Shown piece after piece: positions 1-39,232 of a stretch of 39,232 bases of DNA (the stretch's first letter is position 1; each line of letters starts with the position of its first letter). Position numbers and translations under genes: made by a program. The DNA lies in the NCBI GenBank assembly GCA_023249105.1, contig JAHFDG010000037.1, positions 1 to 39,232 of the forward strand, in the 5' to 3' direction. A model generated the notes under the pieces. That model saw nothing but the letters and a program-made list of their open reading frames with translations. It did no database searches and was not told the DNA's origin. Source of the DNA: Candidatus Methanoperedens sp. (GTDB taxonomy: Archaea; Halobacteriota; Methanosarcinia; Methanosarcinales; Methanoperedenaceae).

Positions 1-282
1 CATGGGGGAATTGCAGAAATAACAAAAATGCAAAAGTCAATTGGCAATTTACATCCAAAGATGCACGGATAAAATTATCTAAACTGTATCCGACTATAGA
101 GATTTGACTAGACACTAGAGAACATTAAGAATTTACTTCATAAATCAAATAGGTCAAAGTACAATAAGGAAGCTCAACAACAAAATTACCAGGAAAAACT
201 CTCAAGCGAACAAAAAAAACATCGTGAGACTATAAGATTTGCAGTTACGGAGGATTCCAAAACCATTCATGATATCGTACTT
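1..282. other. Window edge without an intact gene; decayed 5' part of KAP-like frame
   Basis: No complete gene is visible here. The frame of the following ORF is open from about 112, but stops lie at 70, 97 and 109 and there is no ATG, GTG or TTG in frame between 112 and 283. The text just before 283 continues smoothly into the KAP-like segment, so the 5' part of that gene is either broken here or lies in a damaged frame to the left. A 34-codon stretch in frame 3 (from base 3) ends at about 107 and could not be identified. Confidence 0.5.
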
Positions 283-1446
283 ATGGTCGCTCCTGCTTTA
301 GATTATAATCCGCGCCGTATAAAACAATTCATCAATTTATTTAGATTGAGAACATTCATAGCTAATGAAACAGGCTTATTTGATGTTTCTGAAGGCCCAT
401 TCTTGGATGAAAGTTTAACTTTAGAACAACTTGGAAAATTCATAGCAATCTGCCTTAAATGGCCATTATTAATTGAAGATTTGGAGAAAAATCCTAAGAT
501 ATTGGCTGAATTGCAATATTTGTCAGTGAGGAGACCTTTCGGCGATGAAAAACTTTCAGGTTCACGAATTAAGTTGTTTAGTTGGGATGAGATAAACACT
601 ATCGATAGAATTCGATTCGATGAATATCTATCATCTACTTTTGGAATTTATTGGATTGAAAAGGCAAATATCGATTATAATATCGATAAAATACAAGCAT
701 CTTATGGTAATAATTTTCTACAATTAATCTTAGACAACGAAAAAACGAAAGCAACAAAGGCAGATCTTAACATTAATGAAGTTGGGAAAGCACAATATGA
801 ACAATTTATAACAAGTTGGGAAAATGAAAAACTTAACATATACAAAAATATAACTGATAAAGCACTTTATTGGAGCAATCAGCAAAAACTTATGGAACTT
901 CTTCGTTCAGGAGAGCCATATTTAATTAATTCTCCAGCTAGTGAGCAAGGTCGAAAATATAATATTTCAAAATTGAATATAACTAAACTTCTACAAGTAT
1001 CCCCGAGAGTTGCCAGAAATGCATCAACTCCAAGGCGCGAAACATTTGATAAAAACCAAAATGTAGAAGAACCACATAAAGATACAGAAGAAGATTTCAA
1101 CAGACTGATGCGTGAGTATGAAAACACTTCGGCAGAGAAAAAGACCCTCGCTGTCGGTGAATCATGGAATATAGGTGATGGCTGGGTATTGAGCGCACAG
1201 TCGATAGATGCCAGGAGCTCTCCAAGACAGGTATGGTTAGTACTCAGCAAGGACGGTGTCAAAAAAGATGATAAGGTAGTTTCTGCTGGAGATACATACA
1301 TATATTCTGAGGAAAAAATTACAGATAAAATGGGTATTCCCCAACTTGTAATATCTGTTGGTGCTGTTTTTGCAGGTGCAACTTCTGATATGGTACAACT
1401 AATCCTGAAAGAGAAAAAACAGGGAATAAATGAAGCTTTTAAGTGA
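283..1446 (+). pseudogene. Chimeric ORF: KAP-family NTPase C-terminal part joined to an S-layer (DUF1608-type) fragment
   Basis: The reading frame is 387 codons. Residues 9-23 (NPRRIKQFINLFRLR) match the conserved segment that follows the nucleotide-binding part in KAP-family P-loop NTPases; the Walker A and B regions are absent. Residues ~130-285 are charged and unassigned. Residues ~288-375 resemble the Methanosarcinales S-layer duplication domain: VGESWNIGDGW, then QSIDAR, QVWLVLSKDGVKKDD and VFAGATSDMVQL. A cytoplasmic ATPase tail and an exported S-layer domain make no sense in one protein, and no signal peptide is present. Base use also shifts to higher GC near 1140. I infer a fused remnant from a rearrangement, not a working gene. 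The S-layer match is family knowledge from memory. Confidence 0.6.
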
Positions 1447-1527
1447 TTAATACATCTCCGGCACTTCAGCCCAGAACTGCACAAACGCAATATTTAAAAT
1501 AACTGAGGTAATCTACACACAGGTATC

Positions 1528-1645
1528 ATGAGAAGCGATAATATCAAAAAAGGACTTGAGCGCGCCCCCCAGGTCTTTATTAAAAGCAGTCGGGCTGACC
1601 GATGAAGAAATGGCTCTTCCGTTCATAGGAGTGGTGAACTCCTGG
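1528..1645 (+). pseudogene. ilvD: ilvD (dihydroxy-acid dehydratase) 5' remnant
   Basis: The ATG at 1528 opens [14 protein letters not shown], the typical start of dihydroxy-acid dehydratase, the [Fe-S] enzyme of branched-chain amino-acid synthesis. The frame then breaks in a run of six C (about 1565-1570). Removing one C restores [18 protein letters not shown] and then IGVVNSW, again standard IlvD text. Homology stops at about 1645, after some 38 of the usual ~550 codons; the frame goes on with unrelated hydrophobic codons to a TAA at 1715. The C-run shift could be a sequencing error, but the truncation is real in this sequence. The catalytic and cluster residues are missing, so it cannot encode an enzyme. 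Confidence 0.8.
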
Positions 1646-1754
1646 TTCAGCGCACTCTCAAGCGTCATCATGGCTTTCGTGGTTTTATTCGCTAAAATAC
1701 CTTTGCAAGCCTTATAACAATTCTTTTATAGATTGCAGGACATCAAAGAAGCCG

Positions 1755-3635
1755 ATGAGTCACGACTACAGGGCGCTCGGATTAAAAGCCGGACTTGAAA
1801 TTCACCAGCAACTTGACACAAAAGAAAAACTCTTCTGCGGCTGTCCTACCCTTCTTCGTGATACCAAAGAATCCAATTTCGAATTCATGAGATACCTTCG
1901 CCCCACGCAGAGCGAGATGGGGGTGGTTGATAAAGCGGCGCTTGAGGAAATAAAACTCATAAAAAGGTTCGTCTATAAGGCTTATGATACTACCTGCCTT
2001 GTCGAAAATGATGAAGAGCCGCCGCGTGAATTGAACCAGGAAGCAGTGGATTTTGCTCTCATGATAGCGCGCATGCTGAACATGAATATCGTAGATGAAC
2101 TCTACACCATGCGAAAAATAGTGATAGACGGCTCAAATACATCGGGTTTCCAGCGTACCGGGCTTGTAGCTACTGGCGGTTACCTTGATTCAAAAGCGGG
2201 TCGCGTAGGGGTGGATGTGCTCTGCCTTGAAGAAGAAGCGGCGCAGAAAGTGGAAGATAAAGGCGATTCTGTGATTTATTCTCTTGACAGGCTCGGGATA
2301 CCGCTTGTTGAGATAGGGACAGCGCCCGACATCGTATCGCCAGCGCATGCAAGAGAGGTTGCTGAACAAATTGGTATGATACTTCGCTCAACCGGCAGGG
2401 TAAAGCGCGGACTTGGTACTATCAGGCAGGATGTCAACATTTCGATTGCAGAAGGGGCAAGAGTCGAGATAAAAGGAGTCCAGGAACTTTCTTTAATTGA
2501 AACAATTGTGGATCAGGAAGTAACAAGACAGGCAGCTTTAATCGAAATTAAAAAGGAACTTAATAAACTAAATGCGTCTGTTTCTGATAAAATCGTGGAT
2601 GTGACATCTGTTTTTGCAAATACAACCTCCAAAGTAATTTTAAAGGCATTAAAAGGGGGAGTTGTTTATGCGGTGAATCTGCCGGGATTTGCGGGCTTTG
2701 TGGGGAAAGAAATCCAGCCCGGACGCCGTCTTGGAACTGAATTCTCCGACCGCGCTAAAAAATCAGGTGTTGGAGGCATATTCCATACAGACGAATTGCC
2801 TAATTATGGAATTACGGAAGATGAGGTCAAAGCGTTAAGATATGCCGTGGATGCGCAGGATGAGGATTGCGTGGTCATGGTTGCAGATACTAAGGAGAAA
2901 GCACAGGGCGCAATGGAAGCAGTAATTATCAGGGCAAAAGAGGCGCTCCGGATAGTGCCCGAGGAGACAAGACGGGCACTCCCTGACGGGAATTCGGCTT
3001 ATATGAGACCTCTTCCGGGCGCGGCGCGCATGTATCCCGAGACGGATGTGCCGCCTGTAATTATATCGGACGACAGAATCAACAATATCAAGTTGCCTGA
3101 ACTTATCGGCGAGCGCAAAAAAAGATATATGCAGCAATTTAATCTTAATGAAGAACTTGCAAACCAGATTGCAAAATCAGGAAATTTTGTATTTTTTGAT
3201 AGGATTATGCAGCAAATACCGAAGATTAATGCGACTATTGTCGTACGAACCCTTGAAACCGTTTTAAATGAACTTGAAAAAGAAGGTATACTGGTAAATA
3301 AAATTACTGAAGAACATCTGATGCAGCTTTTCAAACTTCAGTCTGTAGGAAAGATACCAAATGAAGCAATCGGCAATGTACTGAAAACAATTGCCAGCAA
3401 ACCTGAAATTACTGTTGATAATGCAGTTCAATCTCTTGGTATAGGGGTGGGCAAAGGTGAACTGGAGATTGCCATAGATAAGCTGATTGAATCCAGGATG
3501 GATTTTATCAAAGAAAAAGGATTGAATTCCGTAGGTCCGTTGATGGGTGTTGTAATGAAGGATTTCAGGGGTAAGGTCAGCGGGGAGGAAGTGAGCAGGA
3601 TGTTGAAAGAGAAGATATCGATGAGAGTTAGGTAA
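1755..3635 (+). CDS. gatE: Glutamyl-tRNA(Gln) amidotransferase subunit E
   Basis: GatE is the archaeal subunit that, with GatD, converts misacylated Glu-tRNA(Gln) to Gln-tRNA(Gln). GatE activates Glu-tRNA by phosphorylation and receives ammonia from GatD. The 626 residues fit the family length. The N-terminal cradle shows GLKAGLEIHQQLDTKEKLFCGC and the kinase-like core follows (DGSNTSGFQRTGLVATGG). The AspRS-like inserted domain spans roughly residues 285-400 (FAGFVGKEIQPGRRLGTEF, then GGIFHTDELPNYGI). A GatB/YqeY-type helical tail ends the protein. gatD is not in the window; the gene is preceded by ilvD debris, so any former operon partner has been lost or lies elsewhere. The next gene is convergent. 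Confidence 0.96.
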   Translation: MSHDYRALGLKAGLEIHQQLDTKEKLFCGCPTLLRDTKESNFEFMRYLRPTQSEMGVVDKAALEEIKLIKRFVYKAYDTTCLVENDEEPPRELNQEAVDFALMIARMLNMNIVDELYTMRKIVIDGSNTSGFQRTGLVATGGYLDSKAGRVGVDVLCLEEEAAQKVEDKGDSVIYSLDRLGIPLVEIGTAPDIVSPAHAREVAEQIGMILRSTGRVKRGLGTIRQDVNISIAEGARVEIKGVQELSLIETIVDQEVTRQAALIEIKKELNKLNASVSDKIVDVTSVFANTTSKVILKALKGGVVYAVNLPGFAGFVGKEIQPGRRLGTEFSDRAKKSGVGGIFHTDELPNYGITEDEVKALRYAVDAQDEDCVVMVADTKEKAQGAMEAVIIRAKEALRIVPEETRRALPDGNSAYMRPLPGAARMYPETDVPPVIISDDRINNIKLPELIGERKKRYMQQFNLNEELANQIAKSGNFVFFDRIMQQIPKINATIVVRTLETVLNELEKEGILVNKITEEHLMQLFKLQSVGKIPNEAIGNVLKTIASKPEITVDNAVQSLGIGVGKGELEIAIDKLIESRMDFIKEKGLNSVGPLMGVVMKDFRGKVSGEEVSRMLKEKISMRVR

Positions 3636-3693
3636 GCCGGATTAAATCTATCTCTATGTTTCTTATATATTTTGGTTTATGCGGCTATTGTTA

Positions 3694-4995
3694 TCAGAAA
3701 TCAATACCAATTGCCCTCTGTGCAACCCCAACCGCATCCTTCCCTAACAACCTTATCATCGCCTCTTTCCCAACGCTCCCTTTGTCATAAATGACATCCG
3801 GAACTCTCCCCTCCTTCTTTATAGCTTCAGCTACTCCCCATTCCATAGTTGAAATGCCTTCCGGTTCGTCTTCCCGTGAGAACGACGCCATGCGCAATCC
3901 AAGCTCTTTACACGCTGCAAGCGCTTCCTCCGAATACCTGATATTCATCGCAGCTCTCATTGAGCTGTCAAAATGCATTGCTGTCAATACAATCCTTGCT
4001 ATATGGCTGCTAGCGCCGAATGCGACACATCCTACAGCGTGAGGAGAGCCTTTTATCCTCACAATCCTTCCGGAGACGGCAGCAACATCCGAAACCAGAG
4101 ATGCGTTTGGTACCCCCATCGCGATATTGCATCCTACTTCCGGGATAAGTTCGGCTGGCATTTTATCCTCAATCTGCCCGACAGCTTCTTCCACATTTTT
4201 AATTACACGGTATCTCTCAGATTCTTCAATCATGTGCCCGAGCTGGTTCACAGGCGCAGCGCCGCCGCCAATTCTCTCACTTGCAACAATTGCATGCTCA
4301 ACAAATTTCTTGGCGCTCCAGGCGGCTTCAATAATAGGTGTTCCTCTGGCAAGCTCTGCCGTGAGCGCGGCTGAGTGCGTGCAGCCTGAACCGTGCGTGC
4401 CTCCTTTTAATAATTCTCCTTCGATATGAGTGAATTCCCCATTTGCATAAAGAACATCGGTTCCCTGAAGATGTCCTCCTGTTACAATTACTGCTTTTGC
4501 GCCGAGTTCATGGATTTTCTTCGCAGCCTTCTCAGCACCCTTGATATCCTTTATTTTTATGCCAGATAACCGCTCCGCCTCGAAAACGTTCGGCGTAGTT
4601 ACTGAGGCAAGTGGCAAAAGTTCTTCAATTAAAACTGCAACCGCCTCGTCCCTTAGCAGTTTTCCCCCCGCCTCTGCCGCCATTACCGGGTCAATAACGA
4701 GCAGAAGTTTATGCTTTTTTACCAGGCCGGCGACAGCTCTAACAATATCAGGCGATGACAGCATCCCGGTTTTAGCATAATCTATCCTGATATCGCTTAT
4801 TATAGCATCGAACTGCTCCTTAATGAACTCCACTGGAATGTCAAAAGAATTCAGGACGCCTCTTGTGTTCTGGGCTGTAACTGATGTGATTATACATGTT
4901 CCGTGAACACCGAGAGCTGCAAATGTCTTTAAATCCGCTGCAACACCTGCGCCTCCGCCTGAGTCCACACCTGCAATGGTTAATACAGTCTTCAT
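3694..4995 (-). CDS. thiD: Bifunctional HMP(-P) kinase / thiamine-phosphate synthase (ThiD-ThiN fusion)
   Basis: This archaeal fusion phosphorylates hydroxymethylpyrimidine (ThiD) and couples HMP-PP to thiazole phosphate (ThiN) to make thiamine phosphate. The ThiD part (residues ~1-250) has AGVDSGGGAGVAADLKTF near the start, VTGGHLQGTDVLY and the anion-hole motif GGTHGSGCTHSAAL. The ThiN part (~260-433) has EVGCNIAMGVPNASLVSDVA and GCVAFGASSHIARIVL. I start at the ATG at 4995 (MKTVLTIAGVDSG), the normal ThiD start; an in-frame ATG at 5016 would add seven unusual residues. It is convergent with gatE and divergent from the methyltransferase, only 60 bp away, so the two share a short promoter region. 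Confidence 0.94.
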   Translation of the reverse strand: MKTVLTIAGVDSGGGAGVAADLKTFAALGVHGTCIITSVTAQNTRGVLNSFDIPVEFIKEQFDAIISDIRIDYAKTGMLSSPDIVRAVAGLVKKHKLLLVIDPVMAAEAGGKLLRDEAVAVLIEELLPLASVTTPNVFEAERLSGIKIKDIKGAEKAAKKIHELGAKAVIVTGGHLQGTDVLYANGEFTHIEGELLKGGTHGSGCTHSAALTAELARGTPIIEAAWSAKKFVEHAIVASERIGGGAAPVNQLGHMIEESERYRVIKNVEEAVGQIEDKMPAELIPEVGCNIAMGVPNASLVSDVAAVSGRIVRIKGSPHAVGCVAFGASSHIARIVLTAMHFDSSMRAAMNIRYSEEALAACKELGLRMASFSREDEPEGISTMEWGVAEAIKKEGRVPDVIYDKGSVGKEAMIRLLGKDAVGVAQRAIGIDF

Positions 4996-5055
4996 CCTGC
5001 AAATAATGGTCAGCATATATTATAATAGTTCCAGTTAAAATGAAGTGAGCTATCT

Positions 5056-5676
5056 ATGACCGAACACATCAAAGCCTGGAATGGCGAATATAAAAGAAGT
5101 ATCTGGAAGGGGCATTATTCACTTGAGCTTCTTGATTCATGCTGTAAAACAGGGCGCTTGCTGGATGCAGGCTGCGGAAGCGGTAAGTATGCCATACCTC
5201 TGGGGATGCGCGGGTTTGATGTGGTTGGTGTGGATGTATCACTTAATGCTTTGAAGATGGCAGGAAAAAGCATCGCAGGCAGGAAACTTGATATCGGACT
5301 TCTGGCTGCAAATGTGTACCAGATGCCTTTTTTGGATTCATCTTTTGATGTTATATGGTGTTATGGCGTCCTGCAGCATCTTTTATTAAATGAGAGAGAG
5401 ACTGCGATAAGCGAATTCCGGCGGCTCTTGAGGAAAGGGGGGTTGTTGTTTATTGAGGTGCTGGGGGAAGAGGATATGCGGTATGGCGGCAGCGAGGTTG
5501 AGCCTGATACTTTTTCCAGGAAAAATGGGATTATTTACCATTATTTTAGCAAGAGTGAATTAGGGGATTTGTTGGGAAAGTTTTCATGTAAGATTGTTGA
5601 ATCACGCAAGGAAAAGAGGTTTAAGGGGAAATCTTATATGAGGCATATGATTTCTGCAGTGGCGGAAAAACCCTAG
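5056..5676 (+). CDS. Class I SAM-dependent methyltransferase
   Basis: The 206-residue protein has the Rossmann-type SAM-binding fold. Motif I is LLDAGCGSGKYAIPL (residues ~36-50). The acidic end of beta-2 is VVGVDVS, and the post-motif region DVIWCYGVLQHL is followed by EFRRLLRKGGLLFIEVLG. This pattern fits the Methyltransf_11 group. The acceptor substrate cannot be told from sequence; there is no membrane segment or added domain. The 3' end overlaps the convergent vapC-like gene by 4 bp. The C-terminal third is rich in AT codons and basic (KEKRFKGKSYMRH). Confidence 0.88.
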   Translation: MTEHIKAWNGEYKRSIWKGHYSLELLDSCCKTGRLLDAGCGSGKYAIPLGMRGFDVVGVDVSLNALKMAGKSIAGRKLDIGLLAANVYQMPFLDSSFDVIWCYGVLQHLLLNERETAISEFRRLLRKGGLLFIEVLGEEDMRYGGSEVEPDTFSRKNGIIYHYFSKSELGDLLGKFSCKIVESRKEKRFKGKSYMRHMISAVAEKP

Positions 5677-6125
5677 ATTAATAAAACATCAGCTGGAGAT
5701 ACTATCTCTACATGTTCTTTTAACGTGCGGCTGCTAAGCATCCTATCATCAGTTGTCACCAGTGGGATTTTGAGTATTTTAGCACAAATCACATGCATGA
5801 GGTCACTTTCCGAGATTCTGCTATCGGTTTCCCTGAGATCTGAATAAACCATCATATCGTTATTCGATGGTACAAAATTCTCAAGTTTAGTGGAGATGAG
5901 CATATCCACAACTGCGTGAAGGATGTCGGGTTTTATCGTTGGTTTTATATTATCTGCATATAAAATCGAATTAATCATTTCTCCACTTACAAAAGGGGAA
6001 ATGTATCCAATATAAACCTCGTTGTGAATCCGACTGATAAAACTCTTACATGCCCTCGTATTTTCATCCTTAATAACTGCCCCAAGAAAAATACAGCTAT
6101 CAATAAAAAATCTATTTCTTTGCAT
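5673..6125 (-). CDS. PIN-domain protein, VapC-like ribonuclease toxin
   Basis: The 150-residue protein has PIN-fold acidic residues in the expected order: Asp in FFIDSCIFLGAV near the N-terminus, Glu in SGEMINS, Asp in ESDLMHVICAK and Asp in LVTTDDRML near the C-terminus. VapC-type PIN proteins cleave RNA, often tRNA or rRNA, and are held inactive by a small partner. The ATG at 6125 lies inside the last codons of a 47-residue upstream ORF (14-nt overlap), the standard antitoxin-toxin layout. The pair probably forms one transcript read leftwards from about 6280. The target RNA is unknown, and the protein could be an orphan PIN nuclease if the small ORF is not its antitoxin. Confidence 0.82.
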   Translation of the reverse strand: MQRNRFFIDSCIFLGAVIKDENTRACKSFISRIHNEVYIGYISPFVSGEMINSILYADNIKPTIKPDILHAVVDMLISTKLENFVPSNNDMMVYSDLRETDSRISESDLMHVICAKILKIPLVTTDDRMLSSRTLKEHVEIVSPADVLLI

Positions 6126-6255
6126 GTTTTGCAGGTCTTCTATGCAGTATATCTAATGCCGTCTGCCCAGGAAAAGCTTCCTCAAAAAGCTTCTGGTATC
6201 TTTTAAGCCTTTCAGGGTCTTCCCACAGTCCGCCAAACTTATGTTCTTCACACAT
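6112..6255 (-). CDS. Small (47 aa) candidate VapB-type antitoxin
   Basis: Reading leftwards from the ATG at 6255 gives 47 residues: MCEEHKFGGLWEDPERLKRY, then QKLFEEAFPGQTALDILHRR and a Lys-rich end. The stop at 6112 overlaps the start of the PIN gene by 14 nt. The size, acidic start, basic end and position immediately 5' of a PIN toxin all fit an antitoxin. I see no AbrB or ribbon-helix-helix motif, so the family is unassigned. The assignment rests on position and coding quality. Confidence 0.68.
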   Translation of the reverse strand: MCEEHKFGGLWEDPERLKRYQKLFEEAFPGQTALDILHRRPAKHAKK

Positions 6256-6329
6256 ATTATTTACCTGCTATTAGATTATTATTGCTCTTGAATTACTTAA
6301 TCATTTGTACTTGAATTGGATGTATTTTC

Positions 6330-8204
6330 CTATCCCAGCTTCCCCAGCAGCACTTCCCTCGCAGTCCTCGCATCCGCCCCGCCCTTTGTCTTCTTCATCA
6401 CTGCTCCCACAAGCGAGTTGAGCGCCTTTTCCTTCCCGGCTTTATAATCAGCCACAGCCTGCGGATTTTCATTGATCGCCTCAAGTGCTGCTGCCTCTAC
6501 GATATTACCTTCCACTTTTTTTAATCCTTCCTCTTTAACAATTTTATCCACTTTTTCAACGTCAAATTCTTTTGGAATTTGTTTCTGCAAAATAGTTCTC
6601 ATTATTTTAAGTACATCATCCTCAGAAATTTTATTGTTTTCGAAGAAATCTAGTGCTTTTAACATATCTATTAGAGATATTTCCGCTTCTGGGACTGATG
6701 GTTTTTCTACTTTGATAATAAAAGTGGTATTTTTGTCCCGAGATGCTCCACAATTGTTACAATAGAATATATCCTCACATATATTAAGCCTGTCATTTAC
6801 TTTTTTCAAAGATAGACTATAAGTTCCACCCTTATAGAATTTCACAATGACTTTATTTTTGGTATCATCGAGTATGAGCGAAATAGAGTAATTTTCAACT
6901 GATATCTTTATGGTTCTTCCTGCATCGTCTTTTTCGATTGGGGCGTTATTTACCCAGAATGCACCATAATTATTCATCAGATATTCCTTAAGTTTTTTGA
7001 AAGTATCCAAATCGTTAATGAGGATTCCATTCCAGTCAAACAAGTACCTATCAGATGGAACCATCTTTTCGCCACAAGCCCAACATTTGGGTGCTTCCTG
7101 TTCACTAAACACCTTGAAAGTTTGGCTTCTGTAATTCAATTCACCTTTGAGAACATTAGACATCCAGTCAGCAGCTAGTTGGGCAAATTTGATATCTCTA
7201 TTTTGAACCACCATCTGGTAGAATTTTGCCAACCGAATATCAGATGTCAGCGCCTTAGCCTGTTCATCCGTAATCCCGTACTGCTCCACAAATAGCAGCC
7301 GCCATGCATCTGGCAGGTCAGGAAGTGTTGCTTTGATGGCAGGAGCCCAGCCTGATATCTTCAAAGGCACAAGGTCAGGCTCGGGGAAATAGCGGTAATC
7401 GTGCGCCTCCTCCTTGGAACGCATGGACATCGTGATTTCCCGCGCCTCGTCAAAGTGGCGCGTCTCCAGAACCACAACGCCCCCGCGGCGCAGCACGTTC
7501 TTCTGGCGCACAATCTCATACAGCAGCGCCCGCTCGGCGCCTTTGTGCGAGGAGATATTCTTGATTTCGGCGCGCTGGCCTCCCATGATTGATATGTTTG
7601 CGTCCACCCTGAGAGCGCCTTCGAGATTCCCGTCGAACACATCAAGGTATTCTAGGATGTTGCGCAGCTTGTCAAGATACCGCCGCGCCTCTTTCGGGCT
7701 TCGCATATCGGGATCGCTCACGACCTCAAGCAATGCCATGCCCGAGCGGTTGTAATCGATGAGAGTATATTTTGATTTGTCGATTGTCCCTTCGTGGACA
7801 AGTCTTCCGGGGTCTTCTTCCATATGGGCGCGCGTGATACCAACCCTGTGTTCGCCGTCCTCGCCCTCGATAGTGATGTAACCCCCGCTTGAAATCGGGA
7901 AGTCATACTGTGTTATCTGGAAGCCCTTGGGAAGGTCGGGGTAATAGTAATTCTTCCTGTAGAATTGCGTGTGCTCTTCAACCTTGCAGTTAAGCGCCAG
8001 TCCGACTTTTATGGCAGCTTCAACCGCTCTTTTATTTATCACAGGCAGGGCGCCGGGAAGTCCCAGGCAGACGGGGCACACATGCGAATTCGGAGGGTCG
8101 TTATGATAATCAGTGGTGCATCCGCAGAATACCTTTGTCTTGAGTTTGTTTAACTGCACGTGAACTTCAAGCCCTATCATTACACCATCCGGATTCTCGT
8201 ACAT
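6330..8204 (-). CDS. gatB: Aspartyl/glutamyl-tRNA amidotransferase subunit B with a zinc-ribbon-like insertion
   Basis: GatB binds the misacylated tRNA and phosphorylates its Asp/Glu moiety; GatA supplies ammonia. The catalytic cradle is intact: MIGLEVHVQLNK, the Zn-type cysteines C27, C29, C43 and C46, and FYRKNYYYPDLPKGFQITQY. The usual length is ~475-500 residues; this one has 624. The excess lies at about residues 355-505 (bases ~6690-7142), between the helical domain and the YqeY-like tail. It holds two CxxC pairs (CWAC at 374-377 and CNNC at 482-485) around a beta-rich, AT-rich segment. The tail resumes with LIDMLKALDFFENN and ends EVLLGKLG. It is the last gene of the gatC-gatA-gatB operon, and its ATG overlaps the gatA stop by one base. 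Confidence 0.95.
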   Translation of the reverse strand: MYENPDGVMIGLEVHVQLNKLKTKVFCGCTTDYHNDPPNSHVCPVCLGLPGALPVINKRAVEAAIKVGLALNCKVEEHTQFYRKNYYYPDLPKGFQITQYDFPISSGGYITIEGEDGEHRVGITRAHMEEDPGRLVHEGTIDKSKYTLIDYNRSGMALLEVVSDPDMRSPKEARRYLDKLRNILEYLDVFDGNLEGALRVDANISIMGGQRAEIKNISSHKGAERALLYEIVRQKNVLRRGGVVVLETRHFDEAREITMSMRSKEEAHDYRYFPEPDLVPLKISGWAPAIKATLPDLPDAWRLLFVEQYGITDEQAKALTSDIRLAKFYQMVVQNRDIKFAQLAADWMSNVLKGELNYRSQTFKVFSEQEAPKCWACGEKMVPSDRYLFDWNGILINDLDTFKKLKEYLMNNYGAFWVNNAPIEKDDAGRTIKISVENYSISLILDDTKNKVIVKFYKGGTYSLSLKKVNDRLNICEDIFYCNNCGASRDKNTTFIIKVEKPSVPEAEISLIDMLKALDFFENNKISEDDVLKIMRTILQKQIPKEFDVEKVDKIVKEEGLKKVEGNIVEAAALEAINENPQAVADYKAGKEKALNSLVGAVMKKTKGGADARTAREVLLGKLG

Positions 8205-9622
8205 TACAATCCCTCCGGCTCTCGTGTATGGAAATCCGTATTCTCTTCAAAAGTGTAAGCGGTGCGCAGGATTGTTGTCTCGTCAAAGTGTTTCCCTATA
8301 ACCTGCATCCCGATTGGCAGCCCGTGTGAAAAACCACACGGCACTGATATTGACGGGACACCTGCAAGGTTTATGGGTACAGTATCAACATCCGCAAGAT
8401 ACAGCGATAGCGGGTCGTCTATTTTTTCACCCAGCTTGAATGCGGGATACGGCATCGTGGGCGCTATAAGTACATCCGCATCCTTAAATGCCAGTTCAAA
8501 ATCCTGCTTTATAAGTGTCCGTACCTTCAGCGCCTTCAAGTAATACTTATCGTGATACCCTGCCGAGAGAGCGTAAGTTCCCAGTAGAATCCTCCGCTTT
8601 ACCTCATCGCCAAAACCTGCTGCCCTCACCTGCGAAAACGTTGTGTGCCAGTCGCTATCCTCGGTGCGTAAGCCGTATCTCATGCCGTCAAACCGCGCAA
8701 GGTTGGATGAAGCCTCGCTCATTGCGATTATATAATAAGCGGACAGGGCATATTTCGTGTGGGGCATCTTTACCTTGATTCTGGTAGCGCCGAGGTCCTC
8801 CAGTGTATGTATTGCGTTCCAGACAGCCTTTTCCACATTTTCATCTGTCCCTTCCCCGAAGTATTCTTCAGGTACGCCAATCTTTAATCCACTCACATCG
8901 TTTTTAAGCGCAGATGAATAATTCACTTCTTTATCAACTGATGTGGAATCACGTGGGTCGTATCCTGCGATTACATCGAAAAGTGCTGCAACATCGCGAA
9001 CAGTGGTTGCAAATGGCCCTATCTGCTCAAGCGAGTTGGCATACGATATAAGTCCGTAACGGGATATGACCCCGTATGTTGGTTTTAGCCCCACCACGCC
9101 GCAGAACGATGCGGGGCAGCGTACCGAGCCGCCTGTGTCCGAACCAAGAGCAATAGGCACTTCGCCCCCAGCCACTGCTGCAGCGCTCCCGCCCGATGAA
9201 CCGCCGGGAACCCTGTCCGTATCCCAGGGATTTCTCGTTGGCCCGTAGAAACTTGTTTCCGTAGAGGTACCCATGGCAAACTCATCCATGTTCGTCTTTC
9301 CGATGATGACGGCTCCCGCTTCTTTTAGCCTCTCAATCACATGGGCATCGTATGGCGGGACATAGCCTGTGAGAATCTTCGATGCGCATGTTGTCAGGAT
9401 GCCTTTTGTGGAAATATTGTCCTTGATTGCAACCGGTATGCCCGCAAGAGATCCTTCGAATCCTTCCGAATCGATTTCTTTTGCGCGCACAAGGGCATTT
9501 TCTTTTGCGACGGTGATAAAAGCATTAAGTTTACTGCTGCCAATCCTTTCAAGATATTCAGCAACAATTTCTTCCGAAGACCCTGCATGAATCCTCTCTT
9601 TCAATTCATTGATTGTTGCCAT
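8204..9622 (-). CDS. gatA: Aspartyl/glutamyl-tRNA amidotransferase subunit A
   Basis: GatA is the amidase subunit that hydrolyses glutamine and passes ammonia to the GatB active site. The 472 residues match the family. The catalytic Ser-cisSer-Lys region is clear: the Lys in PVAIKDNIS, and the Gly/Ser-rich signature [15 protein letters not shown] followed by [18 protein letters not shown]. The C-terminal glutamine-pocket region is also normal ([20 protein letters not shown]). It sits between gatC, which ends directly before its ATG, and gatB (1-nt overlap), so the three are translated as a coupled unit. Confidence 0.97.
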
Positions 9623-9913
9623 TCACATCATCCTTGGCGCCTTGAAGAACCCATCCTGTTTCTTCGGGGCATTGGATAGCGCTTCTTCCTGTGTGAGGGG
9701 CTTTGCAGGTACGTTTACTTCGTCATCCCTGAACACATTGTTCATCGGCAGGATATGATATGTGGGCTCAACATCTTCCGTATCGACTTCATCAAGTTCC
9801 CCGAAATAATCAAGAACCGAATTGAGCCTGGGTGTATATTTTTCCTTATCTTCCTCGCTCAGTTCAAGGCGGGCAAGCCATCCCATATGCTCAAGGTCTT
9901 TTTTTGCAATCAT
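9623..9913 (-). CDS. gatC: Aspartyl/glutamyl-tRNA amidotransferase subunit C
   Basis: This 96-residue protein is the small belt subunit that wraps GatA and GatB. The N-terminal helical motif (LEHMGWLARLELSEEDKEKY) and the later segments DEVDTEDVEPTYH, NVFRDDEV and SNAPKKQDGFFKAPRMM are typical GatC. It is the first gene of the leftward gatC-gatA-gatB operon. Together with gatE 6 kb away this implies that both archaeal transamidation routes occur in one genome: GatDE for Gln-tRNA and GatCAB mainly for Asn-tRNA. Confidence 0.95.
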   Translation of the reverse strand: MIAKKDLEHMGWLARLELSEEDKEKYTPRLNSVLDYFGELDEVDTEDVEPTYHILPMNNVFRDDEVNVPAKPLTQEEALSNAPKKQDGFFKAPRMM

Positions 9914-10179
9914 AATGCTTCCTGCAATCTGAATTAAAAGTAATAAGTCTATCGGCTCATAAAATTAAAGCAGTTTTTATACATTGCTTTTAAAAGGCTG
10001 ACAGGGACAAAGGGTAAAAAAATGGTATGTTGTAGAAAAACCTTTAATCCCACCCTTTATCCCAATAATTTATACATAACTCCCGATTAATAAACTTTTC
10101 GGTTTGGTCATGTTGTGCAAAAAATCTCTATCGTTTGTCATTATATTCAAATAACATATTTTCAAACTCTTATGAATGA
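9914..10179. other. Intergenic region upstream of gatC
   Basis: This 266-bp AT-rich stretch should hold the leftward gatCAB promoter. On the minus strand at about 10083-10150 there is a short open stretch reading MTNDRDFLHNMTKPK, which resembles the C-terminal end of a PIN domain (the TNDRDF motif). It is too short and too interrupted to call a gene. Nothing else is evident. Confidence 0.35.
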
Positions 10180-10548
10180 TCAATATTTATAGGAATCAAC
10201 TTCTTCCAAAGGCTTTTTATCTTTTTTTAGAGGTTCGTCTTTGACATCGACATCATGAAAATTTGTTTCCTTTGTTTCTTTGACCCTGCCAACAGTCTCG
10301 GCAATTTTTCGAAGGGATTCTTTGCTTTCTTTTGTTTGCGGTTTGGGCTTTGGTTTTGCTCTTCCTTTTTTCAAAATATAACCCGCAGGCTTTAATTCAG
10401 ATTTTAAAAGTCCAAGTTCAACTTTTCGCTTGTTAATCAAATCAAGAATCGGCTTCCTTGCGTTTTCAGGCAATTTTTCAAGCATCCGTTCAAGATTTTC
10501 AAGTGATTTATCCTTTTCCGGCTGTTTGTCTGTAATTTCGTTTCCCAT
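10180..10548 (-). CDS. Hypothetical charged protein, probably co-transcribed with purD
   Basis: I do not recognise this 122-residue protein. It begins MGNEITDKQPEKDKSL, continues with a helical, Glu/Lys-rich segment (LENLERMLEKLPENARKPI) and then a basic Pro/Lys linker (GRAKPKPKPQTK). The acidic-basic C-terminal tail looks disordered. There are no cysteines, membrane segments or signal peptide. It starts 17 bp after the purD stop, so it is probably in the same leftward transcript. I use the ATG at 10548; an in-frame TTG lies three codons upstream. The composition suggests a nucleic-acid-binding or ribosome-associated accessory protein, but nothing proves it. Confidence 0.65.
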   Translation of the reverse strand: MGNEITDKQPEKDKSLENLERMLEKLPENARKPILDLINKRKVELGLLKSELKPAGYILKKGRAKPKPKPQTKESKESLRKIAETVGRVKETKETNFHDVDVKDEPLKKDKKPLEEVDSYKY

Positions 10549-10565
10549 AATATTCAAGTATATGG

Positions 10566-11867
10566 TTATTCAGCCCTTAACTCTTTCATATGCTGTATCC
10601 TTTTCCTGATAAGCTCATCTGTGCCGATATCATGCCTGCTGTGAAGTGCGCCTTTAAGAGCGGATAGACCTTTTTGCGCTTTCATTTCCGCTTCCCTGAT
10701 AGTATCTGCCATACCAAGGACAGCAATAGCCCTGGAACCTGTGGTGTAGATTTTATTATCCTTTTCATAAACGCTTGAATAAAATAGGAGCGCATCCTTT
10801 ACTTCCACAATTTCCACAACCGAATCCTTCACAGGATTATCAGGGTAGCCAGCAGGAACCGCGTATTTGCACACTGTCGCCTGCTTCTTAAATGTGACCC
10901 TGGTTTTATCCAGCGTCCCGCCAACTATTGCAGCGCATACATCCAGGAAATCATTTTCAAGAATGGGAAGAACATTCATGGCTTCGGGGTCGCCAAAGCG
11001 CGCATTGAATTCGATGACCGATATACCATTTGCCGTAGCCATGAACTGGCCGTATAGCACGCCCTGATACGGCACACCTGTCTCTTTCTTTATGGCAAGA
11101 ACCGTATCTTTCATTATTTTCTTTGCATCCGTGTAATCCGACTCTTTCATGAAGGGCAGGATATCCTTTGAATCATTGTATGAGCCCATGCCGCCTGTAT
11201 TGGGCCCTTTGTCCCCCTCATACGCACGCTTGTGGTCCTGGACCGAGGGCGCGTAAATAAGGGTATTGCCATCCACAAAAGCCTGCACGGTGAACTCCTC
11301 GCCGATTAACCGCTCTTCAATGACAAGGTCATCATTTTTCAGGACTTCCCTGGCATAAACTTTGGCTCCGTTTATGTCAAAATGGTCACCCATAACACGG
11401 ACGCCTTTTCCGCCTGTAAGACCTGCAGGTTTTATGACAACATCGCCAATTTCATCGATAAATTCATCACTACCACTTTCCCCTCTCCTGAACACTTTGA
11501 ATCGCGGGCATCCTGAAATTCTGTATTTTTTCATGAATTCCCGCATCCATGCTTTGTCAAATTCAATTTGGGCAGCAAGCTTTTGCGGTCCAACGACACG
11601 GATACCCGCATCCCGGAGAAGGTCGGGAATGCCTGCCGCAAGCGGGGCTTCAGGACCTATGACTGCAAGTTCGATTTTATTTTTGACAGCATAGTCAATT
11701 ATAGATGGTTCTGTCTCTTTTACGAGCAGGAAATCTTTGCATAAACGCGCTATTCCCGGGTTTTTCTTACTCATTGTTGCATAAAGCTCCGGGTTTTTCC
11801 GGCTTCGGGTAATAGCCTCTGCGATGGCGTGTTCGCGCCCTCCGCCTCCGATTAAAAGTACTTTCAT
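10566..11867 (-). CDS. purD: Phosphoribosylamine-glycine ligase (GAR synthetase)
   Basis: PurD makes glycinamide ribonucleotide from phosphoribosylamine, glycine and ATP, the second step of purine synthesis. The 433 residues match the family. The N-domain has [19 protein letters not shown] and [12 protein letters not shown]. The ATP-grasp region has [25 protein letters not shown] and [16 protein letters not shown] (Mg and ATP ligands). The C-domain ends in a typical Arg/Glu-rich helix. A hypothetical gene follows 17 bp downstream. The divergent membrane-protein gene starts 157 bp away, so the two promoters share this gap. Confidence 0.96.
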
Positions 11868-12023
11868 AGGATATACCAGAATGTGTTTAAAAATAAAAAT
11901 GTTCTGGTCAATTTGAAATTTTGATTGCCAACGATATTAGGTGATTCGTAATTTCATCTGGTGCGATTTTGGCGTGTCAGGTTTTATAAACATGGCCTTC
12001 ATTAGTGATAACCTAATAAATTT

Positions 12024-12617
12024 ATGAATCCAAAAAAATTTCCCATAGGTTTGATCATTACTATTTTTATCGGAATTACGTTGATATATTTTTCCCCATT
12101 GGATAGTCAGTTGGGCCCTGTGCTAAAATTGGTATATCTTCACGGGGCGTTGATATTTACGGGTCTCTTTTTATTTGCGGCCGTGGGTTTTGTAGGTATT
12201 GCCTCCCTTTTGAGGAACTCATTAAAAGATTTGCTCCTTGACATCGAGAGAACAGCTATTGTATTCTGGCTATCTGCTGCCATTGTTGGCAATATTGCTT
12301 CTGAACTTGCATGGGGTGGTATTTATTGGAATGAACCGAGATTAAAAGTTATAATTATAATATCTCTTATATCATTAAGCGTTTATTTTCTTTCAACTGC
12401 TTCCGGAAACGACAAAATCAAGTCTATCCTTGGAATAGCATTGTCATCGATTGTATTTTTACTGATACTTAGTGCCGGAAAAATAATGCACCCGGTCAAC
12501 CCATTTGGTGCGTCTGATTCATCAATAAGATTCTTTTTTGGAATAATTACTTTTGTATCTTTGATAATCTCTATACAAATCGTTCACTGGCTGTCTCAAA
12601 AAAGAAAAGAAACTTGA
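12024..12617 (+). CDS. Six-helix membrane protein, CcmC-like (possible haem-handling protein)
   Basis: The 197-residue protein has about six hydrophobic helices. A CcmC-like order of landmarks is visible: a first helix with YLHGALIFTGLFL (His40), then helix-loop text ELAWGGIYWNEPRLK (Trp97; compare the tryptophan-rich WG..W...R loop of haem exporters), then SAGKIMHPVNPF (His156) before the last helix. In CcmC the two haem-ligand histidines occupy such positions on either side of the Trp loop. The full WWD signature is not present, so the call is tentative; it could be a diverged CcsA/CcmC relative or an unrelated membrane protein. An organism rich in c-type cytochromes would need such a factor. 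It is monocistronic and convergent with tbp, 9 bp apart. Confidence 0.45.
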   Translation: MNPKKFPIGLIITIFIGITLIYFSPLDSQLGPVLKLVYLHGALIFTGLFLFAAVGFVGIASLLRNSLKDLLLDIERTAIVFWLSAAIVGNIASELAWGGIYWNEPRLKVIIIISLISLSVYFLSTASGNDKIKSILGIALSSIVFLLILSAGKIMHPVNPFGASDSSIRFFFGIITFVSLIISIQIVHWLSQKRKET

Positions 12618-12626
12618 AGATTTGGC

Positions 12627-13193
12627 TTATAATAGCCCTAATCCGTCAAGTTCCACTACAATCTTCTCAACAGCAGCTTCGGCATCCTCAGGTTTTTTCC
12701 CGCCGGTGACTACAAGTTTCCCGGAACCGAATAATAACATAACCACTTTCGGGTTGGATAACCGGTATACAAGACCCGGGAACTGTTCAGGTTCATATTC
12801 TATGTTCTCAAGCCCAAGACCGATAGCGATAGCATTCAGGTTCAGCACTCTTCCAAGATCCGCAGAAGCTACAATATTTTGTATCGTTATTTCAGGTTTC
12901 TTTGTAATATGGACGCCCATCGCCTTTAATTTTTCAAAAACTTTGGAAAGACCGACACCTACATCTGCAATACTTTTTGCTCCGGTGCATACGATCTTAC
13001 CGCTTCCGAAAATAAGAGCGGCAGTTTTTGGGGATGCTGTCCTGTATACGACGCCTGGAAATCTTTCTTTATTATAATCTGCGCCATCAAGAACTCGTAT
13101 GACCTCATTAAGGTCAAGTTTTGCCCCTATAGCAGTCGATGCAACAACATTTTCTATTTTTATAGTCTTCTTTGCTTCGGTTGAATTTACCAT
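12627..13193 (-). CDS. tbp: TATA-box-binding protein
   Basis: TBP nucleates archaeal transcription at TATA boxes with TFB. The 188-residue protein is the usual saddle of two direct repeats: residues ~8-90 (IKIENVVASTAIGAKLDL, then FPGVVYRTASPKTAALIFGSGKIVCTG) and ~98-185 (ITIQNIVASADLGRVLNL, then FPGLVYRLSNPKVVMLLFGS). I choose the ATG at 13193 because GGTGATG lies just upstream; GTG and ATG codons at 13202 and 13199 overlap that ribosome site. Upstream on the minus strand the text around 13210-13232 contains TATTTAAAT and CTATATAAA, so the gene may be read by its own product. No truncation is seen. Confidence 0.96.
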   Translation of the reverse strand: MVNSTEAKKTIKIENVVASTAIGAKLDLNEVIRVLDGADYNKERFPGVVYRTASPKTAALIFGSGKIVCTGAKSIADVGVGLSKVFEKLKAMGVHITKKPEITIQNIVASADLGRVLNLNAIAIGLGLENIEYEPEQFPGLVYRLSNPKVVMLLFGSGKLVVTGGKKPEDAEAAVEKIVVELDGLGLL

Positions 13194-13317
13194 ACTCATC
13201 ACCTTTATATAGGGTATTTAAAGATTTAAATACGTTGGGGTAAAAAATAAAAATTATTTATAATGTGTAAAAAATGAAAACCCTGAAGAAACCTGTTATA
13301 AGAAATCTTTAATTACA

Positions 13318-13409
13318 ATGACAGTGTCTTAGGCAAAAAGCGGCGGGAGGAAATCCCGCAGGGATGTGGCCTTACAAGGCTGAACCATAAAACAATAAAG
13401 GAGAATACA
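13318..13409 (+). promoter_or_regulatory. Structured 5' leader of rpl15e (two hairpins)
   Basis: Between the TATA-rich divergent region and the L15e start lie two clear stems: GCGGG-loop-CCCGC at about 13343-13359 and the near-perfect palindrome GCCTTACAAGGC at about 13370-13381. An AAGGAG ribosome site follows at about 13397. Autoregulation of r-protein genes by leader structures is known in other archaeal operons. Here only the potential to fold is seen. Confidence 0.4.
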
Positions 13410-13997
13410 ATGAAATCAATGTACGCGTTTATTAGAGACGCATGGAAAAAACCCGGAGAATCCGATGTTGGGGAACTCCTGTGGGAAAGACGGCAGGAGT
13501 GGAGACGGGAACCTGCAGTAACAAGATTAGACCACCCTACAAGACTTGACAGGGCAAGGTCGCTTGGCTTCAAGGCAAAACAGGGGATTATCGTCGCGCG
13601 GGTAAGAATAAGAACAGGCGGCAGGCGTAAATCAAGATGGCAGCGCGGACGAAGAACAAAGCACATGGGTGTGAACAAGATAACGCCGGGAAAGAGTATC
13701 CAGAGCATTGCGGAAGAGCGGGCAGCACGGAGATTCCCGAATTTACAGGTATTGAACAGTTACTGGGTTGGACAGGACGGCAAACACAAATGGTATGAGA
13801 CCATTCTTGTGGATACAAGCCACCCTGTAATCAAGAAGGATAAAAACCTGAAATGGATTTGCAATTCCAACCAGAAAGGGCGTGTTTTCAGAGGGAAGAC
13901 AAGCTCGGGCAGGAAAGGCAGAGGCCAGAGGCGAAAGGGCAAGGGTACTGAAAAGACAAGACCGAGCCTGCGTTCGCATCAAAACAAAGGCAAATGA
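13410..13997 (+). CDS. rpl15e: 50S ribosomal protein L15e
   Basis: L15e is an archaeal/eukaryotic large-subunit protein that binds 23S rRNA. The 195 residues match the family: [13 protein letters not shown] at the start, [38 protein letters not shown], then [16 protein letters not shown] and the basic C-terminal tail. The start has a good ribosome site (AAGGAG, about 7 nt upstream). The next gene, an RNA-binding protein, follows 75 bp downstream; this pair is common in archaea and fits a shared translation/RNA-processing role. Confidence 0.97.
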
Positions 13998-14072
13998 AAA
14001 ACTTTAAGAAGTTAAATCAAAAGAAGGGTATGCAAAGCATACCCTATACGTCATAAAGGGGCGTAACCCTTT

Positions 14073-14540
14073 ATGAGTGCCCATAATATATCATTTCGCG
14101 CCATAGTTTCGGCAACCGAAAGTGAGGACAGGGTAAAGACTGCCCTGTCGCTTTTTCTTTTTGATAATAAAATAGAATCTACCAATACTGAAGGACATTA
14201 TGGGAATCCTATTACTATCCTCCAGGCGCAGATTAAAGGAAAGAATTGCAAGCGATTTATTGATCTTTTAAAATCAAAACTGACAGAACCTGAACTTAAG
14301 AAATTGAAAAATGAAGTCAGTGAAAGAACTGATGATGAGTGTTGTCTTCATTTAAGGTTCGATAAGCAGGCGGCTTTTCAAGGGACAGTGCAGCTTGCGA
14401 CAACAATCGATACTATTTCTGCAAGAATAAAGCTCAAGGCGTATCCTGCAAGACGCGAGAAAGCAATCGAGGTTGCAGAGACGATCTTTTTATTTCAGGA
14501 TGCTCCGCAAAAACGTAAAAAATCGCTAAAGCTTTCCTGA
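14073..14540 (+). CDS. Archaeal RNA-binding protein (COG1325-type, annotated as exosome-associated)
   Basis: The 155-residue protein starts MSAHNISFRAIVSATESEDR. It has the alternating beta/alpha text of the small archaeal RNA-binding family often placed next to rpl15e or exosome genes (LFLFDNKIESTNTEGHYGNP, LLKSKLTEPELKKL, CCLHLRFDKQAAF). The C-terminal end is basic. No catalytic motif is visible, so a non-enzymatic RNA-binding role is likely. A GGGGG-ATA-CCCCC hairpin shortly after the stop could end this transcript. Family assignment is from recall of the motif pattern and the neighbourhood. Confidence 0.75.
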   Translation: MSAHNISFRAIVSATESEDRVKTALSLFLFDNKIESTNTEGHYGNPITILQAQIKGKNCKRFIDLLKSKLTEPELKKLKNEVSERTDDECCLHLRFDKQAAFQGTVQLATTIDTISARIKLKAYPARREKAIEVAETIFLFQDAPQKRKKSLKLS

Positions 14541-14588
14541 AATATCATTTCCTGAAACAAAACCTTTATCCATTTTAGATACATTTAC

Positions 14589-14626
14589 GGGGGATACCCC
14601 CCATCAAAACCCGTATTTAAACGGGG
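14589..14626 (+). terminator. Two GC hairpins between the RNA-binding gene and tRNA-His
   Basis: GGGGG-ATA-CCCCC at 14589-14602 and CCCGT-ATTTAA-ACGGG at 14610-14625 are adjacent inverted repeats. The first may act as a terminator or transcript end; the second lies only ~10 bp before the tRNA. There is no U-run after either, so the terminator call is tentative. Confidence 0.4.
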
Positions 14627-14635
14627 ATTCAAGGT

Positions 14636-14711
14636 GCCTGGGTGGGGTAGCTGGTTATCCTATGGGACTGTGGATCCTACGACTCGGGTTCGAATCCCGA
14701 CCCGGGCCCCA
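14636..14711 (+). tRNA. tRNA-His (anticodon GTG) with encoded CCA
   Basis: The cloverleaf folds completely. The acceptor stem is GCCTGGG/CCCGGGC. The D arm carries GG in the loop. The anticodon stem TGGGA/TCCTA holds the loop CTGTGGA, giving anticodon GTG at 14670-14672. The variable loop has four bases, and the T arm is TCGGG-TTCGAAT-CCCGA. The discriminator is C (14708), as expected for tRNA-His, and CCA follows at 14709-14711. The base before the acceptor stem is T, so the G-1 of mature tRNA-His is not encoded here. No intron is needed. An integrase gene begins 115 bp downstream, suggesting that this tRNA is or was an attachment site. Confidence 0.93.
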
Positions 14712-14826
14712 AATTTTCTGTTGGAAGCCCTGCATATAGCTGAATATTTTTTAACTGCGCACTTTCACTACTTTCACATGCACTTGCCTATGGATTATAT
14801 CCTCAAAAGTGAGGGATGTGTTAACA

Positions 14827-16011
14827 ATGGATATTCATAACTTCAAGCTCAGATTAGAAAGAACAGAAAAAAGGATACAGAATGCCGCTTTTAGCGAAAA
14901 AAATAAGAAAATTATATTCGATTATAGAAGACAGTTGTTTATCAAAGAACTCTCTGTAGCAAGAATAGATAAATGTTTATCTGTGCTCAACAAAATAGCG
15001 GAAAGGCTGAATAAAGACTTTGACTGTTTGGATAAAGAGGATATTTACTCTTTTTTAGAGTGGGTGCAGCGCAGGGATATAGCGGACTGGACAAAATACA
15101 CCTACAAGCAGGTTTTCAAGACATTTCTTAAACAAACAGGGAAAACCGAGCTCGGAAATCTGATAATCATAAAAAATGTTAAGAATAAAATCCCGGATAT
15201 TTTCACCAGACAAGAAGTTTTGAAAATGATAGAGTGCGCTATGCATCCTATGGATAAAGCTTTGATAGCAGCGCTGTACGAAACAGGCTGCAGGATAGGA
15301 GAACTTGCAAACTTGCAGAACAAGGATGTTCATTTTGATAATTATGGTGCAATTTTTATCGTTAACGGAAAGACCGGATCGAGGCGCGTCAGAGTAATAT
15401 TCTCAGCCCCTTACCTGAGTGCATGGCTTGATTTCCATCCCAAAAAATTAGAACCCAATGCTCCTTTCTGGATAAGACTGGGAGGAAATGGAAGAACTAA
15501 TGGGCTTGAAAGTAATACCTGCCGGCAGCTCCTGTACCCTGCGTTAAGCATGAGGATAAAAAGAATTGCCGGGAGGGCGGGAATCCAAAAACGAGTATAC
15601 AACCATCTTTTCAGGCACACCAGTGCTACTGAAAAGTCTGGAATTCTAACGGATTCGATGATGGATGAATACTTTGGCTGGATACAGGGTTCCAGGATGA
15701 CCCGCATATATGTTCATCGTTCAGGCAAGAACCTGGATGATGCACTTCTCAAAGCGCACGGCCTTGTAAAAGATAATACGCCCCAAGATAAAGAGCTTGC
15801 GCCCATCCAGTGCCCAAGATGCGGCACAGTAAATGGAGTGACAGGCAAGTTCTGTTATAAATGCGGCGCAGCGCTTGATATTATTACAGCTATAAATGTT
15901 GATAAGGAAAAGGTATCTCTCACCATGGAACTTATGGATTTGATAAGACAGGAACCTGCTCTATTAGAGCTTATAAAAGCCCGTATAGAATCCAAGAAAA
16001 CAGGCACTTGA
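14827..16011 (+). CDS. Tyrosine site-specific integrase with C-terminal zinc ribbon
   Basis: The 394-residue recombinase has a SAM-like N-terminal DNA-binding half (to about residue 115). The catalytic half shows Arg in YETGCRIGELANL (about 155), Lys in NGKTGSRRVRV, HLFRHTSAT (HxxR, about 260-263) and the nucleophile Tyr in RIYVHRSG (about 294). The second conserved His is replaced (YFGWIQGSR). After the active site there is a CPRCG-CYKCG zinc ribbon (about 328-350), common in archaeal phage and plasmid integrases. I start at the ATG at 14827, preceded by GAGGGATG; a GTG lies six codons upstream. Its position just after tRNA-His suggests integration there. No second copy of the tRNA 3' end was noticed in the window. 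Confidence 0.9.
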   Translation: MDIHNFKLRLERTEKRIQNAAFSEKNKKIIFDYRRQLFIKELSVARIDKCLSVLNKIAERLNKDFDCLDKEDIYSFLEWVQRRDIADWTKYTYKQVFKTFLKQTGKTELGNLIIIKNVKNKIPDIFTRQEVLKMIECAMHPMDKALIAALYETGCRIGELANLQNKDVHFDNYGAIFIVNGKTGSRRVRVIFSAPYLSAWLDFHPKKLEPNAPFWIRLGGNGRTNGLESNTCRQLLYPALSMRIKRIAGRAGIQKRVYNHLFRHTSATEKSGILTDSMMDEYFGWIQGSRMTRIYVHRSGKNLDDALLKAHGLVKDNTPQDKELAPIQCPRCGTVNGVTGKFCYKCGAALDIITAINVDKEKVSLTMELMDLIRQEPALLELIKARIESKKTGT

Positions 16012-16121
16012 ATACTTTCACCCCGCTTGAGGAATCATTAATATCAATAAAAACAATTTTCACAAATCAAACATGCGCATCGATACATAAAATAACAAAA
16101 AATGCGCCATAGAGGTAGACA

Positions 16122-17204
16122 ATGAAAAATTTCCTTACATGGGAGCAAACGCTGTTTAAGGATAGAGAAATATTTGAGTTTGGGCACGTCCCCGATGAGT
16201 TTCTCTATCGAGAACTGCAGATGAAAAACATCGGATATGCTATCGCGCCTGGGACAGAAGGCAAGCAGCCGCAGAACATAATATGCATTGGTCCACCCGG
16301 AACGGGAAAGACAACTTCGTTCAAAAAAATTATCGATCAAGCAGAACAGATATCCTCTTCAAGCCTCATTTTGGCTTATGTCAACTGCAGATATACTCAG
16401 ACGCATTACTCCGTACTTGCGGAAATCTACAAGAAGATGACCGGAATAGAGCCGCCCACGTCAGGAATAGCATTGAAAAAATTATATGAAAAGGTTGCAG
16501 AAACACTCGCAGCCAAAAATAAGAGCATGTTCGTGATACTGGATGATGCGGATTTTTTGATTTTGAGGAGAATTTTTCATGATGTGGTGAATAATCTTTT
16601 AAGACTTCATGAAGAGTATCCTCTTAACATCGGTTTATGTGCTGTACACAGCGTTTCATATCCACCACTGGATGATATAACGTCGGTATTCATCCCAAAA
16701 ATCGTTAAATTTCCTGCATATACCTGGGACGAAACCTTTGACATCCTGAACAGACGGGTAAAGATCGGGTTATACCCAAATGTTATGGAGACAGGAATTA
16801 TAGAGAAAATATCCGGATGTGCGGTTCCCAAAGGAGATATCAGGTTTGGTATCGATCTTCTAAAAAGATCGGTTATTAATGCAGAAATGCGTGCTTCTAA
16901 GACAGTAGATTTCACAGACGTTGATAACGCACTCATCGAAGCCTCGAAAGATAGATTGAAAAGATATCTGAAAGTATTCACTGATACGGAAACGGCGCTT
17001 CTAAACACCGCGTCTGAAATGGGTACCTCTCATGCCGGTGAGCTTTTCGATGAATTTCATAAGCGTACGAAAAAAGGGTATACTACATTCCATAAAGCGT
17101 TGAATAAGTTAATCAATGCTAAATTGGTAGATACTTATATCGAGAACCGCGGTAAAAATGGCAGGACACGAGTAATAACTGTGAAACAGCCGACATCGGG
17201 TTAA
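16122..17204 (+). CDS. Orc1/Cdc6-type AAA+ replication initiator-like ATPase
   Basis: The 360-residue protein has a Walker A GPPGTGKTT (residues ~57-65), a Walker B VILDDADFL (~137-145), the AAA+ lid region (GDIRFGIDLLKRSVINAEMR) and a C-terminal winged helix (ETALLNTASEMG, then TTFHKALNKLINAKLV). Orc1/Cdc6 proteins bind origins and load the helicase. The N-terminal part is shorter and less typical than in chromosomal Orc1. Coming directly after an integrase, the gene may be the initiator of an integrated plasmid or virus. A GAGGT ribosome site precedes the ATG. I saw no ORB-like origin repeats around it, but only looked by eye. Confidence 0.82.
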   Translation: MKNFLTWEQTLFKDREIFEFGHVPDEFLYRELQMKNIGYAIAPGTEGKQPQNIICIGPPGTGKTTSFKKIIDQAEQISSSSLILAYVNCRYTQTHYSVLAEIYKKMTGIEPPTSGIALKKLYEKVAETLAAKNKSMFVILDDADFLILRRIFHDVVNNLLRLHEEYPLNIGLCAVHSVSYPPLDDITSVFIPKIVKFPAYTWDETFDILNRRVKIGLYPNVMETGIIEKISGCAVPKGDIRFGIDLLKRSVINAEMRASKTVDFTDVDNALIEASKDRLKRYLKVFTDTETALLNTASEMGTSHAGELFDEFHKRTKKGYTTFHKALNKLINAKLVDTYIENRGKNGRTRVITVKQPTSG

Positions 17205-17232
17205 CAACTGCGGTGCTCGATATGCAAACTAA

Positions 17233-17543
17233 GTCATATTAGAAACAGCAATCCAGAAGCTTCAGTATTTAAAGCCAAGCGGCAAAGAATACTATCTTGT
17301 TACTTTAATGGCATTGAGGGAGAACGGTGTGAGACAACATGATCTGAACGAAGGCGCTCGTGATGTCCCTGCGAAAGCATGGACATAGCAAGAGAAGGCA
17401 AGTTATTTCAAGACGGTGTATTATGAGGAAGCCCGGAAATCGTATGCGAAGCATCATCCAGTCTTTGTGGAAGGGGATAAGGATTTATCATTCCTTTATT
17501 CGATTATTGTACCAAGAGTCTATTTAAGCCTGCAATCTTTTAA
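17233..17543 (+). pseudogene. Decayed ORF with one in-frame TAG
   Basis: Frame 1 is open from 17233 and reads like real protein: TAIQKLQYLKPSGKEYYLVT, then LMALRENGVRQHDLNEGARD. A TAG stands at 17386-17388. The same frame continues with QEKASYFKTVYYEEARKSYA, then KHHPVFVEGDKDLSFLY, before running into the next gene. There is no start codon at the front. I read it as a degenerate gene of the integrated element; I do not recognise the family. Readthrough of TAG as pyrrolysine is possible in some Methanosarcinales but nothing here supports it. Confidence 0.45.
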
Positions 17544-17558
17544 TTGGTGGTGTTCAGA

Positions 17559-17933
17559 ATGGAAAATAAAAACATACTTTTTGCCGGGATTATAATCTTC
17601 TTAGTGCTGGCGGGCAGCTTTACATTATTAGATATAAACAAGCTTATAGGGGGAGAGGCCAATATCGGTTTTGGAATAAGCATAGACACCTTGATATCAA
17701 TAGCGACAAGCATAATGGCGGCAATTTTATTTGTAATATCTGCTGTCGCATATAAAAAAGATAAAAGAAAGCGACTTCTTTTTGTCACAGGTGCCTTCTT
17801 CCTGTTCGCAGTAAAAGGATTCCTAATAGTTGCAGATGAGTTAATCCCTCAGACGGGATGGCCTGAACCTGTAGCGCATCTGTTAGATTTTGGTATATTG
17901 ATATTGTTTTTCTCAGGGCTTGCTAAAAAATAG
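17559..17933 (+). CDS. Small four-helix membrane protein
   Basis: The 124-residue protein starts MENKNILFAGIIIFLVLAG. It has four hydrophobic helices, at about residues 5-24, 42-65, 74-94 and 103-122, with a Lys/Arg loop (YKKDKRKR) after the second. There is no recognisable enzymatic motif. A winged-helix regulator follows 9 bp after the stop, in the same transcript. Such membrane/regulator pairs recur in methanogens and haloarchaea, where a sensing or signalling role has been guessed at but not shown. I chose the ATG at 17559; an in-frame start five codons earlier (17544) lacks a better ribosome site. Confidence 0.6.
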   Translation: MENKNILFAGIIIFLVLAGSFTLLDINKLIGGEANIGFGISIDTLISIATSIMAAILFVISAVAYKKDKRKRLLFVTGAFFLFAVKGFLIVADELIPQTGWPEPVAHLLDFGILILFFSGLAKK

Positions 17934-17942
17934 GAAGATGAG

Positions 17943-18485
17943 ATGGCTATAACTCCATATGAGGAGATCCAGAGGAAGGCTTTAGAATTAGAAATAAGAC
18001 AGAGCATCTATTCTTTAATATCCGCATCTCCTGGACTGCATTTCAGAGAAATCCAGAGAAGGACAAAAATAGCAACAGGACAGCTTACATACCATCTTAA
18101 TTATCTGCATAAAGTATGTTTAATTAAAACCGTAAATGATGGAGAGTATCTGAGATATTATGCCCATATACAAATTAACGATGGAGAGAGAAGAGTTCTG
18201 GAACTGGTGCGACAAAAGAGCATCAGGCATATTTTACTTTTTTTATTGGAAAATGACAATTGTAACCATGAACATCTTGTTAAGAATCTGGATATTGCCC
18301 CATCAACGATATCATGGCATCTTAAAAAACTCATTAATGCCGACGTTGTGAATAAAAAAGTTGAGGGTAGAAAATCATTTTATTCCATTAATAACCCTGA
18401 ACTTATTAAGAAAGTCCTGATAAAAAATAAAGAAAGTTTCCTGGATATTGTAGTTGACAGATTCATAGAGATGTGGGAGACATGA
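17943..18485 (+). CDS. Transcriptional regulator with two winged-helix (ArsR/MarR-like) domains
   Basis: The 180-residue protein has two tandem winged helices. The first (about 15-75) shows RQSIYSLISASPGLHFREIQ and TGQLTYHLNYLHKVCLI; the second (about 90-150) shows HILLFLLENDNCNHEHLVKN and STISWHLKKLINADVV. Both have the usual arginine-rich wing (KKVEGRKSFYSI). There are no metal-binding cysteines as in classic ArsR. The partner is the small membrane protein 9 bp upstream. It may regulate that operon or the PepSY gene downstream, whose promoter carries an inverted repeat. Confidence 0.8.
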   Translation: MAITPYEEIQRKALELEIRQSIYSLISASPGLHFREIQRRTKIATGQLTYHLNYLHKVCLIKTVNDGEYLRYYAHIQINDGERRVLELVRQKSIRHILLFLLENDNCNHEHLVKNLDIAPSTISWHLKKLINADVVNKKVEGRKSFYSINNPELIKKVLIKNKESFLDIVVDRFIEMWET

Positions 18486-18529
18486 CCGTTTGATAACAAT
18501 TCTATTATTCGATAAGCATCCCAAAAACT

Positions 18530-18590
18530 GTTTAAATACAGGTATCTTATTACCAGGTTAAAAGACTATATAGAAATATAATGAGGTAAT
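18530..18590 (+). promoter_or_regulatory. Promoter and candidate operator of the PepSY gene
   Basis: A TATA-like TTTAAATAC lies at about 18532-18540. Just downstream is the short inverted repeat GGTATCTTATTACC (about 18541-18554), where a repressor could block initiation. A GAGGTAA ribosome site precedes the coding region. The evidence is by eye only. Confidence 0.35.
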
Positions 18591-18597
18591 GTATAAA

Positions 18598-18936
18598 ATG
18601 AACAAAAAAATAACCGCTTTGGGTATCCTGTTGTTAGCCGGTGTTGTTATTGCAGGAGCGTCGGGAGCTTTAGCATCTGTAACAAAAACGCACACAGCAG
18701 ATAAGGCAATAAATACACAGACTTCAGTGAAAGAGAACAAAGATGTAAAAGTTACAGTAGAAGATGCAAAGAAAATTGCACTTTTAGCAGTTCCAGGCAC
18801 CATAGTTAAAGAAGAATTGAAAACTGAAAAGGGAATTGTTGTATATAACATAGAAATCAGCGATGGAAAAGCAAATACTGCTGTAAAGATAGACGCAGTA
18901 ACTGGAAAAGTTCTGGAAAAGGAAACCGAAGATTAA
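18598..18936 (+). CDS. Secreted PepSY-domain protein
   Basis: The 112-residue protein begins MNKKITALGILLLAGVVIAG, a signal peptide with probable cleavage after GASGALA. A linker follows, then one PepSY-like domain: VTVEDAKKIALLAVPGTIV, KEELKTEKGIVVYNIEIS, and AVKIDAVTGKVLEKE at the end. PepSY domains occur outside the cell and are thought to bind peptides or inhibit proteases; some act in metal uptake. An in-frame ATG three codons earlier (18589) is less well placed. The ABC exporter operon follows after a short decayed stretch. Confidence 0.8.
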   Translation: MNKKITALGILLLAGVVIAGASGALASVTKTHTADKAINTQTSVKENKDVKVTVEDAKKIALLAVPGTIVKEELKTEKGIVVYNIEISDGKANTAVKIDAVTGKVLEKETED

Positions 18937-19058
18937 ACATCGGGGCGGTCAAGGAAGTTTTTGAGGACGCTGAAGTCACTGAAACTACAAATCGCGTGAA
19001 ATTATGGGTGGCAATTGGAATCGCCCTGACCCGAGGAAATTCGTGTATGAACGGGTAA
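18936..19058 (+). other. Short open remnant between PepSY and ABC genes
   Basis: Frame 3 reads NIGAVKEVFEDAEVTETTNR, then VKLWVAIGIALTRGNSCMNG, before a TAA at 19056. It looks like the end of a coding sequence but has no start or recognisable family. Probably gene debris. Confidence 0.25.
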
Positions 19059-19071
19059 TGATCCAAAAAAT

Positions 19072-19824
19072 ATGGAAACAACTGAAAAACAGTTCATAAT
19101 AGACGTTCGATCTCTTTCAAAGAAATACGGCGATTATTTCGCAGTTGACAGCCTGAACTTGAAGGTGGCGGAGGGTGAGATATTCGGGTTCCTCGGTCAC
19201 AATGGCGCTGGTAAGACTACTACGGTAAATATGCTGACCACATTGCTGCAGCCAACTTCCGGAAGTGCCTTTGTCGCTGGTTTTGACATATTGAAAGAGG
19301 GAGTTGAAGTGCGCAAACGAATAGGGTACCTGCCTGAGAACGTTCAGTTATATGACTCGATGAGCGCCTTTGAGAACCTTGAGTATTTTGCGAAACTCTC
19401 TGGGTTGAGCAAACCGGGGGAGAGAATCCTCCAGGTGCTTGATTTCCTTGATGCCGCCGGTTATCGCAATAAAAAAATGGGCGCGTTGTCCAAGGGTATG
19501 CGTCAAAGGATAGGCATAGCCCAGGCAATACTTCATGAACCTAAGGTGCTGTTCCTTGACGAACCGACGTCCGGCTTAGACCCTTTCGGCGTGAAACAAT
19601 TACGCGACATCCTGCTGCGGTTGAACAAAGAACGCGGGATGACCATCTTCATGAACACCCACCTTTTGTCTGAGGTTACGAAGACGTGCTCCACGATAGG
19701 CGTATTGAGCCATGGAAAACTGATACACTCAGACTCCCTGGCGAATACCATGAGGCGCTTTAACGATGAGGCGTCTCTTGAACAGGTATACATGACGATC
19801 GAAGATGGACGTTATGAAAAATAG
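19072..19824 (+). CDS. ABC transporter ATP-binding protein (ABC-2 exporter type)
   Basis: The 250-residue ATPase has Walker A GHNGAGKTT (residues ~43-51), signature ALSKGMRQRIGIAQAI, Walker B VLFLDEPTSGLDP and the switch His in FMNTHLLSEV. It belongs to the CcmA/NosF-like group that drives ABC-2 exporters. The 3' end overlaps the first permease gene, so the subunits are co-translated. The cargo is unknown. A NosF-type role in copper/N2O reductase maturation was considered, but no nosZ or nosD of that operon type is next to it. Confidence 0.92.
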   Translation: METTEKQFIIDVRSLSKKYGDYFAVDSLNLKVAEGEIFGFLGHNGAGKTTTVNMLTTLLQPTSGSAFVAGFDILKEGVEVRKRIGYLPENVQLYDSMSAFENLEYFAKLSGLSKPGERILQVLDFLDAAGYRNKKMGALSKGMRQRIGIAQAILHEPKVLFLDEPTSGLDPFGVKQLRDILLRLNKERGMTIFMNTHLLSEVTKTCSTIGVLSHGKLIHSDSLANTMRRFNDEASLEQVYMTIEDGRYEK

Positions 19825-20734
19825 CATCACTATCGCCCGCCACGAAATCCAATTACTGTTCCGGGAGCGGACTTTTATCATGCTTCTGGCGGTCTTTGCC
19901 GCCATGACACTCGCATCGGCTTACATCGGCTGGTCATCCCAGCATACTATAGATCAGGTATACACCGCAGCAGCCGAACAGATGCGCCAGAACGGAAAAC
20001 TCGCCTCTCCCTCGCCATTTGCCGACTACCCACACCTTTCCCTCCTCAAGAACATGATGATTTATATAACCCTCATCGGGGGACTGCTCGCCATAAGTAC
20101 AGGTTACGCCGCAGGCATGCGCGAACGCAAAGCAGGTGTAGTAAAACTGCTTTTTTCAAGGCCTGTAGGAATAGAAGAATTCCTGCTCGGCAAATTGCTG
20201 GGGATAGCCTTTGTCCTGGCAGCTGTGATGTTTCTTGCAGCGGCCATAAGTCTGGTATCTTCGGCAGTTCTCGTAAGCCTAAACGTCCAGGACATAATCC
20301 GTTTGTTCAGCTTCTATGGTTTTTCATGGGTTTACCTGCTTGGTTTTGCGCTTCTCGGGTTTAGCTCCGCTCTGGTTAAAGATGATGAGGTCGTGGCTCT
20401 TCTGATTCCCATTATTTTCTGGGTTGCGATAACATTTGTACTGCCTGAGCTGACATCTGCTCTTTACCCCACCGGTTCATTGAACCCGACACTGCCGCAG
20501 ACCGATATCCTCCAGAGCACTACACTGCAGACCATACATGGTGCCGTATACCCCTTCTCTATTTCGGAACACTACAAAGAAACAGCAGCGACCATCCTTG
20601 ACATCGGGGTAGCCGGGACTAATGCACCAGTTCATTCTGGCATACTTAATGTTGTCACAACATTCTGCTGGATGCTGCTATGCCTCGCTGCAAGCTTTAT
20701 TGCCATGCAGTCATTCGATAAATCCCGGTGGTGA
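19814..20734 (+). CDS. ABC-2 type transporter permease 1
   Basis: The 306-residue protein has about six membrane helices and a large outer loop after the first helix, containing QHTIDQVYTAAAEQMRQNG. The cytoplasmic motif ERKAGVVKLLFSRPVGIEEF is the EAA-like contact with the ATPase seen in NosY-like permeases. The ATG at 19814 (MKNSITIARHEIQLL) is 11 nt inside the end of the ATPase gene; an in-frame ATG at 19805 would add three residues. It pairs with a second permease directly downstream, giving a heterodimeric channel. Confidence 0.86.
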   Translation: MKNSITIARHEIQLLFRERTFIMLLAVFAAMTLASAYIGWSSQHTIDQVYTAAAEQMRQNGKLASPSPFADYPHLSLLKNMMIYITLIGGLLAISTGYAAGMRERKAGVVKLLFSRPVGIEEFLLGKLLGIAFVLAAVMFLAAAISLVSSAVLVSLNVQDIIRLFSFYGFSWVYLLGFALLGFSSALVKDDEVVALLIPIIFWVAITFVLPELTSALYPTGSLNPTLPQTDILQSTTLQTIHGAVYPFSISEHYKETAATILDIGVAGTNAPVHSGILNVVTTFCWMLLCLAASFIAMQSFDKSRW

Positions 20735-20737
20735 ACC

Positions 20738-21706
20738 ATGAACAATTCCTTAATAATCGCCAGAAAAGAATTTAAAGACATACTTCACAGCGGTATTTTC
20801 CGCATAGTTCTCCTTCTCCTTCTGGCGTTAACCGCGACATCAGTCATAGTCTCATCTCTGGTATTTGAAAGCCAGGTCACCTCATACCAGACGTCCCTCC
20901 AGACCCTGAAAGATCTTGGGAAACAACCAAATGCCCCGGAACCTCAGTTATTTCCATTGAATTTGCTTCGCGGGGCTGTAGACTATCTTGAAATAGTCGG
21001 TGCAATACTCGGGATCCTGCTCGGCAGCCTCACCATAGCAAGAGAAAAAAACACGCAGACGCTGAAACTCATCCTGACACGACCGGTCAGTCGCAAAGAC
21101 CTGTTATTCGGGAAGATGCTGGGAAATGCTACATTCATAGGCATCGTGCTGGTATTTGTGGGCTTGTTCGCCTTTTTAAGTCTCGTGTTGGTCGCGGGAG
21201 CAGTATTGACTTTAACCGAAATCATCAAGTTACTGCTGGTGCTGGTAATTTCATGGATTTACATAATGGCGTTCTTTAGCCTGGCGGAATTCCTCTCCCT
21301 GGGTATGAGGAGTCTTTCAAACGCCCTGATAGTGGCTTTCACCATTTGGCTGGTATTCGTCCTCATACTGCCCCAGATAGGAGATACGATGGATCCTGAC
21401 AACCAGGTGCCTGGAGGCTTCTTTAACAGCATACACTTCAACAAGGAACAAGAAAAACAGGTACTTGCAAGGTTCAGTTCATATGAGACCACCCGGAATT
21501 TCATCGAGGAATTATCCGTGACAAAGCACTATGAGCGCACCGCTTTTGCCCTCTTAGGCATAAAACCGGAATTCAACGGTATGCAGTTGCTGGATATACT
21601 GGGCCAAAAATGGTTTGATATTTTGGTGACCCTGCTGTTTTTTGCTGTCACGACATTTGCAAATTACTCTATACTGAATAAAAAGAACATACTTTTATGG
21701 GATTAA
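20738..21706 (+). CDS. ABC-2 type transporter permease 2
   Basis: The 322-residue protein parallels the first permease: MNNSLIIARKEFKDILHSG, then an outer loop, then AREKNTQTLKLILTRPVSRK contacting the ATPase, and five more helices ending NYSILNKKNILLWD. The gene starts 3 bp after the first permease and overlaps the lipoprotein reading frame by a few bases, so the four genes form one operon. Its partner order (ATPase, permease, permease, exported protein) suggests that the lipoprotein is part of the transport system or its cargo. Confidence 0.86.
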   Translation: MNNSLIIARKEFKDILHSGIFRIVLLLLLALTATSVIVSSLVFESQVTSYQTSLQTLKDLGKQPNAPEPQLFPLNLLRGAVDYLEIVGAILGILLGSLTIAREKNTQTLKLILTRPVSRKDLLFGKMLGNATFIGIVLVFVGLFAFLSLVLVAGAVLTLTEIIKLLLVLVISWIYIMAFFSLAEFLSLGMRSLSNALIVAFTIWLVFVLILPQIGDTMDPDNQVPGGFFNSIHFNKEQEKQVLARFSSYETTRNFIEELSVTKHYERTAFALLGIKPEFNGMQLLDILGQKWFDILVTLLFFAVTTFANYSILNKKNILLWD

Positions 21707-21708
21707 AT

Positions 21709-22365
21709 ATGAAAAAGACAAAAATATTTGGATTGGTGCTGCTTTTATCCGCGATAGTGATCCTATCAGGATGCACTGCACCACAAAAGATTTCAGACAC
21801 GCAATATAATGGAAGCAATCAAGTCACAAAACTAAACGAAATACCCGATAACGCCAAAAAACTACTGGGAATCGACCCCATGAGCAATGATACTGATGGC
21901 GACGGTGTAGACGATTTGAACGACTCAACACCCACCTTTGCAGATGTACCTCCACAGGCTTCAACCGGCCCTGTGGGTTTCAGGATACAGAACATACTTG
22001 TTGAAAACAACTATGATCAGGCATCAAAACAAGCCGCACCTGACCACTTAGAGTTGGTATTGCAGAGCACAACCAGCAAAGACATTAGCAACCTGACTGC
22101 GTATTATATCATCAGCGACTATAAAATAAACAAGACAGAGTCATACATAAAGCCGCTGAAGGGTTTTGTCCTGAAGGCTAATGAAATAAGAACCATACAC
22201 TTTGATGCAGGACAGAAGCCAGACCATTTCCGCGCCAACCCGAATAGCATATACTACACAACAAAAGACGAGCTGAACTTCACGGTCACGATAAACGCGG
22301 ACGGCTATGCAGCCCAGACAACACAGGTGAAAAAAGATGCAGGCGGTGCAGAATCACCGGATTGA
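21709..22365 (+). CDS. Lipoprotein with a thrombospondin-3-like calcium motif
   Basis: The 218-residue protein starts MKKTKIFGLVLLLSAIVI and has a lipobox LSGC, so it is probably lipid-anchored outside the cell. Residues ~50-75 read GIDPMSNDTDGDGVDDLND, a calcium-binding TSP3/dockerin-like loop. The rest is beta-rich (ELVLQSTTSKDISNLTAYYI) and resembles exported adhesion-like domains, not an enzyme. It is the last gene of the ABC-2 operon. The true start is taken as the ATG at 21709 with the signal sequence directly after it. Convergent MFS debris overlaps its last 12 bases. Confidence 0.75.
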   Translation: MKKTKIFGLVLLLSAIVILSGCTAPQKISDTQYNGSNQVTKLNEIPDNAKKLLGIDPMSNDTDGDGVDDLNDSTPTFADVPPQASTGPVGFRIQNILVENNYDQASKQAAPDHLELVLQSTTSKDISNLTAYYIISDYKINKTESYIKPLKGFVLKANEIRTIHFDAGQKPDHFRANPNSIYYTTKDELNFTVTINADGYAAQTTQVKKDAGGAESPD

Positions 22366-22613
22366 ACTCTGAATGGAGCTACCCATTACCGACCAGGCAA
22401 AAACACCCGTAATTACCAGCGCGAGCGCAAAACGTGCAAAAAAGCCAGCAGTAAACCCTGCCTTGGTAATGATTAGACCGGTCACGAGTGGGCCGGTCGA
22501 GTGCCCGATATCCATTATCGATGACAATGCTCCCATGGATGCGCCGATCTCCTCCATTTTAGCAAGATCGGCAACATATGCACTTGTCGTAACTGTGGAT
22601 AGGGAAATGCCGT
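22354..22613 (-). pseudogene. MFS transporter C-terminal remnant
   Basis: Reading leftwards from about 22613, the frame gives GISLSTVTTSAYVADLAKME, then EIGASMGALSSIMDIGHSTG and PLVTGLIITKAGFTAGFFA. This is the characteristic late-helix pattern (GAxMGxLxxIMDIGxxxGP) of a major facilitator permease. Only some 85 codons of ~400 remain and there is no start. It ends in a TGA at 22354 overlapping the lipoprotein gene. It cannot make a transporter. Confidence 0.7.
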
Positions 22614-22783
22614 TTTATAAAAATCACATATACTCCAGAAGAAAAAAAAAGGAAGTACGGGGGTGGAAGATATTAATAATATTGCAAATTTTTGAGACTT
22701 TCCATTAATCTATTAGTGTCGTTCCTAAAAAAGTCAATCAATGTTTCATAAATATTAAATACAATGAGTTAAAATAAGATATT

Positions 22784-23206
22784 ATGCAAAAAGACCAAAA
22801 TATTCAAAACAGTGCATACATGCAGCGTATTCTTAAAGATAAAGTGCTCACGCGGTTAGAAATAGTCCGGCGCTATTATGCCAACGAAAAGCCGCCTGAT
22901 TTTGCATCTGAGTTTGGTCTCACACCCAGATATATATTCTATATAATCGAGGCATTCGAAAAACATGGCTGGCGCGGTCTCATAGATAAGCGAGGCGGCG
23001 CATATAACGTGAAGATTACTGAGAATGTTGAAAGAGAAATAGTAAAGGCATTCATAGGCAATCCGGCATTTAAAGCAAAGGACATTGCTCCGATCCTTGA
23101 AAAACAAAACATTATGCTTAGCACAAAAAGCATAGACCGCATACTTGAGAAGCATTTTCTGAAAATAAAAAAGAAAAGAAATATAAAAACAAATATAAGT
23201 TTATGA
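22784..23206 (+). CDS. Double helix-turn-helix protein, IS630-type transposase DNA-binding part
   Basis: The 140-residue protein has two HTH units in IS630/Tc1 order. The first is LEIVRRYYANEKPPDFASEF, then GLTPRYIFYIIEAFEKHGW, followed by the linker RGLIDKRGG. The second is IAPILEKQNIMLSTKSIDRI. The DDE catalytic domain is absent; the ORF ends in a Lys-rich tail. It is either a truncated transposase or a domesticated DNA-binding protein. It lies just upstream of the rdfA operon and its palindromic operator, so it is a possible regulator. An HTH of the same style occurs in the 31.4-kb gene. Confidence 0.6.
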   Translation: MQKDQNIQNSAYMQRILKDKVLTRLEIVRRYYANEKPPDFASEFGLTPRYIFYIIEAFEKHGWRGLIDKRGGAYNVKITENVEREIVKAFIGNPAFKAKDIAPILEKQNIMLSTKSIDRILEKHFLKIKKKRNIKTNISL

Positions 23207-23241
23207 ATATTAGATTGTCATAAATCAGACAGAAAAAAAGA

Positions 23242-23276
23242 TTTATATACTAGAAATCTTGTTAATATTAACAAGA
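23242..23276 (+). promoter_or_regulatory. P1: TATA box plus perfect 20-bp palindrome before rdfA
   Basis: The TATA element ATTTATATAC lies at 23241-23250. The palindrome TCTTGTTAATATTAACAAGA occupies 23257-23276 and is perfectly self-complementary. Transcription should start about 25 bp after the TATA centre, inside the palindrome, so a bound protein would block it. The same site recurs at 26461, 27290 and 33291. Confidence 0.7.
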
Positions 23277-23311
23277 AATAGACAAAAGCAGAATGGAGCC
23301 TCGAAACCATA

Positions 23312-23926
23312 ATGACCTGTGCAATATGCCGTACAATTGAAAATGAAGGATTTGATAAAAAACAGATAAACGAAGAAATCAAATCATTATATCTTGGCTT
23401 GAACGGTAAAAGAGCTGGCACTCCGGCAATAACGCATTATTTCAATAGAAAAATCCTGGAGAATATATTCAAAGAGAAAAGCAAAGGCAGAGAGATGCCA
23501 CTCGTTAAAATGTCTGAATTATATAATACTGTCAGGAAAGTATTTGATTCCGAGGAAATACCTACAGAAGATTATGAACTGATGTCGCGTGTATTCGATC
23601 AATACGGCATAGATATAAATTTAGTGAGAAGCAGGTTCACGAATCGTACAAGCATGTGGCAGCACATCAAAATCTGCTTGAAGCTAGAAACTATAAGAAT
23701 ATCGGACGAAGATTTCCTGAAACAATCAAATACGAGAATAAAATACTTCAAAGAGAATTTTAAAAAATTGATCAGGCGGGCAGAAATTAGAGGCATAGGC
23801 GGCGAAGGAACAAGTTTTGAGCCGGTACTTGTTGTAATATGCAAAAGATGCGATCGATCATATCCTGCGGAAGAGTTCATGAAGAAAGATTTTAAATGTG
23901 AATGCACCAAAGAAGAGGGAAGATAA
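23312..23926 (+). CDS. RdfA-like zinc protein (rod-determining factor family)
   Basis: The 204-residue protein opens MTCAICRTIENEGF (C3, C6) and ends with CKRCDRSYPAEEF and CEC (about 177-199). Between them are features I recognise from haloarchaeal RdfA proteins: a conserved YFNR motif followed by an amphipathic helix (ITHYFNRKILENIFKE), LYNTVRKVFDSEEIP, and YGIDINLVRSRFTNRTSMWQ in place of the GVDVDALERDFVSHQ-type segment. Haloarchaeal RdfA acts with the SMC-like protein Sph3 in cell-shape control. Here too the next gene, 1 bp away, is an SMC-like ATPase. The similarity is weak and from memory. GGAG lies about 13 nt before the ATG. Confidence 0.68.
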   Translation: MTCAICRTIENEGFDKKQINEEIKSLYLGLNGKRAGTPAITHYFNRKILENIFKEKSKGREMPLVKMSELYNTVRKVFDSEEIPTEDYELMSRVFDQYGIDINLVRSRFTNRTSMWQHIKICLKLETIRISDEDFLKQSNTRIKYFKENFKKLIRRAEIRGIGGEGTSFEPVLVVICKRCDRSYPAEEFMKKDFKCECTKEEGR

Positions 23927-23927
23927 A

Positions 23928-25841
23928 ATGAAAAGTTTAGAGATGAACCAAATTAACATAGAAGCTGAGAACTTAGGAGGGCTTGCAGGAAAGACAAAAA
24001 TCAAAATTGAGCCCGGGATAAATATTATCGAGGCGCCAAACGCCGCGGGAAAAACAAGTATAGTTGGCGCTTTTACGCTTTCTGTGCTTTCCCCGAAAGA
24101 AGCTTCGCAGCACGCTCATATATTGCATTCGGAAGAAGCTCGCGGAAGCGTAAAGTTAAGTTTTGACGATCAAAAAATAGAGAGAACTATCCAGAGGAAA
24201 GATAAAGGAAAGGACGTGGAGATTGTAGGCGGGTCAGTGGCTTCCGGGGATGAACTTGGATTAATAAGGCGGTATGCAGTGGCGGATGAACACAATCCCG
24301 TACTCGTTAAAGTCAGGGCCGGAGACAATCTTAAAGAGGTGCTCACTGAATATTCAGGGGTCGAGGAACTGAGGTCAGAGCAGAAGAAACTGATTGGAGA
24401 AAAAGACGAGCTTCAAGAAAAACTGAAGCAGGGCAACGAGAAATTGAAGAAAATCGATTTCCTGAAAAAAGATCTCAAAAATAAAGAAAAAAGGCTGGAT
24501 GAGCTTGAATCTGAAAAGAAGAAGATCCGCGAAAGAGAGAAAAAGCCATCTGAAGGTGAAGGTGAAGCAAAGCTGGTAGAGCTTGAGGGTGAAATAGCCA
24601 GAACTGAAACGGATCTAAAAAGTATTGCTGAATCTATTAAAACCGCAGAATCGTTAATTAAATCCAGAAACGAAAGGTTAAAAGCCATTGAGCAGCGCGC
24701 TGCAGGTGGTATAGAAGACACTATTAAAGAGATCGAAGGAAAAGAAGATGAGATAAAAGGTCTGGAAAAAGAGAAGCTTGAATTGGACCGGAAGTATTCG
24801 CTGAAGTCCAGCGAGCTGGCGCATCTTCGATTTATTGTGAGCAGTGCGCCGGCATATGCCGTACCAAGTGAAGATAAACTTGCAGCTTTAATATCAGATG
24901 AAGAGCAGCTTATAGTTTGTCCTATCTGCGATCATAAAACCAAATACGGGCAGATAAAAGCCAAGCAGCAGAAAACCGATGAAGAGGTTAAAGAAATATC
25001 TAAACAGAAATCGGATCTTGAACAAAAGATAAATAAATTTAATAGAAAAATAAGTGAACTCAATGCAAAAAAGACTGAAAAGGATTCTTTAGAGACTGAA
25101 AAAAGCAGGATTTTACATGAACTTGCCAGTCATGAAAAAATGCATTCCAAGAAAAAAGAGGATATAAAAGCACTTGAAGCCAGGCTGACTGAACTCACGG
25201 CATCAAGAGATAAGATGCTCAAGAAGAGAAAAGAAGTGGCTTCGGATGTTGAAAAAGAAAAAATTAAGCTTGAAAAAGAAATGGCGGTAGTATCGAGCGG
25301 AATCGATAGAATGAAGAACGAACTTAAGCTGCTCGAATCTGCTTCAGCTGATCTTAATAAGATAGAAAAGAAAAACGAAAACATTGATCAAAGAATTAAA
25401 GAGCTTACATCCGAAATAGAGGAACGCGAGAACGGTATTGTAAGAATATTCAATACGGAAATCAAACAGATATACGAAAAGATGGGATTCAAGAAAGTGG
25501 ATGAGTTGAAACTTGATAAGAAGTTCGATCTCAATGTGGTAAGGAAAAGTAAGGCTGGTGCAGGATACGCGGACATGCATTCTGTGAAAAGCCTCAGCAA
25601 GACCGAGAGGGAAGTAGCTGGCCTTATATTGCTGTTAAGCGGCTATCGCGCATTTAAAGTGGCAGACAAATATCCATTGTTTATAGTAGATGAAATAAGT
25701 TTCATGGATCCGGAGCGTTTAAAAGAATTCATTAACCATATTAAAGAAACAGCACAGGCCATAATACTCACAACTATTCCTGGGAGAGAAATAGTCCTCC
25801 CTGGCGTGACGCATATACCCCTTGCTGAAGTTAGAAGGTAA
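23928..25841 (+). CDS. Archaea-specific SMC/Rad50-like ATPase (Sph/ASRP type)
   Basis: The 637-residue protein has an N-terminal ABC half with Walker A APNAAGKTS (residues ~36-44). A long coiled coil (about 135-300) precedes a central CPIC (about 331-334), like a zinc hook; a second coil follows (about 345-500). The C-terminal ABC half has signature SLSKTEREVAGLILLLSG and Walker B PLFIVDEISFMDPERL. Such 'archaea-specific SMC-related' proteins pair with RdfA in haloarchaea and affect cell shape; others act on DNA. The only extra feature is the CxxC hook. I start at the ATG at 23928; an upstream in-frame start (23898) lies inside rdfA. The winged-helix gene follows 14 bp on. Confidence 0.85.
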   Translation: MKSLEMNQINIEAENLGGLAGKTKIKIEPGINIIEAPNAAGKTSIVGAFTLSVLSPKEASQHAHILHSEEARGSVKLSFDDQKIERTIQRKDKGKDVEIVGGSVASGDELGLIRRYAVADEHNPVLVKVRAGDNLKEVLTEYSGVEELRSEQKKLIGEKDELQEKLKQGNEKLKKIDFLKKDLKNKEKRLDELESEKKKIREREKKPSEGEGEAKLVELEGEIARTETDLKSIAESIKTAESLIKSRNERLKAIEQRAAGGIEDTIKEIEGKEDEIKGLEKEKLELDRKYSLKSSELAHLRFIVSSAPAYAVPSEDKLAALISDEEQLIVCPICDHKTKYGQIKAKQQKTDEEVKEISKQKSDLEQKINKFNRKISELNAKKTEKDSLETEKSRILHELASHEKMHSKKKEDIKALEARLTELTASRDKMLKKRKEVASDVEKEKIKLEKEMAVVSSGIDRMKNELKLLESASADLNKIEKKNENIDQRIKELTSEIEERENGIVRIFNTEIKQIYEKMGFKKVDELKLDKKFDLNVVRKSKAGAGYADMHSVKSLSKTEREVAGLILLLSGYRAFKVADKYPLFIVDEISFMDPERLKEFINHIKETAQAIILTTIPGREIVLPGVTHIPLAEVRR

Positions 25842-25855
25842 CCGCGGGAAAAGCT

Positions 25856-26434
25856 ATGAATGCGATTATCCTTAAACCAGTTCATCTAAAGATACTGGTT
25901 TTACTTGATAGAATGGAGCTTCTGGCCAGCAGGAGGATTGCAGAAGTCCTCAATATTTCAAGAGATCCGATAGAAAAGAAGTTGGAATACCTTGAAAGTA
26001 AAGGGCTTACCAGGATTCATGGTTCGAAACTTTTCAGGAAAGGCAGAGAAGCGAATATGTGGGAACTGACGGCAGAAGGGAAATCGTTTATTGCTGATGC
26101 CAGGAAAAAAGGCGAACTGCCAAGGATCAAAATATCTGAAATGAATGAAACATTAGTAGCAATCTGCTCGGAGATTATGAGGCTTCTCGAAAAGCCTTTA
26201 TCTTTCGATGAATTGTACACAACCCTCGAAGCATCCGAAATAAAAATTAGAAAATACAAGATCTCCGATACTTTGAGATTTCTCGAAAATTTAGGCTTGA
26301 TAAAAAAAGTCCAGGGTCATAAAGAGATAAAAGTGCTGGAACAGATTGGTATAACAACAATGTCTTCCGTGCCCGGCGGGGTAATCGTATTCATGAAAAC
26401 AGAAGGCTCTGACCTGGAATCAGCAGAGTTCTGA
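25856..26434 (+). CDS. Winged-helix DNA-binding protein, third gene of the rdfA operon
   Basis: The 192-residue protein begins MNAIILKPVHLKILVLLDRM. Its N-terminal winged helix (about 10-75) has ASRRIAEVLNISRDPIEKKL and a wing with a basic turn. A second helical/winged unit (about 100-165) follows: ICSEIMRLLEKPLSFDELYT, then KISDTLRFLENLGLI. The C-terminal end is short and acidic. It shares an operon with rdfA and the SMC-like gene and is the best candidate to bind the palindromic operators. A DNA-loading or anchoring role for the SMC complex, like the winged-helix kleisin partners of SMC proteins, is an alternative. Confidence 0.72.
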   Translation: MNAIILKPVHLKILVLLDRMELLASRRIAEVLNISRDPIEKKLEYLESKGLTRIHGSKLFRKGREANMWELTAEGKSFIADARKKGELPRIKISEMNETLVAICSEIMRLLEKPLSFDELYTTLEASEIKIRKYKISDTLRFLENLGLIKKVQGHKEIKVLEQIGITTMSSVPGGVIVFMKTEGSDLESAEF

Positions 26435-26460
26435 TGTCTTTTTTAATCCTAAAGTCGTTT

Positions 26461-26503
26461 CTTGTTAATATTAATAAGAATAAACAACATAAAATATAAA
26501 TAG
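26461..26503 (+). promoter_or_regulatory. P2: operator and TATA box of the pilin gene
   Basis: CTTGTTAATATTAATAAG (26461-26478) is the P1 palindrome with one mismatch. It lies before CATAAAATATAAATA (26488-26502). The TATA block starts 27 bp after the operator start, exactly as in P3. The upstream position is typical of an activator site. Confidence 0.72.
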
Positions 26504-26643
26504 GATAATGCTATTTTTACCTTCTTGATGGAAATGATTTGATAAAAGTCAATAGTGTAACTTTTTCATATATTATATATGTGCAAGTTTACATTGTTGT
26601 TTTTTTTCATTCTTTTCACGATAAAAATAGCGGAGGTAAAAAA

Positions 26644-27195
26644 TTGAGTAAAATCTTTAAAAAGAGAACATCTGGAATGTTACGTAATGAAGAAGCAGTA
26701 TCGCCCATGATTGCTACAATAATGCTGATAGCAGTAGTTGCAGTCCTGGGAGGTTTGGTTGCAGCAAGTTCCATGAAAAGCGCCGGGAATATTGATACTT
26801 CAAACCTTGCAGTAACCCTGAAAGGATCACAGGCAGGTCCAGCTGACTACAACATCACCCTGACGCACGCGGGCGGAGATAAGCTGCTAACAAACACGCT
26901 TACGTACTCGGTGACACTGGGCGGGAATTCGGCGCCAAAATTTGAGAAGCCGTTCTTCGGTACTGTTTCAGATCCCGTCAATAACGTATTAACCATCGTG
27001 AGTCCAACCAGCGATCCTGGAACAGTTAAAGCCGGTGAAACCATTACCATCGGCGCCGTGACTGATGGAGTACTTGACACCGCTAATGGAGTAGCCAAAT
27101 CTGGCAACGTCACTGCATCTGGCAATACCTATCACGTGGTCGTCAGGTACGACAACAAGAAAGTGCTGTACGACAACAATGTCGAAATAAGTTAA
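26644..27195 (+). CDS. Archaeal type IV pilin
   Basis: The 183-residue protein uses a TTG start at 26644: GGAGGT lies at 26632-26637, and an upstream ATG-frame reading (26539) would add a nonsense Phe/Val-rich segment. The N-terminus has the class III signal: RNEEAVSPMIATIMLIAVVA, a short basic leader followed by a polymerising helix after EEA. The remaining ~140 residues are beta-rich (NLAVTLKGSQAGPADYNITL) with a final VVRYDNKKVLYDNNVEIS. A prepilin peptidase would process it and the protein would be built into a pilus or archaellum-like fibre. It is monocistronic under P2. The head has no recognised binding domain. Confidence 0.85.
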   Translation: MSKIFKKRTSGMLRNEEAVSPMIATIMLIAVVAVLGGLVAASSMKSAGNIDTSNLAVTLKGSQAGPADYNITLTHAGGDKLLTNTLTYSVTLGGNSAPKFEKPFFGTVSDPVNNVLTIVSPTSDPGTVKAGETITIGAVTDGVLDTANGVAKSGNVTASGNTYHVVVRYDNKKVLYDNNVEIS

Positions 27196-27289
27196 ATCCG
27201 GGAATCGTTTCTGGGGAATATAACCCCAGTGTCTTTTTTTATTTTCATATAAATTATATGCAATCTGCTTTGAATTAATGTAATGATTT

Positions 27290-27331
27290 CTTGTTAATAT
27301 TAATATTAATTCGATGCATAAAATATAAATA
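27290..27331 (+). promoter_or_regulatory. P3: operator and TATA box of the first NosD-like gene
   Basis: CTTGTTAATATTAATATTAA (27290-27309) precedes CATAAAATATAAATA (27317-27331). The TATA block begins 27 bp from the operator start, as in P2, and the block is identical to that of P2. A long leader (~85 nt) follows to the AGGAGG ribosome site at about 27419. Confidence 0.7.
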
Positions 27332-27430
27332 TATGAAATGTGTTGAAGATATTGCAATTCGATGAGCTATCACTGTGTACCTTTTGGTATGCAGTTCTGC
27401 AGTGCAATAATTTTATTTAGGAGGAAAAAT

Positions 27431-28210
27431 ATGAGGATCGAGTTCGAAAAACCAAAACCGAAAAATGGTAAGAGAAGCAATATTTGCATTTTTACTATAC
27501 TGGCAGCGTTCATGCTGGTTGTCGTGTCGGCACCTGTATCTGCAAGTGCCAGAACGATATACGTGGATGATGACCGCGTGCAGTATCCTTCGGCAGATTA
27601 CACCGGTTTCAGCGGTCTTTGGGATGCTGTGAATAATGCGAGTGCTGGAGATACGGTTATGGTATACCCGGGGATCTATAAGCCGCCTTTTAGTGTCATT
27701 TTCATTGATTGGGTGCTTCATGTAAATAGACCGATGACGATAATGGGAGTTAACAGACCGAAAATCGATGCGAACGGGTTTAATGATATTTTGGGTCGAA
27801 CTTACAAACCAGCCGGGGTATATTACTATAGTCCTATAGCGAACGGGTTGATTAGCATTGAGAGTCACGATGTAAATATAAACGGATTTGAATTTAATAA
27901 TTTCAGCATACCGGTATTGACCACAATAACGGTTTCCCCGTCATCCCGTTCATATTATCAAGGCAATTTCCCTATTCAGAACTTTATCGCAACACCGACA
28001 GATCAATTCGGTCTTCCGTTCACTGCGGCAGGGACAGTAACATGGTCGAGTAACAATCCAGCAGTGATAGCAATTAACTCAACTACTGGAGAGGTCACCC
28101 CAGGAGCAGCAGGGACAGCCACTATAAATGCAACAAGCGGAACCGTCAGTGGAACTTCAACGATAACGCTTATGACACCTACTCCTACTCCCGCCCTAAG
28201 GAAAAGGTAA
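27431..28210 (+). CDS. Secreted protein: NosD-like start plus bacterial-Ig-like (BIG2) domain
   Basis: The 259-residue protein starts at an ATG with AGGAGG just upstream. It has a basic N-terminus, then a signal peptide (FTILAAFMLVVVSAPVSASA). The beginning of a right-handed beta-helix follows: RTIYVDDDRVQYPSADYTGF, then LWDAVNNASAGDTVMVYPGI, as in NosD/CASH proteins. A BIG2-like fold comes next (TVSPSSRSYYQGN, WSSNNPAVIAINSTTGEVTP). The protein ends in the linker PTPTPALRKR, where such proteins usually continue, so the gene is probably truncated. It lies directly before the longer NosD protein and may be its N-terminal partner or a decayed paralogue. The promoter is P3. Confidence 0.65.
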   Translation: MRIEFEKPKPKNGKRSNICIFTILAAFMLVVVSAPVSASARTIYVDDDRVQYPSADYTGFSGLWDAVNNASAGDTVMVYPGIYKPPFSVIFIDWVLHVNRPMTIMGVNRPKIDANGFNDILGRTYKPAGVYYYSPIANGLISIESHDVNINGFEFNNFSIPVLTTITVSPSSRSYYQGNFPIQNFIATPTDQFGLPFTAAGTVTWSSNNPAVIAINSTTGEVTPGAAGTATINATSGTVSGTSTITLMTPTPTPALRKR

Positions 28211-28244
28211 CGAAATACATTTGAATGTGTAGAAGAGGATTAAT

Positions 28245-30566
28245 ATGAAAGATAGAGAGATTTTTAGTAGGAGGGTCCAGTCCCTTATATCAGGTATCAT
28301 ATTTGTACTCCTATTTGCAGGAACTGTAAGCGCAGCAACGCTGACAGTAGACGACAGCGGAGGTGCTGGTTATACAAGCATACAGGCTGCGATAAATGCA
28401 ACCTCTACAGGGGATACGATTCTTGTTTATAGCGGTACTTATGCCGAGCAGGTTGCTGTGAATAAACAGCTTATTTTAATAGGGGTGGACAACGGAGGGG
28501 GAAAACCTATAATATCCGGTGGGGTAAATGTGGTTACGCTTTCTGTAAATGGCATTACGCTTGATGGCTTTGTAGTAACGAACGGCAATACTGGTGTATA
28601 TATAACTTCGAGTAATAATAAAGTCAAAAATAATACTATCCAGAGTAACATTGGTGTTGCAGGTGGCCATGGTTATGGTATCTATATAGGAAGCGGTACT
28701 ACTAATAATACTTTTGCAAGTAATATCGTTCAGAACAATATTGGTGGGGATAATGTTTTTGGAGACAGTGGCAGTGGTTACGGTATCTATATGGGAGGCG
28801 ATACAACTAATAATATTTTTACAGATAACGTCGTTCAGAACAATATTGGTGGGTATAGTGCTTTTGGATACGGTGGCAGTGGTTACGGTATCTATCTGAA
28901 TAGTGGTGCGAATAATAATTTTACAAATAATATCGTTCAGAACAATATTGGTGGTTATGATAGTTATTATGGATACGGCAAGGGATATGGTGTCTATCTG
29001 GCGGGTGCTACGAATAATACTTTTGCAAATAATATCGTTCAAAACAATGTCGGTGGCATACGTCAATTGGAGGGCCAGGCAGGCAATGGGTATGGTATAT
29101 ATATAGTTGATTCCAATAATAATGCTTTTATAAATAACAGTGTTCAGAACAATATCGGTGGCCAACATGAGAATTGGGGTCAGGGAGGTAATGGTTATGG
29201 TATCTTTCTTTACACTTCTGTCAATAATACTTTTATATATAACACCATACAGGATAATAATGGCGTTAATGGTGGTTGGTGGGGTAATCTAGGCGTGGGT
29301 TACGGTATCCTTCTTGATACTTCTATCAATAATACTTTTGCATATAACACTATACAACATAATGCGGTTGTTGTTATTGGTTGGTGTGGTGGGGACGGGT
29401 GCAGTTATCCAAATGGTTATGGTATCTATATGAGTGGTACCTCTCTTGACAATGTTATTTATAATAACTATTTCAACAATAAAAACAATGCTGCTACAGA
29501 CGGCTATGTTAACACTTGGAACACCACAAAATCAGTAGGTACTACAATCGTCGGGGGGCCTTATCTCAGTGGCAATTTCTGGGCAAATTCTGATGGAACC
29601 GGGTATAGCCAGATCTGTACGGATGCAAACGGGGATGGAATATGCGATTCGCCTTATACTCTTGATGGAAACAACACCGATTACCTGCCACTTTCGATGA
29701 ATTTTTCCCTTATTACTGTTTATAACAATTACTTCACCGGCAACAGCAATTTCGGTACAAGCGTCAATACCAGATGGAACATTACCAAAACATTAGGCAC
29801 TAACGTTGTCGGCGGCCCCTATCTCGGTGGCAATTACTGGGCAAATTCTAATGGAACCGGGTATAGCCAGACATGTGCCGATGCAGATAGGGATGGAATA
29901 TGCGATTTGCCCTATACGGTTGGGAACGACACTGACTACCTGCCGCTCACGCTACTTGATATAACTCCTCCTGCCAGCATAACCAATTTACATAACGTAA
30001 GTTATGCTCCGGATTTTATCAACTGGGTATGGAGTGATCCGGCAGATGCTGACTTTGACCACGTTATAGTTTATATTGATGGCAGCTTCAGAACAAATGT
30101 TTCAAAAGGCATCCAGTCTTATAATGCCACAGGCCTTGCTATTGATACCTTTTACACTATTTCTACGCATACCGTGGATACTTCCGGCAATATCAACCAG
30201 ACATGGGTAAACAATACTGCAATGACTGATCCACCGCTCCCGTCTACAGCAAGTATCACTACTGATGGAGATGGAAAATACACTTCAGCGCCGCTGGATT
30301 TAGGCAAGAATGTTACATTTGTGTCAATTGGACTCTCCGGCAAGGGAATTAACAATCGAGTTCGGGTTTATACAACCTATCGCGCTGATGGCGCTCCATG
30401 GTCTAATTGGACTCAGGCAACAAAAAGTTCTGATAGTTATGCAATAGCTTCCGGTGAGTACGGCAGATATTTTGGATATGTAATAATTGCACCTAGGGGA
30501 GTAGTAGTTACAAAATCTACAATCGATTACGTCGAGTCGCCAGATGGTGTTATAGAAATAAAATGA
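28245..30566 (+). CDS. Large secreted NosD/right-handed beta-helix surface protein
   Basis: The 773-residue protein has a signal peptide (LISGIIFVLLFAGTVSAA). Its beta-helix opens with TSIQAAINATSTGDTILVYS. Residues ~105-385 are about eight ~35-residue repeats of the type NGYGIYI-NNTFANNIVQNNIGG. Two copies of a NosD-type module follow (about 405-560), each with YNNYF, GGPYL and a calcium-like DANGDGICD loop. Then come a fibronectin-III-like domain (PPASITNLHNVSYAP) and a final beta domain. No transmembrane anchor is seen, so it may be held on the S-layer or a pilus. It overlaps the following pilin-like gene by 4 bp. The repeats are low in complexity, which raises the risk of assembly slippage. 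Confidence 0.85.
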   Translation: MKDREIFSRRVQSLISGIIFVLLFAGTVSAATLTVDDSGGAGYTSIQAAINATSTGDTILVYSGTYAEQVAVNKQLILIGVDNGGGKPIISGGVNVVTLSVNGITLDGFVVTNGNTGVYITSSNNKVKNNTIQSNIGVAGGHGYGIYIGSGTTNNTFASNIVQNNIGGDNVFGDSGSGYGIYMGGDTTNNIFTDNVVQNNIGGYSAFGYGGSGYGIYLNSGANNNFTNNIVQNNIGGYDSYYGYGKGYGVYLAGATNNTFANNIVQNNVGGIRQLEGQAGNGYGIYIVDSNNNAFINNSVQNNIGGQHENWGQGGNGYGIFLYTSVNNTFIYNTIQDNNGVNGGWWGNLGVGYGILLDTSINNTFAYNTIQHNAVVVIGWCGGDGCSYPNGYGIYMSGTSLDNVIYNNYFNNKNNAATDGYVNTWNTTKSVGTTIVGGPYLSGNFWANSDGTGYSQICTDANGDGICDSPYTLDGNNTDYLPLSMNFSLITVYNNYFTGNSNFGTSVNTRWNITKTLGTNVVGGPYLGGNYWANSNGTGYSQTCADADRDGICDLPYTVGNDTDYLPLTLLDITPPASITNLHNVSYAPDFINWVWSDPADADFDHVIVYIDGSFRTNVSKGIQSYNATGLAIDTFYTISTHTVDTSGNINQTWVNNTAMTDPPLPSTASITTDGDGKYTSAPLDLGKNVTFVSIGLSGKGINNRVRVYTTYRADGAPWSNWTQATKSSDSYAIASGEYGRYFGYVIIAPRGVVVTKSTIDYVESPDGVIEIK
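28600..29440 (+). repeat. Tandem ~105-110 bp coding repeats
   Basis: About eight imperfect repeats inside the NosD gene share AATAATACTTTTGCAAATAA, then TATCGTTCAGAACAATATTGG, with GGTTATGGTATCTATAT in each unit. Each unit encodes one or two coils of the beta-helix. They are coding repeats, not a CRISPR array: units touch without unique spacers. Confidence 0.8.
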
Positions 30567-31345
30567 AAAGATTCATTGAAGATGAGAGTGGAGTTAGCAC
30601 AATAATAGGCTTCATGTTTATCCTTGCGTCTATTGTGCTCTATACCTCTATTGCATACCCTGCAATGATAAAAAAAGATATTAAGAACGCGGAATCGGAA
30701 GCGATAGATAATATTGAATCTAAAATGCTGATATTTTCAGATGATATTCAGAGCAATAGGACCGGACAGGTAAGTTTCCAGCTGACAGAAGCACAAAAAT
30801 ATTATTCAACCAGCTCCGCAGCTATGGTTTTTTCACCGAATGACAACGTATTTAGTATAACCATAACCACACCGACTCGGGGGTCGTTACTAATCACTCC
30901 TGGAACCTTAACGATAAAACCGAAAAATATCTTTGCTGAGGAGCGAACTATAGCTATCCAGGCAGGTGTCGTGATTGATCAGCAGGGAAAAAATTCATGG
31001 TCAAATGCAGCGAGTTTCTTTTCTATCTCAGGAAGGAACGTTTCTGTGCAAATTCCCGTAATAATAGGGGATCATTTTAGCGTTGCCGGGGGAGTAAAAA
31101 CGTTGAAATATAATTATGATTCAACAATCCATGGAGCATTCCAGGATACCTATACCGGTGCTACGATAGAGATAGATACTCCCTATCCGCTAGTTTTTGA
31201 GACTATCTTTAAGAATGATATGAAAAGAGCAGGATTTACATCGCCGGCAGATTACAGTCTTACCAACACAACAAGTTCGGTGACATTAAATTTATATAAT
31301 CTTGAGGCTATCCGTATCGACATAGTTTATTGGACGCTTAAATAA
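30563..31345 (+). CDS. Pilin-like protein with class III signal
   Basis: The 260-residue protein begins MKRFIEDESGVSTIIGFMFI, then LASIVLYTSIAYPAMIKKD. This is a short charged leader followed by a polymerising hydrophobic helix with the GVSTIIG motif of archaeal pilins and pilin-like minor subunits. The rest is a helix (AESEAIDNIESKMLIFSDD) and beta-rich head (NDNVFSITITTPTRGSLLI, IDTPYPLVFETIFKNDM). Its start overlaps the NosD stop (ATGA), so the surface repeat protein and this pilin-like protein are translated together. A plausible reading is that it tethers or exports the NosD protein, but this is inference. Confidence 0.75.
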   Translation: MKRFIEDESGVSTIIGFMFILASIVLYTSIAYPAMIKKDIKNAESEAIDNIESKMLIFSDDIQSNRTGQVSFQLTEAQKYYSTSSAAMVFSPNDNVFSITITTPTRGSLLITPGTLTIKPKNIFAEERTIAIQAGVVIDQQGKNSWSNAASFFSISGRNVSVQIPVIIGDHFSVAGGVKTLKYNYDSTIHGAFQDTYTGATIEIDTPYPLVFETIFKNDMKRAGFTSPADYSLTNTTSSVTLNLYNLEAIRIDIVYWTLK

Positions 31346-31403
31346 ACTCAGCTGCGGATATAAAAGGCTGGTGTTTGAAAACCATATAGTACCGGGTAAA
31401 AAT

Positions 31404-32783
31404 ATGTTGGATATTTTCAATTTTAAATCTCAGAAGAAAAAGGCGCCAGTAAAAACCTCGCCTTTAAAACTTGATTTTTTAGATGAAGGTTTACCCACTA
31501 ATGAATTAGATTTTGATTTTGTTATTATGCCTGAATCTGCAAAAGTGAAAAACGTTTCGTCTGAGGTCATTGATAAAAATGAAAAGGGGTTGGAAGAAAT
31601 GATAGAAACAATAGTTGAACCTGTAAAAGAAGTTACTCAAATCCCTTTTCCTGATATAGGCAAGGATGAATCTGATGGCGCCGTATCTGGTATGCTGAAC
31701 ATTTTTCCATCTGTAGAACCTGCTAATGTATCCGCGCTCGCAAATCCCGGTCTCGAAGAGTCCCCTCTGACGGATGCTGGGGCTACGCCGATGCCATTAC
31801 AAAACACCGACAGCAATGAGGACATTACCAATATACCATGCGATGAAAAGAATCTCACGGCCGTTCAGATAGAACATGACGTTGGTGCTGTGGCTGCTGT
31901 TTCGCCTGAATCTCATACGATACCGGATTTAAGTTTAACAGGTCATGAAATTGAGGAAAATAGTGGCGACGCCGGTGTAAAAGAAAAAGGACGGTACGAT
32001 GAGGTGCTGTTGCAGATACTGGAGATTGCCAGGGGCGATCCCCGCGATTATGGATGGAAGTCTCATTCACTGCGAAATCTTCAAAAATATTTGATTGCTA
32101 AGAAAATAGTGAAGAAGATCAGTCACGAGACGCTAAGGAATATCCTTGCAGAAAACAACATTCATTGGAATGGAAATGGGGATTATCATAAGAATAAGAA
32201 GAAACCGGCAATAAAACCCGGGATTGAGATGATGACCGTGTTAGAGGCACGCTCAGAAAAAGAGACTATTATTGAAAAAGCTGTAGTAAGAACGATGACT
32301 GTTGACGAATGTGCAGGGGTAAGTGATGCCGTAGGTAAAAGCATAGGTGATGCCATGAGCAAGGGTGTAGGTGAAACTATGGGCAAGGCTGCGGGTGAAG
32401 CGCAACACGCGCCGGCTATCTATGGTGATAGGTGTATCTATCGGTATTCCAGCCTTTGTGAGCATCTTGGCTATGAAAATCCTGGCTTCTTTAGGATAAC
32501 TCCACGTTTCCGGGTCCGTTACGTGAATATGAGCGCCCTGTCCGCTATAGTAGATGTGAATATCCTCAGGCGCGAATCCCCATTCAATCAGGATTTTTTT
32601 GGTTTCGAATGCTTTGTTTACAGCTTCCTGGATGCAGTTGTAGCAGTAAAGGTATCCGTTTTCAGGGTCTTTTACATGCTTTGGATGCACTGGCGGTATG
32701 CTGCCTATAATGCGGCGCCAGTTTATTATTTCGTTGTCATCGGCGTCGGGTCTCAATCCCGGGTGGTGTTCGCACATACCTGA
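31404..32783 (+). CDS. Acidic protein with IS630-like HTH; 3' third is antisense to primase gene
   Basis: From the ATG at 31404 the protein starts MLDIFNFKSQKKKAPVKTS. It then has a long acidic, low-complexity stretch (to about residue 200), then an HTH: RYDEVLLQILEIARGDPRDY, SLRNLQKYLIAKKIVKKISH, ETLRNILAENNIHW. A Gly/Ala helical repeat follows (VSDAVGKSIGDAMSKGVGE, up to about 32400). From there on the frame runs through the complement of the conserved primase gene and cannot be genuine protein. The real gene probably lost its 3' end at this junction. An in-frame GTG at 31371 would be a longer start. It may share the pilin-like gene's transcript (25 bp gap from 31371). Confidence 0.55.
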   Translation: MLDIFNFKSQKKKAPVKTSPLKLDFLDEGLPTNELDFDFVIMPESAKVKNVSSEVIDKNEKGLEEMIETIVEPVKEVTQIPFPDIGKDESDGAVSGMLNIFPSVEPANVSALANPGLEESPLTDAGATPMPLQNTDSNEDITNIPCDEKNLTAVQIEHDVGAVAAVSPESHTIPDLSLTGHEIEENSGDAGVKEKGRYDEVLLQILEIARGDPRDYGWKSHSLRNLQKYLIAKKIVKKISHETLRNILAENNIHWNGNGDYHKNKKKPAIKPGIEMMTVLEARSEKETIIEKAVVRTMTVDECAGVSDAVGKSIGDAMSKGVGETMGKAAGEAQHAPAIYGDRCIYRYSSLCEHLGYENPGFFRITPRFRVRYVNMSALSAIVDVNILRRESPFNQDFFGFECFVYSFLDAVVAVKVSVFRVFYMLWMHWRYAAYNAAPVYYFVVIGVGSQSRVVFAHT

Positions 32784-33170
32784 AAGCGCAATATCCTTTG
32801 CATCTACATCAAAAGCAAGGAGCCATCCGTCTTTCATTCTAAGAGAAAAATAAAAGCTTTCAACAGGGCTGTTTTCTATTACAGCTCCTATGGGATCAAA
32901 CTGCCTGAAGTTCAGCAGGAGTTTTTGAAGGGTTTTTAAATCACAACCATGGTTCTCCCGGCGCAAGAAATCTTTCTCTTTAACATTGCCGTTCAGATCT
33001 ATGGTTTTTACGGGTCTCAGGAAAGCGAAAGCAAATTCTGCAGATATGGTTTTTGCGAGGTACTCGGGTAAGGTTTTCCATGTTTTAGGAAATACGTCTT
33101 TGTAATAAGATTTTATCTCATCTGAGGTAGATGGTCGCCAATCTTTGGATGGGATTTTATAGGGGTTCAT
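32253..33170 (-). pseudogene. PriS-like primase small subunit, 3'-truncated
   Basis: The leftward reading frame is 305 codons. Residues ~1-257 are a primase small-subunit relative: the catalytic pair in LLAFDVDAKD (D121, D123), a possible zinc site (CEHHPG at 133-138, CYNC at 176-179), IHIYYSGQGAHIHV (about 204-217) and TPITIDSRRVLR. Normal PriS continues with LPGSLHGKTGL and 100 or so more residues. Here after residue 257 the text changes to FTRSLAHSFTYTLAHGITYA, the complement of the Gly/Ala repeat in the rightward gene. So the gene lost its 3' part near 32400, and with it the region after the third catalytic position. The inverted operator P4 lies just upstream (33269-33308). Confidence 0.65.
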
Positions 33171-33268
33171 AATACACTCAGAGGTTTTGTTGATTTCAGG
33201 TATTTTATTAGATATATATTCTCCATAAGCGGAGTGAAAGTGATTTTTAGGGCTATTTCGATATGTTG

Positions 33269-33308
33269 TTTTGATATTTTAACAAACATTTTTGTTTATA
33301 TTAACAAA
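33269..33308 (-). promoter_or_regulatory. P4: operator and TATA-like element of the primase gene (leftward)
   Basis: On the minus strand TTTGTTAATATAAACAAA (33308-33291) is followed, two bases closer than in P2/P3, by TTAAAATATCAAAA (33282-33269). This is the same operator-then-TATA layout, read towards the primase start at 33170. Confidence 0.55.
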
Positions 33309-33727
33309 AAATAGTTTATAGACAAACATTAGTTCGTTAAATATAGAAAGTTTTATAATATTTATGCAAGCTGGAAATAAAAAAATCAAATGGTGTGGAA
33401 ACTATATCGAAGTTTTTGTGTCCCGCACCGTCTTAATTTTCAGAAAATATAAGCGTTTATTCATTTAATTAATGAAATTTAGATTTTCCATAATCCTAAT
33501 TCTTGTGAAGAAATTCAAGCAGGGTCGATGCTTTTGTCGTATGTAGTAAATTCCAAGAATCATTTGAATTTATTATAAATAAAAAATTCTCTTTTTTTGT
33601 TTGATTTTTAAACCAATACTTACTTGAAGAAAGAAAGTTTTATTGCTTACAATAATGTGGGTTGCCATTTTATACCTGTAAGTAAAAACCTTGTAGAAAA
33701 ACGTACGGACTTGATTAAAGTGAGACC
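33309..33727. other. AT-rich intergenic region before the Rieske gene
   Basis: About 420 bp with no supportable gene on either strand. A TATA-like CATTTTATACC at about 33667 and a GTGAG ribosome site at about 33721 fit the Rieske promoter. An imperfect palindrome (TTCATTTAATTAATGAA, about 33460-33476) is present; its meaning is unknown. Confidence 0.5.
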
Positions 33728-34219
33728 ATGAATGATAAAATTACTTTTGCTATCTCACGAAGAAAGTTTAGTGAAATTTTAATTGGCTTGGTTTCATTAT
33801 TTTTTGCTTCAGGTGTTGTAGCTACAATATTGAAATATTTATGGCCGCAAACTGCAAAAGCTACTTTAAGTGAAGTAAAAATAGCCTCAGTAGACGAAGT
33901 TCAAACCGGAAGCGCCAAAAAGTTTATGTTCAACGGCAAAGCAGCCGTCCTTTTAAAAATGCCTGCCGGTTGGAGAGCATTTGGAGCTGTATGCACACAT
34001 CTTGGATGCATCGCCTACTGGAAACCGGATGAGAATGATATATTCTGCCCTTGCCATCTGGGCAGGTTTAATCCTGATACAGGGGCTGTGATATCAGGAC
34101 CGCCGCCATCTCCTTTGCCAGCTATCGATATTGTTGTAAAGGAGGGGGCGGTGTATGCTCTCAAGTGGAAAGATCCCGATTACGTTAGATCCATCTCTTT
34201 CTATGCGGGAGCGGCATGA
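33728..34219 (+). CDS. Rieske [2Fe-2S] protein
   Basis: The 163-residue protein has an N-terminal basic/hydrophobic anchor (SRRKFSEILIGLVSLFFASG), Tat-like but without a perfect twin-arginine context. The Rieske domain has box 1 CTHLGC (C89, H91, C94) and box 2 CPCHLGRF (C107, C109, H110), followed by GPPPSPL. It would hold a high-potential [2Fe-2S] cluster on the outside of the membrane, as in cytochrome b complexes. No cytochrome b gene is next to it. The next redox gene is a four-cluster ferredoxin at 34.8 kb, separated by a MITE and a small regulator. Together they suggest fragments of a membrane electron-transfer complex. Confidence 0.92.
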   Translation: MNDKITFAISRRKFSEILIGLVSLFFASGVVATILKYLWPQTAKATLSEVKIASVDEVQTGSAKKFMFNGKAAVLLKMPAGWRAFGAVCTHLGCIAYWKPDENDIFCPCHLGRFNPDTGAVISGPPPSPLPAIDIVVKEGAVYALKWKDPDYVRSISFYAGAA

Positions 34220-34221
34220 GT

Positions 34222-34346
34222 TATAGCATGATTCTTAAATTTCCGTAATATATTAACCGCAGATGAACGCAAATGAACGCAGATGTGCGTTATACGTGGT
34301 GTTATCTTCCCAGAATCACTTACGATTAGATAAGAATTTGACTATA
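34222..34346 (+). mobile_element. MITE copy 1 (121 bp plus TA duplications)
   Basis: The 125-bp block is a perfect inverted copy of 36943-37067. It starts TA-TAGCATGATTCTTA and ends AAGAATTTGACTA-TA; the ends are imperfect inverted repeats (TAG at both ends, shared ATTCTTA). Identity between the copies stops exactly at the TA on all four sides. TA duplication is a mark of IS630/Tc1-mariner transposition. The core carries the direct repeat GATGAACGCA. Confidence 0.85.
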
Positions 34347-34369
34347 GTTAATAATCGTAAGGGTAAAAT

Positions 34370-34624
34370 ATGCGAGGCAGGTTAGATATCATTATCGATA
34401 TTCTCGAAGTGGCGAAAGATGGTGTCAATAAAACAAGCATCGTCTACGGAGCGAATCTGAATTTCAGACTTGCGGACAAGTATCTTGCTTTACTGCTGAA
34501 ATATGGATTGATGGAGAACAGGCAGGATAAATATATAACAACAGACAAAGGAAGATTGATTTTGGGAAAAGCTAAAGAGATCACCCTACAGTTAGAAGCT
34601 CCGAGCCGAACGCAGTTGATTTGA
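34370..34624 (+). CDS. Small winged-helix DNA-binding protein
   Basis: The 84-residue protein has the compact archaeal winged helix (HTH_45-like): MRGRLDIIIDILEVAKDGVN, KTSIVYGANLNFRLADKYLA, LLLKYGLMENRQDKYITTDK. The last helix follows the wing. These small proteins bind DNA as dimers and often act near mobile or stress genes. It starts 24 bp after MITE copy 1, so its promoter must lie inside or beyond the MITE. Its target is unknown; the ferredoxin gene 118 bp downstream is a candidate. Confidence 0.8.
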   Translation: MRGRLDIIIDILEVAKDGVNKTSIVYGANLNFRLADKYLALLLKYGLMENRQDKYITTDKGRLILGKAKEITLQLEAPSRTQLI

Positions 34625-34765
34625 CTTCTTCTTTTTATAGAAATTAAAGTATTCCTGATGTCAACTTTTCTCTTCCCTCTAATTAATGATAAAAAACTAT
34701 CAATTATTTACAAATTTTAAAGCAAAACAGACTTAATTTACTTGCTCATATCTTTTATAATAAAA

Positions 34766-35572
34766 ATGAACATATCAAGGCGAGAATTTACTGAAATCGG
34801 ATGCAAAGTAATTATAGGAGCTGCTACTGGCATCGTTATCATCAAATCCCTTGTTAAAAACAGCACTGCTGCTGAGAACTGGCCGCATGGGGAATATAAT
34901 TGGAATGAGCATTATTGGGGCTTTGTGGTTGACAGCAAAAAATGCATAGGATGCGGCAGGTGTGCATATGCATGCAAGCTTGAAAACCACGTTCCCTTTG
35001 ATGAATCCTGGTATAGGACTTGGGTTGAAAGATATCGAATTAAAAAAGATAGAGAAACAAAAATAGATTCACCCGATGGAGGTATTAATGGATTTGAGGA
35101 TGATATTCCTGCTGAAGATATTAAAAAGAGCTTCTACGTCCCTAAATTATGTAATCATTGCGATAATCCTCCATGCGTTCAGGTCTGTCCTGTGGGAGCT
35201 ACATATTTGACAAAGGACGGGGTAGTTCTTGTGGATTATGATTACTGCATAGGATGCAGGTATTGCATCATGGCATGTCCTTACGGCGCCAGATACTTTA
35301 ACTCGAAAGAGAGTCCCCACCACAAACCACACCCGAATTTTGGTGGCGGCGTTGCTGATAAATGTACCTGGTGTTATCACAGGATTACAAAAGGTCTCTT
35401 GCCAGCTTGTGTCCAGGCGTGCCCTGTCGGAGCCAGAGTATTCGGAGACCTGAAGGACCCTGAAAGCGCTGTCAATAAAATACTGGATAAAGAGAGAATC
35501 AATGTTCTTAAACCTGATCTGGGAACGAAACCAAAGGTATATTATGTTGGAATGGACAGGGAAGTGCGATAA
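34766..35572 (+). CDS. Four-cluster ferredoxin subunit (HybA/NrfC/DmsB-like), Tat signal
   Basis: The 268-residue protein starts MNISRREFTEIGCKVIIGAA, a twin-arginine-like (RR) signal and hydrophobic segment. It then has four cysteine groups: CIGCGRCAYAC, CNHCDNPPCVQVC, CIGCRYCIMAC and CTWC with CVQAC. These bind four [4Fe-4S] clusters and shuttle electrons between a membrane quinone subunit (NrfD type) and a catalytic or Rieske partner. Neither NrfD nor a catalytic subunit is in the window, so the complex is split or broken by insertions. An upstream TTG (34742) is in frame but the ATG at 34766 gives the clean signal. Confidence 0.9.
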   Translation: MNISRREFTEIGCKVIIGAATGIVIIKSLVKNSTAAENWPHGEYNWNEHYWGFVVDSKKCIGCGRCAYACKLENHVPFDESWYRTWVERYRIKKDRETKIDSPDGGINGFEDDIPAEDIKKSFYVPKLCNHCDNPPCVQVCPVGATYLTKDGVVLVDYDYCIGCRYCIMACPYGARYFNSKESPHHKPHPNFGGGVADKCTWCYHRITKGLLPACVQACPVGARVFGDLKDPESAVNKILDKERINVLKPDLGTKPKVYYVGMDREVR

Positions 35573-35610
35573 TTTCTAAAGTATAGATTTCGGACACAGT
35601 TCTGCCTTTT

Positions 35611-35715
35611 TTAATCATACTTATACCTCAACCATAGGGAACCTATCCCCAGTACGGCAAAAATTATAAGCATGAGAAAAACCACCAGCATCATTTCTTT
35701 ATCTTTATATTGCAC
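35611..35715 (-). CDS. 34-residue single-pass membrane microprotein
   Basis: Reading leftwards, GAGGTGAT is followed by a GTG start at 35715 and MQYKDKEMMLVVFLMLIIFA, then VLGIGSLWLRYKYD and a TAA at 35611. One hydrophobic helix sits between charged ends, the shape of a small subunit of a membrane complex. The strong ribosome site and in-frame coding support it despite its size. It lies between the ferredoxin gene and tnpB. It could assist the Rieske/ferredoxin system, but that is inference. Confidence 0.5.
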   Translation of the reverse strand: MQYKDKEMMLVVFLMLIIFAVLGIGSLWLRYKYD

Positions 35716-35814
35716 GGTAAATCACCTCTGTAAGTACTGTCCCGTTTATTAAAGCAGTTTTTGGTTTAAATTTTAAAAACTTCAGATACCAATCACAATA
35801 ACGAAACCAACAAC

Positions 35815-35845
35815 GTGAACTACCTCACGCTAAAGCTGTGAGGCT
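35815..35845 (-). ncRNA. tnpB 3' hairpin, likely end of the IS200/IS605 right end and omega-RNA
   Basis: On the minus strand the sequence GCCTCACAGCTTTAGCGTGAGG folds into a CCTCAC/GTGAGG stem overlapping the tnpB stop, and GTAGTTCAC follows. This layout (hairpin then TTCAC-like end) matches right ends of IS605-type elements, from which the guide RNA of TnpB is made. The guide would start at about 35814 leftwards. RNA production is not shown. Confidence 0.55.
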
Positions 35846-37216
35846 TCCTGATTCATAAACCGAACTTGCTTTAACATATGGGATACTGTTTAAGTATCTC
35901 AGGGACATTAAAGTAGAGGATTCAATCTCCACAGGCGTTAATTCGGTACGCACCGTACCTACTTGTCTTAATCCTTCATTCAGGATACAGTTGCTTGAAT
36001 TGTGATCTCTATCCATAATATTATCACATTTCCTACATACATATATCCTTTCATCCAGTGCCATTTCCTGAATGTTCCCACATTTTGAGCATGTTTTGGT
36101 TGAAGGGTACATTCTATCCACTTCAACAGGAGTATGCACCTTTTGCTTGAGTGTGCTGATCATCCCTCCTATTGCGGTTGATAGAATTTTCCTACCCCAT
36201 ATCCGCTGCCATGCTTTTACGTTTTCGTCCTGAAAGCAAACTGTTCCGTTGTTCTCTTTCAGATGAGAAACTATCTTGCACTTGATATCTTTCTTGACGT
36301 TATTGATTCTATCATATTCCTTATTGATCTTGATAATTGTCTTATACCAATTCCTGCTATGCTTTTCCTGTTTGCTAAGTTGTCTGCATAGTTTTCTTAG
36401 CTTATTGGTGACGGGTATAGAGTATTGGATTCCTATGCCGTTTGTTAATGTCAGCTGCCTGGAAAGACCGAAATCAATACCTATCTGCCCTTTTGGAACT
36501 GGTTTCTTTATCTTTTCGTGATATGTTGTTACGGATAAGTAGTAGTCGCCATGCTTGCAGATAAGAGTACCAACAGCGATATCCGAATTAGCAGGAATCT
36601 GTTTTAATCCCCTGACTTTTATCTTTTGCTTGATTCCTTGGACTCTGACATGGTTCTTATCAAGAATCTTATAGGTATTCCCATACTGTTTCAGGGGAAT
36701 CGAATGCACCAGACTTTTGTATTGCAGCTTTCCTACTTTGTGACCGTTTTCTTTGAGTTCATGAAGTCCTCTGATATTATCCTGGGTTCTCTGTATCAAA
36801 CTCTGTTTCATGTGAGAGGATAAATAATTAAGAGGACGGATCTCAAAAACGTCTTTAACTTTCGCTGGTACTTCCTGTATCTTATCATCAAAATCCAGGT
36901 CGAAAACATTATCCTGAGCTATAATGTGATTGTATAACCATTTATAGTCAAATTCTTATCTAATCGTAAGTGATTCTGGGAAGATAACACCACGTATAAC
37001 GCACATCTGCGTTCATTTGCGTTCATCTGCGGTTAATATATTACGGAAATTTAAGAATCATGCTATAGCTTCAAGGAAAAGCATATTCAGATGGTGTCTA
37101 GATTCACTATTGAGATGCGATTTGTCTATCTTTAGTTCATATACTCTGCAAGTCTGGTTTTTTCTCTTTTCTTTAGTTGCTTTCAGAGTGGCTTTTATAG
37201 TTTCGCTTTTGGTCAT
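35825..37216 (-). pseudogene. tnpB: TnpB (RNA-guided nuclease of IS200/IS605), interrupted by a MITE
   Basis: The N-terminal part starts at an ATG at 37216: MTKSETIKATLKATKEKRKN, QTCRVYELKIDKSHLNSESR, LFLEA, and breaks at 37065. After the MITE it resumes KWLYNHIIAQDNVFDLDF and continues uninterrupted through 36811-35825. The RuvC acids are intact: D in GIDFGLSRQ, E in CFQDENVKAW, D in MDRDHNSSNC. The zinc finger is CSKC...CRKC. Joining the halves at one TA gives LEAKWLYNH and a protein of 422 residues, a normal TnpB length. As it stands, stop codons in the MITE end the frame; translation from the internal ATG at 36811 would lack about 90 residues. No tnpA is present. Confidence 0.92.
36943..37067 (-). 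mobile_element. MITE copy 2, inserted in tnpB (121 bp plus TA duplications)
   Basis: This is the perfect inverse of 34222-34346. The core is 36945-37065, with TA at 36943-36944 and 37066-37067. Removing 123 bp (the element plus one TA) fuses GAAGC-TA-AATGG and restores the tnpB frame exactly. This fixes the element's boundaries and its target duplication. Confidence 0.92.
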
Positions 37217-37352
37217 ATTCTTTTTTGTTTTCACTTATGATTCAGATGTGGTGAAATAGTACATATCTCTATTGAGAGCGGAGTGAAAGTATTATTGCAA
37301 GGGGTACAATTCATCCCCTTCCTGAAGGCGAGTGGCTTTCTCTACCCCTTGA

Positions 37353-37505
37353 CCCCAACGATGTAAGGAAGTAGATGTATATATATTTTCAAGTAAGACA
37401 AAATTAGCAGCGGTGGAATGGAATAAGGAGCACGAGATAACACCGGTGCCAATAGCCCTTATAAGCAACCGTCATATGCATAACTATAAAGAATGGTTTG
37501 ATTAA
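37353..37505 (+). other. Orphan ORF remnant (50 codons, no start)
   Basis: Frame 3 is open from 37353 to a TAA at 37503 and reads VYIFSSKTKLAAVEWNKEHE, then ITPVPIALISNRHMHNYKEW and FD. The text is protein-like and probably the 3' end of an unidentified gene cut by transposition. I do not recognise the family. Confidence 0.3.
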
Positions 37506-37510
37506 TTAGA

Positions 37511-37533
37511 GTCTAACTTGTCTTGTTATAGAC
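37511..37533 (+). promoter_or_regulatory. Weak inverted repeat before the 37.5-kb membrane protein
   Basis: GTCTAAC and GTTATAGAC flank TTGTCTT. The arms match only in part. A TATA-like CATAACTATAAAG lies upstream at about 37480, so the repeat would be near the transcription start. The evidence is weak. Confidence 0.25.
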
Positions 37534-37555
37534 AAATAATGGCAAGGTGGTTAAT

Positions 37556-38800
37556 ATGGAAAGCACTCAATTGGATTTAAAAAGTCTTCGTAACTATGGA
37601 ATACACGGCGCGCTTGGGTTGTTGATGGGAATTGGTGCGGGTTATCTCCTTTTTTATCTCCTTTTAATAATATCATCCGTTTTAACAACTGCTGATTCTA
37701 TGGCGTCAAATAAAGGGTTGCCCTATTCCTCAGTCATAATAGGAACTACAGTTTTAATTACAATTTTGTTAATTTATGGCATCTATGGCTTCTATATCGG
37801 GTATATTTTCGGCGGAGAGAAAAAATCATCGAGGATATCAATAACATTTGCCTTAGCTGGGGTTTTTGGAGGACTTGTGACGGCAGGTCTTTATGCAGGG
37901 GGTTTTATTACAATGAAAGGGGATTCTGGCTCGTATTTGGTCCCGTTATTTATTACACTTGTTTTTACAGGTCATGTTTTAGGTTTTCCAAAAATCAAGA
38001 ATATGGTTTTGATGACGGCTTCAAGTGCTTTTGGCGCAGCGTCGGGTTATGGAATATTTGTTTTAGGTCAAAACATAACTGTTTATCTTAATAGCATCGG
38101 AAGTGCTTTATTTGCGTTTTTCATAGCGATCATTTTTCCCTTACTTGCCATCGGAATAGCAGGCGCCTCAATAACTATCGGAATGTATTTTACTGAGAAA
38201 ACTGCCTATACGTCCAGGGAAATTCCAGGGTTCTTAAAAATAATTAGGAGTGTCGGGGTTGTTCTGACACTCATTGTACTGTTTTTTTCAGCATTGATGT
38301 TTGTAAGTGTTGTTAAGTATGCAACTACTGATGTTTCAATCGATATTTCATCCGGTGACGGAAATACAACAGTGCTTATCCCTGTCCTGCTTGAGAACGG
38401 GAATGTAATGGAAATGTATGGAAAACCAGCAATTTCTGGCAGTGCAACAACTGAAATAATAGATACCGATCATGGTAAAGCCTTCAAAATAAGCGGGTCA
38501 GGTTCAACCAGAATAACTATGAACCAGAATGGTGGAATTTTGTCAACAGATCCAGATGCTAATGAAAAATTTGCTAATGGGTTCACGTTAAGCACGAGCA
38601 ATGCTACAAATTATGGCGGACTCAGCGGTCGTTCGGTATATGCCTGGGTTTATTCAGAAGAAGATGGCACAATGTTCAGCCTTTCCATCATACGGGATAA
38701 CGGCTGGGGAAGAAAAGTAATTATAAATACAGAACGGGTAAAGCTGACCCGGGGATGGCAGGAGGTAAGTCTTTCTGGAGGTAGTATGTGGTATGACTGA
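37556..38800 (+). CDS. Multi-pass membrane protein with an extracellular C-terminal domain
   Basis: The 414-residue protein starts MESTQLDLKSLRNYGIHGAL (ATG at 37556, AAGGTGG before it). About seven membrane helices occupy residues ~18-245 (LLMGIGAGYLLFYLLLIISS, GTTVLITILLIYGIYGFYIG). A helix near 225-245 (SVGVVLTLIVLFFSALMFVS) leads into a beta-rich C-terminal part of about 165 residues (TVLIPVLLENGNVMEMYGKP, GRSVYAWVYSEEDGTMFSLS) with a carbohydrate-binding/jelly-roll look. The family is not recognised. The stop overlaps a further small ORF, so an operon once continued. Confidence 0.6.
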   Translation: MESTQLDLKSLRNYGIHGALGLLMGIGAGYLLFYLLLIISSVLTTADSMASNKGLPYSSVIIGTTVLITILLIYGIYGFYIGYIFGGEKKSSRISITFALAGVFGGLVTAGLYAGGFITMKGDSGSYLVPLFITLVFTGHVLGFPKIKNMVLMTASSAFGAASGYGIFVLGQNITVYLNSIGSALFAFFIAIIFPLLAIGIAGASITIGMYFTEKTAYTSREIPGFLKIIRSVGVVLTLIVLFFSALMFVSVVKYATTDVSIDISSGDGNTTVLIPVLLENGNVMEMYGKPAISGSATTEIIDTDHGKAFKISGSGSTRITMNQNGGILSTDPDANEKFANGFTLSTSNATNYGGLSGRSVYAWVYSEEDGTMFSLSIIRDNGWGRKVIINTERVKLTRGWQEVSLSGGSMWYD

Positions 38801-38858
38801 AAGTAACAACTTGATTGAAAGAAAAAATAAAAATATCTCATGGATTGTGGCTGCCTAA
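38793..38858 (+). pseudogene. Truncated start of a downstream gene (21 codons)
   Basis: The ATG at 38793 overlaps the previous gene's end and has GGAGGT about 10 nt upstream (38777-38782). It encodes MTESNNLIERKNKNISWIVA and stops (TAA at 38856). Cytoplasmic charged residues then the start of a membrane helix suggest the 5' end of a membrane-protein gene cut off here, at the point where convergent coding (38838) begins. Confidence 0.4.
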
Positions 38859-39134
38859 TACATAGATGGCTAAACCGATAATTATTATCCAGCATAACCA
38901 ATAAAGTAAATTTATCCACGAAAATTCACTTACTTTAATTTGTGAAATAGAATTTATATGATCCCTTTCTTTTTTATTTTGATGATGAGTCCTATACATT
39001 CCCCATCCATGCATTATTAGTCCAATCAAAATTATCCAGAGTGTATATTGCTGAATAAAATTTACAAGAAGCGCACCTAAACCAAAACCAAGAATGCCTG
39101 CACCAACTGTCGAAGCTAGTATATCAATTCCAAA
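38838..39134 (-). pseudogene. Small three-helix membrane protein without a clear start
   Basis: Leftwards from 39134 the frame is open: DILASTVGAGILGFGLGALL, VNFIQQYTLWIILIGLIMHG, a His/Lys loop, then FSWINLLYWLCWIIIIGLAI. Three hydrophobic helices are clear. Upstream of the first helix the only codons before a stop are TTT and GGA, so no normal start exists; a TTG at 39029 would lose the first helix. It is probably damaged at the N-terminus. Confidence 0.45.
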
Positions 39135-39140
39135 TTAATA

Positions 39141-39232
39141 TTACAATGACTCAATTCTTCCAGGCATTTCATCCATCTTGTATTTCCACTTGAAAATCAC
39201 AGGCATTTTGTTGATATCATCAAGATATTGAC
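39141..39232 (-). CDS. 3' end of a gene running off the window
   Basis: The last 29 codons of a leftward ORF are visible: QYLDDINKMPVIFKWKYKMD, then EMPGRIESL and TAA at 39141. The product is unknown; too little is in view to classify it. Confidence 0.4.
   Translation of the reverse strand, partial: QYLDDINKMPVIFKWKYKMDEMPGRIESL

Follow-up and report, generated by a model that had tools for sequence, protein, structure and literature searches.

IS630 elements insert at TA, and the TA is duplicated in the process (PMC2170065). In Haloquadratum walsbyi, 17 MITE insertions in IS605-type transposons have been tabulated, and MITEs whose transposase has been lost or broken have also been described (PMC3119063). 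The locus analyzed here lies in a 39,232-nt stretch of DNA (hereafter, the window) from the methane-oxidizing archaeon Candidatus Methanoperedens sp. (GCA_023249105.1, contig JAHFDG010000037.1), and all results come from assembled contigs, the assembly consisting of 134 of them. As in H. walsbyi, one mobile element is found inside another, but the archaeon and the MITE family are different, and here the insertion is within the coding region of tnpB and leaves an exact join (compare PMC3119063). With ISY100 and the IS630/Tc1-mariner elements (PMC2170065), the system shares the TA target and its duplication, a transposase composed of HTH and DDE domains, and short non-coding elements that have the same ends; it differs from them in that one end is unlike the other (TATAGCATGATTC versus TATAGTCAAATTC), the transposase is encoded in two overlapping frames, and the matching transposase was not found in this assembly. 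The interrupted protein resembles ISDra2 TnpB (PDB 8BF8 and 8H1J) in its RuvC-I and RuvC-III aspartates and its zinc finger, with an E value of about 6e-11, and the element that holds it resembles the ISDra2 TnpB/IS200/IS605 system in having, at its right end, a conserved 3' RNA region and, at its left end, TTAC. In contrast to ISDra2 TnpB, however, QDE rather than E occupies the aligned RuvC-II position, and no tnpA exists within the element. Nested mobile elements are common, and the locus is an unexceptional example of one mobile element within another. Its features are listed in Table 1.

Table 1. Positions of the split tnpB, the inserted MITE and associated features in the window
Feature	Position	Strand	Remarks
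IS200/IS605-type element (tnpB-only, IS1341-like) holding the split gene	35815..37362	-	homology of copies runs from TTAC to TTCAC
TTAC target/probable TAM beside the left end	37363..37366	-	first bases common to several copies
tnpB, N-terminal part	37068..37216	-	ATG at 37216; with the MITE in place, 52-aa product (MTKSE...LFLEAIA)
TA on the 5' side of tnpB, target duplication copy 1	37066..37067	-	
MITE, TAGCATGATTC...GAATTTGACTA	36945..37065	-	121 bp, non-coding; carries the 30-bp AACCGCAGATGAACGCAAATGAACGCAGAT motif
TA on the 3' side of tnpB, target duplication copy 2	36943..36944	-	
tnpB, remainder (RuvC and zinc-finger region)	35825..36942	-	OrfB_IS605 and Cas12f1-like_TNB; stop included
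First in-frame start codon of the tnpB remainder	ATG at 36811	-	
3' right end and presumed omegaRNA scaffold	35815..36000	-	overlaps the last tnpB codons; ends TTCAC
Second TA-MITE-TA copy	34222..34346	+	identical; just downstream of the Rieske gene

Read along the minus strand, the interrupted region is ...CTTGAAGC TA (TAGCATGATTC ... AATTTGACTA) TA AATGGTTATACAATC..., in which TATAG...CTATA (37067-36943) spans 125 bp, that is, TA + 121 + TA. The initial annotation had located both parts of tnpB correctly on this strand, and its statement that they rejoin in frame as LEAKWLYNH when the MITE and one TA are removed is borne out by the sequence: 37216-37068, one TA and 36942-35825 together give 1269 nt, corresponding to 422 codons and a stop, with LFLEAKWLYNH across the restored join and no other stop or frameshift in the rest of the gene. 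With one TA, the longest frame over the join from stop to stop contains 428 codons, compared with 66 with zero TA, while keeping TATA breaks the frame and gives nothing of note across the join. The predicted pre-insertion (empty-site) reading at tnpB is GAAGCTAAATGG. Uninterrupted tnpB genes, the search for which had been proposed as a check, were found in related genomes, and the EAKWLYNH join appeared in them as predicted and without a gap. Within the same genome, an intact paralogue (L034 on contig C44, with a 428-codon open frame and 86% DNA identity) has FIEAKWLYNH at the join, where its DNA, GAAGCCAAATGG, aligns gaplessly with the rejoined tnpB. FLEAKWLYNHI occupies the position in L077 (METP1), L078 (BLZ2), L081, and L086, so that these four and L034 all agree at the boundary, and L082 and L083 have a related sequence that is likewise gapless; the named hits among the relatives with tnpB homologues are from Candidatus Methanoperedens/Methanosarcinales. 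At the sequence level, these comparisons confirm that a 121-bp MITE inserted in the tnpB of another mobile element and split the gene. The presence of two identical 125-bp copies on one contig of a 134-contig assembly might raise the suspicion that a short repeat caused two loci to be misjoined by assembly or recombination, with tnpB never truly interrupted, but a misjoin would not yield two parts of one gene plus exactly one spare TA, and both sides rejoin exactly in frame and match the intact paralogues, which leaves such an artefact with a negligible probability. Separately, what seems to be one frameshifted tnpB copy, with a first part of 257 codons, was observed in several Methanoperedens genomes (L077, L078, L086, L089, L090, and L092).

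The claim that the locus gives proof of TA target duplication holds in part. The TA flanks, the length and the frame fit speak for duplication, but "proof" is too strong a word, since the two join bases are CA or AA in the homologues and TA is found in the window lineage only. The argument for duplication consequently rests on the symmetric TA flanks, the exact length, a second MITE insertion, L049, and the TA specificity of IS630 elements (PMC2170065). Removal of the L049 MITE with one TA kept results in a 246-codon frame whose join is gapless relative to homologues, and for both tnpB and L049, the length relative to homologues and the frame fit only when one TA is kept. It is therefore very likely, although not proven, that the TA target was duplicated at the tnpB insertion.

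A search for further copies of the 121-bp element, also suggested at the outset, yielded the identical one in the window and a family that extends across the genus. The two TA-MITE-TA copies in the window are identical at 125/125 positions and lie in opposite orientation. The identity of the MITE copies, together with the otherwise clean tnpB frame, suggests a recent event, presumably mobilization in trans. The second copy and an HTH_45 gene (34222-34761 together) sit between the genes for the Rieske protein and the 4Fe-4S ferredoxin, two genes that are immediate neighbors in several related genomes. The exact element ends proposed in the initial annotation are upheld both by the tnpB join relative to intact homologues and by matching ends in relatives. 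The MITE's own two ends, which form imperfect terminal inverted repeats, are alike at 18/30 positions. Each end motif (≤3 mismatches) was found in 14 of the 31 same-genus genomes, while the reversed control pattern gave 0, and the same-genus elements with TATAG...CTATA borders and similar ends are mostly 138-155 bp in length, while some reach 187-188 or 344 bp. A match to the end motif on a viral contig (L155) lacks a TATAG end and was attributed to chance. Full family copies contain an inverted CCGCAGATGAACGCAGAT stem, of which only one arm is left in the window copy, its right half being different. As single-stranded DNA, the MITE shows no unusual folding stability (z, -0.51), in line with its lack of the right palindrome arm possessed by the full relatives. 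Between ends of the same kind, sister MITEs hold other palindromes, CACCGCAAAGAGCGCGAAG in L041/L044 and CCACAGAGTCACAGAGAACACGG in L043/L051.

Differing palindromic cargo (CACAGAG type and CGCAAAG type; L043/L051 and L041/L044) between like MITE ends suggests that cargo may be exchanged between MITEs. The 30-bp unit AACCGCAGATGAACGCAGATGAACGCAGAT, which occurs in the window at 37005-37034 and 34255-34284, forms the palindrome stems inside MITEs of the genus and is also found many times as a solitary unit in this genome; at ≤1 mismatch it is dispersed over 13 places (L003-L020), compared with none for the reversed control. Two cyanobacterial plasmids carry it at 29/30 and 28/30 identity. No occurrence of CGCAGATGAACGCAGAT was found in the literature searched.

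The likely source of mobility was found in other genomes of the genus. In L068 (G020), ends of the same kind, separated by 1111 bp, enclose a transposase that has HTH_32, HTH_33, and DDE_3 domains, a domain set that, with these ends, is the arrangement of an IS630 element. Copies of this IS630-type element of ~1.1 kb exist in G014, G024, and G005, and a fragment exists in G008. The ends of the MITE agree with those of the IS630-type elements at 24-27/30 (left-left) and 22-23/30 positions (right-right), compared with 17-19/30 crosswise. No relatives of the matching transposase were found in the window's own genome at E ≤ 1e-20. The single DDE_3 gene of that genome, on contig C56, was considered as the partner of the MITE and rejected because its ends differ. 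That locus (L151) comprises an IS630 element of a different type together with an IS1-like gene and RTX-like repeats, the labels of the neighbors being our own reading; since the RTX-like and IS1-like neighbors look foreign, C56 may be a stray contig and is possibly contamination of the genome bin. In several genomes (L068, L095, L098, and L104), the IS630-type transposase is divided between two overlapping frames with an offset of -1 and an A-run at the overlap, and programmed frameshifting is probable.

The insertion can be explained as follows: a non-autonomous MITE with IS630-family ends would be cut and pasted in trans by a transposase of the IS630/Tc1-mariner type, with a TA (GC-TA-AATGG) in the tnpB of a tnpB-only IS200/IS605-type element as its target, and its insertion would duplicate the TA and truncate TnpB after 50 codons. 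We are highly confident that an IS630-type MITE, presumably mobilized in trans, landed in tnpB in this manner and cut the protein short, very likely with duplication of the TA. The genome contains many copies of the 30-bp unit that lack MITE ends, as would be expected if the insertion were instead a spread REP-like repeat based on the CCGCAGATGAACGCAGAT unit that arrived by some other route, with no IS630 transposition. The unit, however, covers the middle of the element only, the ends are IS630-like and paired in relatives, and the sister MITEs with the same ends hold other palindromes; spread as a REP-like repeat is accordingly very improbable.

The initial annotation also held that TnpB was knocked out while its RuvC residues and 3' RNA stayed intact. 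As for the knockout, the protein is indeed cut: the 5' product is 52 aa long and consists of 50 tnpB codons followed by I-A-stop, while the start codon next available in the remainder would drop at least 94 N-terminal residues. It is likely from this that the function of TnpB was lost. The rest of the gene is free of any other stop or frameshift and offers an ATG at 36811, so that an insertion just as described might still permit a functional TnpB from the split gene, by an internal start or otherwise; nevertheless, the conserved LFLEAKWLYNH stretch is among the at least 94 residues that would be gone, and the downstream frame meets a TAA near the border of the MITE, within the element, six codons ahead of TGG. 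We regard a functional product as improbable and loss of TnpB as the preferred reading. The encoded domains are those of a TnpB, with PF07282 above the cut-off, PF01385, and similarity to ISDra2 TnpB (PDB 8BF8) at E 5.6e-11. The statement on the RuvC residues stands for RuvC-I and RuvC-III, whose aspartates are present (IDFG and DRDHN), but has to be qualified for RuvC-II (36220-36240, minus strand), which reads QDE, with Q at the canonical E in alignments to 9YYG and 8IAZ. Q in place of the canonical E, with E two residues on, is found in all homologues examined, indicating a lineage trait rather than decay. In pro-Fanzors, an alternative E lies six residues ahead of the zinc finger (PMC10711439); by reading of the TnpB sequence, such a residue is absent here.

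The 3' RNA region, on the other hand, appears intact, as had been proposed. It is identical to that of the paralogue at 184/186 positions, and identity between copies at third codon positions amounts to 78-97% over the final 180 nt, compared with 50-66% in the gene body, a pattern seen in the other homologues as well as in the split copy and the paralogue. For the final 150 nt, the predicted structure contains 6 pairs in which both sides have changed, against 2.7 after shuffling, and 198 of 200 shuffled sequences fold less well than the window RNA. An Rfam search with the 3' RNA region gave no match at E ≤ 1. The data support an intact omegaRNA region in which third codon positions are additionally constrained, and gene conversion could add to the 184/186 identity of the split copy and its paralogue. 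An empty site of the IS605-type element was not found in the loci of related copies examined. The split locus would keep the capacity to make the 3' RNA. Because its scaffold is nearly that of the C44 paralogue while its guide is its own, this guide could serve the intact TnpB in trans; that the split locus is an omegaRNA-only locus with the guide GTTGTTGGTTTCGTTATTGT, by which TnpB from C44 could target the empty site of this element, is a rather unlikely but conceivable extension.

For an archaeal IS630-type MITE family, the exact pre-insertion site and the natural ends are now available, and the family is tied to an IS630-type element of the same genus. The locus would also represent a natural knockout of the TnpB protein in which the guide-RNA region is untouched, in a genome that possesses an intact paralogue whose scaffold is almost identical, and this combination makes the trans use of TnpB guides testable.
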